From Parabacteroides distasonis (GTDB lineage Bacteria > Bacteroidota > Bacteroidia > Bacteroidales > Tannerellaceae): DNA of 64,000 nucleotides. Location: the NCBI RefSeq assembly GCF_004793765.1, contig NZ_SRYM01000002.1, forward strand, positions 1 to 64,000. The letters run 5' to 3'. The notes below the pieces were generated by a model. It ran no database searches, was not told the origin of the DNA, and saw nothing but the letters and a program-made list of their open reading frames with translations. The translations under genes and the position numbers were made by a program. Shown one piece after another: positions 1 to 64,000 of this stretch (its first letter is position 1; each line of letters begins with the position of its first letter).

Positions 1-47
1 TTACACACGTTCTTTTAATTGTTAATTGCGTGTGAAGTAAATCTGTA

Positions 48-635
48 TCATGTCATATATTCAGGATCGACTTCTACAGCGGCAACCAACAGACCAGGTA
101 TCTCTACGATCAAACGTTTCACACGGGAACCCCGTATAGAGAGTAAACGCCCCTCGTAGCCATCCAATGGGCCACCCTCGATGCGGATCATGCGACCGTA
201 CATCGCAGGAGTTAATTCTTCAACCAAGAAATAACGTGGAGAATCATCGGAATGGACAGCACGGATAAAACGGTTCATCTCCGCATGGCCTACCGTCATC
301 GGCTTACGGTAGCCACCACGCAAATAACGATATTGGAGAGTACTGATCTCTTCTACGATTGGATCCATACACGCACAGGTCGTATGGGCAAAAAGTAAAT
401 CGTGCAGAAGAGGAACCTCCTCACGAATCCGCTTACCCTTTCTCTCAACCAACTGCCAACGCATAGGAGTGAAAACCTCTATGCCCTTTTCCTTTAGCAA
501 CCTATAGGCCGGGCGTTTAGCATTGGGACGAGTCAGGTCTCGCAATACGAACCAATTGTCTGTCAAAGGATGTTCCACTAGATGATGGGATAATTCTTCT
601 AGTCCTGAAAGAATGCGTATTTTATTAATATCCAA
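48..635 (-). CDS. UpxY/NusG-family transcription antiterminator
   Basis: A 195-aa protein with a NusG N-terminal-like domain (about residues 27-125, beginning NWFVLRDL) and a KOW-like C-terminal part with IRIEGGPLDGYEGRL. In Bacteroidales such proteins are the first gene of capsular polysaccharide loci and keep RNA polymerase from terminating early in the operon; that role is inferred from the family. The first codon appears to be TTG at 635, directly preceded by an in-frame stop, and the next in-frame ATG would cut into the NusG domain. It is divergent from dnaG. The rest of the putative capsule operon lies beyond the left edge; a 9-codon ORF overlaps the stop as ATGA. Confidence 0.8.
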   Translation of the reverse strand: MDINKIRILSGLEELSHHLVEHPLTDNWFVLRDLTRPNAKRPAYRLLKEKGIEVFTPMRWQLVERKGKRIREEVPLLHDLLFAHTTCACMDPIVEEISTLQYRYLRGGYRKPMTVGHAEMNRFIRAVHSDDSPRYFLVEELTPAMYGRMIRIEGGPLDGYEGRLLSIRGSRVKRLIVEIPGLLVAAVEVDPEYMT

Positions 636-671
636 TCAGTTACAAAATAAAATCTTATAAGCTAGAAAGCG

Positions 672-695
672 TATTCGGCGAATAGCATTCGTTTC
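672..695 (-). promoter_or_regulatory. Dyad in the leader of the antiterminator gene
   Basis: Two overlapping palindromes lie between the minus promoter (702-709) and the TTG start: TATTCG-G-CGAATA at 672-684 and an adjacent ATTCG/CGAAT pair with a 3-nt spacer. They would fold in the roughly 60-nt leader RNA or act as an operator. A regulatory role is inference only. Confidence 0.35.
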
Positions 696-701
696 ACGTC
701 G

Positions 702-709
702 CAAATATA
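702..709 (-). promoter_or_regulatory. Bacteroidetes -7 element for the antiterminator gene
   Basis: The minus strand reads TATATTTG, a match to TAnnTTTG, about 67 nt upstream of the start codon. Confidence 0.55.
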
Positions 710-747
710 GCAAAAAATAACCAAACGCAAGTAAACATCAAGCCTTG

Positions 748-777
748 TTTGTGTTTAGTTATTTTTCACTACATTTG
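748..777 (+). promoter_or_regulatory. dnaG promoter
   Basis: TTTG at 748-751 and TACATTTG at 770-777 are separated by 18 bp, a good fit to the Bacteroidetes -33/-7 pair. It is followed 8 nt later by an AAAAAGGAG stretch (786-794), a strong Shine-Dalgarno sequence for this phylum, ahead of ATG 805. Confidence 0.7.
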
Positions 778-804
778 TGTTCGCTAAAAAAGGAGTAATT
801 TAAA

Positions 805-2922
805 ATGATCGATCAACCTACCATAGACCGGATATTGGACGCGGCGAACATTGTAGATGTTGTCTCTGAATTCGTGACTCTTCGGAAACGAGGGATCAAC
901 TATGTAGGATTATGCCCGTTTCATTCGGACAAATCACCGTCTTTTTACGTATCCCCCTCAAAGAATATCTGTAAGTGTTTCGCTTGCGGAGAAGGTGGGA
1001 CCGCTGTTCACTTCATCATGAAGCACGAGCAACTCAACTATTTCGACGCTTTACGCTTTCTAGCAAAAAAATACAATATAGAGATACAGGAACGGGAACT
1101 TACCGAAAAAGAGAAACAAATCCGTAGCGACCGGGAAAGTATGCTTATCGTCAATAGTTGGGCAGGACAATACTTCTCTACTTTATTACATGAGCATATT
1201 GAAGGGAAAAGCGTAGGTATGCGCTACTTCGCCGAGCGAGGATTGCGGGAAGATATCATCCGTAAATTCCAGCTCGGGTATAGCTTAGACCAGCGGGATG
1301 CCTTATACAAAACCGCTATAAAAGCAGGCTATAAAAAGGAATTCCTCGAGAAAACCGGTTTAGTTATCGCTTATGATAACGGAAACGTGAACGATCGTTT
1401 TCGGGGACGTGTCATCTTTCCCGTCCATACGCTAAGCGGAAAGGTCGTGGCATTCGGTGGACGTGTATTGAAAAAGGACGAGAAGACCGCGAAGTACGTA
1501 AACTCTCCCGAAAGCGAGATTTATCATAAGAGCAACGAGCTTTACGGTATCTATTTCGCCAAGCAAGCGATCATGAAGCAAGATCGCTGTTTCTTGGTGG
1601 AAGGATATATGGACGTGATCGGTATGCACCAAGTGGGCGTAGAGAACGTTGTTGCCTCCTCGGGTACAGCTCTCACGCAAGGACAAATCCGACTCATACA
1701 CCGTTTCACGAATAATATCACGGTATTATATGATGGAGACGCCGCCGGAATCAAAGCGGCTCTCCGGGGTATCGATATGTTATTGGAAGAAGGGATGAAC
1801 GTCAAAGTCGTGCTTCTTCCGGCGGGAGAAGATCCGGACTCGTTTGCCCGTAGCCATAGCACGAGCGAGTTCGCAGAGTTTATCAGCCAGAACGAGACAG
1901 ATTTCATCCGTTTCAAGACAAAGTTACTATTGGCAGAAGCGGATGGCGATCCGATCAAACGTTCTGCCCTGATCTCGGATATTATCCGTACGGTAGCGAT
2001 CATACCTGATAATATCGCTCGCTCCGTGTATATCCGGGAATGTAGTACTACCATGGAAATAGACGAACAAGTCTTACTCAACGAAGTCAATAAGATCCGC
2101 CTCAACAAGGAAGGGAACCAAGCGTCTAAATCCGTAAGGAATACACCGCCCGTTCAACCTCCTGTCAATACGCTCCCTGAGTATCCGGATTTCCCCGGCT
2201 ACCAACCCTATACACCAGAAGAAGCAAGCACCCTTCCACCGGAAAATATTCCACCTCCACCACCCGAGGATTATATTTCGGAAGAGGAAACGGGTCCACC
2301 CTCTACCCCTCCCTACGAGATTCCGACAGCTCCCAACATACAGGTCCAACCGAAACGTTCTCCTTTCGAGGCTTACGAATTGGCTCTTTTACGCTATATC
2401 GTACGATACGGCGAACGTGTCCTTTATGACTACGTAGATGAGGAGACCAACGAGCATGTTATCATGCGGGTCGCCGATTATATCCGTTTTGATCTGGAAC
2501 GCGACGACCTTACGTTTTATACGCCGACCTTCAAACAAATGTTGTACGAGGCCGCCGAGCATTGCCAGAACGAGGGCTTTATGGCCAGTCGTTATTTCCT
2601 TGCCCATCCGGACCCGAATATCAGCCGGCTTGCCGCTAACCTTATCAGCGATAAGTATCAACTTAGTAAATATCATACGAAGTTCAGGGAACTGGAACAA
2701 GAAGAAGACAAATTGGATTACTTGGTACCCCGGGAGATCTATTCTATGAAAGATGCCTATATCCTCCATAAAATAAAGGATATCCAAGCGAAAATCAAAG
2801 AGGCTCAAAACAAGGGAGACATGGAACAAATCTTTGATTTAATGAAACAGAACACTCACCTCAACGAGATCAAGAACGTGCTCTGCAAAGAGCTGGGTGA
2901 GCGTATCGTATTAAAAATGTAA
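805..2922 (+). CDS. dnaG: DNA primase
   Basis: DnaG makes the RNA primers for replication. The 705-aa product has a CHC2 zinc-binding domain (CPFHSDKSPSF then CKCFACGEGG, about residues 37-65). The catalytic core has a TOPRIM region near residue 265 (VEGYMDVIGMHQ) and DGDAAG further on. A proline-rich, low-complexity linker follows (about residues 440-515) and then a C-terminal region that probably binds the replicative helicase. Length is somewhat above typical because of the linker. It is the first gene of an apparent unit with the ABC transporter that starts 12 nt downstream. Confidence 0.97.
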   Translation: MIDQPTIDRILDAANIVDVVSEFVTLRKRGINYVGLCPFHSDKSPSFYVSPSKNICKCFACGEGGTAVHFIMKHEQLNYFDALRFLAKKYNIEIQERELTEKEKQIRSDRESMLIVNSWAGQYFSTLLHEHIEGKSVGMRYFAERGLREDIIRKFQLGYSLDQRDALYKTAIKAGYKKEFLEKTGLVIAYDNGNVNDRFRGRVIFPVHTLSGKVVAFGGRVLKKDEKTAKYVNSPESEIYHKSNELYGIYFAKQAIMKQDRCFLVEGYMDVIGMHQVGVENVVASSGTALTQGQIRLIHRFTNNITVLYDGDAAGIKAALRGIDMLLEEGMNVKVVLLPAGEDPDSFARSHSTSEFAEFISQNETDFIRFKTKLLLAEADGDPIKRSALISDIIRTVAIIPDNIARSVYIRECSTTMEIDEQVLLNEVNKIRLNKEGNQASKSVRNTPPVQPPVNTLPEYPDFPGYQPYTPEEASTLPPENIPPPPPEDYISEEETGPPSTPPYEIPTAPNIQVQPKRSPFEAYELALLRYIVRYGERVLYDYVDEETNEHVIMRVADYIRFDLERDDLTFYTPTFKQMLYEAAEHCQNEGFMASRYFLAHPDPNISRLAANLISDKYQLSKYHTKFRELEQEEDKLDYLVPREIYSMKDAYILHKIKDIQAKIKEAQNKGDMEQIFDLMKQNTHLNEIKNVLCKELGERIVLKM

Positions 2923-2934
2923 TAAAAAACATCT

Positions 2935-3807
2935 ATGAATTTCCTTGAGACAGAAAACGTGGTAAAACAGTACGCCGGACATTTGGCACTAAACAAGGTG
3001 AGTATCCAAGTTCCTCAAGGAACTATCTTTGGATTACTGGGGCCTAACGGAGCGGGCAAGACTACCTTGATCCGGATCATCAACCGGATTACGGCGCCGG
3101 ATAGCGGAATCGTTCGCTTCAACGGCCATGAATCCAGCCCGGAAGACATCTATCAGATCGGTTACTTGCCGGAAGAAAGAGGATTATATAAAAAGATGAA
3201 AGTCGGAGAGCAGGCTATCTATTTGGCGCAATTGAAAGGTCTCTCCTATTCAGAGGCACGCAAGCGTTTGACCCGTTGGTTCGACAAATTTGACATCATG
3301 CCTTGGTGGAATCGCAAGCTGGAGGAGCTGTCGAAAGGTATGCAGCAGAAAGTACAATTCATCATTACCGTGATACACGAACCCGAGTTATTGATCTTTG
3401 ACGAGCCTTTTAGTGGGTTTGATCCAGTCAACGCCGATCGCCTTAAACAAGAGATACTGGAATTGAAGGCTGCCGGACATACGATTATCTTCTCCACCCA
3501 TAATATGTCGTCTGTAGAGGAGATTTGTGACGAGATCGCTTTGATCAATCGCTCAGAGGTCGTCCTGTCCGGTAATGTCAAAGAGGTACGGGAACGGTTT
3601 AAGAGCAATACCTATATATTAAATGTACGCAAGGGGACTGGAGGAACAGAAAAGTTAAAGATACACAAGGAAGAGAATATCAGTAACTCCGACTGGCTCA
3701 CCCAGCTGGCGTCCCAATATGAGATTCTTTCCTTCACGGAAGAGATCCCTTCCATGAATGACATTTTTATCAACACCGTTTCCGGTACAAACACATCAAA
3801 GGTATGA
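2935..3807 (+). CDS. ABC exporter ATP-binding subunit, NatA-like
   Basis: A 290-aa nucleotide-binding subunit. Walker A is GPNGAGKTT (about residues 36-44), the signature is LSKGMQQKVQ (about 131) and Walker B is LLIFDEP (about 151-157), with the switch histidine in STHNMSS. A C-terminal extension of about 80 residues resembles the NatA/CcmA-like class. It overlaps the permease gene by 4 nt (ATGA), so the two are surely co-translated. Substrate cannot be read from sequence; the family includes Na+ and drug exporters. Confidence 0.9.
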   Translation: MNFLETENVVKQYAGHLALNKVSIQVPQGTIFGLLGPNGAGKTTLIRIINRITAPDSGIVRFNGHESSPEDIYQIGYLPEERGLYKKMKVGEQAIYLAQLKGLSYSEARKRLTRWFDKFDIMPWWNRKLEELSKGMQQKVQFIITVIHEPELLIFDEPFSGFDPVNADRLKQEILELKAAGHTIIFSTHNMSSVEEICDEIALINRSEVVLSGNVKEVRERFKSNTYILNVRKGTGGTEKLKIHKEENISNSDWLTQLASQYEILSFTEEIPSMNDIFINTVSGTNTSKV

Positions 3808-5120
3808 GCAAAATTGGATTAATCATCAAACGGGAATATCTCCGGAGAGTAAGCAAGAAGTCATTTATCCTGCTCACGTTCCTCACACCGTTTCTATTCG
3901 CAGCGCTTGTATTCGTCCCCCTATGGCTCTCTTCCATCAAGGGAGATGAGGTTCATACAGTCGCCATACTCGACGCCACCGACAAATATGCCCCGTTGTT
4001 CGAAGATACGGAAAGTTATCGTTTTATCAACGGCGACAAAGATATGGATGAGTACAGGCAAATGTCGGAAAAGGAGATATTCGCATTTCTCAACATCTCC
4101 GACGACTTGCAGAAAAATCCGAAAAACGCAACCCTCTATTCCAAGAAACAAATCCCGGCGGATTTGAGCCGACTCGTCAATATGACATTAAAGAAGCAGA
4201 TAGAGAGTGACAAACTGGCAACATTCAATATCCCCAACCTACAAGAGATCATAAAAGAAAGTAAAGTAGATTTCAACATACAAACGATCAAGTGGGGGGA
4301 TGACGGAAGCGAAAAACAATCCTCATCCGTAGTGGCATCCATAACCGGAGTAATTTTCACCATGCTTATTTATATGTTCATCCTAATCTATGGAGGAATG
4401 GTCATGCAAGGGGTTATGGAAGAAAAGACGAACCGGATCATCGAGATTATGATCTCGTCCGTCAAACCTTTCGACTTGATGATGGGTAAGATTATAGGAA
4501 TCGGCTTTGTCGGGCTTACGCAAGTATTCCTTTGGACAATTATGACCTTTATTCTCATCACCGGGGGAACTTTCTTTTTGGGAGGAGGTATGGAAAGCGA
4601 GATCTTGCGATCAAGCATGGCACTTAACACAGCCCCTAACATGACGGCTATCGCAGCCCAACAGCCGGGAAATGAATGGATAGGGGTGCTTCATACGATT
4701 AACTTCACCGAGATAGGCATCTTGTTTATCGCTTATTTCATAGGCGGCTACTTATTATATTCTTCTTTATTCGCTGCTATCGGATCAGCCGTAGATGGCC
4801 AAGAAGACACGCAACAATTCATGCTGCCAATCACACTCCTTTTGATTTTCGCCCTTTATGCGGGAATCTATAGCATGGAAAACCCCGACGGGCCATTAGC
4901 TTTCTGGTGCTCCATGATCCCATTCACCTCTCCGATCGTCATGATGGTCCGGGTACCATTCGAGGTACCTTTGTGGGAAATACTACTTTCCATTGGATTT
5001 TTGTATATATCATCCATCAGTTTCACTTGGTTTTCCGCCAAAATATACCGTGTAGGCATTCTTATGTATGGTAAGAAACCCAGTATAAAGGAGATATTCA
5101 AATGGCTTCGTTACAAATAA
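3804..5120 (+). CDS. ABC exporter permease, NatB-like (ABC-2 type)
   Basis: A 438-aa membrane protein. One N-terminal transmembrane helix (about residues 22-42) is followed by a large periplasmic domain (about 43-175) and then about five helices in the C-terminal half. This is the ABC2_membrane_3 layout of NatB. The motif GGMVMQGVMEEKTNRIIEIM just after the second helix is typical of the family. It pairs with the overlapping ATPase gene. A rho-independent terminator follows 18 nt after the stop. Confidence 0.88.
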   Translation: MSKIGLIIKREYLRRVSKKSFILLTFLTPFLFAALVFVPLWLSSIKGDEVHTVAILDATDKYAPLFEDTESYRFINGDKDMDEYRQMSEKEIFAFLNISDDLQKNPKNATLYSKKQIPADLSRLVNMTLKKQIESDKLATFNIPNLQEIIKESKVDFNIQTIKWGDDGSEKQSSSVVASITGVIFTMLIYMFILIYGGMVMQGVMEEKTNRIIEIMISSVKPFDLMMGKIIGIGFVGLTQVFLWTIMTFILITGGTFFLGGGMESEILRSSMALNTAPNMTAIAAQQPGNEWIGVLHTINFTEIGILFIAYFIGGYLLYSSLFAAIGSAVDGQEDTQQFMLPITLLLIFALYAGIYSMENPDGPLAFWCSMIPFTSPIVMMVRVPFEVPLWEILLSIGFLYISSISFTWFSAKIYRVGILMYGKKPSIKEIFKWLRYK

Positions 5121-5138
5121 AAACAAAATATCTACAAC

Positions 5139-5175
5139 AAAAGCCTCGCTACTCTTATCGAATAACGAGGCTTTT
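5139..5175. terminator. Bidirectional rho-independent terminator
   Basis: A perfect 10-bp inverted repeat AAAAGCCTCG / CGAGGCTTTT has A- and T-runs on its ends. It ends the dnaG/ABC unit on plus and the tRNA-Gln transcript on minus. Confidence 0.8.
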
Positions 5176-5178
5176 ATG

Positions 5179-5249
5179 TTGTTCTACCTGGATTCGAACC
5201 AGGACAAACAGGACCAGAATCTGTTGTGCTACCATTACACCATAGAACA
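5179..5249 (-). tRNA. tRNA-Gln (anticodon CTG)
   Basis: A 71-nt cloverleaf on minus. The acceptor stem is TGTTCTA/TAGAACA with discriminator A, the D stem is GTG/CAC, the T arm is CCTGG-TTCGAAT-CCAGG and the anticodon loop is TTCTGGT. The anticodon CTG lies at 5215-5217 (plus coordinates). The last base pair of the anticodon stem (31-39) is an A-C mismatch. CCA is not encoded. A minus promoter lies about 38 nt upstream. Confidence 0.93.
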
Positions 5250-5286
5250 ATATTTAACAAATCACCAACTCTCTTGTTAGCGAGTG

Positions 5287-5294
5287 CAAAGGTA
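5287..5294 (-). promoter_or_regulatory. -7 element for tRNA-Gln
   Basis: The minus strand reads TACCTTTG, matching TAnnTTTG, about 38 nt upstream of the tRNA 5' end. Confidence 0.55.
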
Positions 5295-5453
5295 TATACT
5301 TTTTCAAAATTTACAAATAAACCTTCGAAAAAATGTCTAGAAAAAAGACATAGGTGTTTTTTTAAAAGCTTATAACAATCGAGGAAACAATCTTAAACAA
5401 GGTATTACACATATATTAATGAAAGAAAAAGACGTATGTAACGAATTAAGAAG

Positions 5454-5461
5454 TATATTTG
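5454..5461 (+). promoter_or_regulatory. -7 element for rsfS-ftsH
   Basis: TATATTTG, 31 nt before the rsfS ATG. Confidence 0.6.
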
Positions 5462-5492
5462 CAACTTGGAAAATTATATCAGTAAGAAATAA

Positions 5493-5852
5493 ATGGATCA
5501 AACAAAAGAATTAGTAAAAACGATTGTTGAAGGCCTTCAAGAAAAAAGAGGCAAAAATATTGTAACTGTAGATTTAAGCCAGACTTCTGGTGCCATTTGT
5601 CAATACATGGTTATTTGTGAGGGAAACACTCCTACCCAAGTTTCTGCTTTATCCGATTCCGTATGGGATTTCGCACGCAAGAATGCAAATGAGAAGCCTC
5701 TGTCCATTGATGGTACACAGGGTGCTCAATGGATCGGCATGGATTATGGCACAGTTCTTGTACATATATTCTTGCCGGAGCAACGTGCATTTTATAACTT
5801 GGAGAACCTTTGGGCAGACTCGAAGGTTATACAAGTACCTAACATTGATTAA
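5493..5852 (+). CDS. rsfS: Ribosome silencing factor RsfS
   Basis: A 119-aa RsfS/Iojap/YbeB protein. Family members bind ribosomal protein L14 and block joining of the 30S and 50S subunits when nutrients are low. Visible family features are the N-terminal helix (LVKTIVEGLQEKRGKNI), the strand DLSQTSGAICQYMVICEG, and the C-terminal WIGMDYGTVLVHIFLPEQRAFYNLENLW. The length is normal. It stands 30 nt before ftsH, under the same upstream promoter. Confidence 0.93.
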   Translation: MDQTKELVKTIVEGLQEKRGKNIVTVDLSQTSGAICQYMVICEGNTPTQVSALSDSVWDFARKNANEKPLSIDGTQGAQWIGMDYGTVLVHIFLPEQRAFYNLENLWADSKVIQVPNID

Positions 5853-5882
5853 GCCGGCCTAAATATTTGATGATAATTTTTT

Positions 5883-7937
5883 ATGGAAAATAAAAACGAC
5901 ATATTTAATAAGACACCGAAGGGAGGGAAACCCAAAATGTTTCGTTTTAATTTGTATTGGATGTACGGGTTAATCTTTATTATGCTTGTCGCCCTATACA
6001 TGACAAATGATTCTTCGGGAACGAAAGAGCTTGGCTGGACGGAGTTCCAGAAACTAGCGCAAGAAAACGTATTCGATAAAATGACAGTCTACAACAAGAA
6101 GAACTTGGTGGAGGCGACAGTGAAAAACGGACATACCGAACAGGTCTTCGGGAATATGGACATTTCTAAAATCGGGGTTTCTCCGAAAGTATATGTAAAG
6201 ATCCCATCAGCCGACAAATTTTCCGATTTCTATGACAAAGCGGTAGCCGATAATCATATCGACACGCAAGTTCGATTCGAGGAAGGCGATGACGCTATTT
6301 GGAATTTCCTAGTTTCATTTGGCCCGATTATCTTATTGATCGGTGTATGGATGTTCTTGATGAGGCGAATGTCAGGTGGCACCGGCGCAGGTCCGGGTAA
6401 TGTATTCAGCGTTGGTAAGGCCAAAGCCCAGCTTTTTGATAAAGATAACGACCGTAAGGTGACATTCAAGGATGTTGCTGGATTGGCGGAAGCGAAACAA
6501 GAGGTAGAGGAGATCGTCTCTTTCTTGAAGAATCCGGAAAAATACACCGAATTAGGAGGTAAGATACCTAAGGGTGCATTATTGGTAGGTCCTCCGGGAA
6601 CCGGTAAGACATTATTGGCAAAGGCTGTTGCCGGAGAAGCTAATGTACCATTTTTCTCCTTGTCTGGCTCTGATTTCGTGGAGATGTTTGTTGGTGTAGG
6701 TGCCTCCCGTGTGCGTGACTTATTCCGCCAAGCGAAGGAAAAATCTCCTTGTATCGTCTTTATTGATGAGATCGATGCGGTAGGCCGTGCCCGTGGAAAG
6801 AACGCAAATATGAATAGCAACGATGAGCGTGAGAACACGTTGAACCAGTTGTTGACCGAAATGGATGGTTTTGGCTCTAACAGTGGTGTTATTATCTTAG
6901 CCGCTACAAACCGTGCGGACATTTTGGATAAAGCGTTGTTGCGTGCCGGACGTTTTGACCGACAAATCCATGTTGAATTACCAGATTTGAATGAACGTAA
7001 AGAGATATTCGGGGTGCATTTGCGTCCGATCAAGATCGATGAAAGTGTAGACGCTGAGTTCCTAGCAAGGCAGACTCCGGGTTTCTCGGGGGCTGATATC
7101 GCTAATGTTTGTAATGAGGCTGCTTTGATCGCCGCCCGTAATGGAAAGAAATTCGTACAGAAAGAAGATTTCATGAATGCGGTAGACCGCATTGTCGGTG
7201 GTTTGGAGAAACGTTCGAAGATCACAACGGAGGAAGAACGTAAATGTATCGCAAACCATGAGGCCGGCCACGCTACGTTAAGTTGGTTGTTGGAACATGC
7301 CAATCCACTGGTTAAGGTGACAATCGTTCCCCGTGGTAAGGCATTAGGTGCGGCATGGTATTTGCCGGAAGAGAGACAGATCACCACCCGCGAGCAATTA
7401 CAGGATGAGATGTGTGCCACCTTAGGTGGACGTGCCGCAGAGGAATTAGTCTTGGGAAAAATATCCACAGGCGCATCCAACGATTTGGAACGTGTCACGA
7501 AACAAGCATATGCGATGGTCGTTTACTTCGGTATGAGCGATAAGCTTCCTAACTTGAACTATTACGACTCCACCGGACAGGATTGGGGATTTACCAAGCC
7601 TTATAGTGAGGAGACCGCAAAATTGATAGATACGGAAGTACAGAAGATCATCAATGAGCAATACGACAGGGCAAAACGGATATTATCCGAGAACAAGGAA
7701 GGACATAGCAAGTTAGCACAGGTATTATTGGATCGTGAGGTAATCTACTCAGAAGATGTAGAGCATATCTTCGGGAAACGCGCCTGGATCTCCCGTTCCC
7801 AAGAGATTCTGGAGTTGCAGGAAAAGGCTAACGGAAGGAACAGGGAAAATGCGGATAAGGAGGCAGAAGCGGGCGCTACAACGGAAAACGTAACCGATGC
7901 TCCTACCGAAGAAAACAAGACAGGAAAAATAGCTTGA
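5883..7937 (+). CDS. ftsH: ATP-dependent zinc metalloprotease FtsH
   Basis: A 684-aa membrane AAA+ protease that degrades membrane and some soluble proteins. The order is: N-terminal helix (about residues 24-42), periplasmic domain, second helix (about 138-160), and an AAA module. Walker A is GPPGTGKT (about 236-243), Walker B is IVFIDEIDAVG, and the second region of homology ends in GRFDRQI. The M41 protease site HEAGH is at about 459-463. The C-terminal tail is acidic and low in complexity. All key residues are present. Confidence 0.97.
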   Translation: MENKNDIFNKTPKGGKPKMFRFNLYWMYGLIFIMLVALYMTNDSSGTKELGWTEFQKLAQENVFDKMTVYNKKNLVEATVKNGHTEQVFGNMDISKIGVSPKVYVKIPSADKFSDFYDKAVADNHIDTQVRFEEGDDAIWNFLVSFGPIILLIGVWMFLMRRMSGGTGAGPGNVFSVGKAKAQLFDKDNDRKVTFKDVAGLAEAKQEVEEIVSFLKNPEKYTELGGKIPKGALLVGPPGTGKTLLAKAVAGEANVPFFSLSGSDFVEMFVGVGASRVRDLFRQAKEKSPCIVFIDEIDAVGRARGKNANMNSNDERENTLNQLLTEMDGFGSNSGVIILAATNRADILDKALLRAGRFDRQIHVELPDLNERKEIFGVHLRPIKIDESVDAEFLARQTPGFSGADIANVCNEAALIAARNGKKFVQKEDFMNAVDRIVGGLEKRSKITTEEERKCIANHEAGHATLSWLLEHANPLVKVTIVPRGKALGAAWYLPEERQITTREQLQDEMCATLGGRAAEELVLGKISTGASNDLERVTKQAYAMVVYFGMSDKLPNLNYYDSTGQDWGFTKPYSEETAKLIDTEVQKIINEQYDRAKRILSENKEGHSKLAQVLLDREVIYSEDVEHIFGKRAWISRSQEILELQEKANGRNRENADKEAEAGATTENVTDAPTEENKTGKIA

Positions 7938-7959
7938 CCAAAGTCAAGACATTCATAAC

Positions 7960-8010
7960 AAGGAAGGCTGGGGCGTATCTTTGATCAAAAGTTACTATCC
8001 AGCCTTCCTT
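7960..8010 (+). terminator. Hairpin between ftsH and cdsA
   Basis: A 12-bp perfect inverted repeat AAGGAAGGCTGG / CCAGCCTTCCTT with a 27-nt loop. There is no long T-run after it, so it may be a weak terminator or an mRNA 3' stabiliser. cdsA has its own promoter just downstream. Confidence 0.5.
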
Positions 8011-8035
8011 ATTGCTGTATTATCAATTTATTAGT

Positions 8036-8043
8036 TATATTTG
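8036..8043 (+). promoter_or_regulatory. -7 element for cdsA
   Basis: TATATTTG. It overlaps the TTG at 8041 that opens the longest reading frame, so that codon cannot be the translation start. Confidence 0.6.
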
Positions 8044-8079
8044 CAGCAAAAATTACAAACAAGCAAAAACACTATTGTT

Positions 8080-8913
8080 TTGAAAAATCTGATTACACGT
8101 GCATTGACTGGCGTCATTTTCGTAGCGGTATTAGTCGGTGCGATCTATTTCCACTCCTATTATTTTCTTGCGGTATTTGGACTCATTACCGGGCTTTCTC
8201 TATGGGAGTTCTACGGATTGGTCAAACATTATGAGAATGCCGCCATCAAACGGTTTGTCAGTTCCTTAGGGGGTGCCTACCTTTTCGCCGCCACATTCGG
8301 TTACGCCAATGGGTTGGTAGGAGGCAATATATTTCTACCCTATCTTTTATTTTTAATATATACCATGATCACCGAGCTTTACGATAAAGCCAGCAATCCG
8401 ATCAATAACTGGGCTTTGACCTTATTCGGCCAAATCTATTGCGCAGGCTCTTTTTCTCTACTAAACTTTATCACATCGGTTCCCAACACACCGGGCGAGA
8501 TCATACATATCCCCTATTTTGCCTTGGCTATTTTTGTTTTCGTATGGGTAAATGATACGGGAGCTTATCTGGTAGGATCTATGTTCGGAAAAAGAAGATT
8601 GTTCGAACGTATCTCTCCTAAGAAGTCATGGGAAGGTTTCTATGGGGGATTAACGTTCGTTTTAATAGCTTCCCAAATATTCGCTTGGTTCATGCCGGCC
8701 ACCAATTGGTACACATGGCTTGGACTAGCCGTGGCGATCGTAGTATTCGGGACTTGGGGAGACTTGATCGAATCTCTAATGAAACGTACGCTAGGCGTGA
8801 AAGATTCCGGGTATATATTACCCGGACACGGAGGCATGCTGGATCGCTTCGATAGCGTAATGATGGCAATTCCAGCCGCTTATATCTATATCGAGTTATT
8901 TATTCGAAATTAA
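8080..8913 (+). CDS. cdsA: Phosphatidate cytidylyltransferase
   Basis: CdsA makes CDP-diacylglycerol from phosphatidate and CTP, the branch point for phospholipids. The product (277 aa from TTG 8080, KNLITRALTGV) is a multi-helix membrane protein ending with the family signature: KKSWEG, then GDLIESLMKRTLGVKDSG and LPGHGGMLDRFDS. I chose TTG 8080 because the frame's earlier TTG (8041) lies inside the promoter and no ATG occurs near the start. It converges on porT with a 14-nt overlap. Confidence 0.92.
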   Translation: MKNLITRALTGVIFVAVLVGAIYFHSYYFLAVFGLITGLSLWEFYGLVKHYENAAIKRFVSSLGGAYLFAATFGYANGLVGGNIFLPYLLFLIYTMITELYDKASNPINNWALTLFGQIYCAGSFSLLNFITSVPNTPGEIIHIPYFALAIFVFVWVNDTGAYLVGSMFGKRRLFERISPKKSWEGFYGGLTFVLIASQIFAWFMPATNWYTWLGLAVAIVVFGTWGDLIESLMKRTLGVKDSGYILPGHGGMLDRFDSVMMAIPAAYIYIELFIRN

Positions 8914-9601
8914 ATGTCAAGATCACCATACGGGAAGTAGCCTTCGATAGCGCATCCGTATATTTGATATTTACCTGATCTACCAAGTCCGGACGATCTT
9001 TCTCCAATAGGTTAACCAATCCGAAACAGAATTTAAGCTCCGGACATAACTTAAAATAGGGTAGATAGATATCACATCCCAAGCCGAACTCAAATCCGAA
9101 GTCCGTACTTTTCAATAGAATCGGATTACCTTTCTTACGCCCTATATCCACAGCCCCATAGATACCGCCGATCAAATAAGGACGATAATTGTTCAAGCGC
9201 AAGGCCGTATATTTAACGTCTAACGGGAAATTCAGATAACTGGAACGAACGTTCGTAATGAATTCCTCTCCCGTAGCCTGCTCCCGGAACTTAAATTTCT
9301 TATCTCCGAAATGGATAGAAGGCGTAAAGCGTAAATTAAAATAAGGATTCATATACATATCTCCGATCACCCCGACACTGAAGCCAGGTGAATAAGAAGG
9401 AATCTCCGCAAACCAAGTCTCTCCATTAGCCGTACTACCAGTATGGGTCAATAACAAATCTTGAGAGTGGATACCCACATGAAACCCAAGATGAAGCCAT
9501 TTCAAATCAGCGTACGGCTGATTCCTCACTCTCTCCTTCTGAGCCATGGCTCCCATGGAAACCAAGCTTACTACATATAATATAAGTAATAATCGTCTCA
9601 A
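8900..9601 (-). CDS. PorT-family outer-membrane beta-barrel protein
   Basis: A 233-aa protein with a signal peptide (MRRLLLILYVVSLVSMGAMA, cleavage likely before QKERV) and alternating beta strands ending in an aromatic (ILTFNFE), as in small outer-membrane barrels. It resembles PorT, which in Porphyromonas and Flavobacterium belongs to the type IX secretion machinery. Whether it does so here is unknown, since no other Por genes are in the window. It has its own minus promoter and converges on cdsA. Confidence 0.72.
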   Translation of the reverse strand: MRRLLLILYVVSLVSMGAMAQKERVRNQPYADLKWLHLGFHVGIHSQDLLLTHTGSTANGETWFAEIPSYSPGFSVGVIGDMYMNPYFNLRFTPSIHFGDKKFKFREQATGEEFITNVRSSYLNFPLDVKYTALRLNNYRPYLIGGIYGAVDIGRKKGNPILLKSTDFGFEFGLGCDIYLPYFKLCPELKFCFGLVNLLEKDRPDLVDQVNIKYTDALSKATSRMVILTFNFE

Positions 9602-9637
9602 ATCTCAACCTAATTTTGTTTAATAACGAAAACGGAA

Positions 9638-9645
9638 CAAAGATA
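9638..9645 (-). promoter_or_regulatory. -7 element for the PorT-like gene
   Basis: The minus strand reads TATCTTTG, 37 nt upstream of the ATG at 9601. Confidence 0.55.
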
Positions 9646-9710
9646 TTGCAAAAAACAAGATTTTTGAAGAAAATAAGCCAGTAGATATTTTTTAAATAGA
9701 AAGAAAGCTA

Positions 9711-9718
9711 TATTTTTG
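9711..9718 (+). promoter_or_regulatory. -7 element for the ferredoxin gene
   Basis: TATTTTTG, 37 nt upstream of ATG 9755. It covers the TTG at 9716 that opens the longer reading frame, which argues for the ATG. Confidence 0.6.
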
Positions 9719-9754
9719 CACTTACTAATAGTTATCAATTTAAACGTTAAAAAA

Positions 9755-9925
9755 ATGGCTTACGTAATTAGCGATGATTGTATTGCATGCGGAACTTGTA
9801 TTGATGAATGTCCGGTAGGAGCAATTTCAGAAGGTGATAAATATAGCATCAACCCTGAAATGTGTACAGATTGTGGAACTTGCGCTGACGCATGTCCTAC
9901 AGAGGCTATCCATCCGGCTGAATAA
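9755..9925 (+). CDS. 2[4Fe-4S] ferredoxin
   Basis: A 56-aa clostridial-type ferredoxin. Two CxxCxxCxxxCP motifs are visible (CIACGTCIDECP and CTDCGTCADACP), each binding a 4Fe-4S cluster, with the usual internal pseudo-symmetry. It carries low-potential electrons for anaerobic enzymes such as pyruvate:ferredoxin oxidoreductase; the actual partner is unknown. It is a single-gene transcript, with its own promoter and a strong terminator 47 nt after the stop. Confidence 0.95.
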   Translation: MAYVISDDCIACGTCIDECPVGAISEGDKYSINPEMCTDCGTCADACPTEAIHPAE

Positions 9926-9972
9926 TTCGCAGCAAAGAATAGGATTTTCCTTTACGGGAAGTACCTAACACA

Positions 9973-10020
9973 TAACGGGCTGTTTTCTCATAAAGAGAAA
10001 CAGCCCGTTATCTTTTTTTC
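9973..10020 (+). terminator. Rho-independent terminator of the ferredoxin gene
   Basis: A long stem pairs TAACGGGCTGTTT...CTC with GAG...AAACAGCCCGTTA around a 5-nt loop, followed by TCTTTTTTTC. Confidence 0.9.
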
Positions 10021-10031
10021 TTCGTGTTACA

Positions 10032-10421
10032 TTAAAACTCAATATCCAACTTTATATCACCGGAAGACATATCCTCCTCCGGAGAATCGTTTGGTATTGT
10101 TTCCTCCTCTTCGGATTCCACCACCTCTTCCGCAGATTTCTTCAGATTTGAGCTCTTGATATAACTGATTACATCTTGCATTCCCTCCATGAACTTCTCA
10201 AAGTCTTCCTTATAAAGGAAAATCTTATGCTTCTCAAATGAGATTTGCAAGCCATCCTTTGATTGAACTTTCTTACTTTCCGTAACAGCAACGAATAGGT
10301 CATCTTTCAAATTCCTCTTCACATCCAGATAATAAATCCGTTTTCCCGCCTTAATGGCTTTGGAATACAAAATCTCCCTGTCGCCACCTTCAACATGTTT
10401 TTTCTTTATTGATTCTTCCAT
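10032..10421 (-). CDS. PUR-alpha-like nucleic-acid-binding protein (DUF3276)
   Basis: A 129-aa protein, using the ATG at 10421 that gives MEESIKKKHVEGGDREILYS, the form expected for the family; an ATG at 10433 is also possible. The core (about residues 15-85, SKAIKAGKRIYYLDVKRN and FEKHKIFLYKEDFEKFMEGM) resembles the single PUR repeat of bacterial PUR-alpha-like proteins such as Borrelia BpuR, which bind single-stranded DNA or RNA. The tail is acidic and low in complexity, ending IKLDIEF. The cellular role in Bacteroidetes is not established. Confidence 0.78.
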   Translation of the reverse strand: MEESIKKKHVEGGDREILYSKAIKAGKRIYYLDVKRNLKDDLFVAVTESKKVQSKDGLQISFEKHKIFLYKEDFEKFMEGMQDVISYIKSSNLKKSAEEVVESEEEETIPNDSPEEDMSSGDIKLDIEF

Positions 10422-10602
10422 GACAGCTAACATTCGTTAAAAACCCACCCTCTTTATATAAATTGCTTCAAATATGTGCATTTTTTTTTAATTAGCAACT
10501 ATTTTTACGATCGAAAATACGCTCATTCAGGCTAAATTTATAAAATATCATCTAACACATATAAATTTAAGTGAATCCGGATTCTTTTATGGAAAAAACA
10601 AC

Positions 10603-10610
10603 TACCTTTG
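10603..10610 (+). promoter_or_regulatory. -7 element for nusB
   Basis: TACCTTTG, 34 nt before the nusB ATG. Confidence 0.6.
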
Positions 10611-10644
10611 CAACCTAATTTATAATAAGAAGTTCCTTCAAACG

Positions 10645-11571
10645 ATGATCAACAGAATTTTAATCCGCATTAAAGTTTTACAGATAGTATATTCTTACTA
10701 TCAAAACGGAAACGGTGACCTCAAAGTTGCGGAAAACGAATTGCTTTTCAGCCTTCAGAAGTCATATGACTTATATTATTATTTTTTACTCCTAATTATC
10801 GACGTTACCAACCAGCAAAGAAGGATCCTTGACACCCGGAAGTGCAAATACATGCCTACTGACGAGGAGTTAAACCCGAATACACGCTTCATAGACAATC
10901 GCTTCGTCGCTCAATTAGCGGAAAATGATACGTTGAAAAAGTATATAGACGAGCAAGGTCTCTCATGGAGCAACGACGAGGAGTTCATTAAAAACGTATT
11001 GGATACGATCTTAAATTCTGAGATCTACGCCGAATACTTGAAAAACGAAGAAGACTCGTACGAGACGGATCGTGAGTTCTGGCGCCAGATCTTTAAGAAA
11101 GTAATCTGTGGAAACGAGATGATAGAGGAATATCTAGAAGATAAAAGCATCTACTGGAACGACGATATTGAGATCGTAGAGACTTTCGCCTTAAAGACTA
11201 TCAAAAAATTCGAGGAGAAGAAAGGTAGTAGACAAGCCTTATTGCCCATGTTCAAGGATTTGGAAGACAAGGCTTTCGCAATCAAATTATTCCGTCAAAG
11301 TTTGTTGAAAGGTAAGGAATATCGTGAACGCATCGACAAACATATGAAGAATTGGGAGACCGAACGTATCGCTAACATGGACTTGATCATCATGCAAGTT
11401 GCCTTAGCCGAGATTTTATCGTTCCCGACCATTCCCATCAGCGTTACCTTAAATGAATATATCGATGCCGCAAAGTATTATAGCACACCAAAAAGCGGAA
11501 CATTCATTAACGGAATTCTGGATTCAATCGTCAACGAATTAAAAAAAGAGAAGTTATTGCTCAAAGATTAA
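10645..11571 (+). CDS. nusB: Transcription antitermination factor NusB
   Basis: NusB with NusE forms the BoxA-binding antitermination complex on rRNA operons. At 308 aa this is the long Bacteroidetes form: the C-terminal third (NWETERIANMDLIIMQVALAEI through SGTFINGILDSIVNELK) is the canonical NusB helical domain, and the N-terminal 190 residues are an expanded region. First gene of nusB-yajC-ybbR-coaE. Confidence 0.92.
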   Translation: MINRILIRIKVLQIVYSYYQNGNGDLKVAENELLFSLQKSYDLYYYFLLLIIDVTNQQRRILDTRKCKYMPTDEELNPNTRFIDNRFVAQLAENDTLKKYIDEQGLSWSNDEEFIKNVLDTILNSEIYAEYLKNEEDSYETDREFWRQIFKKVICGNEMIEEYLEDKSIYWNDDIEIVETFALKTIKKFEEKKGSRQALLPMFKDLEDKAFAIKLFRQSLLKGKEYRERIDKHMKNWETERIANMDLIIMQVALAEILSFPTIPISVTLNEYIDAAKYYSTPKSGTFINGILDSIVNELKKEKLLLKD

Positions 11572-11633
11572 TTATTATCATTACATTTGTGCATATCATT
11601 ATTGATATTAACTTGTAAAACGATTATTATAGT

Positions 11634-11948
11634 ATGAACTTACTCAGTATTTTACTTCAAGCTCCAGCTGGAGGAAGTCAGTGGTCCGGTATTTTGATGA
11701 TGGTAGTTATCGTAGCTATCTTCTATTTCTTCATGATCCGTCCGCAACAAAAGAAACAAAAAGAAATCCAGAAAGCCCGTGAGGCGTTGAAAACAGGCGA
11801 TAAAGTGATTACCGCCGGGGGTATCTATGGAAAGATCAAAGAGATCGGTGACACTTATATGCTAATTGAGGTAGCGGATGGAGTACGTATCCGTGTAGAT
11901 AAAACGTCTATTTTCGCTTCAGCGGAAGACGCTCAGCAGCAGAAATAA
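11634..11948 (+). CDS. yajC: Preprotein translocase subunit YajC
   Basis: A 104-aa accessory protein of the SecDF-YajC complex. One transmembrane helix (about residues 18-36, GILMMVVIVAIFYFFMI) is followed by RPQQKKQKE and a small cytoplasmic beta domain (GDKVITAGGIYGKIKEI). The size and motif order are typical. It sits 62 nt after nusB. Confidence 0.95.
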   Translation: MNLLSILLQAPAGGSQWSGILMMVVIVAIFYFFMIRPQQKKQKEIQKAREALKTGDKVITAGGIYGKIKEIGDTYMLIEVADGVRIRVDKTSIFASAEDAQQQK

Positions 11949-11962
11949 TCTAACTACAGAAT

Positions 11963-12976
11963 ATGTCGCGACTTGAGAACATACAAAATTCCTTCAAGTC
12001 TATCCAAGCAAAGACTAAGGCTTTTTTCCACGGAGATAAATGGAAAGAGGCCTTGGTCTTTTTCTTTTTCGTCCTTTTGGCTTTCGGCTTCTGGCTACTC
12101 CAAAGCTTGCAGCAGGAATATGAGATAGAGCTTGTTTTTCCGGTTAAGTATAAAAACGTACCTGCCGATATAGCATTTAATGCTCCTGAGGTGGAAACGA
12201 TCACCGCAAAGGTAAAAGATAAGGGTAGCGTTTTACTCAACTATACTTTTGGAAGATCGTTTGCCCCGATCGAGGTGAACATGAAGAATACGAAGAAAAA
12301 AAATGGTTCGGTTCAAGTAAGTAAAAGGCAGATCGAGAACGATATTCAAAAACAATTGATAGCCACTACGGCATTACAAAGTTTTGATCCGCAACAAATT
12401 GATCTAGATTTCAGTCAACGGGTCCATAAGGAAATACCGGTCGTTTTTAATGGTGATATTCATATGGAAGCTGGCTTTCAATTATCCGGAGATATCCAGA
12501 TTAATCCCCAAAAGATCAATGCTTATGCTACCGCAGCGATCTTGGATACGTTGACCTCGGTTAAGACGGTTTTCACCGAAGTTAAAAAGGCGAATAAAAA
12601 CATTACGAGAACCGTACAACTGATCAAGATAGACGGCGTTAATTTTGATCCGGAAAGCGTATCTATGACGATTCCGATAGAGGAGTACACAGAGAAGACG
12701 CTGGAAATACCGGTCTCTTGCAGTCATATACCGCCACATTATACGGTACGAATGTTTCCGGCAGTCATAAAAGTGACTTGTAGTGTACCTTTGTCCCGGT
12801 TCAAAGGACTTTCGGAAGATATGTTCTCGATTCATATACCTTTTGAGGATCTGGAGCAAAACGTATCCGGTACCCTACCAGTCAAACTCACCAAGAAACC
12901 AGACTGGGTACATACGGCGACCTTATTACCTGATAAAGTAGAATTTATTTTGGAACACAACAATAAGCATGATTAA
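11963..12976 (+). CDS. YbbR-domain membrane-anchored protein
   Basis: A 337-aa protein with a short cytoplasmic segment, one transmembrane helix (about residues 31-48, ALVFFFFVLLAFGFWLL) and a periplasmic region of YbbR-like beta repeats (EIELVFPVKYKNVP; EIPVVFNGDIHMEAG; EIPVSCSHIP). In Firmicutes the YbbR protein CdaR regulates the c-di-AMP synthase CdaA; no cdaA gene is adjacent here. The stop overlaps coaE by 8 nt, so translation is probably coupled. Confidence 0.78.
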   Translation: MSRLENIQNSFKSIQAKTKAFFHGDKWKEALVFFFFVLLAFGFWLLQSLQQEYEIELVFPVKYKNVPADIAFNAPEVETITAKVKDKGSVLLNYTFGRSFAPIEVNMKNTKKKNGSVQVSKRQIENDIQKQLIATTALQSFDPQQIDLDFSQRVHKEIPVVFNGDIHMEAGFQLSGDIQINPQKINAYATAAILDTLTSVKTVFTEVKKANKNITRTVQLIKIDGVNFDPESVSMTIPIEEYTEKTLEIPVSCSHIPPHYTVRMFPAVIKVTCSVPLSRFKGLSEDMFSIHIPFEDLEQNVSGTLPVKLTKKPDWVHTATLLPDKVEFILEHNNKHD

Positions 12977-13568
12977 AATAGGTATTACAGGAGGGATCGG
13001 AAGCGGTAAATCCGTCGTAGCCTCATTATTAGCGTTATCTGGTGTACCAGTCTATATAGCGGATGAGGAAAGTAAGTTATTAACTAACACCTCCCCTGTT
13101 ATCCGCAAAAAACTGATCGAGCTTTTCGGCAAAGAGCTTTATACGGACAATGGACTAGATAGGAGGCTCCTCGCTTCCCATATCTTTAATAATCCAAAAC
13201 AATTAAAGAGGGTTAATGAGATTATACACCCAGAAGTAAACCGTCATTTCTCGACTTGGGTAAAAAGGCAGAATACGCCATTATGTGCCATAGAATCTGC
13301 CATATTATTTGAATCAAGCTTCAATAAAGCAGTAGACGTTAGCCTAATGGTCTACGCCCCCAAAGAACTTCGAATCAAGAGAGCCTTGAGCCGTGATGCC
13401 GTACCTAAAGCGGAGATTGAGCGTCGGATCAATAATCAAATGCCGGACGAGGAGAAAAAAGAACGTTCCGATTATGTCATATATAATGATGACAAGAGGG
13501 CACTCATTCCACAAGTCCAGCACTTGATCCACCATCTTCTCACCCAAAAACACAGTTCTTTCATTTAA
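12969..13568 (+). CDS. coaE: Dephospho-CoA kinase
   Basis: CoaE does the last step of coenzyme A synthesis, phosphorylating the 3'-OH of dephospho-CoA. The 199-aa product begins MIKIGITGGIGSGKSVVA (P-loop), carries the family DEE motif, the lid arginines in RRINNQMPDEEK, and IHPEVNRHF. Length is standard. It overlaps the ybbR-like gene. Confidence 0.95.
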   Translation: MIKIGITGGIGSGKSVVASLLALSGVPVYIADEESKLLTNTSPVIRKKLIELFGKELYTDNGLDRRLLASHIFNNPKQLKRVNEIIHPEVNRHFSTWVKRQNTPLCAIESAILFESSFNKAVDVSLMVYAPKELRIKRALSRDAVPKAEIERRINNQMPDEEKKERSDYVIYNDDKRALIPQVQHLIHHLLTQKHSSFI

Positions 13569-13585
13569 AATCAAAATTATCCTGT

Positions 13586-15145
13586 ATGAAACATCGATTA
13601 TCCATTATTATTATTCTAGCATCCTACGCAACCATCGTTTGCGGTCAGATTGTACTTCCCTCCCCCAATCAAGTGGAAATAAAAAAAGGTAAACTGACTT
13701 TACAGAAAGACATTTCCATATGCACTACGGATACCGCCGCTTTTTATGTAAGCCTTTTCCGTAGCGAAGTACTCCACAATGCTCCCATCAGATGGCAACC
13801 CAAAGCATCCGACGCCCATATCTGCTGGATGAACGATCCGTCACTCCCACCCGAAGGATATAAAATAACTATCAATCCGAGACAGATGACAGTTAGTGCC
13901 TCAAATGAAAGAGGATTTATCTATGCTATACAGACCTTGCGGCAATGGGTTACCGGTTCGACAGGGAAATTGACATTTATCTGTGCTGACATCACCGATA
14001 GTCCTCGCATGCAATGGCGTTGCTTCCTACTGGATTCCGGACGCCAATACCAAAAAATATCTACCATCAAAAAGTATATAGACATGGCTTCTCTACTTAA
14101 AATGAATTATTTCCATTGGCACCTGACAGAAGGATTGGGATGGCGGATAGAAATCAAGAAATATCCGTACCTTGCACAAGTAGGAGGTTCGGTAGGAAAG
14201 GGAGAAGAACAATGCGGATTCTATACACAGGAAGAAATACGGGAAATCGTTCAATATGCCAGCCAACGCAACATCACCATTGTTCCGGAAATAGATATGC
14301 CAGGACATGCAGAAGCCGCTCTTTCCGCTCATCCAGAACTGGGATGTTTCGGTCAGCCCGTCAAAGTGCCACAACAGGGATTCACCCAAAACATATTCTG
14401 TGCCGGAAAAGAAGAAGTACTAACTTTCTTGAAAAACGTATTGGACGAAGTATGCTCGCTTTTCCCCTCCCCCTATATCCATTTGGGGGGAGACGAAGCA
14501 CCGAAAGGTAATTGGAATAAATGTGAAGATTGCCAAAAGAAAATCGCTACGTTGAACTTGAAAGACAGTAACGACCTTCAGCTTTGGTTCTCTGCTCAAA
14601 TGGCAAAACACTTGAAGCAGAAAGGACGCAAAGCCATATTTTGGGGCGATGTGATTTATCAAGACGGCTATCCACTACCCGACAACACTGTAATTCAATG
14701 GTGGAACTATCGCGGCCACAAGGACCTAGCACTTCGCAATGCGCTCAAACACCACTATCCAGTCATTTGTAGTTCCAACTACTATACATACTTGAATTTT
14801 CCGCTCACTCCTTGGCGGGGATACACAAAAGAACGCACGTTCGACTTAAAAGATCTGTATTTGGACAACCCTTCCAATCAAGCATACAATGAAAAGAATC
14901 CTTTGATTCTCGGTATGAGTTGCGCATTGTGGACTGACGAAGGAGTGACAGAAGGCATGATAGACCAACGTCTGTTTCCCCGTATCCTCGGATTGGCAGA
15001 ACAGATGTGGCATCAAGGAAATCCATTGGATTTTACCCATTTTTATCAACACGTACTTCAAAAGAAAGGATGGTTCGAGCAACAGGGATTCGGATTCGGT
15101 CCTGCTTTAAAAAGCGAAGTCGAAAAAGATTATAAATGGGACTAA
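13586..15145 (+). CDS. Beta-N-acetylhexosaminidase (GH20)
   Basis: A 519-aa secreted glycoside hydrolase removing terminal GlcNAc or GalNAc from glycans. It has a signal peptide ending near residue 20 (ASYATIVCGQ), a GH20b-like N-terminal domain (about 25-140) and the (beta/alpha)8 catalytic domain from about 147. The catalytic pair D303-E304 lies in HLGGDEAP, and the substrate aromatic motif WGDVIYQDGYPL is present. C-terminal tail ends KDYKWD. It follows coaE by 17 nt with no visible promoter. It interrupts what I believe is a usual Bacteroidetes neighbourhood (coaE next to DUF5606). Confidence 0.93.
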   Translation: MKHRLSIIIILASYATIVCGQIVLPSPNQVEIKKGKLTLQKDISICTTDTAAFYVSLFRSEVLHNAPIRWQPKASDAHICWMNDPSLPPEGYKITINPRQMTVSASNERGFIYAIQTLRQWVTGSTGKLTFICADITDSPRMQWRCFLLDSGRQYQKISTIKKYIDMASLLKMNYFHWHLTEGLGWRIEIKKYPYLAQVGGSVGKGEEQCGFYTQEEIREIVQYASQRNITIVPEIDMPGHAEAALSAHPELGCFGQPVKVPQQGFTQNIFCAGKEEVLTFLKNVLDEVCSLFPSPYIHLGGDEAPKGNWNKCEDCQKKIATLNLKDSNDLQLWFSAQMAKHLKQKGRKAIFWGDVIYQDGYPLPDNTVIQWWNYRGHKDLALRNALKHHYPVICSSNYYTYLNFPLTPWRGYTKERTFDLKDLYLDNPSNQAYNEKNPLILGMSCALWTDEGVTEGMIDQRLFPRILGLAEQMWHQGNPLDFTHFYQHVLQKKGWFEQQGFGFGPALKSEVEKDYKWD

Positions 15146-15175
15146 AGAAAAGACCGTCTGCTGTTCTGTCTCGCA

Positions 15176-15211
15176 ATGATATATCGTATCATCCTTATAT
15201 CTTTCGATATA
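15176..15211. repeat. Paired palindromes downstream of the GH20 gene
   Basis: ATGATA-TATCG-TATCAT (15176-15192) and TATATC-TTTC-GATATA (15196-15211), with centres about 20 bp apart. They may be a two-unit relative of the 22-nt dyad arrays elsewhere in the window. Confidence 0.45.
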
Positions 15212-15236
15212 GTATGTAGAACAATTTATAATCATT

Positions 15237-15311
15237 CATTTTTTGGGATATGTCCACAGGTGGTTCTCTTCTGAGCCTATTTGTAAATGAAAGAGCCATA
15301 TCCAAAAAATG
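15237..15311. repeat. Long inverted repeat between GH20 and DUF5606 genes
   Basis: CATTTTTTGGGATATG (15237-15252) pairs with CATATCCAAAAAATG (15297-15311), with one bulged G and a 44-nt loop. It lies before the DUF5606 promoter. It could be the GH20 mRNA end or the trace of an inserted element. Confidence 0.5.
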
Positions 15312-15353
15312 GATTTTTATCAAAAATCTATCGTTTAATTCACATAGTTATAC

Positions 15354-15361
15354 TACATTTG
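15354..15361 (+). promoter_or_regulatory. -7 element for the DUF5606 gene
   Basis: TACATTTG, 40 nt before the ATG at 15402. Confidence 0.6.
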
Positions 15362-15401
15362 CAACTTTGAAGTTTAACATTAATAGAAAATAAAGAACAT
15401 T

Positions 15402-15839
15402 ATGTTGAAGACTATTTTGTCTATTTCGGGAAAACCCGGTCTGTATAAACTAGTTTCCCATGGAAAAAACATGTTGATCGTTGAATCGCTGACTGATAAC
15501 AAGAGAGTACCCGCATACGCAAAAGATAAAGTAATCTCATTAGGCGATATCGCAATCTATACAAATGAAACAGAGGTGCCTTTGCACGAGGTATTGACTA
15601 GCGTAAAGAACAAGGAAGAAGGAAAAACCGCTTCTTTAGTACCTTCAAAAGCCACACCAGACGAGTTGCGTTCCTATTTCGCAGAAGTATTACCGAACTT
15701 CGACCGTGAGCGTGTTTACCCAAGCGACATCAAGAAATTACTCTCTTGGTATAACATCTTGATCAACGCAGGTATCACTGATTTCACCCCGGAAGATGCT
15801 CTGACAGAAGAGGAAGCTACAGAAAAAGGAGCAGAATAA
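15402..15839 (+). CDS. DUF5606 family protein
   Basis: A 145-aa cytoplasmic protein of a Bacteroidetes-specific family. The N-terminal 60 residues form a small beta domain (ILSISGKPGLYKLVSHGKN, then VPAYAKDKVISLGDIAIYT) somewhat like a KOW/SH3 barrel. The C-terminal part is helical (DELRSYFAEVLPNFDRERVY, IKKLLSWYNILINAGIT), with an acidic tail. No function is known to me. It has its own promoter and terminator. Confidence 0.85.
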   Translation: MLKTILSISGKPGLYKLVSHGKNMLIVESLTDNKRVPAYAKDKVISLGDIAIYTNETEVPLHEVLTSVKNKEEGKTASLVPSKATPDELRSYFAEVLPNFDRERVYPSDIKKLLSWYNILINAGITDFTPEDALTEEEATEKGAE

Positions 15840-15863
15840 CAGCATACGACATAAAGATTAAAG

Positions 15864-15899
15864 AAAGGACTGTTCAATATCCATCGTTCAGTCCTTTTT
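15864..15899 (+). terminator. Rho-independent terminator after the DUF5606 gene
   Basis: The stem AAAGGACTG / CAGTCCTTT is followed by a T-run. Confidence 0.85.
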
Positions 15900-16049
15900 A
15901 TTATAGCCACATTAACCAACAAAAGCACTTATACAAAAATAGTCCACTATTTTAGGCTAAATCTCACATTATCTAAGGCAGGCAACTCCTCTATCTTTAC
16001 CAACAAATAATTAATTCACTCTATTGACCTCATAAAATAAAGAGCAAAG

Positions 16050-16290
16050 ATGAAAAGCACCAAGCATTATCTCGGTCTGGACGTTGACAGCACCAATATG
16101 GTGCTCTGCGCAGTAGATGAGAATCACCAAATTATCGCAAAGGAAAGTATACCAACACAAGCCAGACGCATCAAAGTGGCGCATTAGAAAAACCTCACCG
16201 ACAAGCAGAAAGACGCTACATGGGGAACCGGGATCTTACCGATAAAAGCGTTCGTCAACGATTGGAATTCTTACAGAAATGCTCTAAATA
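16050..16290 (+). pseudogene. Remnant of a ROK-like kinase gene
   Basis: ATG 16050 opens 45 codons (YLGLDVDSTNMVLCAVDEN, then HQIIAKESIPT) ending in TAG at 16185. The start looks like the N-terminal phosphate-binding strand of ROK sugar kinases or repressors (normally DIGGTN; here DVDSTN, so the glycines are lost). A second stretch in another frame (DLTDKSVRQRLEFLQKCSK, then a stop, to about 16290) also looks protein-like. I read this as a decayed gene with a premature stop and a frameshift. An IS110-type transposase N-terminus (RNase H fold, also DxD-like) is the main alternative. Confidence 0.4.
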
Positions 16291-16308
16291 AAAGTACACG
16301 CTTCCCTT

Positions 16309-16374
16309 AAAAACACCTATATCGGCGTAGGCCCACACGTATATACGTATAAGCCCACACCTATATATACCTAA
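16309..16374. repeat. Array A: three 22-nt units 3' of lon
   Basis: Units start at 16309, 16331 and 16353 and share ACAC[C/G]TATAT at the same offset. Units 2 and 3 both begin GCCCACAC. Unit 2 contains the palindrome ACGTATATACGT. The block lies immediately downstream of lon (minus). Confidence 0.65.
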
Positions 16375-16384
16375 AAAGTCGTTA

Positions 16385-18844
16385 TCAGAACAAAGGATTA
16401 TCCACCTTTTCTCTCAGTAACGCCAGATCCACCACCTGTTGAATGTCATTCACATAATGGAACACCAAGCCTTTCAAATACTCTGGTTTGATCTCATTGA
16501 TATCCTTTTCATTCTCCTTACAAAGAATCAATTCCTTAATCCCGGCACGTTTAGCCGCCAAAATCTTCTCCTTGATACCTCCTACGGGAAGCACTTTGCC
16601 ACGCAGCGTAATCTCACCGGTCATAGCCAAGTTCTTTTTCACCTTACGCTGGGTAAAGGCGGAAACAAGAGAAGTCACCATCGTTATTCCAGCACTCGGC
16701 CCGTCTTTCGGGATCGCCCCTTCCGGTACGTGGACATGCACATTCCAATTCTCGAACAACTCCTCGTTGATATTAAACTGGGCCGCATGCGCATGGATAT
16801 ACTCAAGTGCCAACATGGCAGATTCTTTCATCACATCTCCCAGATTTCCGGTCAAAGTAAGTTTTGATCCCTTACCTTTACTTAAGCTTGACTCCACGAA
16901 AAGAATCTCACCACCAACAGCCGTCCAAGCTAATCCCGTAACCACGCCGGCATAGTCATTCCCTTGATATTTATCGCAGGAATATTCGATTGCCCCTAGA
17001 TATCCATACAAATCTTCCGGCTTAATACTAGTCGGGATAGGCTCGTCGCTAGCAACCTTACGGGCTAGCTTACGCATGATTTTGGCGATTTTCTTATCCA
17101 ATTCCCGGACACCGCTCTCATGCGTATAGGCTTCTACGATCACTTGTAAGGTTTTCTTAGGGAATTTCACGGAACCTTTCTTCAAACCGTGTACATCCAT
17201 CTGCTTAGGTACAAGATGCTTCACGGCGATCTCTACCTTCTCCTCCATGATATAACCGCTCACCTCAATCAGTTCCATACGATCCAGCAACGGCTGGGAA
17301 ATCGTATTCAAATTGTTAGCGGTAGCGATAAACATTACCTTACTTAAATCGTAATCAATATCCAAATAATTGTCGTGAAACGCATTATTCTGCTCCGGAT
17401 CTAAGACCTCCAATAAAGCGGATGCCGGATCCCCCTTGAAATCATTCGTGATCTTATCGATCTCATCTAAGATAAAGACAGGGTTCGATGTTCCCGCCTT
17501 CTGTATATTCTGGATGATACGTCCGCACATAGCACCGATATAGGTACGACGATGTCCGCGAATCTCGGCCTCATCGTGCAATCCACCTAAAGAGACACGT
17601 ACATATTTACGGTGCAAAGCCTCTGCAATGGAACGCCCCAACGAAGTCTTGCCGACTCCCGGAGGACCATACAAACAGATGATCGGAGATTTCATATCCC
17701 CTTTCAGTTTCAATACCGCCAAATGCTCTATAATACGTTCTTTCACCTTCTCCAAACCATAATGATCACGATCCAAGACCTTTTGGGCATGAGATAAGTT
17801 GAAATTGTCCTTGCTATACTCGTCCCACGGCAAGTTAACGATATTCTGGACATATTGTGTCTGTACAGAATAATCCGGAGATTGCGGATGCAATCGTTCC
17901 AATTTTCGCAATTCCTTCTCAAAGATCTGCGCTACCTCGGCAGGCCATTTCTTACAACTGGCTTTCTCCCGTAATTCTTTTATCTCCAACTCATTGATAT
18001 TCCCGCCAAGTTCCTCTTGAATGGTCTTGATTTGCTGCTGAAGGAAATATTCTTTTTGTTGTTGATTGATATCCTCATGCGTCTTCATTTGGATGGAAGC
18101 TTTCAACTCCACCAGCTGATACTCGCGGTTCAAGATAAAAAGTAACCGATACGCACGTTCTTTTAAATCCCCGATCAATAACAATTGCTGTTTCTCGGCC
18201 GATCCACTCGGTATATTGCTACAAGAGAAATTGACCACATACAAGACATTCTTATTATTCTTGATCGAGAATATCAAATCCCGTGGAGGTTCAGCCACGG
18301 CACCAAGCATCTTGATTGTCAAATCCTTGATCGTGGAGATCAAAGCTTCGAACTCCCGATCGGTCTTGTCCGGCTTCGTATCCTCCAACACGGTGATCTT
18401 ACCGGAAAGATACGGATCGGTCTCGGTCAACTCATTCAATTCAAAACGTTTCTTACCTTGAAGAATAACAGTAGTGCTACCATCCGGCATCTCTAAGACA
18501 CGAACGATGTCAGCGATTACCCCAGTAGTATATAAATCCTCTAAAACCGGATCTTCCGTATCCATCTCTTTCTGGCAAACAACTCCGATCAAACTCTTTT
18601 TATGTACAGCTTCTTTGATCAAGCGCATCGATTTAGGACGCCCGACAATCACCGGCATGGCAACACCTGGAAAGAGTACCATATTCCTTAACGGAAGAAT
18701 GGGTATGGTGTCTCCAACTTTCTCTACTCCTTCTGTGAAATCTTCATCTACATCGCATTCTGTAAGTATTGGCATTACGATACCAATATTATCATCCAAG
18801 TCATCAAACGAATTCTGGCAAAATATTCTCGTCTTTTCTTTCAT
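16385..18844 (-). CDS. lon: ATP-dependent protease Lon
   Basis: A AAA+ serine protease of the cytosol that removes misfolded and regulatory proteins. From the ATG at 18844 the product is 819 aa. It has a LON substrate-binding domain ([19 protein letters not shown]), an AAA module (Walker [10 protein letters not shown] near residue 393, Walker [10 protein letters not shown]) and a C-terminal protease domain (catalytic Ser in [10 protein letters not shown] near 715, Lys in [14 protein letters not shown]). ATGs at 18856 and 18907 also exist in frame, but 18907 lies upstream of the likely promoter and is excluded. Confidence 0.96.
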
Positions 18845-18888
18845 ATATACATTCATCAAAATTGTATATGTTAATACAATAAACGTGC

Positions 18889-18896
18889 CAAAGTTA
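18889..18896 (-). promoter_or_regulatory. -7 element for lon
   Basis: The minus strand reads TAACTTTG. Its position excludes the furthest upstream ATG of the lon reading frame (18907) as the start. Confidence 0.5.
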
Positions 18897-18918
18897 CAGT
18901 TTTTCATTCAATTCTTAC

Positions 18919-18926
18919 TAATTTTG
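18919..18926 (+). promoter_or_regulatory. -7 element for trmN6
   Basis: TAATTTTG, 22 nt before the ATG at 18948. It is divergent from the lon promoter. Confidence 0.5.
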
Positions 18927-18947
18927 CGGCATACAATCGACAGAGAT

Positions 18948-19661
18948 ATGGCAAATCCTTATTTTCAATTCAAGAGATTTACGGTATGGCACGACAAATG
19001 CGCTATGAAAGTCGGAACGGATGGCGTTTTGCTTGGGGCATGGGCTAACATAGAGAGATGTCAGAGGACTTTGGATGTGGGAACTGGAACGGGATTGATC
19101 GCCCTCATGCTGGCTCAGCGCAGCACCGCAATCCTAGACGCTATCGATATAGATCCAGACGCATGTTTACAAGCCCGGGAAAATATCGCTAAATCTCCTT
19201 TCACCAACCGGATACAAGTCTATCAAACCTCACTCTCTGAATACAAACCGAATGAGAATATCAAATACGACTTGATCGTATCCAACCCTCCTTATTTTAT
19301 TGATTCATTGAAATGCCCGGATACTAAACGTAATCTAGCCCGGCATACAGATACCTTATCTCTCCCTGATTTATTGCGTGATAGCCGAAAACTGTTGGCA
19401 CCAGAAGGAAATATCGCCTTGGTGCTTCCCTTCGAGCAACGGGAGTATTTAATAGGTCTCGCTCGAGAAGAGTCTTTGTCTCCATCAAGAGAAACCCACG
19501 TTTCCCCCATACCGGACGCCACACCTAAGCGCTTATTAATAGAACTTTCAGCGAAGCCGGTAGCAGAGCCCAAGTTGTCTCATCTGACCCTAGAAATCAA
19601 GCGGCATCGATATACCGATGAATTCACCGCTCTAGCTAAAGACTTTTACCTGAAAATGTAA
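18948..19661 (+). CDS. trmN6: tRNA1(Val) (adenine-37-N6)-methyltransferase
   Basis: A 237-aa SAM-dependent methyltransferase of the YfiC/TrmN6 family, which methylates A37 of tRNA-Val. It begins MANPYFQFKRFTVWHD, has the SAM loop DVGTGTGLIALMLAQ, and the N6-adenine methylase motif SNPPYF. The open frame extends far upstream into antisense of lon, but ATG 18948 just after the promoter gives the family's normal N-terminus. It converges on the lipid-kinase gene with a 16-nt overlap. Confidence 0.9.
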   Translation: MANPYFQFKRFTVWHDKCAMKVGTDGVLLGAWANIERCQRTLDVGTGTGLIALMLAQRSTAILDAIDIDPDACLQARENIAKSPFTNRIQVYQTSLSEYKPNENIKYDLIVSNPPYFIDSLKCPDTKRNLARHTDTLSLPDLLRDSRKLLAPEGNIALVLPFEQREYLIGLAREESLSPSRETHVSPIPDATPKRLLIELSAKPVAEPKLSHLTLEIKRHRYTDEFTALAKDFYLKM

Positions 19662-20623
19662 GGAAGCTTTTTATCGAAGAAGCGAGTTACCTCGTCAAAT
19701 AAATTATGTACCTCCTTGGTAAAAGACACAACCTCAGGAGTCAGCACATGTAAAGCCTTTGGTTCCACCGTAATATCAATACGGCGATCTGCCATAATCG
19801 GTTCTCCATCCAAGTGCATCACGCCCGGATGTTGGCGAATAATCGTGACTTGCCGGGCTTTCATCGTCTTAATCTTACTATTCCGATCAATCTGTTTGGT
19901 AAACAATTGAATGGCTAAAGGAGCGATATCCAATGGCATAAAAGGGGATAAGATCGTAACATCCATCCGTCCGTCCTGTATATTCGCATGCGGAGCGATA
20001 AATGCGTTATTACCATATTGCGAAGCATTCGCACAAGCGACTAGAAACGCTTTCTCCTTGATCGTCTGGTTATCCACCACCAACTCATAAGGTTCAGGCT
20101 TATAACTCAGATACTCCTCTATCGTATTCTTTATATAAGTAAGAGACCCGCGCCGTTTCTCATTTGCGAATTTTTGGCTGACAGCGGCATCAAAGCCGAC
20201 TCCACACGTACAGAAAAAGACTTGTCCGTTCGCCCGGCAACAATCTATCGTCGTAACATGCCCTTTCGAAATCAGATCGATAGCCCTTTTCACGTCCATC
20301 GGTATGTGCAATTCTCTAGCTAAGCCATTGCCCGAACCTTTCGGGATGATACCCAAGATTGCATTCGAATGGATCATAGCTCTCGCTATCTCATTCACTG
20401 TCCCGTCACCTCCTACCGCCAAAATACATTCAGCTCCCCCTTCGATGGCTTGACGAGTCAACTCGCTGGCATGACCCGCATACTCTGTAAAAGATATGTT
20501 TAACGAACAGTTCTTTTTCGAGCAGATTCCCTCAATCATTTTAGGTATCTTGCGCTTCGATCCTACACCAGATATAGGGTTTATGATAGCTTGTACTTTT
20601 ATATCCCGTTCGCTCATCCTCAC
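19646..20623 (-). CDS. Diacylglycerol/sphingosine kinase-like lipid kinase
   Basis: A 325-aa protein of the DAGK-catalytic (YegS/BmrU-like) family, which includes diacylglycerol, ceramide and sphingosine kinases. Visible motifs are the nucleotide-binding NPISGVGSKRK and AVGGDGTVNEIARAMI (about residue 70-85), GIIPKGSGNGLAREL, and the C-terminal MHLDGEPI. It is divergent from the serine palmitoyltransferase gene across a 192-nt gap, which makes a sphingoid-base or ceramide substrate worth testing; phosphatidylglycerol- or DAG-type substrates are equally compatible. Confidence 0.83.
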   Translation of the reverse strand: MRMSERDIKVQAIINPISGVGSKRKIPKMIEGICSKKNCSLNISFTEYAGHASELTRQAIEGGAECILAVGGDGTVNEIARAMIHSNAILGIIPKGSGNGLARELHIPMDVKRAIDLISKGHVTTIDCCRANGQVFFCTCGVGFDAAVSQKFANEKRRGSLTYIKNTIEEYLSYKPEPYELVVDNQTIKEKAFLVACANASQYGNNAFIAPHANIQDGRMDVTILSPFMPLDIAPLAIQLFTKQIDRNSKIKTMKARQVTIIRQHPGVMHLDGEPIMADRRIDITVEPKALHVLTPEVVSFTKEVHNLFDEVTRFFDKKLPYIFR

Positions 20624-20645
20624 TTCTTCTTTTTATTTGAGAGGA

Positions 20646-20653
20646 CAAAAATA
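20646..20653 (-). promoter_or_regulatory. -7 element for the lipid-kinase gene
   Basis: The minus strand reads TATTTTTG, 23 nt upstream of the start at 20623. Confidence 0.5.
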
Positions 20654-20706
20654 ATGCTTTTATAAAACTTTTAAAGCATTTCGACTACTATAAGTTATTT
20701 TTTTAC

Positions 20707-20714
20707 TACTTTTG
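20707..20714 (+). promoter_or_regulatory. -7 element for spt
   Basis: TACTTTTG, leaving a leader of about 95 nt before ATG 20816. Confidence 0.55.
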
Positions 20715-20815
20715 TGGCTGGATTTGCCGAAACATAGGATTATGTATGCGGCGAATCTGTGTTCTTTAGTAAGAATAAACAAATAGCGAGATAAATCATT
20801 CTCTTTTATAATAAT

Positions 20816-22003
20816 ATGAAACTTTTACAAGAGAAACTAGCAAAGTACGACGCTCCTCAAAGAGCCATGGCAATGGGAATCTATCCTTACTTCAGGGAAA
20901 TCCAGAGCGATCAGGACACGGAAGTTCTAATCAGTGGGAAGAAAGTCTTGATGTTTGGTTCTAATGCGTACTTAGGATTAACCAATCATCCTAAAGTAAA
21001 AGAAGCAGCGATCGAGGCCATTAAAAAGTATGGTACAGGTTGTGCCGGCTCACGTTTCTTAAACGGAACGTTAGACTTACACCTCCAGTTGGAAAAACGT
21101 TTAGCAGAATTTGTTGGTAAAGAAGATGCCATCGTATACTCAACAGGTTTCCAAGTTAATTTAGGTGTTGTATCCTGTATCACCGGACGTGAGGACTATA
21201 TCCTTTGGGATGAGTTGGATCATGCATCCATTATCGAAGGACATCGTCTTTCTTTTTCCACGAAATTGAAATTCAAGCATAACGATATGGATTCTTTGGA
21301 GAAACAACTCCAGAAATGCGAGCCAGACAAGGTGAAACTTATCGTTATCGACGGGGTTTTCAGTATGGAAGGTGATGTCGCTAAATTACCGGAAATCGTA
21401 GCTCTCGCAAAAAAATACAACGCAAGTGTAATGGTTGACGAGGCTCATGGTATCGGTGTATTCGGTGATCATGGCCGCGGTACTTGTAACCACTTTGGCG
21501 TTACAAACGATGTCGATTTGATCATGGGAACTTTCAGTAAGTCTTTTGCTTCCATCGGTGGTTTTATCGCATCGGATGAATCTGTCATCAATTACTTACG
21601 TCACCACTCTCGTTCCTATATCTTTAGCGCAAGCAATACTCCTGCCGCTACTGCCGCAGCGAACGCAGCATTAGATATTATGTTAAGCGAGCCAGAACGT
21701 ATCCAACATTTATGGGATTTGACTCATTACGCATTGGACGGTTTCCGTAACATGGGTTGTGAGATCGGACAAACTTCTACTCCGATCATCCCGTTATTTA
21801 TCCGTGACAACGACTTGACATTCCTTATCGTAAAAGAATTATTTGAGGCCGGAATCTTCGTAAATCCGGTAGTAGCCCCTGCGGTTGCTTCCGAAGACAC
21901 ACTGATTCGCTTCTCCCTTATGGCTACCCACACAAAAGAGCAACTAGATTACGCCTTGGAGACAATCCATAAGGTATTTAAGAGCCATGGGTTGGTAGAC
22001 TAA
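20816..22003 (+). CDS. spt: Serine palmitoyltransferase (alpha-oxoamine synthase)
   Basis: A 395-aa PLP enzyme of the alpha-oxoamine synthase family. The bacterial SPT condenses serine with an acyl-CoA to 3-ketosphinganine, the first step of Bacteroidales sphingolipids. Seen are GSNAYLGLTNHPKVKEAA, GTGCAGSRFLNGT, the PLP-ring residues in DELDHASIIEG, VDEAHGIGVFG and the Schiff-base lysine K242 in GTFSKSFAS. Glycine C-acetyltransferase (kbl) and BioF are the close paralogues; a separate bioF exists at 60.8 kb, and the N-terminus (PYFREIQS) fits SPT best. Confidence 0.85.
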   Translation: MKLLQEKLAKYDAPQRAMAMGIYPYFREIQSDQDTEVLISGKKVLMFGSNAYLGLTNHPKVKEAAIEAIKKYGTGCAGSRFLNGTLDLHLQLEKRLAEFVGKEDAIVYSTGFQVNLGVVSCITGREDYILWDELDHASIIEGHRLSFSTKLKFKHNDMDSLEKQLQKCEPDKVKLIVIDGVFSMEGDVAKLPEIVALAKKYNASVMVDEAHGIGVFGDHGRGTCNHFGVTNDVDLIMGTFSKSFASIGGFIASDESVINYLRHHSRSYIFSASNTPAATAAANAALDIMLSEPERIQHLWDLTHYALDGFRNMGCEIGQTSTPIIPLFIRDNDLTFLIVKELFEAGIFVNPVVAPAVASEDTLIRFSLMATHTKEQLDYALETIHKVFKSHGLVD

Positions 22004-22020
22004 TCGTGTAAATATATAAA

Positions 22021-22066
22021 AAAAGGCCCGAAGATTAGGTATAACACCTATCTTCGGGTCTTTTTT
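22021..22066 (+). terminator. Rho-independent terminator of spt
   Basis: The stem CCCGAAGAT...AGGT pairs with ACCTA...TCTTCGGG and is followed by TCTTTTTT. Confidence 0.85.
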
Positions 22067-22112
22067 ATAACTGAAAAAATCATAACTATGATTTTGAATG
22101 GGAATAAATCAC

Positions 22113-22120
22113 TATTTTTG
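22113..22120 (+). promoter_or_regulatory. -7 element for ricT-gldH
   Basis: TATTTTTG, 56 nt before the ricT ATG. Confidence 0.55.
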
Positions 22121-22176
22121 CATATTTAGATAAATTGGGTGGTTATGTCGATACCCCTCTTACAAATTAAAAATAA

Positions 22177-23625
22177 ATGGATTTCATATTAGATAAAGGA
22201 AGTAGCCATATGGGCTGCAAAGGTTGCAGCAAAAGGCAAAACAATAAACTGAATACTTATGATTGGTTGTGCGATGTACCCGATGCGGAAGGCTCAACCG
22301 ATTTCGTAGAGGTTCAATTTAAAAATACCCGCAAAGGGTATTACTTGAATAGTGCTAAAATCCCTTTGGAAAAAGGAGATATAGTAGCCGTTGAGGCAAG
22401 TCCCGGTCATGATATAGGTACGGTTTCTTTAACGGGCAAATTGGTTCTGCTGCAAATGAAGAAAAACAATGTGCGCACAGAAGCCGAACCTAAACGGATT
22501 TACCGAAAGGCTAAGCCAACCGATATTGAGAAATATGAGGAAGCAAAAGCAAAGGAACACGCCACGATGATTCGCTCGCGGCAAATCGCAGCTGATTTAG
22601 GATTGAATATGAAAATCGGTGATGTAGAATATCAAGGTGACGGTAATAAGGCGATTTTTTATTATATAGCGGATGAACGTGTGGATTTCCGTCAACTAAT
22701 TAAAGTACTAGCGGAGGCATTTCGGGTTCGCATCGAAATGAAACAGATCGGTGCCCGTCAAGAAGCCGGACGCATCGGTGGTATCGGCCCTTGCGGTAGA
22801 GAACTATGCTGTTCCAGTTGGATGACAAGTTTCGTATCGGTCGCTACCGGAGCTGCCCGTTATCAAGATATTTCCATGAATCCCCAGAAATTGGCCGGAC
22901 AATGCGCAAAATTGAAATGTTGCATTAATTATGAGGTAGACACGTATGTGGAAGCCCAAAAACGCCTTCCTTCCAGGGAGATTGTCTTGGAGACAAAAGA
23001 TAATAATTACTACCATTTCAAAACAGATATTTTCAAACGGGAAATTACCTATTCTACGGATAAATCATTTGCGGCTAATCTTATCACAATTCCGGCAAGC
23101 CGTGCTTTCGATGTCATTAACATGAATAAGAAAGGCATGAAACCAATATCTCTAGAGGCGGATACGAAGCCACAACCACCGAAACGAGATGCTCAAGATA
23201 TTCTTGGCCAAGAAAGTGTCACACGTTTCGACTCTGTTAAGAAGAAAAAGAAAAAACGTCCTGCCAACAAGAATAATGGCGAGAACAATGGAAACGGGAA
23301 CGGAGCTAATACTACTGCGGCAGCAGTTACTAACACGGACACACCTGCTTCTGAGAATAAGAACAACGGAGCCGGTGGCAATAATCGCCGTAACGGAGGA
23401 AATAATAGGAATAACAATCGGGAGAATAACCGAGAGAATCGGGAGAATAACCGAGAGAATCGGGAGAACAACCGAAACAATCGCCCGAAACAAAGACCGA
23501 GAGCTAATAACGATAAGCAATCCAACAACAATAAGCCTGCGAATAATGACAAACCTCAGCAACCGATCAAACAGGCCAGACCTGATAAAACGGAGAATAA
23601 GCCAGAGACAAAACCTGAGGCTTAA
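22177..23625 (+). CDS. PSP1/RicT (YaaT)-like protein
   Basis: A 482-aa protein whose first 310 residues are a PSP1 C-terminal-domain protein. It is cysteine-rich, with CKGCSKRQ, then GIGPCGRELCCSSW and CAKLKCC, which in Bacillus RicT help bind iron-sulfur clusters in a complex with RicA/RicF that affects RNase Y-dependent RNA maturation. That role is known from Bacillus and only inferred here; rny itself is in this window at 35.8 kb. The tail (from about residue 345) is low in complexity, rich in Asn, Arg and Lys, and contains a 21-bp tandem repeat. Confidence 0.87.
   Translation: MDFILDKGSSHMGCKGCSKRQNNKLNTYDWLCDVPDAEGSTDFVEVQFKNTRKGYYLNSAKIPLEKGDIVAVEASPGHDIGTVSLTGKLVLLQMKKNNVRTEAEPKRIYRKAKPTDIEKYEEAKAKEHATMIRSRQIAADLGLNMKIGDVEYQGDGNKAIFYYIADERVDFRQLIKVLAEAFRVRIEMKQIGARQEAGRIGGIGPCGRELCCSSWMTSFVSVATGAARYQDISMNPQKLAGQCAKLKCCINYEVDTYVEAQKRLPSREIVLETKDNNYYHFKTDIFKREITYSTDKSFAANLITIPASRAFDVINMNKKGMKPISLEADTKPQPPKRDAQDILGQESVTRFDSVKKKKKKRPANKNNGENNGNGNGANTTAAAVTNTDTPASENKNNGAGGNNRRNGGNNRNNNRENNRENRENNRENRENNRNNRPKQRPRANNDKQSNNNKPANNDKPQQPIKQARPDKTENKPETKPEA
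23419..23481 (+). repeat. 21-bp tandem repeat inside the ricT tail
   Basis: Three units start at 23419, 23440 and 23461. The first two are identical and the third has three changes. Each encodes RENNREN or RENNRNN. Slippage would add or remove seven residues without changing frame. Confidence 0.85.
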
Positions 23626-24115
23626 AAAGTTCATTGCCGTTTGCGCATGCTTCTTATGCTTCTCTTGCGAGAATGAAGCTGTATACGATCAGTATCAAGC
23701 TATCCAAAACACCTCGTGGGAGAAGAATAAGGAGTACTATTTCACTTTCCTGATTGAAGATATATCAGTTCCATACGACCTAACCTTGGAAGTACGGAAC
23801 AATAATATGTATCCGTATCAGAACCTATGGGTATTTTGCAGCGAGGAATTTCCGATTGGTCCTTTAAAAAGGGATACAATCGAATGTATGTTAGCGGATG
23901 AATTTGGGAAATGGTATGGGCACGGGATCTCCCTGTTTCAATCCAGTTTCCCGATACGGTCTGCTTACTATTTCCCCGTTAAAGGGCAATATACCTTTAG
24001 CTTCCGACAAGGGATGCGCAACGATCAACTTCCGGGTATTCAAGAAATCGGCTTACGAGTCTTACCTTCTTCCACTAACGCTCCTTCCGGGAAGCGTCCA
24101 AACGAAGAAAAATAA
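23546..24115 (+). CDS. gldH: GldH-like lipoprotein
   Basis: The mature part (CENEAVYDQYQAIQNTSWEK and on) resembles GldH, a lipoprotein needed for gliding in Flavobacterium and widespread in non-gliding Bacteroidales. A signal peptide with a lipobox-like CFSC is present (KKFIAVCACFLCFSC). The start is odd: no ATG, GTG or TTG lies next to the signal peptide. The nearest ATG in frame is at 23546, inside ricT, which would add about 25 basic residues; a CTG at 23615 would give a normal-length signal. The 3' end overlaps rodA by 41 nt, convergent. Confidence 0.75.
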   Translation: MTNLSNRSNRPDLIKRRISQRQNLRLKKFIAVCACFLCFSCENEAVYDQYQAIQNTSWEKNKEYYFTFLIEDISVPYDLTLEVRNNNMYPYQNLWVFCSEEFPIGPLKRDTIECMLADEFGKWYGHGISLFQSSFPIRSAYYFPVKGQYTFSFRQGMRNDQLPGIQEIGLRVLPSSTNAPSGKRPNEEK

Positions 24116-25520
24116 ACAATAAAATCGTAAATCCCCAAAGCGAGGAGCCTCCATAGCTAAAGAAAGGCAAAGGAATACCGATAACCGGAGTCAATCCCGT
24201 CACCATGCCGACATTAATCGCCAGATGGAAAAAGAATATAGAGGCTACGCTATAACCATAGACTCGTCCGAAAGCATTATCTTGCCGTTCCGCCAATACA
24301 ATCAGACGAAGAATAAAAAGTCCGAATACGATCAATACGGTGGAGGCACCCAAAAAGCCTTGCTCCTCGCCTACCGTACAAAAGATAAAATCCGTATCCT
24401 GTTCCGGCACATACTTTAATTTGGTCTGCGTCCCATTCAAGAATCCCTTTCCGGATAATCCTCCGGAACCGATAGCGATCTTGGATTGATTCACATTATA
24501 CCCCGCCCCGCTAGGATCATCCTCCAAGCCCAAAGAGACTTTAATACGGATTTGCTGGTGAGGTTCCAATATATCATTAAACACATAATCCACAGAAAAT
24601 AGGAAACCAATAGAACCTAAAGCAAACAGAGCGATTAACGCATAATGCCATACCCAGTTTCGAATGGATAAATAGAATAAATAGATAGATGCGGCTCCGA
24701 CCAAGCCTATCGATATCCACGCGAAATTTACCGGGACAAATAAAGAAACGACATACCCAACCAAGAAGGTCGAAGCGATCCCCCCAAGCATGATCTTAAC
24801 GCTTATATAATCCTTACGGACACTCCCTACCAATCCCATGGTTATTAATAAGATAAAGCAAGACACTATTAATTCACCCAATGGGGTAATACCCACCATC
24901 ACCTCTGAATATTTCATTCCCGTAACGAAAAAGACGACCGCACAGACTCCTATCAATAAAATATATCCGGTCATTCCCTCCCGGTATAGCATCAAGAAGA
25001 ATGCCAAGTAAACCAAGGCCGACCCCGTCTCTTTCTGTAAAAGGATACAAATCATCGGTAAGAAGATCAAGAACAAGGTGATTGAGAAATTCTTGACCAT
25101 CGTTAGCTTAAAGCCATAGCCATTCATAAACTTCGCCACGGCCAAGGCGGTAGCGAACTTAGCCAACTCCGCAGGTTGTAAACGAATAGGTCCTAATACG
25201 AGCCAAGAATACGATCCCTTGATATTGGGTGCTAAAAAGATAGTGGCGATCAACAATACGATCACACACACATAGATCAGATAGGCGAATATATCGAAGA
25301 AGTCACTTTCCAACATTAATATGACGAAAATAAGGGCGAGTGAGGTACCGATCCAAATCATCTGCATTCCCGGACGGCCTGACGGGTCGAACAAGCCAAC
25401 GTTATCAAACTCGTAGCTCGCCCCACAAATACTAAACCAACCAGCGGTCACCATAATCAAGTATAACAAAATGGTAATCCAGTCGACCGACTTCCATATT
25501 TCCGTTTTCCTATAGCGCAT
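24075..25520 (-). CDS. rodA: Rod-shape peptidoglycan polymerase RodA
   Basis: A SEDS-family glycosyltransferase that polymerises lipid II during elongation with PBP2. The 481-aa protein has about ten or more membrane helices. Visible SEDS features are PAELAKFATALAVAKFMN, a long periplasmic loop with GYNVNQSKIAIGSGGLSGKG, FIFCTVGEEQGFLG and the C-terminal PFFSYGGSSL. It overlaps mrdA by 11 nt as the last gene of the elongasome operon. Confidence 0.95.
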   Translation of the reverse strand: MRYRKTEIWKSVDWITILLYLIMVTAGWFSICGASYEFDNVGLFDPSGRPGMQMIWIGTSLALIFVILMLESDFFDIFAYLIYVCVIVLLIATIFLAPNIKGSYSWLVLGPIRLQPAELAKFATALAVAKFMNGYGFKLTMVKNFSITLFLIFLPMICILLQKETGSALVYLAFFLMLYREGMTGYILLIGVCAVVFFVTGMKYSEVMVGITPLGELIVSCFILLITMGLVGSVRKDYISVKIMLGGIASTFLVGYVVSLFVPVNFAWISIGLVGAASIYLFYLSIRNWVWHYALIALFALGSIGFLFSVDYVFNDILEPHQQIRIKVSLGLEDDPSGAGYNVNQSKIAIGSGGLSGKGFLNGTQTKLKYVPEQDTDFIFCTVGEEQGFLGASTVLIVFGLFILRLIVLAERQDNAFGRVYGYSVASIFFFHLAINVGMVTGLTPVIGIPLPFFSYGGSSLWGFTILLFIFLRLDASRKER

Positions 25521-27378
25521 TGTTCGGTAATATTACAGCATTCATAATATATTCCTCCGTCGCCTTGTTAGCCTCGGATATCTCTCCTTTCAAATATTTC
25601 TCTAACATCAATTTACCGATAGGCACCGCATAAGTAGCACCGAATCCGGCGTTTTCCACAAACACGGCAATAGCGACCTTGGCGTTCTGATAAGGGGCGA
25701 ACCCCATAAAGATAGAATGATCCTTACCATGCGGGTTTTCTGCTGTTCCCGTCTTTCCACAAACCTCGATATCCGGTAAAGCCGCCCCACGACAGGTTCC
25801 CCCATAAGCGGTTCCCGTAACAGCTCCTCGCATACCTTCGGCAATATAACTATAATAATGCGTATCCACCGATGTATAATGCCTCTTACTATATAACGTA
25901 TCCAGCGGAGTGTCTTGGATCTCTTTCACGACATGCGGAGTGATATAATATCCCCGATTAGCGACAGTAGCCGCTAAATTACAGATTTGCAAAGGCGTAG
26001 CCAATATCTCGCCCTGTCCGATAGCGATCGAGATAACCGTACTGGAATTCCAACGTCCCCGGTACACCTTATCATAGAACTTACTATTCGGAATGAACCC
26101 TCGTTTCTCACCAGGAAGATCAATTCCCAACTTATAACCATATCCCATCGAGACCATGTGGTTCTTCCAAACCTCAAAAGCCTCCTGTACCGAGGGGTAT
26201 CGCTTCCGGCTGTCGATCATATCATGCAGTCCCCAAGGGAAAAAAGAGTTACAAGAGGTCGCCAACGCCCCGACCAGATTCAGAGGAGACGGATGCCCGT
26301 GACAAGCCGGCTTACCACCCCGGAAGGTATATCCATGCGCACAGGTATATTGAGTTTCCGGAGTAATCACCCCTTCTTGCAAGAAGATCAAACCTTGGGT
26401 CGGTTTAAAAGTAGATCCGGGAGGATATTGTGCCATGAGCGGGCGATTGAATAAAGGTTTTAACGGATCCTTCTGCAAAGCCACGTAGTTCTTTCCCCGC
26501 TGACGCCCGATCAAGATACTCGGATCATACGTAGGAGCGGAAACCATACAAAGTACCTCCCCTGTCTCCGGCTCTATCATTACGATACCGCCTAATTTAT
26601 TCTGCATTAACTTCTCCCCATAAGCCTGCAAGTCCATATCCAAGGATAATTTCAAGTTCTTGCCGGATTCCGGCTGGATATCGCGCAAACCTTCCTCATA
26701 TCGCCCCTTGATACGTCCATGAGCGTCACGCAACAGGATCTCGACTCCTTTCACGCCCCGCAAATATTCCTCATACGATTGCTCGATCCCAGTCCTGCCA
26801 GAGTAATCACCTTGTGTATAATAAGAGTCACTCTCTATATCTTTCCGATTCACCTCACCGATATTTCCCAGCACAAGAGCGGCATTGGGATACTCGTATT
26901 GACGGATCGTGCGATTCTGGATATAGAAACCGGGGAATTTATATAACTTTTCCTGCAACACGCCATATTCTTGTGCGGAAAGCTGATTCATAAATACTTG
27001 AGGGACATATGAGGAATAACCGGGATTTAACCGCCGGTTCTTAATATCCGCTATACGTTTAAGGAATTGCTCTTTCGTAATGCCCAGTACATCACAAAAA
27101 TCGAGGGTATCAAAAGGCTGTATCTCACGCATGATAAGCATCACGTCGTAAGCGGGCTGGTTATAGACCAATAATTTACCATTACGATCGTACATCATGC
27201 CTCGGGAAGGATATAAGGTCTTTTTCAAGAAAGCATTACTATCCGCCCAAGCTTTATAATCGTTGTCGACCACTTGAAGGATGAACAAACGGATAATAAA
27301 GATGATAACCAACAGGATCACCGCCCCGCCTAAGACATAGCGCCTGTTCTCAAACTCATACTTGGTATTATTCTCCAC
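25510..27378 (-). CDS. mrdA: Penicillin-binding protein 2 (transpeptidase)
   Basis: A 622-aa class B PBP, the crosslinking partner of RodA. It has one N-terminal helix (about residues 13-33), a dimerisation domain (RGMMYDRNGKLLVYNQPAYD) and a transpeptidase domain with active-site Ser322 in PPGSTFKP, SCNS for the SxN motif and CGKTGT near residue 540. The start codon is GTG at 27378 and overlaps mreD by 11 nt. The next in-frame ATG would remove the membrane anchor. Confidence 0.95.
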   Translation of the reverse strand: MENNTKYEFENRRYVLGGAVILLVIIFIIRLFILQVVDNDYKAWADSNAFLKKTLYPSRGMMYDRNGKLLVYNQPAYDVMLIMREIQPFDTLDFCDVLGITKEQFLKRIADIKNRRLNPGYSSYVPQVFMNQLSAQEYGVLQEKLYKFPGFYIQNRTIRQYEYPNAALVLGNIGEVNRKDIESDSYYTQGDYSGRTGIEQSYEEYLRGVKGVEILLRDAHGRIKGRYEEGLRDIQPESGKNLKLSLDMDLQAYGEKLMQNKLGGIVMIEPETGEVLCMVSAPTYDPSILIGRQRGKNYVALQKDPLKPLFNRPLMAQYPPGSTFKPTQGLIFLQEGVITPETQYTCAHGYTFRGGKPACHGHPSPLNLVGALATSCNSFFPWGLHDMIDSRKRYPSVQEAFEVWKNHMVSMGYGYKLGIDLPGEKRGFIPNSKFYDKVYRGRWNSSTVISIAIGQGEILATPLQICNLAATVANRGYYITPHVVKEIQDTPLDTLYSKRHYTSVDTHYYSYIAEGMRGAVTGTAYGGTCRGAALPDIEVCGKTGTAENPHGKDHSIFMGFAPYQNAKVAIAVFVENAGFGATYAVPIGKLMLEKYLKGEISEANKATEEYIMNAVILPNNAL

Positions 27379-27886
27379 TTTTCTGAGACTCTATATTGAA
27401 AGCTTCTACCGTACAAATCAATAAGGTTGTCATCACCACGCTCGAGAGGATACGGACAACCAGAAACAAGGGGTCAAATAAAGTCAACGACTCAATCACA
27501 AAAAGAGTCGTATGTTGTATCAACACAAACGATAACACATATCGGAAAAAGCCTCCGAAACCAAAGGTCTTATAAGACGGGTAAATACCTTCCGGCAAAT
27601 CTTTCCCCATGAATACACGGATTAACGGCTCCCTGCAGAATCCCACCAATGTACAAGCGGCCGCATGCATACCCGGCGTGTTGCTGAACGTATCAATAAC
27701 CACTCCGGCTATGAAGGAGAAGAAAACGACTTGCATCCGTGAGCAACCGACCGGCATCTTAATGATGAAATAGAGATACAGAAACGGGGTAGCGATCCGC
27801 AAGAAATGAATGTTGTTTAAGATCAAGACCTGGACCAACACAAACACCACGAAATATATGAAACCACGCAGTAAATTATTAATCAT
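27368..27886 (-). CDS. mreD: Rod-shape-determining protein MreD
   Basis: A 172-aa integral membrane protein with about five predicted helices, the partner of MreC in the elongasome. It is poorly conserved in sequence; the call rests on size, hydrophobic pattern (FIYFVVFVLVQVLILNNIHF) and place between mreC and mrdA, which it overlaps by 8 and 11 nt. Confidence 0.9.
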   Translation of the reverse strand: MINNLLRGFIYFVVFVLVQVLILNNIHFLRIATPFLYLYFIIKMPVGCSRMQVVFFSFIAGVVIDTFSNTPGMHAAACTLVGFCREPLIRVFMGKDLPEGIYPSYKTFGFGGFFRYVLSFVLIQHTTLFVIESLTLFDPLFLVVRILSSVVMTTLLICTVEAFNIESQKSGE

Positions 27887-28733
27887 TTCTCTTCGCCTCT
27901 TGTTCTACACCAATTTGCTCCGTCTGACGGAAATTCTTGATAATACGCACATTGTTCAACGCCTGAAAATCCGTAGCTAGCTCGACTTGTAATGAATAGA
28001 AATTATCATCGTGCTGTTTCTCGAAATCAGCGACCGTACCTACGATAATTCCCGAGGGGAATACGGCAGAGTAGCCGCTCGTCACGATCGTATCGCCTTT
28101 CTGGAACTCCACATGGCGCGGCAACTCATCGAGGTTGGCGTACAACGTACTACGGCCATTCCAGCTTAAAGACCCGAAATAGCTACTACCTAACACCTTA
28201 CAACTCAACCGGAACTTAGGATTCAGTAACGGAATGATCACGGAGAAATGATCGGAAACGGTCGATACGATACCAACCACACCCCGTTCCGAGACAACTC
28301 CCATATCGGGCAAGATTCCATCCAGCTTCCCTTTATCCACGGTAATATAATTGGACAAATGCGTGACACTGTTGTTCACTACATCCGCCACGACAAACGA
28401 ATAAGGAAATTGCTCCGTCGAATCCGGCGTAAATCCCTTAAAACTAACCGTATCCGCAATCAGCGCATCCAACTGATCTTGCAGATCCAACATTTGCAAT
28501 TCCAACTGTCCGTTACGCTCCAATAACTCCTTATTGATATCCCGAAGATTCAAATAAGAAGTAACAGATCCAGATATCGAGGCGATATATCCTGTCACGA
28601 CATTCGCTGAGCTGAATATGATATTCCGTTGGTACGCATTATTACGATAGACTAACGTCAATGAAACAGCCTCAAGCAGAATGAACAAGAACCAATGCCT
28701 CTTCCTGATCAGGAACTCTAGTAACTTACGCAT
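27879..28733 (-). CDS. mreC: Rod-shape-determining protein MreC
   Basis: A 284-aa periplasmic scaffold protein with one N-terminal helix (HWFLFILLEAVSLTLVYRN), a short coiled coil (ELLERNGQLELQMLDLQDQL) and the C-terminal beta domain (YITVDKGKLDGILPDMGVV, GVVGIVSTVSDHFSVI, KGDTIVTSGYSAVFPSGI). I start it at ATG 28733 (MRKLLEFLIRK). The open frame continues upstream to a TTG at 28811, but those codons are translated from an intergenic repeat. Confidence 0.94.
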   Translation of the reverse strand: MRKLLEFLIRKRHWFLFILLEAVSLTLVYRNNAYQRNIIFSSANVVTGYIASISGSVTSYLNLRDINKELLERNGQLELQMLDLQDQLDALIADTVSFKGFTPDSTEQFPYSFVVADVVNNSVTHLSNYITVDKGKLDGILPDMGVVSERGVVGIVSTVSDHFSVIIPLLNPKFRLSCKVLGSSYFGSLSWNGRSTLYANLDELPRHVEFQKGDTIVTSGYSAVFPSGIIVGTVADFEKQHDDNFYSLQVELATDFQALNNVRIIKNFRQTEQIGVEQEAKRND

Positions 28734-28751
28734 AGGAATTGAAAACTGAAA

Positions 28752-28819
28752 GTTGAGAATTGAAAATTGAAAAGAACCAGACCTATCGGCTCGCCAGTTT
28801 TCAACTTTCAATTCTCAAT
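28752..28819. repeat. Imperfect inverted repeat between mreB and mreC
   Basis: Arms 28752-28773 and 28798-28819 match at about 20 of 22 positions; the left arm contains GAGAATTGAAAATTGAAAA. The 14-mer GAGAATTGAAAATT recurs at 58030-58043. It would form a strong hairpin in the mreBCD mRNA. Confidence 0.75.
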
Positions 28820-28835
28820 TCCCAATTATTTACTC

Positions 28836-29855
28836 TTATCGGATTAAGAAATTAAACTTCTCCACATTCTTCAAAGCGACTCCCGTACCTTTAGCCACGG
28901 CATGCAACGGATCCTCGGCGATATGGAACTGGATATTCATCTTATCCCGCAAACGCTTATCCAAACCGCGAAGCATAGCGCCACCTCCAGCCAAATAGAT
29001 ACCGTTTTTCACGATATCGGCATATAACTCGGGAGGGGTTTGCTCCAAGGCACTCAAGATAGCCGCCTCGATCTTCGAGATAGACTTATCCAAGCAGTGG
29101 GCGATCTCCTGATAAGAGACAGGTACCTCCATCGGTAAGGCAGTCATCTGATTCGGACCATGAACCACATAATCCTCCGGAGCGTCCTCCAATACAGTAA
29201 GCGCGGAACCCACGTTGATCTTGATACGCTCGGCCATACGTTCACTCACCTTCACGTTGTGTTGACGACGCATATACTCCACGATATCAGCTGTTAAATC
29301 GTCACCCGCCATACGGATTGATTTATTCGACACGATACCACCTAAGGATATGACAGCGATCTCGGTAGTACCACCTCCTATATCCACGATCATATTACCC
29401 TCGGGAGCCAAGACATCTATACCGACACCGATAGCGGCAGCCATCGGTTCAAAAACCATGTACACATCACGTCCGCCGGCATGCTCGGCAGAGTCTCGCA
29501 CAGCACGTATCTCTACCTCCGTACTACCTGAAGGGATACCGATCACCATACGTAAGGACGGAGCGAACCAGCGCTTCCTTCCGCTCGCCATCTTGATAAA
29601 GCCGCGAATCATTTGCTCGGCAGCGTAGAAATCCGCGATAACTCCCTCACGAAGCGGTCGTACAGTACGAATATTCGGATGCGTCTTCTCGTACATCTCA
29701 CGGGCTACCTTACCGACAGCCAGCACCTTGTCCGAGCGAGCATCCAAAGCAATCACCGAAGGTTCGTCTACCACCATCTTATCATTACACGTGATAATGG
29801 TATTAGCAGTACCCAAATCTATGGCAACTTCTTGTGTGAAAGAAAACAATCCCAT
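28836..29855 (-). CDS. mreB: Rod-shape-determining protein MreB
   Basis: A 339-aa actin-like ATPase that guides elongation synthesis. Seen are the phosphate-1 motif IDLGTANTII, phosphate-2 NMIVDIGGGTTEIAVISLGG, adenosine motif AGGGAMLRGLDKRL and MVIGIPSGSTEVEIRAV. Length is standard. It is separated from mreC by the hairpin repeat and lies 12 nt after purH. Confidence 0.97.
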   Translation of the reverse strand: MGLFSFTQEVAIDLGTANTIITCNDKMVVDEPSVIALDARSDKVLAVGKVAREMYEKTHPNIRTVRPLREGVIADFYAAEQMIRGFIKMASGRKRWFAPSLRMVIGIPSGSTEVEIRAVRDSAEHAGGRDVYMVFEPMAAAIGVGIDVLAPEGNMIVDIGGGTTEIAVISLGGIVSNKSIRMAGDDLTADIVEYMRRQHNVKVSERMAERIKINVGSALTVLEDAPEDYVVHGPNQMTALPMEVPVSYQEIAHCLDKSISKIEAAILSALEQTPPELYADIVKNGIYLAGGGAMLRGLDKRLRDKMNIQFHIAEDPLHAVAKGTGVALKNVEKFNFLIR

Positions 29856-29867
29856 TAGTCTTAATTA

Positions 29868-31391
29868 TTAATGTTTAAAATGACGAACACCTGTCTTCAC
29901 CATAGCCAAGCCATGTTGGTTACAATACTCGACAGACAACTTATCATTGATAGAACCTCCCGGCTGGATTACGGCCGTGATACCTGCCTGATCTGCGATC
30001 TCAACGCAATCGGGGAACGGGAAGAAAGCGTCGGAAGCCATCACGGCACCATTCAAGTCGAAGCCGAACGATTTAGCCTTCTCTATGGCCTGTCTCAAAG
30101 AGTCCACACGAGAGGTCTGTCCGATACCGCTGGCGCAAAGCTGCTTGTTCTTCACCAAGGTAATCGCATTGGACTTGCTGTTCTTCACGATCTTATTAGC
30201 GAACAATAAGTCCTCGACCTCCGAAGCCGTCGGCTGCTTATCCGTCATAGGCTCCAAATCCGCCTTACCCTGGATGCTCAAGTCCTTCTCCTGCATCAAG
30301 ACACCGTTCAATAAAGAGCGGAACTGCATCGGGCAAGTCTTGCAATCCTTACGGATCAATATGATACGGTTCTTCTTCTGTTGAAGTACCTCCAACGCGT
30401 CAGCGTCGTAAGCCGGAGCGATAATCACCTCGAAGAAAATCTTGTTGATCTCCTCGGCCACTTCCTTGTTAATCGTGGTATTCGTGATCAAAATGCCACC
30501 GAAAGCGGAAACCGGGTCACCGGCCAAAGCCTCTTTCCAAGCCTCAAGCACATTACCGCGGGAAGCGATACCGCAAGCGTTATTATGTTTCAAGATTGCG
30601 AACGTCAGCTCGTCGAACTCATCGATCAAGTTCACGGCAGCGTCGATATCCAATAAGTTGTTGTAAGAAATCTCTTTTCCATGGATCTGATCGAACATAT
30701 CGTTGAACTTACCATAGAACTTAGCGGCTTGATGAGGATTCTCGCCATAACGCAAATGCATCGGGCTATCTACCGTAGCACGGAAATGGGAACCTTCGCG
30801 GCCATCAAAATAATTGAAAATAGCGGAGTCGTAACCCGAGGAAACGGCGAACGCTTCTTTGGCGAACCATTTACGATCCTCGATACTGGTCTCTGCGCCC
30901 TTCTCGTTCAAAAGATCCATCAACGGCTGGTATTGCGCCTTGGAAGCTACGATTACCACATCCTTGAAGTTCTTCGCGGCGGCACGTATCAAAGAGATAC
31001 CGCCTATATCTATTTTCTCAATAATTGCTTGTTCCTCCGCGCCGGAAGCGACAGTCTCCTCAAAAGGATATAGGTCAACGATAACCAAGTCGATTTCCGG
31101 GATCTCATATTCGGCTAATTGTTTCTGGTCATTCTCATTCTCGCGGCGAGCCAAGATACCACCGAATACCTTCGGATGAAGCGTCTTCACACGACCGCCC
31201 AAAATAGACGGATAAGAAGTCAAGTTCTCTACCGCATCACAAGGCAAACCCAATGACTCGATAAATGATTGAGTACCACCTGTTGATACAAAGCTCACAC
31301 CCTCGCTATGCAATTTCTTTAGGATTTCGTCCAGCCCGTCTTTGTGAAACACAGAGACCAAGGCACGTTTCATTCGTTTCGTTGCAGCCAT
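29868..31391 (-). CDS. purH: Bifunctional AICAR formyltransferase/IMP cyclohydrolase
   Basis: PurH performs the last two steps of IMP synthesis. The 507-aa product has the N-terminal MGS-like cyclohydrolase domain (ALVSVFHKDGLDEILKKL; VSTGGTQSFIESLG) and the AICAR formyltransferase domain (RYGENPHQAAKFYG; KHNNACGIA). The C-terminal GVRHFKH is typical. First gene of the minus run purH-mreBCD-mrdA-rodA. A second ATG seven codons in (31373) is possible. Confidence 0.96.
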   Translation of the reverse strand: MAATKRMKRALVSVFHKDGLDEILKKLHSEGVSFVSTGGTQSFIESLGLPCDAVENLTSYPSILGGRVKTLHPKVFGGILARRENENDQKQLAEYEIPEIDLVIVDLYPFEETVASGAEEQAIIEKIDIGGISLIRAAAKNFKDVVIVASKAQYQPLMDLLNEKGAETSIEDRKWFAKEAFAVSSGYDSAIFNYFDGREGSHFRATVDSPMHLRYGENPHQAAKFYGKFNDMFDQIHGKEISYNNLLDIDAAVNLIDEFDELTFAILKHNNACGIASRGNVLEAWKEALAGDPVSAFGGILITNTTINKEVAEEINKIFFEVIIAPAYDADALEVLQQKKNRIILIRKDCKTCPMQFRSLLNGVLMQEKDLSIQGKADLEPMTDKQPTASEVEDLLFANKIVKNSKSNAITLVKNKQLCASGIGQTSRVDSLRQAIEKAKSFGFDLNGAVMASDAFFPFPDCVEIADQAGITAVIQPGGSINDKLSVEYCNQHGLAMVKTGVRHFKH

Positions 31392-31426
31392 CTTTCTATT
31401 TTCGTTTACTTTAATGTTTTAGAGCA

Positions 31427-31434
31427 CAAAAGTA
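31427..31434 (-). promoter_or_regulatory. -7 element for the purH-mre operon
   Basis: The minus strand reads TACTTTTG, 36 nt upstream of the purH ATG. Confidence 0.55.
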
Positions 31435-31810
31435 GCTATTTATTTCCAATCCTGCCTTATTATTCAGATAAAAACAAGGTAACCACAGCAAATTTCATCC
31501 ATAGCCAAAGAAACATGAATCCATCGCACATGTTGCGGGAGACGCTCTACAACCTATGGCATTCCCCTAAGATAATGGGATTTCCTTTGCTAATATATAG
31601 TAGATCGCCCAATTTGACATTCTGACACTTTGCAACTTAAACTCCCGGAGAATTGATTATTCCGGGGCAAAGTACGACCAGCGTCCAAATTCGAGAATGA
31701 TTCTCAGCAAATAACTGGCATACAGCCGACTAGTAATTTTCAACCGTTTATTCTAGCGAGGAATCCCATCTCCTATCAGCCTCAAGCGTACGAGAAAACG
31801 CTCTTTTGTC

Positions 31811-31942
31811 CGAAAACAATAGACTTTTCCTCCGAAAACAATAGGAACCGGACTCGAAAACAATAGGAATCGCAGTCGAAAACAACTAACAACTCCGTCG
31901 TAAACACCTTACAATCGGGATCCAAACACCCTTACAATGCCC
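31811..31942. repeat. Array B: tandem 22-nt units
   Basis: Units begin at 31811, 31833, 31855, 31877, 31899 and, weakly, 31921. Units 1-4 all start CGAAAACAA; units 2 and 3 share CGAAAACAATAGGAA. Later units decay (CGTAAACACC, TCCAAACACC). Unit 1 has a GAAAA...TTTTC dyad. The period is not a multiple of three and the frames carry stops, so it is not protein-coding. Confidence 0.75.
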
Positions 31943-31951
31943 ATTTACGGC

Positions 31952-32065
31952 ATGAAAAGACAGCCAAATCCGCTTTTTCTCCCTTATATCCTCGCTATCT
32001 CAGCCAATTCGAAGAAAGGACTTATCAGCGAAAAGCGCCTATTCCAAGCAAAAAGACACGAATAG
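31952..32065 (+). CDS. Possible 37-aa small protein
   Basis: ATG 31952 opens 37 codons (MKRQPNPLFLPYILAISANS, then KKGLISEKRLFQAKRHE) directly after array B. It has a short hydrophobic stretch and a basic C-terminal half. There is no clear ribosome site, no promoter and no homologue I can name, so it may well be chance. Confidence 0.15.
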   Translation: MKRQPNPLFLPYILAISANSKKGLISEKRLFQAKRHE

Positions 32066-32232
32066 ACGAGTTACGCCGACAAGCTATCTTAACGGTGAAA
32101 CTATCGTCCACCTGTAATCAGCGAGAGAGCTACCGGACAAACATAAATCCTGAGACAAAGGCCGTTTCGCTTTCCCTAGAAGCGATATGGCAGATGGCTC
32201 ATTCATGACATAGCTGGATATAAAATGTATAA

Positions 32233-35780
<3,548 letters not shown>

Positions 35781-35790
35781 CGACAGATAT

Positions 35791-35824
35791 AAAAAAGGCC
35801 GGCTTACGTAAGCCGGCCTTTTCT
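35791..35824. terminator. Bidirectional terminator between the LTA-synthase-like gene and rny
   Basis: A perfect palindrome of AAAAGGCCGGCTTAC and its complement, with A- and T-runs at the ends. It serves both converging genes. Confidence 0.92.
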
Positions 35825-35843
35825 ATTTATATTAAATAGCTTC

Positions 35844-37382
35844 TTACTTAGCGTAGCTTACCGCACGCGTCTCGCGGATCACCGTGATCTTAACCTGTCC
35901 CGGATAAGTCATCTCATCCTGAATCTTCTTAGCGATCTCAGCGGACAAGTTCTCGGTATCCTTATCGTCAATCTTATCAGCGCCAACGATTACGCGCAAC
36001 TCTCTACCCGCTTGGATAGCGTAAGTCTTGACAACACCCGGATACGATAAAGCCAATTGTTCCAAATCATTCAAACGCTTGATATAAGCCTCTACGATCT
36101 CACGACGTGCGCCCGGACGAGCACCGGAAATAGCGTCGCAAACCTGTACGATCGGAGCCAACAGCGTCTGCATCTCCACCTCATCGTGGTGAGCGCCTAC
36201 GGCGTTGCAAATATCCGGTTTCTCCTTATATTTCTCACAAAGCTTCATACCCAAGATAGCGTGCGGCAATTCCGGCTCATCATCGGGCACTTTACCAATA
36301 TCATGTAACAATCCGGCACGTTTCGCTTTCTTCGGGTTCAAGCCCAATTCAGAAGCCATCACGGCACAAAGGTTGGCCGTCTCACGAGCATGTTGCAACA
36401 AGTTTTGTCCATAAGAAGAACGATACTTCATCTTACCGATCATACGGATCAATTCCGGATGCAAACCGTGCACTCCCAAATCGATCACGGTACGCTTACC
36501 TGTCTCTACGACCTCGTCTTCCACTTGTTTCTTCACCTTCGTTACCACCTCCTCGATACGAGCCGGATGGATACGTCCATCTTGTACCAATTGATGCAAG
36601 GCCAAACGAGCGATCTCACGGCGAACCGGGTCGAATCCGGAAAGGACGATAGCCTCAGGCGTATCATCCACCACGATCTCAATACCGGTAGCGGCCTCCA
36701 AAGCACGGATATTACGTCCCTCACGACCGATGATACGGCCTTTGATCTCGTCCGATTCAATATGGAATACGGTAATAGAGTTTTCGATAGCCGTCTCCGT
36801 CGCTACCCGTTGGATAGATTGGATCACGATCTTCTTCGCCTCCTTATTAGCGGTCATCTTCGCCTCTTCAACGATCTCGTTGATGTAAGAAGCGGCTTGC
36901 GTCTTCGCCTCATCCTTCAAGGACTCGATCAAACGCTCTTTGGCTTCCTCGGCGGATAACCCGGAGATAGCCTCTAAATGCTCCACCTCCTTTTGATGAA
37001 GTTTATCTAAGTCTTGCTTCTTCTTCTCCACCAACTCCAGCTGAGAGGATAAGTTCTCCTTTACAGCCTCTACCTCGTTATTTTTACGCTGCAACTCTTC
37101 CTGACGTTGATTCATCGTCAGTTCTCTTTGTTTCAATTTAGTCTCGACAGACTGGATCTTAGCGTTACGCTGTGATACCTGTTTTTCTAAATCCGCTTTC
37201 AAATGAAGAAACTTCTCCTTAACTTCCAGCATCTTGTTCTTCTTTATCACCTCGGCCTCCTTCTCCGCCTTTTGAAGCACAGAGTCGTACTTCGACTTCA
37301 GAAGGAAACGCATGCCCAACCACGCAAGCAACCCACCTACGATGAAAGTTACTATCGGTATGATTATATACATTCCAACCAT
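35844..37382 (-). CDS. rny: Ribonuclease Y
   Basis: A 512-aa membrane-anchored endoribonuclease that starts mRNA decay. The order is: N-terminal helix (about residues 5-25), long coiled coil (about 30-190, highly charged), KH domain ([20 protein letters not shown]) and HD domain ([22 protein letters not shown]). Everything expected is present. A small hairpin/terminator separates it from zapA upstream. Confidence 0.96.
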
Positions 37383-37418
37383 TTAACTAATAATTTAAGA
37401 TTCATTTATTTATATACC

Positions 37419-37462
37419 AAAAAAGCACTACCGTCACACGGTCTCACCGTGCGAAGCAGTGC
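37419..37462 (-). terminator. Hairpin with T-run between zapA and rny
   Basis: On minus, GCACT/AGTGC encloses CACGGT-GAG-ACCGTG with an internal loop, followed by TTTTTT. It reads as the end of the zapA transcript or of a small RNA. Confidence 0.7.
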
Positions 37463-37489
37463 GGAAACTCTCTTCTTACAATATGTATA

Positions 37490-37786
37490 TTATTTCTTCA
37501 GATATCCTTCCAACTCAGTTGTAAGCTCCTGTATCTTATCCGTAAAAGGACTTGTATCATTTCGCTCTTTTAACACCACATTTTGTAACGCAAGATCAAA
37601 AGCAGCCATCGCTAACAAGTCTTTCATATCCAACTCTCCGTTTTTGTTATATTTTTCGCCATACGCCAAAATCTTCGATTGAAGTTGCTTCGCCGCCTTA
37701 CGGTAAAGTTCTTCTCTCTCCCGATTGATCGGAAGTGGATACTTCTTTCCTGCAATATCTATATTTATAAGAAATTCTTCGTCCAT
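37490..37786 (-). CDS. zapA: Cell division protein ZapA
   Basis: A 98-aa ZapA family protein, which crosslinks FtsZ filaments. It has the N-terminal beta part (FLINIDIAGKKYPLPINREREE) and the C-terminal coiled coil (LTTELEGYLKK). The order coiled-coil gene, zapA, rny on minus is consistent with a division-associated unit. Confidence 0.85.
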   Translation of the reverse strand: MDEEFLINIDIAGKKYPLPINREREELYRKAAKQLQSKILAYGEKYNKNGELDMKDLLAMAAFDLALQNVVLKERNDTSPFTDKIQELTTELEGYLKK

Positions 37787-37791
37787 CGCTT

Positions 37792-38085
37792 CTATTCATT
37801 TAAAAGTGCGATGCACTTGTCTACTTCCCGCACTAATTTCGATAACCGCATCCGAGCGTTCTTTATCTCTTCCTCATTCGTGGAAACAATTCGCGCCGTC
37901 AGCATGTTATCACATTTGGTATTCAATCCTTCAATCATATCCTTCGCCTGCCGCAACTCCTCTTCTTTAAGGCTCAAAGCAACTGTAAGTTCGTCTATTC
38001 TACGTTTCTGCTGATCGCATAACGCCATCAAATCACGAACTCTAACCTCAAATACAGCTAACAATCTCTTATGATCTTCGGTCAT
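37792..38085 (-). CDS. Small coiled-coil protein upstream of zapA
   Basis: A 97-aa protein from ATG 38085 (MTEDHKRLLAVFEVRVRDLM) that is almost wholly heptad-patterned coiled coil, with two cysteines. The frame extends to 38106, but the -7 element at 38104-38111 makes the internal ATG the likely start. It is reminiscent of ZapB in place and structure only. Five nt separate it from zapA, so a joint role in division is a fair guess. Confidence 0.75.
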   Translation of the reverse strand: MTEDHKRLLAVFEVRVRDLMALCDQQKRRIDELTVALSLKEEELRQAKDMIEGLNTKCDNMLTARIVSTNEEEIKNARMRLSKLVREVDKCIALLNE

Positions 38086-38103
38086 TTCACACCAAATTCT
38101 ACA

Positions 38104-38111
38104 CAAAAGTA
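38104..38111 (-). promoter_or_regulatory. -7 element for the zapA operon
   Basis: The minus strand reads TACTTTTG. Confidence 0.55.
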
Positions 38112-38175
38112 AGATTTTGAATTGAATTAACCAACTGTAGACTTAATTATTTTGGCAGAAAACGTATGGACAAAT

Positions 38176-38204
38176 AAAAAGGCCGTCCAAAAAATCGAAC
38201 AGCC
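38176..38204 (-). terminator. Terminator of the small wHTH gene
   Basis: On minus, GGCTGTTC pairs with GGACGGCC (with G-U pairs) and is followed by TTTTT. Confidence 0.75.
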
Positions 38205-38234
38205 CTCCCTAACTCTTGTAAACGTTCCTCTTGT

Positions 38235-38435
38235 TTACACTAAAGAAACATACATTTCACCTTCAATCTCCTCGAAAGCCAATTTACCTTCTTTCGCCAA
38301 CCAACCAAAAGCGGCGTACATATCTTTTTCCGCTCTAATCTTCGTGCCTTTCTTCACTGCCTTAAAACTCATTTTACCGCCTTCATTTAAAACGTTCCAT
38401 ACAAGGCCAGCGTTCGTACCAATTAATTCGATCAT
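38235..38435 (-). CDS. Small winged helix-turn-helix protein (DUF2582-like)
   Basis: A 66-aa single-domain protein from ATG 38435 (MIELIGTNAGLVWNVLNEGG). The pattern of three helices and a wing (KMSFKAVKKGTKI, DMYAAFGWLAKEGKLAFEE) matches short winged-helix proteins common in anaerobes. A -7 element at 38463-38470 excludes the longer frame that starts at 38465. DNA binding is inferred from the fold. Single-gene transcript with its own terminator. Confidence 0.8.
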   Translation of the reverse strand: MIELIGTNAGLVWNVLNEGGKMSFKAVKKGTKIRAEKDMYAAFGWLAKEGKLAFEEIEGEMYVSLV

Positions 38436-38462
38436 TTTATGATAACATTTGATTATAGGGAA

Positions 38463-38470
38463 CAAATTTA
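38463..38470 (-). promoter_or_regulatory. -7 element for the wHTH gene
   Basis: The minus strand reads TAAATTTG, 28 nt upstream of ATG 38435. Confidence 0.55.
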
Positions 38471-38556
38471 TAGATTAAATGATTAAAACAAAAGATTATA
38501 GATGTTTTTTAGCATAAAAGACGGTTTTTTTTACTTTATAAACAATTTTAACACAG

Positions 38557-39246
38557 TTATAACGTTATTTTCCCACCGCTTTCTCGGCATATTAGTTCCG
38601 CTTCCACGTTTGCCGCTGAAACATATCTTCTTAATAAGTCGACCGAGTAATGACCCGCTTCCAATAAGCCTTCCTTGCCGGAATAACCATTCAGAATCAT
38701 TAACAATGAAGTGGTCGACATTTCAATTTTAGTACGCTCCTCATCGCTGGTAGGCGTTCCGACACCCGCTACCTCATCCCGGTAGACTGGGAGACCGGCG
38801 ATATTCAATTCTCCACGTCCGATACCGTGATAAAGCTCCCCCTCTTTTCCGACACCAAGTTCCAATCCACCGACAATCTTATCCGCATCAAATCCTCCGA
38901 TAGAACAACCGCTACGGATAGAAACCAAATTGATGATATCTACCAATGTATCTATCTTATATAAAGGAAGCCCACGAAGTATTCTCCGTCTTAGCGCCTC
39001 AGCGGAAGGGCGATACCGATTCGGATCTTTCCCCAGACGTTTATAAGCCTGACGGGTAGCGAAAATAGGAGTCCACTTATTAATATCCTCTATCCTACAG
39101 GTAGAGCGGATCTCCTCCTCAACACGGGTTATTTCTTCCCAAAGTCGTTCATCGGGCTCCGTGTTCTTTACTTGGCAAGCGATAGCCAACACATGAAGAT
39201 CGGGGCAAGCCTCCGATATCTCAGATGAAAGAGTGATTGAAATCAT
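38557..39246 (-). CDS. B3/B4 (PheT-like) domain protein
   Basis: A 229-aa stand-alone version of the B3/B4 domain found in the beta subunit of phenylalanyl-tRNA synthetase. Seen are WTPIFATRQAYKRLGKDPNRY, RPSAEALRRRILRG, DIINLVSIRSGCSIGGFD and PVYRDEVAGVGTPTSDEERT. Stand-alone members are thought to edit mischarged tRNAs or bind nucleotides, with no settled role. It is the last gene of the hpt-adk-obgE-pgeF run, 27 nt after pgeF. Confidence 0.83.
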   Translation of the reverse strand: MISITLSSEISEACPDLHVLAIACQVKNTEPDERLWEEITRVEEEIRSTCRIEDINKWTPIFATRQAYKRLGKDPNRYRPSAEALRRRILRGLPLYKIDTLVDIINLVSIRSGCSIGGFDADKIVGGLELGVGKEGELYHGIGRGELNIAGLPVYRDEVAGVGTPTSDEERTKIEMSTTSLLMILNGYSGKEGLLEAGHYSVDLLRRYVSAANVEAELICRESGGKITL

Positions 39247-39273
39247 GTCTATTACAAATTTGAGCCAATATAA

Positions 39274-40098
39274 CTAAAATTTTCTCAAGCATATCCCAGT
39301 AAGAATCCGGCCGCTTTTGACACCAAGGCGACGAGCGGAGAAATAATCCTCATGTCGCATATAAGTACAAATGCTAGCGATCTCTATATGCTCGGAGAGC
39401 AACCCTGCCTCTAACAATTGTAAACGGTTAGTTTCCCATAGATCAATATGCGCTTTTTGAGTCTCCGCATTACATCGAAGAATCCGCTCCATTGGGAAGT
39501 CTGCCGCATGAAACGCTTTTACGACCTCCTCTCCTACCTCAAACGCCGCTTGACTGATAGAGGGGCCTATTCCGGCAATCAATTGAGCGGGATCGCAATC
39601 GTATGCCTCGATCATCAAGCTTGCCGCCTTACGAGCTATACGTAAAACCGTCCCCCGCCAACCCGCATGGACGGCTGCTACCACTTTACGGTCCGGCGCA
39701 TATAACAAGACCGGAACGCAATCCGCCGTAGATACGGCTACACATACATCCGGGACATTCGTCACCAAAGCGTCCACGCCTTCCAAACGTAGCTTTCGCT
39801 CTTTATCATTCAGCGAAAAGAAAGACGCATCGATCGCCAATACTCGATCCTCATGGGTCTGATGAGGTATAACCATATTCTCTAGGGAAATCCCGACCGC
39901 ATCCGAAAGAAGTTCCAAGTTTTTCCGGATGGAGCCCGGATCATCCTCGGTATAAACGCCCGGATTCAGCGAAGCGTACGTTCCCGTACTCACGCCGCCA
40001 TGACGTGTTGTCGTAAAATGAGAAATGTCGCGGTATCCGCTTAACCCGGAGAACCGCGACACCTCTATTTGCTTATTTTCTTGTATCTTCATCTTCAT
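39274..40098 (-). CDS. pgeF: Peptidoglycan editing factor PgeF (YfiH family)
   Basis: A purine-nucleoside-phosphorylase-like, copper- or zinc-binding protein (laccase-domain, LACC1 relative). E. coli PgeF corrects misincorporated L-Ser in peptidoglycan stem peptides. Seen are [45 protein letters not shown] (metal His) and the C-terminal [14 protein letters not shown]. The frame runs upstream into the acidic codons of the obgE tail, so I start at ATG 40098 (or 40092), giving about 274 aa with a 26-nt overlap. Confidence 0.9.
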
Positions 40099-41233
40099 CA
40101 TCGTCCCAGTATTCCTCGTATTCCTCATCCGGATCATCCTCGTCCTCGTCCACAGGGAAGATGTATTCGTCGTCATCCTCAAACTCCAACGTGCTTACAT
40201 CTATGTTCTTATGGACAATTCGCTCAGCCTCATGGAAATTCTCCTTGTTCAGCTCTTTCCATAAAAGGTCTTTCAGCTCGACAATACCCAGTCCTGTGAT
40301 AGAAGATATAAAGACATACGGAATTCCCTCCGGCAAGTCTTGCGACAAAGCCTCGATCAATTCCTCATCCAGCATATCGCTCTTGGTGATGGCCAGTACA
40401 CGGCGTTTATCCAGTAATTCCGGATTATACTTCACCAACTCATTATGCAAGATCTCGTATTCTTTCTTGATATCATCCGCATCAGCAGGAACCATGAACA
40501 ATAATAATGAGTTTCGTTCGATATGACGCAAGAAACGAAGTCCCAAACCTTTACCCTCGCTCGCTCCTTCAATAATACCCGGTATATCGGCCATTACAAA
40601 CGAACGGTTATCGCGATAACTCACGATACCTAAATTAGGCTCCAAGGTGGTAAAAGGATAATTAGCGATCTTCGGCTTAGCGGCAGATACGACAGAAAGC
40701 AAAGTAGATTTACCTGCGTTCGGGAATCCTACCAAACCGACATCGGCCAGCAATTTCAGCTGAAGAATCACCGTACGTTCCAAAGCCGGCTCACCCGGTT
40801 GCGAATAACGGGGCGCTTGATTGGTGGCCGTCTTGAAATTAAAATTACCCAGACCGCCACGACCGCCTTTCAGCAACATCACTTGCTGACCGTCTTCCGT
40901 AACATCGCAAATGAATTCGCCGGTCTCAGCGTCGTAAACAACCGTACCGCAAGGAACCTCGATCACTCGATCCTCCCCGTCTTTGCCCGAGCTACGCTTT
41001 GCGCTGCCACTCTCACCATTGGTGGCCATGATATGACGCTCATATTTCAAGTGAAGAAGCGTCCAGTAATTCCGGTTGCCACGGAGATACACATGACCTC
41101 CTCTCCCTCCATCGCCCCCGTCGGGACCTCCTTTCGGAATGTATTTCTCACGACGGAAGTGAGAAGACCCTCTTCCACCCTTTCCTGAGCGGCAATAGAT
41201 CTTGACATAATCTACAAAGTTCGATTCAGCCAT
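40073..41233 (-). CDS. obgE: GTPase ObgE/CgtA
   Basis: A 386-aa ribosome-associated GTPase needed for 50S maturation and stress control. It has the glycine-rich Obg fold ([28 protein letters not shown]), the G domain ([35 protein letters not shown]) and a long acidic tail (residues about 345-386) that overlaps the pgeF start. Expected for the family in all parts. Confidence 0.97.
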
Positions 41234-41248
41234 ATTAGTTTATTTCAA

Positions 41249-41821
41249 TTACTTTACGTTATTAACCGCCTCTTTGATACGACCGAAGATCTCCTCGATT
41301 GTTCCCATCCCTTTGATGGCTACGTGCTTGCCTTCACCTACATAGTAGTCTGCTAAAGGAGCTGTTTGAGTATGGTAAACATCCAGTCTGGATTTGATCG
41401 TCTCCAAGTTATCGTCAGAACGTCCGGATACTTTACCGCGCTCCAATAAACGCTTGATCAACTCCTCTTCCTCTACTTGAAGGTTCAACATAACGGAAAC
41501 GTCTGTTCCACGCTCGTTCAACATCTTCTTCAAAGCTTTCGCTTGAGGGATCGTACGAGGAAAACCGTCGAAGATTACGCCCTTAGCTGGCTTCTTGCTA
41601 TCCAATACATTCGCCAACATATCAACGATCAGCTCGTCCGGAACCAATTGTCCCTTCTCGATATAATCTTTAGCGATCTTGCCCAGTTCAGTCTCAGCCT
41701 TCATCTCGCCACGCAATACGTCGCCAGTAGAGATATGATCCAAACCGTATTCTTTAATAATCAACTCACTTTGTGTTCCCTTACCTGAACCGGGAGCACC
41801 AAAAATAACCACGTTCAACAT
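41249..41821 (-). CDS. adk: Adenylate kinase
   Basis: A 190-aa short-form adenylate kinase interconverting ATP, ADP and AMP. Seen are the P-loop IFGAPGSGKGTQSE, AMP-site HISTGDVLRGEM and FDGFPRTIPQA. It lacks the extended LID insertion, as in other short bacterial forms. I start at ATG 41821 (MLNVVIFGAPGSG); the open frame upstream runs into the hpt gene. Second gene of the hpt run. Confidence 0.96.
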   Translation of the reverse strand: MLNVVIFGAPGSGKGTQSELIIKEYGLDHISTGDVLRGEMKAETELGKIAKDYIEKGQLVPDELIVDMLANVLDSKKPAKGVIFDGFPRTIPQAKALKKMLNERGTDVSVMLNLQVEEEELIKRLLERGKVSGRSDDNLETIKSRLDVYHTQTAPLADYYVGEGKHVAIKGMGTIEEIFGRIKEAVNNVK

Positions 41822-41858
41822 ACTATTGTTCCTTATATTATATATAATGTATACTATT

Positions 41859-42395
41859 TTATTCCACAACCTTGTAGATATCCTTATATGAACAGCCCAA
41901 TTCATCATAATCCAAACCGTGTCCCACGATAAAATCAGCGGGTATCTGCAAGCCTACATAATCCGGAGTCAAATCGCATTTCAAGGATTCCGGCTTGAAA
42001 AGCATCGTTGCCAATCTCACATCGGCGGCACCCTCGCTCCGGAGCTTCTCCTTCACGTAGCTCATCGTAAAGCCCGTATCGATAATATCTTCCAACAAAA
42101 CCACCATACGTCCGCGAATATCAGCCTGCACAGGCATAATCTCATTCAATATGCCCGTACTGGAAGTTCCTTGATACGAGGAATAACGAGCGAATGTCAG
42201 TTCATACGGAGCATCCAGCTCACGCATCAGCTCGGCGACAAACATAAAAGCCCCGTTTAACACACCCACGAATAGAGGATTCTTTCCTTCCACATCCGCT
42301 TTAATCTGAACAGCCATTTTAGCGATAGCCGCCTGAATATCCGACTCCGGAATAAACAGTTCAAATTCTTTGTCTTTTAGACGAATTCTGCCCAT
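41859..42395 (-). CDS. hpt: Hypoxanthine phosphoribosyltransferase
   Basis: A 178-aa purine-salvage enzyme using PRPP. It has LFVGVLNGAFMFVAELMREL, the PRPP loop VLLEDIIDTGFTM and the base-binding IPADFIVGHGLDYDE. Start ATG 42395 (MGRIRLKDKEFEL), just after the -7 element at 42419-42426. First gene of hpt-adk-obgE-pgeF-B3/4. Confidence 0.95.
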   Translation of the reverse strand: MGRIRLKDKEFELFIPESDIQAAIAKMAVQIKADVEGKNPLFVGVLNGAFMFVAELMRELDAPYELTFARYSSYQGTSSTGILNEIMPVQADIRGRMVVLLEDIIDTGFTMSYVKEKLRSEGAADVRLATMLFKPESLKCDLTPDYVGLQIPADFIVGHGLDYDELGCSYKDIYKVVE

Positions 42396-42418
42396 AAATC
42401 TTTCGGTTTTCGAGGGGA

Positions 42419-42426
42419 CAAATGTA
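42419..42426 (-). promoter_or_regulatory. -7 element for the hpt operon
   Basis: The minus strand reads TACATTTG, 24 nt before ATG 42395. Confidence 0.6.
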
Positions 42427-42478
42427 CAACTTTTTCGGCGATGCACAAAAAAGTGTAGCAACATACCAAAGTTTGTTA

Positions 42479-42486
42479 TACATTTG
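42479..42486 (+). promoter_or_regulatory. -7 element for nnr
   Basis: TACATTTG, 32 nt before ATG 42518. It is divergent from the hpt promoter. Confidence 0.6.
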
Positions 42487-42517
42487 TAAGCTGAATAAAC
42501 CCCCAGACATCTAGATT

Positions 42518-44029
42518 ATGATTAAGATATTCGCGACAGACAAGGTAAAGGAGCTCGACCAATATACGATTCAACACGAGCCAATTAGTTCGATCGACTT
42601 AGTGGAACGTGCCGCCACGATGTTCGTCCATGAGTTTTGCCGGCGCTACTCCAAGCAGATCCGCATCGTGATTTTCGCCGGTCAAGGCAACAACGGAGCC
42701 GACGCTTTAGCTATCGCCCGCCTTTTGAACGAGGAATCATACCGGGTAGAGACGTATTTATTCAACCCGACGGAGCATCTGTCCGTAGAGTGTGAGCAAA
42801 ACAAGCAGCGTCTGCTCGACATCGAACGAATCGAATTTACGGAAGTGGTCCGAGACTTTGAACCGCCGACGCTAACCGACCGGGACGTGGTGATCGACGG
42901 CCTGTTCGGTTCGGGATTAAACCGTCCTCTCACAGGAGGTTTCGCCGCTATGGTCAATTATATTAACCAATCTGAGGCAGAAGTCGTAGCGATCGATATT
43001 CCTTCAGGGTTATTTGGGGAAGATAATCGAAAAAATGACTCGGAAGCGATCATCAAGGCCAGCTTAACCTTGACATTCGGTTTCCCGAAACTGGCGTTCC
43101 TCTTTCCGGAGAATGAGCAATACGTAGGCGAGTGGAAAATACTGGATATCGGAATCCATCCGGACGCTATTTATGAGATGGCTTCCCCTTACGCATTGGT
43201 CACGGAGGAGGATATCTCCTATTCATTAAAGTCTCGCAAACGTTTCTCACATAAAGGAACATTCGGACATGCCTTATTAATCGCCGGAAGCAAAGGGAAA
43301 ATGGGAGCTGCCCTATTATCCGCGAAGGCATGCTTACGGAGTGGAGCCGGACTATTGACCGTGCATATCCCGACCCGAGGCGAATCAATCTTTCAGACCG
43401 CTTTCCCGGAAGCGATGTTAAGTTTTGACGCAAATCCGGATTATTTCTCTACGGTTCCCGAGATCGGTAGCTACTCCGCTGTCGGTATGGGACCTGGGCT
43501 CGGACAGCACTTGGAATCCGCCGCCGCAATCGAACGCATCCTGCAATCCAGCGCGAAACCGGTAGTTATCGATGCGGACGCTATTAATATAATAGCATCC
43601 AACAAGGACTTATTCAATAAGATCCCGCCACGAAGCATCCTTACTCCCCATCCGAGGGAGTTCGACCGGATAGCAGGCGAGAGCACGAACTCATACGACC
43701 GTTTGATGAAAGCGCAATCTTTCGCCGCCGAACATAAGATTTGTATCGTATTGAAAGGTGCTTATACCGCCATCTGTTCTCCGGCAGGAAACATTTATTT
43801 CAATAGTTGCGGCAATCCGGGCATGGCAACCGCTGGTAGCGGAGATGTGCTGACGGGTATCATCCTCAGCTTATTAGCGCAAGATTATTCTCCGGAAACT
43901 GCCGCTGTAGTCGGAGTATTCTTGCACGGTACAGCCGGTGATCTCGCCGCCGCTTTCCGCTCGGAAGAGAGCATGATCGCCAGCGACATCACGGATATGC
44001 TCGGAAAAGCGTTTAAGCAAATCAAATAA
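42518..44029 (+). CDS. nnr: Bifunctional NAD(P)H-hydrate epimerase/dehydratase
   Basis: A 503-aa metabolite-repair enzyme that epimerises and then dehydrates damaged NAD(P)H. The N-terminal YjeF-type domain (about residues 1-215) has FAGQGNNGADALAIARLL and DIPSGLFGED. The C-terminal ribokinase-like ADP-dependent dehydratase (about 225-503) has HKGTFGHALLIAGSKGKMGA, GMGPGLG (about 324) and the NAGSGD-like TAGSGDVLTGI (about 440). It is followed by a gene-free stretch with array C. Confidence 0.95.
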   Translation: MIKIFATDKVKELDQYTIQHEPISSIDLVERAATMFVHEFCRRYSKQIRIVIFAGQGNNGADALAIARLLNEESYRVETYLFNPTEHLSVECEQNKQRLLDIERIEFTEVVRDFEPPTLTDRDVVIDGLFGSGLNRPLTGGFAAMVNYINQSEAEVVAIDIPSGLFGEDNRKNDSEAIIKASLTLTFGFPKLAFLFPENEQYVGEWKILDIGIHPDAIYEMASPYALVTEEDISYSLKSRKRFSHKGTFGHALLIAGSKGKMGAALLSAKACLRSGAGLLTVHIPTRGESIFQTAFPEAMLSFDANPDYFSTVPEIGSYSAVGMGPGLGQHLESAAAIERILQSSAKPVVIDADAINIIASNKDLFNKIPPRSILTPHPREFDRIAGESTNSYDRLMKAQSFAAEHKICIVLKGAYTAICSPAGNIYFNSCGNPGMATAGSGDVLTGIILSLLAQDYSPETAAVVGVFLHGTAGDLAAAFRSEESMIASDITDMLGKAFKQIK

Positions 44030-44598
44030 ATCCTGCAAAAACAACAGGCGTTTTTACTCTCGTTTGTTACAATTACTACCGCTATTCCATATATTATACG
44101 GACTTACAGTGTACATACGGAATGGTGGTAGTAAATTTCTCATATTGCTTTATCCTTTGTGATGACCATAGAGGAAGAGGAAATATGTTTCTTGAGCCTT
44201 ATGGAAAAGTCCTCATGACCTAATATATACTTCATTCAACGACAGCGAACGATCGTTCGGCGGCAGTGAATATATATTCGGCAGCAGCGAATGATCGTTC
44301 GCTGGCACCGAACGAAGAAGGTATACTTATCATTCACAGAATTAAACGGTTACAATACAAGAATACAAACAACTCCTTAAGACTATAAACAACAACATCC
44401 CAAGCTGACCGATATCAACTCCCTAAGCAGGCCGGCATCTGCTTATCACATGAGCCGGTCTATGAACAAACGACCGATTGCCATACACTCCCGTTAAAAT
44501 AAATAAAAAAGGAAAAAGAGCTTACGTATCCCTTGCCCCAGAGTTGTCTCATATATAAAACACCGACAAATTTGTATTAACAATAAAGCTATACGTAC
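44030..44598. other. Gene-free region between nnr and the DUF1080 gene
   Basis: A 569-nt stretch. It holds an inverted repeat (TTACTACC..ATTCC at 44073-44088 with its partner at 44119-44134, 14 of 16 matching) and array C (44243-44326). I see no gene and no clear TAnnTTTG promoter before the DUF1080 gene. Confidence 0.7.
44243..44326. repeat. Array C: tandem 21-nt palindromic units
   Basis: Units start at 44243, 44264, 44285 and 44306. The first three read CAGCGAACGATCGTTCGGCGG, with the second and third changed in parallel on both arms: core palindromes GAACGATCGTTC, GAATATATATTC and GAATGATCGTTC. Unit 4 keeps only CACCGAACGA. An upstream stretch (44221-44242) may be a decayed unit. Confidence 0.78.
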
Positions 44599-45867
44599 AT
44601 GAAAATAACAATCGTATCATTCGCAATGGCAGCTGCTTTCGGTTTAACCGCCTGTGATAACACGAAGCATAACACATTGACCGAACAAGAGAAAACGGAA
44701 GGTTGGGAACTTCTATTCGATGGGGAAACCCTGGATGGCTGGCGGGATTATAACGGAACCGCCTTGACCGGACCTTGGGAAGTTGTAAACGGAACCATCC
44801 AAGCGGACGGGCAAGGTAGCGATGCCAGCGGATACATCGTCACCGACAAGGCTTATGAGAATTTCGAGCTTTCATGGGACTGGAAAATCTCGAGAGGTGG
44901 GAATAGCGGCTTATTGTATCATGTGGTAGAACGTCCTCAATTCCCGGTTCCCTACGTTACCGGCCCCGAGTATCAATTGATCGATGATGTCAATTTCGCG
45001 GAACCATTGGAAGATTGGCAACGTTGCGGAGTGGATTACGCTATGTATTTACCGGACTTCAACACGATAAAAGTGCATCCGGCCGGCGAATGGAACAACT
45101 CTAAGATTATTTTTGACAACGGACATGTCACCTACTTTATGAACGGACACAAAACCGTAGAGTTCGACGCCTGGTCCGACGATTGGTTCTCTCGTAAGAA
45201 CAGCGGCAAATGGGCGAACGCTCCCGAATATGGATTGGCGCATAAAGGATTGATTTGCTTGCAAGACCACGGTTATCCCGCATGGTTCCGTAATATCAAG
45301 ATCAAGGAACTTCCCCGCAAGACACGAGAGGCTCGTTTATTCAACGGCGAGGACATTACGAACTGGGATAAATACGGAACAGAATTATGGTATGTAAAAG
45401 ATGGTTTACTAGTATGCGAAAGTGGCCCGGATAAACAATACGGCTATCTAGCCACCCGAGAATATTACGACGATTTTGACCTTACCGTAGAATTTAAACA
45501 GGAAAAAGATGGTAATTCTGGCGTATTTATTCGTTCCTTTGTAGAAGAAAAAGACGTAAAGGTAAACGGCTGGCAAGTGGAAGTCGCCCCCAAAGGCTTT
45601 GACACGGGTGGTATCTACGAATCTTACGGACGAGGATGGTTGATACAGATCCCGGACGAGAAGGAGAACATCCTAAAACAAGGGGAGTGGAACACGATGC
45701 GTATCCGGGTACAAGGAGATAATGTACAGACTTGGCTCAACGGAGAGGAGATGGTAAACATCCGGGATGAAAAGATCGGAGCCGGTCAAGGGCGTATCGC
45801 GTTACAAATATATGATGGTGGCGGCATCAAGGTTCTTTGGCGCAACCTTCATTTACAAACATTATAG
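44599..45867 (+). CDS. DUF1080 (3-keto-disaccharide hydrolase-like) lipoprotein
   Basis: A 422-aa lipoprotein (signal with lipobox LTAC, Cys near residue 19) with two tandem DUF1080 concanavalin-like domains: WELLFDGETLDGWRDYNG (from about residue 34) and ARLFNGEDITNWDKYGTELW (from about 245). The family includes enzymes that cleave 3-keto-glycosides. With the following oxidoreductase and isomerase-fold genes it suggests glycoside oxidation at C3 and cleavage in the periplasm. Product and substrate are inferred, not seen. Confidence 0.85.
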   Translation: MKITIVSFAMAAAFGLTACDNTKHNTLTEQEKTEGWELLFDGETLDGWRDYNGTALTGPWEVVNGTIQADGQGSDASGYIVTDKAYENFELSWDWKISRGGNSGLLYHVVERPQFPVPYVTGPEYQLIDDVNFAEPLEDWQRCGVDYAMYLPDFNTIKVHPAGEWNNSKIIFDNGHVTYFMNGHKTVEFDAWSDDWFSRKNSGKWANAPEYGLAHKGLICLQDHGYPAWFRNIKIKELPRKTREARLFNGEDITNWDKYGTELWYVKDGLLVCESGPDKQYGYLATREYYDDFDLTVEFKQEKDGNSGVFIRSFVEEKDVKVNGWQVEVAPKGFDTGGIYESYGRGWLIQIPDEKENILKQGEWNTMRIRVQGDNVQTWLNGEEMVNIRDEKIGAGQGRIALQIYDGGGIKVLWRNLHLQTL

Positions 45868-45895
45868 TATATCGTTTTCTTAAAATTTAATAGTT

Positions 45896-47410
45896 ATGAA
45901 AAACATTTCGAGAAGAAGTTTCCTCAAGACCGGAGCCGTAGCGGCAGCCGGACTAACGATCGTTCCGGGTTCCGTGCTCGGTAAATCCTTTGGCTATACA
46001 GCTCCTAGTGACAAACTGAACATCGCAGGTATCGGTGTCGGCGGTATGGGACGTCGTAACCTCGCCAACATGAACACGGAGAATATCGTAGCTTTATGCG
46101 ATGTGGATTGGCACTATGCGGACAAGACCTTCAAGGACTATCCGAAGGCTAAACGCTTTAAAGACTGGCGTGTCATGTTCGATGAGATGGGTAAGTCCAT
46201 CGATGCGATTATGGTAGCCACCCCAGACCATACACATGCCGGCGTGACCGCCCACGCAATCACGCTAGGCAAGCATTGCTATACGCAAAAACCGCTTACC
46301 CACTCCGTTTACGAATCGCGTTTGCTTACCAAACTGGCGAAGAAATATAAGGTAGCCACCCAAATGGGTAACCAAGGTAACTCATTCGACTGGTGCCGGC
46401 AAATCGCGGAATGGATACAGTCTGGCGTAATCGGCGATGTATACGAGGTACATTGTTGGACAGACCGCCCCATCTGGCCCCAAGGCTTGATGAAACCGAG
46501 CGATACCCCGAAATGCCCGAAGACACTGGATTGGGATTTATGGATCGGCCCGGCTCAAAAGCGGCCTTATAATCCGGTCTATACCCCTTGGAACTGGCGC
46601 GGGTGGTGGGACTTCGGAACCGGAGCCTTGGGCGATATGGCTTGCCATATCATGGACCCGTTGTATTGGGCACTCGACTTGAAATATCCGACCAGCGTAA
46701 TCGGTAGCTCTACTTTGAGTAACCTGTACTCCCCTCCTCACGCGCAGATCGTAACGTATACATTCCCCGCACGTCCGCCCAAAGGAAATGTCAAGATGCC
46801 GGAAGTGAAGGTCTATTGGTACGATGGTGGTCTGATGCCTCCCCGTCCGGAAGAATTGAAAGACGGGCAGATGATGGGCGACGAGAATGGCGGTATCATC
46901 TTCATCGGAACGAAAGGAAAGATCATGACAGGCTGTTACGGAATGAACCCGACCTTATTACCGGTTTCCGACATGGAACATTTCAACCAGCCCAAACCGA
47001 CGATCCCGAGAGTGAAAGGTGGCAATGGAGACATATGGTCCACCAACGCCCATGAGCAAGACTGGATCCGGGCTTGCAAGGAATCCCCGGAAAATCGTAC
47101 GGAAGCCTCATCCAACTTCCAGTTCTCCGGTCCGTTCAACGAGATGGTCGTGATGGGAGTCTTGGCCGTTCGCCTCTCCGGACTGCAAGGTTTGCATCGT
47201 GAGTTGCAATGGGATGGAGAGAACATGCGGTTTACGAACATCTCCCCGAACGATAAGATCAAGATCGTCACGGTGGATGATTTCAAGGTAATTGACGGAG
47301 ATCCGCGTTTCGACCGTCGCTTCGCCGAGTTTAACGCCGCAGAGATGGCCAACGAATGGATCAAGCATACGTATAACAACGGTTTCTCTTTGCCGGATAT
47401 GCCAAGATAA
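45896..47410 (+). CDS. Secreted Gfo/Idh/MocA-family oxidoreductase
   Basis: A 504-aa NAD(P)-dependent oxidoreductase. It has a twin-arginine signal (SRRSFLKTGAVAAAGLTIVPG), a Rossmann domain (NIAGIGVGGMGRRNLANM), the EKP-like motif here as QKPLTHSVYES, and a C-terminal alpha/beta domain. Tat export with bound cofactor is usual for this subfamily. In the 3-keto-glycoside context it would oxidise a sugar hydroxyl. It lies 28 nt after the DUF1080 gene. Confidence 0.9.
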   Translation: MKNISRRSFLKTGAVAAAGLTIVPGSVLGKSFGYTAPSDKLNIAGIGVGGMGRRNLANMNTENIVALCDVDWHYADKTFKDYPKAKRFKDWRVMFDEMGKSIDAIMVATPDHTHAGVTAHAITLGKHCYTQKPLTHSVYESRLLTKLAKKYKVATQMGNQGNSFDWCRQIAEWIQSGVIGDVYEVHCWTDRPIWPQGLMKPSDTPKCPKTLDWDLWIGPAQKRPYNPVYTPWNWRGWWDFGTGALGDMACHIMDPLYWALDLKYPTSVIGSSTLSNLYSPPHAQIVTYTFPARPPKGNVKMPEVKVYWYDGGLMPPRPEELKDGQMMGDENGGIIFIGTKGKIMTGCYGMNPTLLPVSDMEHFNQPKPTIPRVKGGNGDIWSTNAHEQDWIRACKESPENRTEASSNFQFSGPFNEMVVMGVLAVRLSGLQGLHRELQWDGENMRFTNISPNDKIKIVTVDDFKVIDGDPRFDRRFAEFNAAEMANEWIKHTYNNGFSLPDMPR

Positions 47411-47431
47411 ACCTTTTAATAACAGCAGAAC

Positions 47432-48286
47432 ATGATAAGACATATCTATAAAATAATGATAGCGATCGTTTGCTGCCTATTGGCTATTCCAACCGAAGCG
47501 CAAACGAAAGCCGAGAAGAACGGATGGCGTCTAGGTATGCAATCCTATAGTTTCCATCTGTTCCCTCTGACGGAAGCTCTTGACAAGACGCAAGAACTCG
47601 GATTGAAATATATCGAGATTTATCCCGGTCATAAACTTGGCGGTAAATGGGGGGATAAAGTATTCGATTTTAACCTCGATACACAAACTCAGAAAGAGAT
47701 AAAGGAACTTGCGGCATCCAAAGGTATCAAGATCGTAGGAACCGGTGTGTATGTAGCCGAAAAGTCATCCGATTGGGAAAAGATGTTCAAGTTCGCAAAA
47801 GCGATGGACCTAGAATTCATTACTTGCGAACCGACTTTAAGTGACTGGGACTTGGTAGAAAAATTGTCTAGGCAATACAACATTAAGATCTCCGTCCATA
47901 ATCATCCGCAGCCTTCCGACTACTGGAAACCTGAGAACCTGTTGAAAGCCATCTCCGGATGCAGTCAATCGCTTGGTTCTTGTTCCGACGTAGGCCATTG
48001 GCGCCGGGAGGGATTAAACCAGATCGATTGCTTAAAACAGCTCAAAGGCCGGATCATCTCTTTGCACTTCAAGGATATCGCCCCCAAAAAAGCAGGAGAA
48101 AAAGAGCAACACGACGTGATCTGGGGCACAGGCATCCTAGACGTAAAGGGTATGTTGAAAGAGCTCAAATCCCAAAATTTCAAGGGAGTATTCTCTATCG
48201 AGTATGAATACAACTGGGAAAACTCAGTACCGGATATTAAAGAATGTATCCAATATTTCAATAAAACCGCAAACGAAATCTTATAA
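47432..48286 (+). CDS. Exported sugar phosphate isomerase/epimerase-fold protein
   Basis: A 284-aa xylose-isomerase-like TIM barrel with a signal peptide (IMIAIVCCLLAIPTEAQT). Metal-ligand motifs of the AP-endonuclease-2 fold are visible: YIEIYPGHK, ISVHNHPQP, CSDVGHWRREG, SLHFKDIA and FSIEYEYNW. In 3-keto-sugar pathways such proteins act as hydro-lyases or isomerases on the keto sugar. The role here follows from its two neighbours, 21 nt upstream. Confidence 0.85.
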   Translation: MIRHIYKIMIAIVCCLLAIPTEAQTKAEKNGWRLGMQSYSFHLFPLTEALDKTQELGLKYIEIYPGHKLGGKWGDKVFDFNLDTQTQKEIKELAASKGIKIVGTGVYVAEKSSDWEKMFKFAKAMDLEFITCEPTLSDWDLVEKLSRQYNIKISVHNHPQPSDYWKPENLLKAISGCSQSLGSCSDVGHWRREGLNQIDCLKQLKGRIISLHFKDIAPKKAGEKEQHDVIWGTGILDVKGMLKELKSQNFKGVFSIEYEYNWENSVPDIKECIQYFNKTANEIL

Positions 48287-48314
48287 TAGGGTTAGCATTA
48301 ATTGACAGGCAGTA

Positions 48315-48353
48315 AGCGTATAGGTTCAAGGAATGTTTCCTAGCCTATACGCT
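48315..48353 (+). terminator. Hairpin after the isomerase gene
   Basis: AGCGTATAGG (48315-48324) pairs with CCTATACGCT (48344-48353), with a nested AGGAA/TTTCCT hairpin inside. It has only a weak T-rich tail and separates the DUF1080 operon from the ECF locus. Confidence 0.65.
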
Positions 48354-48635
48354 CCACCTTTCTAATAATACACGGGAATAAAATGGCATCAGACAACAAA
48401 ATAATCGAATTGATCAAACAAGGAGATATAGCCGCCTTTAATACCCTGTTCAAGTCTGTTTATCTCCAACTTTATATACATTGCCGGAAATTTATCCCCG
48501 ACCCGGAAGATGCAAAAGACATCTTACAAAACGTCTTCCTCCGCTTCTGGGAAAAGCGTGAGAACATTGATATTCACACGTCTTTAAACGCTTATTTATA
48601 CAGGGCTATACAGAACGAATGCCTCAATTACCTTC

Positions 48636-48649
48636 GTTCTACCGGAACT
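48636..48649 (+). repeat. Left inversion site
   Basis: GTTCTACCGGAACT, the left copy of the 14-bp inverted repeat, inside the sigma gene. It is itself a dyad, GTTC-TACCG-GAAC, as expected for a recombinase binding site with a 5-bp centre. Confidence 0.85.
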
Positions 48650-48667
48650 CCCTACTTGATTAGCCAT
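48650..48667 (-). other. Stranded start codon and first six codons of susC
   Basis: On minus, 48667-48650 reads ATG GCT AAT CAA GTA GGG and runs straight into the site. After inversion it continues in frame into the susC frame at 50028. An A/T-rich leader lies upstream. Confidence 0.82.
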
Positions 48668-48789
48668 AATTAATAAATTTAAGATTAATAATAAGATCTA
48701 ACAATGTTACGTTTTTATCCGTATTACACTAAAAATCATCCATTTCTCATAAGCAAGACTGTTTTTAAGATTAATAATTCAATGATTTA

Positions 48790-49659
48790 TTATTTGATTA
48801 CTATAGTATCTTTCAGTATTTGATAGCGAATGCCCGTATTCGTCTTTATCACATTGAGAATCTCCGATAAATCTTCGTTGTTACGGAAACTACCGCTAAA
48901 CCTTAATTTTTTTATTCCTTGATTTTCATAATGAAATACAACGTTATAGTTCCTTTCCAACAACTTTGTTATATCTTGCAGATACATCATTTCGAAAGAC
49001 AAGAAACCTCCTCTCCATTGAGCAAATAGTTTCTGATCGTAAGGCACTACTTCTATCTTATTTCTACTTTTATCATAAACCGCCACTTGGTTTGGCTCAA
49101 GTAAGACCTCTTGTTTAGTCAACGTAGGTTGTACGGCAACCTTGCCATTGAACAAGGTTGTGGTTAGTCGCGAGTCTTCCATATAAGCGGAAATATTGAA
49201 GGCCGTACCGAGAGCCTTCACATCGATACCACTTGCTTTTACAACAAACGGTAAATCCTTGTTCTTCGCAACTTCAAAATAAGCTTCTCCATCTAAGCAA
49301 ATGTCACGATTGGAATGACCATAATTCTCCGCATATTCTATAGTTGTACAAGAATTGAGCCACACCTTCGTTCCATCCGGTAATTGCAAATAACTTTTCT
49401 CTCCTTTGCTCGTTACTAATTTATAACTGCCGACAGTCGAAGAGTCCTCTTGTCTAGCCAGGTATAACATTGATAATGAAATACCTATACCAAAAATAAC
49501 AGCTGCGGCATACTTCATGTATTGAATGAATTGCCTTCTTGTTTTCATTTTGGGAATAGCTTTTACCTCTATGGATGAAAACAAACGCTCCCATTCCTTA
49601 TTAACCTCTACCTCATCTTTAAGGCATTCCTCGATTATATCTTTTATATATTTCTTCAT
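48790..49659 (-). CDS. FecR-family anti-sigma factor
   Basis: A 289-aa inner-membrane anti-sigma protein: cytoplasmic N-terminus (about 45 residues), one helix (YMKYAAAVIFGIGISLSMLYL), and the periplasmic FecR domain (LVTSKGEKSYLQLPDGTKVW, LDGEAYFEVAKNKDLPFVVK). The C-terminal DUF4974 region (YDQKLFAQWRGGFLSFEMM, ITKLLERNYNVVFHYEN) contacts the receptor's STN domain. It lies within the invertible segment, on the opposite strand from susC/susD, behind the 3' half of the sigma gene. Confidence 0.93.
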   Translation of the reverse strand: MKKYIKDIIEECLKDEVEVNKEWERLFSSIEVKAIPKMKTRRQFIQYMKYAAAVIFGIGISLSMLYLARQEDSSTVGSYKLVTSKGEKSYLQLPDGTKVWLNSCTTIEYAENYGHSNRDICLDGEAYFEVAKNKDLPFVVKASGIDVKALGTAFNISAYMEDSRLTTTLFNGKVAVQPTLTKQEVLLEPNQVAVYDKSRNKIEVVPYDQKLFAQWRGGFLSFEMMYLQDITKLLERNYNVVFHYENQGIKKLRFSGSFRNNEDLSEILNVIKTNTGIRYQILKDTIVIK

Positions 49660-49739
49660 TGTTTTTTCTCGACTCTATATGTATGACACACTAAAGGGAT
49701 GTGTTACTTACAAGATTGATAGTTTTTTGTATTATATTT

Positions 49740-50041
49740 TCAAGAAGCCAAATAATCTTTTAATCTACTTTTTAAAGTCTTAAGGGCTCTATATATCTGC
49801 GTTTCCACCGTACGGACGGAAATATCCAGTTTATCTGCGATCTCTTGGTTCTTGAGTCCATTTATACGACTCAATTTAAATATGGATTTACATTGATCGG
49901 GTAATTCCTCTATCGTATTTTCCGTGATTCGCTCTATCTCAAGGACACTAAGTGTAGAATGAGGATCATTATCCTCCACTTCCTCTCGAAATAACACACC
50001 AGCAGTCTCATATCGAGGGACTTCAATAGTTCCGGTAGAAC
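49740..50041 (-). pseudogene. ECF sigma factor, C-terminal half (inverted fragment)
   Basis: From the site (50041-50028) the minus frame reads IEVPRYETAGVLFREE and continues with ECF region 4: TIEELPDQCKSIFKLSRING, then KNQEIADKLDISVRTVETQI and YRALKTLKSRL, stop at 49740. It has no start codon of its own upstream of the site. It follows on exactly, in phase, from the N-terminal half at 48383-48649. The stop lies 80 nt before fecR, as in intact sigma-fecR operons. Confidence 0.93.
50028..50041 (-). repeat. Right inversion site
   Basis: Plus strand AGTTCCGGTAGAAC, the exact reverse complement of the left site. With one more base it is AGTTC-CGGTA-GAACT, a perfect 5-bp-arm dyad. Confidence 0.85.
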
Positions 50042-53000
50042 TAATTACAGTACCCTGAAAAAATCATTATTTTTAGGTTTGTGCTTAACCTTTTCCCAGC
50101 CGTACACAGCAGCGGCATCAGCACAAATTATATCCTTAAATATCACAAAAGGAACTATCACTGAAGTTTTTAAAGCGATTGAAGACCAAAGTGAATATAA
50201 ATTCTTTTATAATGACAATCAAATCAATCTGAATAAACGGGTTGATGTCAATATCCATGGAGAATCCATAGAACAAGTATTGAACAATGTCTTTAGAGGT
50301 ACGGATATTACGTATAAGATCGTCAAGAATCACGTAGTACTTACCAACAAAACCATGAAAGATACGGAGTTACCATCCATCAACCAAAATCGCAAACGGC
50401 TAACCGGACAAGTAGTAGGACAAGATGGGGAGCCTCTGATCGGAGTAAACGTCGTGGTGAAAGGTACAACGATCGGATCTATGACTGATATGGACGGAAA
50501 CTACATTCTAGAGAATGTTCCCTCCAACGCTACTGTTGAATTCTCGTACATCGGCTATCTCCAACAAAGTATCAACGTAGGCAATAAAAGTAACCTCAAC
50601 GTCACTTTAGCGGAAGACACTCAAAAGTTGGATGAGGTGGTAGTTGTCGGTTATGGTTCGTTCAAGAAAAGAGATTTGACAGGAGCCGTCACCCAAGTAA
50701 AAGGAGATGAAATCGCCAATCTTCCTCTTCGAAGTGCTGCGGATGCCTTACAAGGAAAAGCGGCCGGAGTTACCATTACCTCCAGCTCAGGAAGTCCGGG
50801 TTCCATCGGAAACGTACGTATTCGCGGTGTAGGTACTATCAACAATAATAACCCATTATATGTTGTGGATGGATTGCCTCAAGATGATATAGGCTGGCTA
50901 AACGCACGTGATATTGAAAGCCTAGAAGTACTAAAAGACGCATCCGCACAGGCCATTTATGGAGCTAGAGCGGCAAACGGCGTGATCCTTGTTTCCACCA
51001 AACGCGGGGCTTCAGGTGATAGTTATAGAAGCAACATCGAATTTGACATGAATGTAGGTTTCCAAAGTATCCCTAAACGATATGACGTACTGGATGCTGA
51101 AGGTTTCATGGAGTACAAAAACCGTGCCTATACAGCGGCAGGCAAGACTCTGATTGACGATTTCTCCACACCGGAAAAAAGAGAACAAATACTCTCCTTC
51201 CTTGATAAGAATGGTGGGCGTGAAGGTACAGATTGGTGGGAAGCGACAACCCGCAAACCATCCGAGGCTATCAACCAGAATTACAACCTTGCGTTTTCAG
51301 GTGGTATGAATAAGTTGAGATATCGTACCAGCTTCGGCTATATGAACCAAAAAGGTATTCTGAAAGGTTCTGACTATGAACGCTTATCCGGACGATTAAA
51401 TCTTGATTCGGAGGTCACGAAATGGCTCAATCTGTCAGCAAACATAAATGTAGTTTATGAATCTAGGAGAAACTTAGACGAAAACAACTCCTATTCCGCT
51501 ACTGTATTTAGTACAATCAGTGCCGATCCGATCACACCGATTTATCGTGATAACCTCGTGGATATCCCCGACTTTCTGCAAAATCGTATCATGAGTGGTT
51601 ATGAACCGACTAATCCTTGGTCTCGTTATACCGGGGTTATCTACTCCAATAAGCCGAATACGGTAGCCCAAGTAGATCGGCAAGCTCTCAGCCAATGGCA
51701 CGGGATCGCAACAAAGAGTAATATTTCCGGTGAATTCAAATTATTCCCATTCTTGACCTTCAAGTCTAGTATTGCTCTTGATTTGATCCGGAACCAAAGT
51801 GATTCTTTCAGGCCTAAATACTATTTGGATGGAGATGAGTACTCGACCTATGCAGGAGTAGGACGTTCTGTTGGAAATACGGATTATTGGGTATTTGACA
51901 ATTACCTCACATACAACCAAAAATTCAATAAACATGCCATCACTGCCATGGCCGGAACCTCGGCTGAAAAGAGACGCTACGAAGATATCTATGCCTACAA
52001 GGAGGGTATGGTTAATAATAATCCAAGCCAGCAAATCATCAATGCGGGAACTTTAAACCCGGGAGCGGCCGGATACATCTCAACGACTTCGTTGAATTCC
52101 TACTTCGGTCGTATTTTCTATTCGTTTGACAATCGCTACATGATCACGGCCAATATCCGTTGGGATGGATCGTCTATGTTTGCTACAGGCCATAAATGGG
52201 GTTGCTTCCCATCTGTTTCCGCAGGATGGAACTTCTCGGAAGAAAATTTCCTTAAGGATGTTGATTGGTTATCACAAGGTAAATTGCGTGCCGCATGGGG
52301 TGAGATTGGAAACCAAACAATCTCGGCCGGCGCTTACATGAACACATTTGGCAACGGCAGTTATTACATCTTCGGTAATCCTAACGCTGCCACTTTATAC
52401 GGAGGACGTAACCAAGTAGGTAATCCTGACTTAAAATGGGAAACTACCCGCCAACTAGATTTTGGTTTGGATTTAGCGTTCTTTGATGGATCGTTAAGAG
52501 CCACATTCGATTACTTCGATCGTGAAACAAAAGATATGTTGGTGCAAGTTCCCATCCCAAGCTCATTAGGTTTTCCGAATACACCTTGGATGAACGCAGG
52601 TAGTGTAAGCAATAAAGGTTTTGAAATTTCATTAGGATACGATGGTAAAGCCGGCAAAGACTTCAAATATCACATCAACGGTAATATATCGACCTATCGC
52701 AACAAGGTGAAGAGCCTAGGTAGCGGAGCTAATATACCGGGTAAGGGCGTTCACCTCGGTTATTTCTCTTACACAATGACCGAACCAGATAAACCTATCG
52801 GTTACTTCTATGGATTCAAGACAGATGGAGTATTCCAGACTCAAGATGAGATTGATAATTACAAGAACAATGGGCAGGTTGTCATGCCAGGCGCAAAACC
52901 GGGCGATTTGAAGTTCCAAGACCTAAACAAAGATGGTAAATTGGATGACGAGGATCGTACGATGACAGGAAATCCGCATCCGGACTTCACTTTTGGCCTT

Positions 53001-53480
53001 ACCTTAGGGGCAGAATGGAAGGGATTTGATTTCACAGCCTTCTTCCAAGGTTCCGTAGGCAACGACCTCCTGAACATCTTGAAATATGACATCTATTCAG
53101 GAACCGGTTGGTACAACGCTCCTAAAGACATCTTAACTACTTTCTGGAATGGGCCAGGTAGTACAAACAAGAATTTCGCCATCGACGCAGATAGCCGTAT
53201 GAATCTTGAAATGTCTGATTGGTATGTCGAAAACGGTTCTTATGTACGTTTGAAGAACTTACAGATTGGTTATACCCTCCCGTCTTCGCTAACAAAAAAG
53301 ATCACGCTCAACAATCTTCGCGTTTTTGTAGCGGCACAGAACTTATTTACGATCACCGGTTATTCCGGACTTGATCCCGAAATCGGAGAGATCAACAACA
53401 ATCCGCAATATAAAGGTTGCGACATGGGATTCTATCCACAAGCAAGGACATTTATGTTCGGTATTAGTATGAAACTATAA
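50028..53480 (+). CDS. SusC-like TonB-dependent transducer, start codon displaced by inversion
   Basis: A SusC/RagA outer-membrane importer. It has a signal peptide (KKSLFLGLCLTFSQPYTAAA), STN domain (ISLNITKGTITEVFKAIEDQ), CarboxypepD-reg domain (LTGQVVGQDGEPLIGVNVVV), TonB box region (LDEVVVVGYG), plug and a barrel ending MFGISMKL. The STN domain marks receptors that signal to FecR/ECF pairs. In this orientation the frame upstream of the signal has no ATG; only CTG 50055 or TTG 50079 could start it. The inverted state supplies ATG and six codons, giving 1156 aa. Substrate is a glycan or glycopeptide, unknown. Confidence 0.92.
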   Translation, partial: SSGRTNYSTLKKSLFLGLCLTFSQPYTAAASAQIISLNITKGTITEVFKAIEDQSEYKFFYNDNQINLNKRVDVNIHGESIEQVLNNVFRGTDITYKIVKNHVVLTNKTMKDTELPSINQNRKRLTGQVVGQDGEPLIGVNVVVKGTTIGSMTDMDGNYILENVPSNATVEFSYIGYLQQSINVGNKSNLNVTLAEDTQKLDEVVVVGYGSFKKRDLTGAVTQVKGDEIANLPLRSAADALQGKAAGVTITSSSGSPGSIGNVRIRGVGTINNNNPLYVVDGLPQDDIGWLNARDIESLEVLKDASAQAIYGARAANGVILVSTKRGASGDSYRSNIEFDMNVGFQSIPKRYDVLDAEGFMEYKNRAYTAAGKTLIDDFSTPEKREQILSFLDKNGGREGTDWWEATTRKPSEAINQNYNLAFSGGMNKLRYRTSFGYMNQKGILKGSDYERLSGRLNLDSEVTKWLNLSANINVVYESRRNLDENNSYSATVFSTISADPITPIYRDNLVDIPDFLQNRIMSGYEPTNPWSRYTGVIYSNKPNTVAQVDRQALSQWHGIATKSNISGEFKLFPFLTFKSSIALDLIRNQSDSFRPKYYLDGDEYSTYAGVGRSVGNTDYWVFDNYLTYNQKFNKHAITAMAGTSAEKRRYEDIYAYKEGMVNNNPSQQIINAGTLNPGAAGYISTTSLNSYFGRIFYSFDNRYMITANIRWDGSSMFATGHKWGCFPSVSAGWNFSEENFLKDVDWLSQGKLRAAWGEIGNQTISAGAYMNTFGNGSYYIFGNPNAATLYGGRNQVGNPDLKWETTRQLDFGLDLAFFDGSLRATFDYFDRETKDMLVQVPIPSSLGFPNTPWMNAGSVSNKGFEISLGYDGKAGKDFKYHINGNISTYRNKVKSLGSGANIPGKGVHLGYFSYTMTEPDKPIGYFYGFKTDGVFQTQDEIDNYKNNGQVVMPGAKPGDLKFQDLNKDGKLDDEDRTMTGNPHPDFTFGLTLGAEWKGFDFTAFFQGSVGNDLLNILKYDIYSGTGWYNAPKDILTTFWNGPGSTNKNFAIDADSRMNLEMSDWYVENGSYVRLKNLQIGYTLPSSLTKKITLNNLRVFVAAQNLFTITGYSGLDPEIGEINNNPQYKGCDMGFYPQARTFMFGISMKL

Positions 53481-53498
53481 TTTAAATTCGGATACATT

Positions 53499-55145
53499 AT
53501 GAAATCAATAATAAAAACAGGAAAGATATTCGCTTTTGTTCTAAGCATCAATGCCCTCACAATTAGCTGTAATAGTGATTTCCTAGAAAGACCCACTTTG
53601 GGTAATTTGGATGAAGAGACCTATTTAAGTACCGAAGACGCAGGTTTCAAGTTATTGGTAAACTGTTACCAGCCAATATGGAACCAATGGGATTATCAAA
53701 CCATGAAATTCGATATTGGAGATCAATTGACAGACGATTGCGCCAAAGGAGGTTCCGATGCAGGTGACCGTTCCGCCATCACGGAGATCAGCCGAGGTAA
53801 TCCGATCGCTACCAGTAGCCTGCTTACGCAGCTTTGGGATCATCGTTATAAACAAGCGATCTCTCCTTGTAACGTATTTTTATCACTAATCACTCCAGAG
53901 ACACAATTGATTCAATCCGGAGGAGCTTTAGTAAGTACCGAGGTTAAACAAAGATGGATAGCGGAAGCCCATTTCATGCGTGCATTCTACTATTTCGATC
54001 TGGCTATGATATTCGAGAACATTCCAATCATAAATAAACCATTGAACGCAACCGAGAAAGAAAGCATCACGAAAGCGAACAAGGAAGAGGTCATGCAGTT
54101 TATCCTTTCAGATTTGGCGACAGCCATTGATGAACCAAATCTTCCTAGTGCGAAAAACTTACCTAGCTCGGAAATTGGACGTGTAACAAAGGAAGCCGCA
54201 ATGTCTTTCCGTGCTCGTGTAAACATGTTTTATGGTAATCTAGAAGCCGCAAAGTCTGACTTAAAGGCCGTTATAGAATCGGGATGCTATCAACTCATCG
54301 ACAATTACGAGACCTTATTCAATAGTGCCTCAGAAGGATATATATCCAAAGAATCTGTCTTTATTTCTTTACGTTCTTATATCCCGAACTATACAGGTGG
54401 AAGTGTATGCCCGCAGATGAATGTAGGTCGTGCCGGGACCGGCGGTTGGGGAGGCGAATGCCCAACCAACGATTTGGTAAATGAATATGAGGTAGGTGAT
54501 CCCCGTTTGGTACATACCGTATTATCCTCCGGAGACATATTCACCAAAACGGATGGAACCGAAGAGATCCACGATTATTCAGGATATGATAACTTTACGT
54601 TGCAACATAGCCGCAAGCAATATCCGGATTGGTCAAGACGGCCTATCGGCGATTTGATGAATACAGACTGGACATTCTATCATATCCGTTACGCCGACGT
54701 ATTATTAATGTACGCGGAATGTTTGATTGAGACAAACGACAATAAGCAAAAAGCGGTGGACTTGATCAATGAGGTGCGTCACCGTGCTTTTGTCACCACA
54801 TCCCCCACTGATAGTTATGCCAAATATCGTAAATTCAATGTTACCGAAGACAAAAAAGTGACAGAAGAAATATTTAATACGAAATACAAAGTAAAAGTAT
54901 CGGATGATTTACGAAAAGCCCTCCGCCACGAACGACGTGTCGAACTAGGAGGCGAAGGACTGCGTCTGTATGATTTACTTCGTTGGGGAACTTTTGTCTC
55001 CACGATGCAAGCTTTCGGAAAAACAGCCGAAGGAAAATATTCAAGTGCCGGGACACATGTCACGGACAAGACCTATCCTTACCCCATCCCCCAAAATGAG
55101 ATCGATTACGTAGGAGGAGCGTTAACTCAAAATGACAATTACTAA
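53499..55145 (+). CDS. SusD/RagB-family nutrient-binding lipoprotein
   Basis: A 548-aa surface lipoprotein (lipobox LTISC, Cys near residue 24) that caps the SusC barrel and binds the substrate. It has the N-terminal helical TPR part (LERPTLGNLDEETYLS; WIAEAHFMRAFYYFDLAMIF) and the C-terminal SusD signature (RYADVLLMYAECLIETND, DDLRKALRHERRVELGGEG, YPYPIPQNEID). It starts 18 nt after susC and ends at a terminator; no glycoside hydrolase follows. Confidence 0.94.
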   Translation: MKSIIKTGKIFAFVLSINALTISCNSDFLERPTLGNLDEETYLSTEDAGFKLLVNCYQPIWNQWDYQTMKFDIGDQLTDDCAKGGSDAGDRSAITEISRGNPIATSSLLTQLWDHRYKQAISPCNVFLSLITPETQLIQSGGALVSTEVKQRWIAEAHFMRAFYYFDLAMIFENIPIINKPLNATEKESITKANKEEVMQFILSDLATAIDEPNLPSAKNLPSSEIGRVTKEAAMSFRARVNMFYGNLEAAKSDLKAVIESGCYQLIDNYETLFNSASEGYISKESVFISLRSYIPNYTGGSVCPQMNVGRAGTGGWGGECPTNDLVNEYEVGDPRLVHTVLSSGDIFTKTDGTEEIHDYSGYDNFTLQHSRKQYPDWSRRPIGDLMNTDWTFYHIRYADVLLMYAECLIETNDNKQKAVDLINEVRHRAFVTTSPTDSYAKYRKFNVTEDKKVTEEIFNTKYKVKVSDDLRKALRHERRVELGGEGLRLYDLLRWGTFVSTMQAFGKTAEGKYSSAGTHVTDKTYPYPIPQNEIDYVGGALTQNDNY

Positions 55146-55167
55146 AGAGTAGTATTTCATATTTGTA

Positions 55168-55200
55168 GAAAACCGGGCTTTTTCCAAGTCCGGTTTTTTT
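55168..55200 (+). terminator. Rho-independent terminator after susD
   Basis: AAACCGGGCTT pairs with AAGTCCGGTTT around a short loop, then a T-run. Confidence 0.85.
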
Positions 55201-55251
55201 ATAAAGACTCTTTACTGGTTGGTTTTACGCAAAATATTTCCTAGTTTTGCA

Positions 55252-55259
55252 CAATAATA
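55252..55259 (+). promoter_or_regulatory. -7 element for the DUF4831-POT operon
   Basis: TAGTTTTG, 22 nt before ATG 55282. Confidence 0.55.
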
Positions 55260-55281
55260 TACAGATTAAATAAACTGGGAT

Positions 55282-56349
55282 ATGAAGAATATAATCATTA
55301 TAGCTAGTTTACTCCTTGGGATGCCGCTTATGGCACAAACCAAGGTGGTAAAAAAGAACGCCGTAAAAGCAAATAATTTCGGAATCACCTATTCGTTACC
55401 CAAAACCTCGCTGGTCGTTGATGCCGAAGTGACTAAAATCACCTGTAAAGCCGGGCCTTACTTTCAATATGCCGAGAAGTACCTGGGCGTGAAAGATGCG
55501 GTCACGGAAGATAAGATTTATTTCGATCTTGGGAAAATCAGTCTGATCAACCGGGGATTACCCGATGCGGATAATACCTATATCGTAGAATTCAAGCAAG
55601 GCACGGTCGCCCCTTACGCTTATCTTACCGAAGATGGACTATTATGCTCGATAAACGCAGAATATACACCGGTTGAATCCGAGCTAGATGCCGCAAAGAA
55701 AAATAAAGGCTCCCAACAAAAAGTGACAGACGCTTCCGTTTTCTCAGAGGAATTACTAATGGCAGGCTCCACCGCCAAACAAGCAGAGGTGGCCGCTAAA
55801 CAAATTTACCGTATCCGGGAAAGCCGTTTGAACATCTTGACCGGCGAGGCGGATAATTTACCTCCCGATGGTGAAGCTATGAAGCTAGTGATCCAGCAAT
55901 TGGAGGAGCAAGAAAAAGCATTAACAAACCTATTCACCGGAATCTTGACCAAAGAAACCGATCATTATGAGGTAAGTATCATCCCCCACGATAACCTAGA
56001 CAAAGAAGTATTGTTCCGTTTCTCCAAGCAACTAGGCATCGTAGACGCTGACGATTTGGGCGGTACCCCTGTCTATATGAACTTGAAAGCGACAGAAAGG
56101 GCTCCGATCCTAGATGCCAAGGAAGCCGAGAAGAAAGACAAATCATTGAAAGGAATTGTCTACAATGTTCCAGGTAAAGCCAGCATAGAAATACTAATGG
56201 ACAAAAAAACACTCTACAAAGGAGAGGCCCAAATCACTCAATTCGGAACACGGGAAGGACTAGCTCCTGTTATGTTTGAAGATAAGAAAGCCCCCGTCAA
56301 GGTTCTTTTCTATCCGGAAACCGGCGCCATAAAGCAAATTATTCAATAA
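55282..56349 (+). CDS. DUF4831 family periplasmic protein
   Basis: A 355-aa protein of a Bacteroidales family without known function. It has a signal peptide (IIIIASLLLGMPLMAQT) and a beta-rich body (GITYSLPKTSLVVDAEVTK; DEEL-type segments; YFQYAEKYLGVKD). The call rests on resemblance to the family's TYSLPKT and PY-FQYAEKYLG motifs. It is 26 nt upstream of the peptide transporter and probably co-transcribed with it. Confidence 0.8.
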   Translation: MKNIIIIASLLLGMPLMAQTKVVKKNAVKANNFGITYSLPKTSLVVDAEVTKITCKAGPYFQYAEKYLGVKDAVTEDKIYFDLGKISLINRGLPDADNTYIVEFKQGTVAPYAYLTEDGLLCSINAEYTPVESELDAAKKNKGSQQKVTDASVFSEELLMAGSTAKQAEVAAKQIYRIRESRLNILTGEADNLPPDGEAMKLVIQQLEEQEKALTNLFTGILTKETDHYEVSIIPHDNLDKEVLFRFSKQLGIVDADDLGGTPVYMNLKATERAPILDAKEAEKKDKSLKGIVYNVPGKASIEILMDKKTLYKGEAQITQFGTREGLAPVMFEDKKAPVKVLFYPETGAIKQIIQ

Positions 56350-56375
56350 GTATAAACTAATATTATCTAAAACAC

Positions 56376-58031
56376 ATGTTACAAGGACAACCTAAAGGTC
56401 TCTATGCCCTAGCGCTCGCAAACACGGGCGAACGCTTCGGCTATTACACTATGCTTGCGATTTTCACATTATTCTTGCAAGCGAAATTCGGCTATACGGC
56501 CGCAGAGACATCAACGATTTTCGCTAGCTTCTTAGCGTTCGTGTATTTTATGCCATTAATTGGCGGTATGATGGCCGATAAGTTCGGTTATGGAAAGATG
56601 GTTACCTCAGGTATCATCATCATGTTTGTCGGTTATCTTTTATTAGCCATCCCAACAGATGCTGCCTCGGGAAAAATCATGATGTTCGGATCGCTCGCTC
56701 TGATCGCTTGCGGTACCGGATTATTTAAAGGTAACTTACAAGTGATGGTAGGTAATCTTTATGATGCCCCGGAATACAGAAGTAAACGTGACCAAGCCTT
56801 TAGTTTATTTTATATGGCGATTAATATCGGTGCCATGTACGCACCTACGGCTGCCACAAAAATGACAGACTGGATGTTGGGTAAATACAACCTTTTCTAC
56901 GAGTCACAAATTCCGGCACTCGCTCACCAATTCTTAAACGGTACAATCTCTGCGGAAAATAAAGAGGCACTCGCCGCTCTGCAAAGCGCACAAGGTTTCA
57001 CCGGCGATATGGCTACGTTCTGTTCCACGTATATCGAGAAGTTGTCCGAGGCATACAACTATGGATTCGGTGTGGCTTGTATCTCATTGATCATATCGAT
57101 GGCTATCTATATGGGATTCCGCTCTACCTTTAAGCATGCGGATGTCAATACCAAACAAGCAAAGGCTTCCCACGCTCCGCAAGAGGAATTGTCACCCGCC
57201 GAGACGAAACAACGTATCACCGCCTTGCTGCTGGTATTCGCCGTGGTATTGTTCTTCTGGATGGCTTTCCATCAAAACGGTCTGACGATGACGTTCTTCG
57301 CTCGCGACTATACGGCTAACCAAGTGACCGGACTGGATCGTATCGGCTTTGATGTGATTAACTTAACGTTATTGGTTATCGCCGTGTATGGAGGATTCGC
57401 TATCGCACAATCCACAACAAGCAAAGGCAAAACAATCGCCAGCATCGTAACCGTGGCCGCATTAGCCGCTCTAGGCATCAAATATATGGCTATGCCGGAA
57501 ACCGTAACGATCCTTCCGCAGACCTTCCAGCAATTTAACCCGTTCTTCGTGGTTGTATTGACTCCGGTATCATTGGCGATCTTTGGTTATCTGGCTAATA
57601 AGAAGAAAGAACCGTCCGCTCCCCGTAAGATCGGATTGGGTATGATGATAGCCGCTTGCGGTTTCTTGATCTTGGCGATCGGTTCTATGGGTTTGCCTAC
57701 ACCGGACGCTTTAGCGGCAGATAGCAAATTGCAGGTATTGGTTTCTCCGAACTGGTTGATCTCGACTTATCTGGTATTGACCTTCGCTGAATTATTGCTT
57801 TCTCCGATGGGTATCTCTTTCGTATCCAAAGTGGCTCCTCCTAAATACAAAGGTATGATGATGGGTGGATGGTTCGTGGCTACGGCTATCGGTAACTACC
57901 TGGTCGCTATCATCGGCTATTTGTGGGGAGGCATGCAGTTATGGATGGTATGGAGCGTATTGATCGTTCTTTGTTTACTGTCTGCATTGTTCATGTTCTC
58001 TATCATGAAGAAACTGGATAAAGTGGCTTGA
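56376..58031 (+). CDS. POT/PTR-family proton-dependent peptide transporter
   Basis: A 551-aa major facilitator protein with about 14 helices. It carries the POT motif near the N-terminus (ANTGERFGYYTMLAIFTLFL; E-R-F-Y), GGMMADKFGYGK and FSLFYMAINIGAMYAP. Such proteins take up di- and tripeptides with protons. The cytoplasmic loop between helices 6 and 7 is short and charged. A fragment of the GAGAATTGAAAATT repeat overlaps its stop codon. Confidence 0.93.
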   Translation: MLQGQPKGLYALALANTGERFGYYTMLAIFTLFLQAKFGYTAAETSTIFASFLAFVYFMPLIGGMMADKFGYGKMVTSGIIIMFVGYLLLAIPTDAASGKIMMFGSLALIACGTGLFKGNLQVMVGNLYDAPEYRSKRDQAFSLFYMAINIGAMYAPTAATKMTDWMLGKYNLFYESQIPALAHQFLNGTISAENKEALAALQSAQGFTGDMATFCSTYIEKLSEAYNYGFGVACISLIISMAIYMGFRSTFKHADVNTKQAKASHAPQEELSPAETKQRITALLLVFAVVLFFWMAFHQNGLTMTFFARDYTANQVTGLDRIGFDVINLTLLVIAVYGGFAIAQSTTSKGKTIASIVTVAALAALGIKYMAMPETVTILPQTFQQFNPFFVVVLTPVSLAIFGYLANKKKEPSAPRKIGLGMMIAACGFLILAIGSMGLPTPDALAADSKLQVLVSPNWLISTYLVLTFAELLLSPMGISFVSKVAPPKYKGMMMGGWFVATAIGNYLVAIIGYLWGGMQLWMVWSVLIVLCLLSALFMFSIMKKLDKVA

Positions 58032-58048
58032 GAATTGAAAATTAGAGG

Positions 58049-58393
58049 ATGAGGAAGTTGTATACATATCGCTCGCAGGCACTCCGTTTCAGAAGATGGA
58101 GCCGGAAGGCGTATGCGGCTTTCATTAGTATACAGAGGGCTGTTACGATCGGACAATTGTCCTTTTCCGTAGCCGATCGCTTCGAGAAAAAGAATCAGTC
58201 TTTACATTCCGGAATCGGTACGTTCATGGACGGATTCTTCGAAGTGGATGAGGAAGAGAGGGAGAATACCGGGGAGGATAAATGGAGCCTTGCGACATCG
58301 TATGGACTGTGTACGGCATTACTCCCGGTATTGGCTTCTAATAAGATCGTTCATCCGGTTCATCGTGTAGCTCACTATACATTATATAATTAA
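58049..58393 (+). CDS. Small basic conserved-looking protein, unknown function
   Basis: A 114-aa protein starting [20 protein letters not shown] with a strongly basic first 20 residues, then [20 protein letters not shown] and an acidic middle ([13 protein letters not shown]). I recall similar N-termini in small Bacteroidales proteins but cannot name a family. The start lies 17 nt after the transporter stop, and a terminator follows the end, which supports a real gene in the same transcript. Confidence 0.6.
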
Positions 58394-58398
58394 ATAGT

Positions 58399-58436
58399 AA
58401 AGGCGAGAGGTATCCGAAAGGATATTTCCCGCCTTT
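58399..58436 (+). terminator. Rho-independent terminator before the biotin operon
   Basis: AAAGGCG..TATCC-GAAA-GGATA..CGCCTTT hairpin, followed by ATTATTTCC. Confidence 0.8.
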
Positions 58437-58445
58437 ATTATTTCC

Positions 58446-58458
58446 ACCCGGTTGTAGA
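58446..58458 (+). repeat. 13-bp inverted repeat, left copy, upstream of bioB
   Basis: ACCCGGTTGTAGA. The exact reverse complement lies at 60763-60775 upstream of bioF, so the pair flanks bioB-bioA. Confidence 0.6.
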
Positions 58459-58497
58459 GACGGGGTATATATACGTGAAATTATTAAATTAGAAAAA

Positions 58498-59481
58498 ATG
58501 ACAATAAAAGAAGCGAAGCTGTACATCTTAGAGGGTAGGAAGATTACAGAGGAACAAGCTTTAAGCTTGGCGAATCACCCGGACAAAGAGACGCTTTACG
58601 AGGCCGCCCACCAAGTCACCCGCCATTTTATGGGGAATAAGTTCGACACGTGTTCCATCATCAACGCCAAAAGCGGCAATTGCAGCGAGGATTGCAAATG
58701 GTGCGCACAATCGGGACATTACAAGACCCTCGTAAACTTATATCCTTTGCTTCCGGCCAAGGAGTGTGTCCGCCATGCGGTATACAACCGAAAACAAGGC
58801 ATTCGGCGTTTTGCCTTGGTGACCAGTGGCAAGCGAGTATCGGACAAAGAAATGGAACAGATCGCCGATACGATCCGGCAAATCAAGCGGCAATGCGATA
58901 TTAAATGCTGCGCCTCCATGGGATTACTCACCCGCTCCCAACTCCAATCGCTTTACGATAGCGGAGTGGAGAACTATCACTGCAATATCGAGACTGCCCC
59001 TTCCTATTTCCGTCAGCTCTGTTCCACGCATACAATCGAACAGAAAATGGAAACCATACATACCGCCCGGGAAATCGGTTTCCGTATCTGTTGCGGTGGT
59101 ATTATCGGTATGGGCGAGACGATGAAGGAGCGAATCGAGATGGCTTGTTTCCTACGGAAAGAAGGTATCTTATCCATCCCTCTCAATTTATTACAGCCGA
59201 TACCGGGAACTCCTATGGAGCATATACGGATCTTACAAGAAGAGGAATGGCTGACAACGATCGCCCTTTTCCGCCTGATCAATCCAAACGCATTTCTCCG
59301 TTTCTCCGGTGGACGGGCACAATTAAGCGAGGCCACGCAACGGAAATCCCTATATATCGGGATTAACTCCGCGATCATCGGAGACTTATTAACGACTATC
59401 GGAAGCAAGGTAGAAGAAGACAAAGTCTTATTTACCTCCGAAGGCTATTCACTCACCGCAAACACCGATTGGGAAAAATGA
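58498..59481 (+). CDS. bioB: Biotin synthase
   Basis: A 327-aa radical SAM enzyme inserting sulfur into dethiobiotin. The SAM cluster cysteines are C62, C66 and C69 in [12 protein letters not shown]. Also seen are [33 protein letters not shown] and the C-terminal [11 protein letters not shown]. First gene of the biotin operon; its TGA overlaps the bioA ATG (ATGA). Confidence 0.97.
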
Positions 59482-60758
59482 CAACAAACGAACTTTTACA
59501 ATACGACCGGGATCATCTATGGCATCCCTACACCTCGACCATCGATCCACTTCCCGTCTATCCGGTATCCAAAGCGGAGGGCGTAACGATAACCCTTGCG
59601 GACGGCAGGAAGTTAATAGACGGAATGTCTTCTTGGTGGGCGGCAGTCCACGGATACAACCATCCGGTACTTAACGCGGCGGCTAAAACCCAACTAGATA
59701 AGATGAGCCATATCATGTTCGGGGGATTCACACACGAGCCGGCCGTCGAGTTGGCCGCTAAATTACTACCGCTATTGCCCCCTTCCCTAGAAAAGATATT
59801 CCTAGCGGATAGCGGCTCGGTAGCCGTAGAGGTAGCCTTAAAGATGGCGATCCAATACTGGCAGTCCAAAGGCATAACGGGAAAACATACCTTCGCCACG
59901 ATCCGTAGCGGTTATCACGGGGATACTTGGCACGCCATGTCGGTATGCGATCCGGTGACGGGTATGCATGGGATCTTCTCAGGAAGCCTACCCATCCAAT
60001 ACTTCATACCCCAACCTTCGGTCCGGTTCGGCGAGGAATGGAGAGAGGAGGCCATAGCCCCTTTACGGGATTTATTAGAACGACACGCCGACGAGATCGC
60101 CGCCTTGATCTTGGAACCGATCGTACAAGGAGCCGGAGGCATGTATTTCTATTCCCCCACTTTCCTCGTTCGTGCCCGGGAACTTTGCGAGCGGTATAAC
60201 GTCTTATTGATATTCGACGAGATAGCGACCGGCTTCGGGCGTACCGGAAAGTTGTTCGCATGGGAACATGCGGGAGTCGAACCCGATATCATGTGTATCG
60301 GAAAGGCATTGACGGGAGGTTATCTTACGCTTTCTGCCACAATTACGACAAAGCCGATAGCCGACACGATCTGTTCCGGCGAGGCGGGATGCTTTATGCA
60401 TGGACCTACGTTTATGGGAAATCCCTTGGCATGCGCTATCGCTTCGGCCTCGATCTCATTATTGACCGCCAGTCATTGGCAGGAGAAAGTGAAGCTTATA
60501 GAGGAGCAATTACGAGCGGAATTAGCGCCAGCCGCCGAGCTGCCCAAGGTCGCTGAGGTACGGGTATTGGGGGCGATCGGGGTGATCGAGATGAAGCATC
60601 CGGTAGATATGGCGGTATTGCAACGCCGCTTCGTAGAGGAAGGGATATGGGTACGTCCGTTCGGACGACTGGTTTACCTCATGCCGCCTTTCATTATCTC
60701 CACGAATGAACTATCCAAACTAACCTCCGGATTATTGAGAGTATTAACGCATAATTAA
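59478..60758 (+). CDS. bioA: Adenosylmethionine-8-amino-7-oxononanoate transaminase
   Basis: A 426-aa class III aminotransferase making 7,8-diaminopelargonate (DAPA). It has [11 protein letters not shown] at the N-terminus, [26 protein letters not shown] and the PLP lysine K276 in [11 protein letters not shown] take ATG 59478, which overlaps the bioB stop; the longer frame starts at a TTG inside bioB. A 13-bp inverted-repeat copy follows the stop. Confidence 0.96.
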
Positions 60759-60762
60759 CATA

Positions 60763-60775
60763 TCTACAACCGGGT
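60763..60775 (-). repeat. 13-bp inverted repeat, right copy, upstream of bioF
   Basis: TCTACAACCGGGT, the reverse complement of 58446-58458. It is 13 nt before the bioF ATG. Confidence 0.6.
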
Positions 60776-60788
60776 AATATATAAATAG

Positions 60789-61943
60789 ATGAAATCATAC
60801 AACGAGCAACTTACGGCTTTACGGGCCTCCGGGAATCTTAGGCACCTACCGGAAGTCGAGCATCAAGGAATATGGATATTAAAAGAGGGAATGCGTATGC
60901 TGAATCTCTCTTCCAACGATTATCTTGGATTAGCCAGCCGGCAGGATTTACAAGAGGAGTTTCAAGCATCCACACAAGACCGCTTCTATCCCTACTCCTC
61001 CTCATCATCCCGCTTGCTGACGGGTAATTTCTCCGTATATACGAAACTGGAGAAACAGATCGCCCGCTCCTTCGACCGGGAAGCCGCATTGATCTTTAAC
61101 AGCGGCTATCATGCCAATACCGGAATCCTCCCGGCCTTAGCCGATAAACAGACCTTATTACTCGCCGACAAGCTGGTACACGCCAGCATCATCGATGGCA
61201 TCTTATTGAGTGGCTCCCCTTTCCTCCGTTACCGCCACAACGACTATGATCAACTGGAACGCCTCGTACAAAAGAATGCCAGTCAATACGAGACGATCAT
61301 CATCCTGACCGAAAGCATTTTCAGCATGGACGGGGATGTAGCGGACTTAAACCGCCTGATAGCTATCAAAAGGCAATATCCCCATATCCTATTGTACGTA
61401 GACGAGGCTCACGCCATCGGAGCCCGTGGAAAGATGGGGCTAGGTATCGCCGAGGAACAAGGCTGTATCCAAGAGATCGATCTATTGGTCGGTACTTTCG
61501 GCAAGGCGTTAGCGTCTATGGGGGCCTATTTGGTTTGTTCCCGTACGATACGAGAATATCTGGTCAACACGATGCGACCGCTCATATTCAGTACGGCCCT
61601 ACCGCCGTTCCAAATCGCATGGACTTCCTTCATCTGGGAGAGACTCCCCTCGTTCACGAAGGAACGGGAGAATCTTCTAGCGTATAGCCGATTGTTAGCG
61701 GAAGCTTTAACAGGCAAAGGCGGCGAGATCAGCCAAAGCCATATCATCCCCTTCATTGTTGGAGAAAGTGAGGATTGCGTACGGAAAGCGGAAGAGCTAC
61801 AACGGAAAGGTTTCTACTGTCTCCCGGTTCGCCCCCCGACAGTGCCTAAAGGCACCTCCCGTATCCGCTTCTCCCTTACGGCAAACCTCACAATAAAAAA
61901 TATGCGTCAACTGATTGAGGAGGGCATTTTGACGCACCTCTAA
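60789..61943 (+). CDS. bioF: 8-Amino-7-oxononanoate synthase
   Basis: A 384-aa PLP alpha-oxoamine synthase condensing pimeloyl thioester with alanine. Seen are LNLSSNDYLGLASRQDLQEE, SSSSSRLLTGNFSVYTKLEK, VDEAHAIGARGKMGLG and the PLP lysine K239 in GTFGKALASMGAY. It is a clear paralogue of spt at 20.8 kb, but placement in the biotin operon settles the function. Confidence 0.95.
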   Translation: MKSYNEQLTALRASGNLRHLPEVEHQGIWILKEGMRMLNLSSNDYLGLASRQDLQEEFQASTQDRFYPYSSSSSRLLTGNFSVYTKLEKQIARSFDREAALIFNSGYHANTGILPALADKQTLLLADKLVHASIIDGILLSGSPFLRYRHNDYDQLERLVQKNASQYETIIILTESIFSMDGDVADLNRLIAIKRQYPHILLYVDEAHAIGARGKMGLGIAEEQGCIQEIDLLVGTFGKALASMGAYLVCSRTIREYLVNTMRPLIFSTALPPFQIAWTSFIWERLPSFTKERENLLAYSRLLAEALTGKGGEISQSHIIPFIVGESEDCVRKAEELQRKGFYCLPVRPPTVPKGTSRIRFSLTANLTIKNMRQLIEEGILTHL

Positions 61944-61981
61944 CCCCGGATAGATAATATGTATATAAATTAGATGATAGT

Positions 61982-62647
61982 ATGTATATAGATAAAATAA
62001 TAGATAAGCGATCCCCGAGTCTGATCCTCTGCCTCGCCGGCTGGTCTACCTCGCCGGCCCTTTTCCGCCATCTGGAAGTACCGGAGCGGACAGACCTATG
62101 GATTGCCTACGATTACAGGACGCTTGCGTTCGAAGAGACATTCGCCCCCTATAAAGAGGTGCATTTGGTCGCTTGGTCTTTAGGCGTATGGGTAGCCACC
62201 CATCTTTGGGCAGGCCACCGATCCTTTACCACGGCGACCGCCCTGAACGGTACCCCTTCTCCCATGCACGATACGCTAGGCATCCCGACCGCGGTCTTCG
62301 AAGGAACCCTCAATCATTTCAGCGAGGAAGGTATGCGTCGCTTTAACCGCAGGATGTGCGGAGATAAGGAGACTTTCAATCGCTATTCGGAACTCTCGTC
62401 ACGTCCGCTGGAGGAAATCAAGGAGGAACTGGAATCTCTATATAATCAGATCCTCCCGGAAAAGCTCGAATCAGCCGATCCGCGGATATCCGCCTTCTGG
62501 GATCAAGCCATCCTGTCCACCGAAGACAAGATATTCCCGGCAACCAACCTCCGTAACTACTGGCAAGGCCGTTGCCCTATCCAAGAGATCAAGGCGCCTC
62601 ATCTTCCTTTTTACCACTATCAATCATGGAACGAACTATGGAAGTAA
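61982..62647 (+). CDS. bioG: Pimeloyl-ACP methyl ester esterase BioG
   Basis: A 221-aa alpha/beta hydrolase of the DUF452/BioG family, which frees pimeloyl-ACP from its methyl ester at the end of the BioC-dependent pathway (BioH role). The nucleophile serine is in AWSLGVWVA (a G-x-S-x-G variant with Ala first); FAGW-type LAGWSTSPALFRHL and the C-terminal histidine in IKAPHLPFYH complete the site. It overlaps bioC by about 10 nt. Confidence 0.92.
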   Translation: MYIDKIIDKRSPSLILCLAGWSTSPALFRHLEVPERTDLWIAYDYRTLAFEETFAPYKEVHLVAWSLGVWVATHLWAGHRSFTTATALNGTPSPMHDTLGIPTAVFEGTLNHFSEEGMRRFNRRMCGDKETFNRYSELSSRPLEEIKEELESLYNQILPEKLESADPRISAFWDQAILSTEDKIFPATNLRNYWQGRCPIQEIKAPHLPFYHYQSWNELWK

Positions 62648-63405
62648 TCGCACAAGAACGGATCCGCCGGCGTTTCAGCCAAGCGGTAAATACATATGAT
62701 GATCATGCGGAAGCCCAAAAACGGATTTGCGCCCATCTGGTACAGCTATTGACCGCATACACCTCCTCCCATTTCCGCAGAGTGCTGGAAATCGGTTGCG
62801 GAAGCGGTGGATTCACCCGTTTATTAAAACAAGAATGCCAGATCGAGGAATGGATACTCAACGATCTTTGCGAGACTTGGCAAAGTGCCATCGAGGAGTT
62901 GTTCCCTTCCGCTCCTCCTCTATTCTTGCCCGGTGATGCAGAACGACTGGCTTTTCCCGGCAAGTTCGACTTGATAGCCTCGGCTTCCACTCTGCAATGG
63001 ATGAAAGACCTTCCGTGTCTCCTCCATAAGCTATCGTCTATTCTATCGCCCGGGGGCGTACTGGTTTTCAACACCTTCACGCCAAGCAACCTTCACGAGA
63101 TCAAGGAGCTGACCGGAGAAGGGCTCTCCTATCCTGCCACCGGACAACTAAGGGAGTGGTTATCCGCCGATTTCCAGATCGTCCATGAAGAAGAAGACAA
63201 TGTTCCCTTGACCTTCCGGCATCCGCTGGAAGTGCTGAAACATCTAAAGTACACAGGTGTCACGGCCAACACCTCTTGCGTCTGGACACGGGGAAAACAG
63301 GAACGTTTCTGCCGGGATTATCAAGAGAGATTCCCCTCGGCGGAGGGTGGAGTCACATTAACTTACCGCCCACTCTACATCTTAGTGGTCAAAAGACAAA
63401 GGTAA
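62638..63405 (+). CDS. bioC: Malonyl-ACP O-methyltransferase BioC
   Basis: A 255-aa SAM methyltransferase that disguises malonyl-ACP so that fatty acid synthesis can build the pimeloyl chain. The family start FSQAVNTYDDHAEAQKRIC, SAM loop LEIGCGSGGFTRLL, and ASASTLQWMKDLP are visible. ATG 62638 (MEVIAQERIRRRF) is chosen; ATG 62626, four codons earlier, is equally possible. Both start inside the bioG end. Confidence 0.95.
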   Translation: MEVIAQERIRRRFSQAVNTYDDHAEAQKRICAHLVQLLTAYTSSHFRRVLEIGCGSGGFTRLLKQECQIEEWILNDLCETWQSAIEELFPSAPPLFLPGDAERLAFPGKFDLIASASTLQWMKDLPCLLHKLSSILSPGGVLVFNTFTPSNLHEIKELTGEGLSYPATGQLREWLSADFQIVHEEEDNVPLTFRHPLEVLKHLKYTGVTANTSCVWTRGKQERFCRDYQERFPSAEGGVTLTYRPLYILVVKRQR

Positions 63406-63467
63406 AGTATGTCGCCTCTTTCGAGGTATTACTCCTTTCACCTATATGGTACAATCGTATCACAGAC

Positions 63468-63533
63468 GTGAAACGATCTTTTCACCTTGGTGATACGTTC
63501 TTTTCACAAGGGTGAAAAGATCAATAGTACGGG
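63468..63533. repeat. Array D: 22-nt dyad units between bioC and bioD
   Basis: Units start at 63468, 63490 and 63512. Unit 1 is GTGAAACGATCTTTTCAC plus 4 nt, unit 2 GTGATACGTTCTTTTCAC plus 4 nt, and unit 3 GTGAAAAGATC then diverges. Units 1 and 2 are near-perfect GTGAAA/TTTCAC dyads. A weaker copy (GTACAATCGTATCAC) lies just upstream at 63449. Confidence 0.75.
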
Positions 63534-63618
63534 AGAAAAGGAATAAATAGCTTAGAGACAAGGGATAATATCCATAGATACAAAAGATAAATCAAGCAAC
63601 TATTTTAACAACAGAACA

Positions 63619-64000
63619 ATGAATAATCAAACGAAAGAAAACGTCTTATTTATCTCCGGCATAGACACGAACGTCGGAAAGACCGTAGCCACCGGTATGA
63701 TCGCCAAGGCTTTGGCGAAAGCCGGAAAGAAAGTGATCACCCAGAAGATGATACAGACCGGATGCGAGAACATATCGGAGGATATCGAGGCACACCGCCA
63801 GATACAAGGGATCCCCTTTACCGACGAGGATACGCAAGGGCTGACTTGCCCTTATATCTTCACCTATCCCTGCTCTCCTCATATGGCGGCGGCGAAAGAT
63901 GGAAGACGTATCGATTTAGACACGATCACCCAAGCCACCCGGCGATTGCGAGAGACCTACGAATATGTATTACTGGAAGGAGCCGGAGGACTGATGGTTC
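63619..64000 (+). CDS. bioD: Dethiobiotin synthetase (3' end beyond the window)
   Basis: The first 127 codons of an ATP-dependent carboxylase closing the ureido ring of dethiobiotin. It starts [20 protein letters not shown] with the P-loop [14 protein letters not shown]-x-x-x-T-G (KMIQTGCE) and the loop LEGAGGLMV at the edge. Last visible gene of the operon, 213 nt after bioC across array D. Incomplete only because the window ends. Confidence 0.95.

Follow-up and report, generated by a model that had tools for sequence, protein, structure and literature searches.

In the Parabacteroides distasonis genome GCF_004793765.1, the present orientation of a DNA segment (interior of 1378 bp, 48650..50027) cuts both an ECF sigma factor gene and the susC gene of the same locus. 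The inversion is most likely programmed and reversible and of the Tsr0667 type, with a partner site located, for the P. distasonis clade, within the sigma gene, such that it would turn a sigma-FecR-SusC/SusD unit ON or OFF. Coordinates given for this genome refer to positions 1 to 64,000 of contig NZ_SRYM01000002.1, the 64,000-nucleotide stretch that was analysed and that we call the window; the assembly is a draft of 177 contigs (4.2 Mb).

The first 89 codons of the sigma gene, encoding sigma region 2, lie on the plus strand at 48383..48649 (PF04542, E 9.5e-14 in a 96-aa frame; 98.9% amino acid identity in a second flipped genome, G016), and the last five of them, codons 85-89, are the sigma-side inversion site GTTCTACCGGAACT (48636..48649, plus strand). 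The other 95 codons (90-184), encoding sigma region 4 (PF08281, E 1.7e-16), run on the minus strand from 50027 to 49743 with the stop reaching 49740, and between the two halves, also on the minus strand, an intact fecR-type anti-sigma/transducer gene of 289 aa (PF04773, PF16344) occupies 48790..49659. This layout had been given in a preliminary description and its coordinates held, as did the claim that the halves meet at two opposite copies of a 14-mer: GTTCTACCGGAACT is present at 48636-48649 (plus strand) and 50028-50041 (minus strand), with no third copy in the 4,213,495 bases of the genome. Pfam places Sigma70_r2 in the first sigma half (residues 22-87) and Sigma70_r4_2 in the second, the site being at the end of region 2, before the linker. 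As it stands, the sigma frame terminates seven codons past the site, with the tail PYLISHN and a stop (48650..48673, plus strand) that are the antisense of the susC start, and region 4 and fecR are opposite in direction.

The preliminary description was right that the sigma gene is cut, and it overlooked that the susC leader, start codon and first six codons are cut off as well. The start codon and codons 1-6 (MANQVG; MANxxG in the 8 compared genomes having susC) are found at 48650..48667 on the minus strand, beside the leader, which probably includes the promoter (48668..48789, minus strand; TAATCTTAA and the AATTATG beside the start are kept in 8 genomes). The susC ATG now faces left and is open for just 23 codons. 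The susC-side inversion site, AGTTCCGGTAGAACT, forms susC codons 7-11 (SSGRT; 50028..50042, plus strand), and the body of susC from codon 12 (50043..53480, plus strand; STN, Plug and beta-barrel by Pfam) is open to its end; reading on from the last in-frame stop in this orientation, one meets no ATG, GTG or TTG before the internal TTG at 50079; susD (53499..55145, plus strand; 548 aa; PF07980, PF14322) follows. Virtual inversion by script reproduced the earlier paper inversion, yielding a single 184-aa ECF sigma with sigma, fecR, susC and susD on the same strand, and additionally restored the beginning of susC as ATG GCT AAT CAA GTA GGG, the site read as S-S-G-R-T, and then the body (MANQVGSSGRT..., 1156 aa). 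Read in this way, both copies encode amino acids when the segment is unflipped, as sigma codons 85-89 and as susC codons 7-11, and both recombination sites lie within coding sequence, one of them in the susC of a susC/susD pair.

Twenty-four of the 29 Sigma70_r2 domains in this genome have a Sigma70_r4_2 nearby on the same strand and four have none within reach; the sole Sigma70_r2 with a Sigma70_r4_2 on the opposite strand is that of the inverted locus. An assembly error or a chimeric contig, a possibility for which the preliminary description had allowed, could be suspected in a draft of this kind, but 14-base repeats are far below sequencing-read length, and G016, a single contig of 4,811,379 bases, carries the same flip (92% identity over the 2018-base query), the same truncated end PYLISHN and the identical region 2/region 4 split, at 2261502/2262835. 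Because a one-contig genome shares the orientation, we regard an error of assembly as very unlikely.

The length of the site pair was compared with chance. In the window, the sigma gene shares with the first 66 bases of susC an inverted match of at most 14 bases, a length attained in 0 of 2000 codon-shuffled versions of the sigma gene (maximum 13). By the same measure the match is 13 bases in G016 and 14 in G025, a Parabacteroides MAG, with the observed length reached in 1 and 0 of 2000 shuffling trials, respectively, and only 6-7 bases in G018 (P. gordonii), G023 (P. goldsteinii), G021, G012 (P. bouchesdurhonensis) and G032 (P. chinchillae). The preliminary description had proposed a search of relatives for the same 14-mer, and the outcome was divided: the sigma-side site is present, with small differences, in G016, G025 and G028 (an uncultured Parabacteroides) as well as in P. 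distasonis, and is missing from the sigma genes of the five genomes with the short matches. In G025 both copies deviate from those of P. distasonis by one identical base, as strand exchange between the copies would lead one to expect, this being a single change only, and the two copies in G016 agree over 13 bases.

The susC copy, AGTTCCGGTAGAACT, is a full match to what we take to be the consensus of the B. fragilis invertase Tsr0667, AGTYYYN4GDACT, which Nakayama-Imaohji and colleagues reportedly gave in 2009. The sigma-side copy is less perfect, being one terminal base off in P. distasonis (counted with its flanking C), one position off in G025 and deviating at its two ends in G028; the two copies of G016, in their present state, both fall short of a full match. 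Across the P. distasonis genome the motif is rarer than its reversed form (44 vs 97 matches), and identical inverted pairs within 2 kb number 7 among the 44 motif matches vs 0 among the 97 reversed-motif matches, 59 rows of the reversed control having been re-checked by script, with single-place contigs and second readings of palindromic places omitted. The seven pairs are those of contigs C33, C85 (two), C91, C101, C113 and C155; six are next to susC-like genes or inside the beginning of one (judged by eye from translations, C113 by Pfam), and that of C155 adjoins a glycosyltransferase-like gene (by eye). The C113 pair could cut another susC. In B. fragilis, SusC/SusD clusters are targets of Tsr0667 (PMC4747536, PMC11852207), as are nine further regions (PMC4747536). 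Since the susC copy fits this SusC-linked site type, the mechanism would be of a known kind.

A search of 38 genomes of the genus, with the locus counted at E <= 1e-20, returned it in nine; G006, outside this count by its weak match, has an uncut sigma with 182 matched residues. The comparison comprised one genome per species, in which opposite orientations are known between species and one orientation per genome. The locus is flipped in two of the nine (P. distasonis and G016) and unflipped in seven (G028, G025, G032, G012, G018, G021 and G023), so that the orientation first described is not the only one among species. As had been anticipated for the intact order, sigma and fecR are consecutive in all seven unflipped genomes and susC is next in six, the exception being G028, where susC is lost and susD is reduced to about 87 codons; susD stands behind susC in five of the seven (the G021 stretch ended inside susC). 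When unflipped, the locus has the ordered domains of an ECF sigma-FecR-SusC(STN)/SusD unit on one strand. Among viral contigs, five stretches were pattern-matched and none was confirmed as a fecR relative.

Trees of the inverted segment and of its left flank were built for eight of the nine genomes (G023 omitted). On the segment tree, flipped G016 and unflipped G028 are joined with support of 100/99, and the flipped genomes as one clade are rejected (AU p 0.0016, in a topology test made after the gene trees were known). Segment sites at which the four close genomes fall into two pairs likewise group G016 with G028 (43 sites, vs 9 for P. distasonis with G016 and 4 for P. distasonis with G028). 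The left flank disfavors both the flipped pair (p 0.036) and G016 with G028 (p 0.033), and joins P. distasonis with G028 by 21 of 31 sites; near the left junction P. distasonis and G016 are closest, with 97.8% identity in the sigma N half vs 95.5% for P. distasonis and G028. By these conflicting signals the locus is a mosaic, and inter-species exchange could blur the count of flips. As the flipped genomes do not form one clade, orientation probably changed more than once, and at least two changes among the four close species are likely, as the simplest reading of the alignments.

Selection on the pieces was estimated between P. distasonis and G016. The preliminary description had reckoned with independent decay of the two sigma halves; there are no stops in the sigma halves, fecR, susC or susD of either genome. 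The dN/dS ratios by NG86 are 0.05 for the sigma N half, 0.22 for the sigma C half and 0.15 for fecR, the YN00 values being higher (0.07, 0.42 and 0.26, respectively), and NG86 gave 0.035 for the susC body at a dS of 1.9, near saturation; several genome pairs gave no value, and susD was not computable for P. distasonis and G016. We weighed against a reversible switch the possibility of rare recombination at the short inverted repeats, whether illegitimate or by an invertase, after which two lineages became fixed for the flip as a loss of function. The single orientation known per genome and the imperfect sigma-side site are in keeping with such one-way events, as is G028, whose loss of susC and most of susD indicates that the unit is dispensable; moreover, two separate one-way inversions would yield the identical tree, and dN/dS below 1 could mirror selection that preceded recent flips. 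The absence of stops, the dN/dS values below 1 wherever computable, the failure of the flipped genomes to form one clade and the set of identical inverted motif pairs that P. distasonis has next to susC-like genes all argue the other way, and we consider one-way loss unlikely, although it is the alternative to be taken most seriously. The programmed inversion is favored by the same observations, and the reversible switch claimed earlier gains from trees that favor more than one orientation change.

In the sister species G012 and G032, the susC site is likely to have as its partner another susC that carries it too. G012 has, 14.5 kb from its sigma-fecR-susC-susD unit and facing it, a remote second susC-susD, whose susC has neither leader nor MANHTG start and is preceded by a strong hairpin and a T run. 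In G032, the 9.9-kb piece between the two site copies is reversed relative to G012, and of the remote susC a remnant is left. Behind sigma, G032 has a cassette closer to the remote one of G012 (SusC 90.3%, SusD 89.3%) than to the one behind sigma in G012 (SusC 78.6%, SusD 71.4%), and all four site copies are AGTTCTGGAAGAACT. Between these two species, then, a 10-14.5 kb inversion swaps two susC/susD cassettes, with its breakpoint at the susC site or in the shared susC start. The sequence common to the copies starts at the site and continues into susC for about 190 bases in one alignment, which makes ordinary homologous recombination possible for this breakpoint.

Such cassettes raise the question of whether a second, silent susC is the true partner in P. 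distasonis too, with the sigma copy incidental to a shufflon. The second site copies 14.5 and 9.9 kb off, at another susC or its remnant, are compatible with this, as is the divergence between P. distasonis and G016, which is far greater in susC/susD (susC dS 1.9) than in two flanking genes (dS 0.09 and 0.37). A second susC sharing the site occurs in G012 and, as a remnant, in G032. Against an incidental sigma copy, a second copy of the P. distasonis susC is absent from both P. distasonis and G016 at E 1e-280; P. distasonis lacks a third copy of the 14-mer, and its flip uses the sigma copy. We therefore judge an incidental sigma copy improbable. Returning to the programmed inversion, we lean, by a small degree, toward a history in which the susC site switched partner in evolution, from a silent second susC (importer choice) to the neighboring ECF sigma gene (ON/OFF), so that a programmed inversion would cut sigma between its two DNA-binding domains and in one event remove the start of the receptor in sigma's own signalling loop, breaking that loop at both ends.

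Both the enzyme and present-day reversibility are inferred here from the genomes. P. distasonis has 49 tyrosine-recombinase matches, and a scan of 10 of the 49 with NCBIfam singled out no SusC invertase. A tyrosine recombinase on contig C101 (29698-30942 of that contig in the first call; 392 aa from the conserved MEKVIYN start) is, by association, a candidate invertase: about 5 kb, including a susC/susD pair, separate it from the motif pair of C101, and a similar distance of about 5 kb lies between its relatives in G016, G012 and G032 and motif copies there. At E <= 1e-80, 24 of the 38 genus genomes, P. distasonis included, have such a relative, and the frame is whole in all six copies checked, that of P. 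distasonis among them; G028, which is 83% complete, gave no match at E 1e-80.

In the mechanism that we propose, a tyrosine recombinase would exchange strands between the site at susC codons 7-11 and its inverted copy at sigma codons 85-89. In the ON state, sigma, fecR, susC and susD would run in one direction, and SusC (through its STN domain), FecR and sigma would form the usual signalling loop. In the OFF state, which would be that of the P. distasonis genome, sigma would stop after region 2, region 4 and fecR would be directed away from the sigma promoter, and susC would be left without a leader, an initiation codon or the first part of its signal sequence. Given the cut frames and the missing susC start, we would expect the importer to be silenced along with sigma and anti-sigma.

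The locus carries a warning for annotation, as a truncated sigma and a startless susC could pass for pseudogenes, yet are whole in the other orientation. The genomes compared here represent different stages (no sigma-side site, site unflipped, flipped, and cassette exchange), and the evolution of a programmed inversion can thus be followed among them. An inversion within coding sequence that alters which proteins can be made is also a property of the intragenic invertons that Chanin and colleagues are said to have described in 2024; unlike those, the sites here are in two genes with a third gene between, and the flipped form truncates. Invertible promoters are found in Bacteroidales (capsule loci, Mpi and others), and the present segment resembles them in carrying the susC leader, probably with its promoter, and differs in that a start codon, reading frames and the sigma gene of the same unit are also cut. 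Numerous inversion sites have been reported in P. distasonis, and the present locus may be among them (PMC5903667); in the literature listings and passages searched, we found no description of an arrangement with the partner site in a sigma gene. The closest likeness is to Tsr0667 in B. fragilis: the susC copy fits AGTYYYN4GDACT, sites are located at the start of susC-like genes, cassettes are exchanged (G012/G032) and tyrosine recombinases are present, whereas here the partner copy is inside an ECF sigma gene, with the consequence that one inversion cuts regulator and importer together and would set the unit ON or OFF instead of choosing an importer. Variation of SusC/SusD importers through inversion is known; in this locus the cut extends to the regulator itself, and the site forms part of the codons of both genes.

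In two further Parabacteroides genomes, G012 and G032, the SusC/SusD cassette behind one sigma-fecR unit differs through a swap by an inversion of 10-14.5 kb, which is bounded by two susC loci that both carry the susC-start inversion site AGTTCTGGAAGAACT (L105/L106 of G012 versus L107 of G032). The breakpoint of this inversion falls either at AGTTCTGGAAGAACT itself or just after it, within the beginning of susC that both loci have in common.

Comparison of window 50043-55145 with G016, a second genome with the flipped segment, gave a dS of 1.9 for susC and of 0.09 and 0.37 for two flanking genes, while susD shared 69% nucleotide identity and was likewise diverged far beyond these neighbors. 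Because susC and susD are so much more diverged than the two flanking genes, the cassette looks as if it had been exchanged. In G028 (L003, 6043-6405), sigma and fecR are intact and are followed by no susC and by a susD remnant of ~87 codons, most of the gene being gone.

Two tyrosine recombinase genes of the window's genome (368 aa each; C100:137648-138106 and C108:284-742), both near contig ends, have almost identical beginnings and perhaps belong to a repeated mobile element.

The same genome carries identical inverted pairs of the motif AGTYYYN4GDACT, reportedly the consensus for the B. fragilis invertase Tsr0667. The C113 pair (14680 and 16621; L086) is spaced 1.9 kb apart, with one copy near codon 40 within a susC gene, and inversion here, if it occurs, would swap that gene's beginning. 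The pairs at C101 24253/24804 (L087) and C33 72124/72397 (L090) each enclose a 0.3-0.6 kb segment between divergent susC-like genes that begin similarly; one such C101 gene occupies two frames (494 and 620 aa) here and a single frame (1067 aa) in G016. Both segments may be invertible promoters selecting one of two importers.
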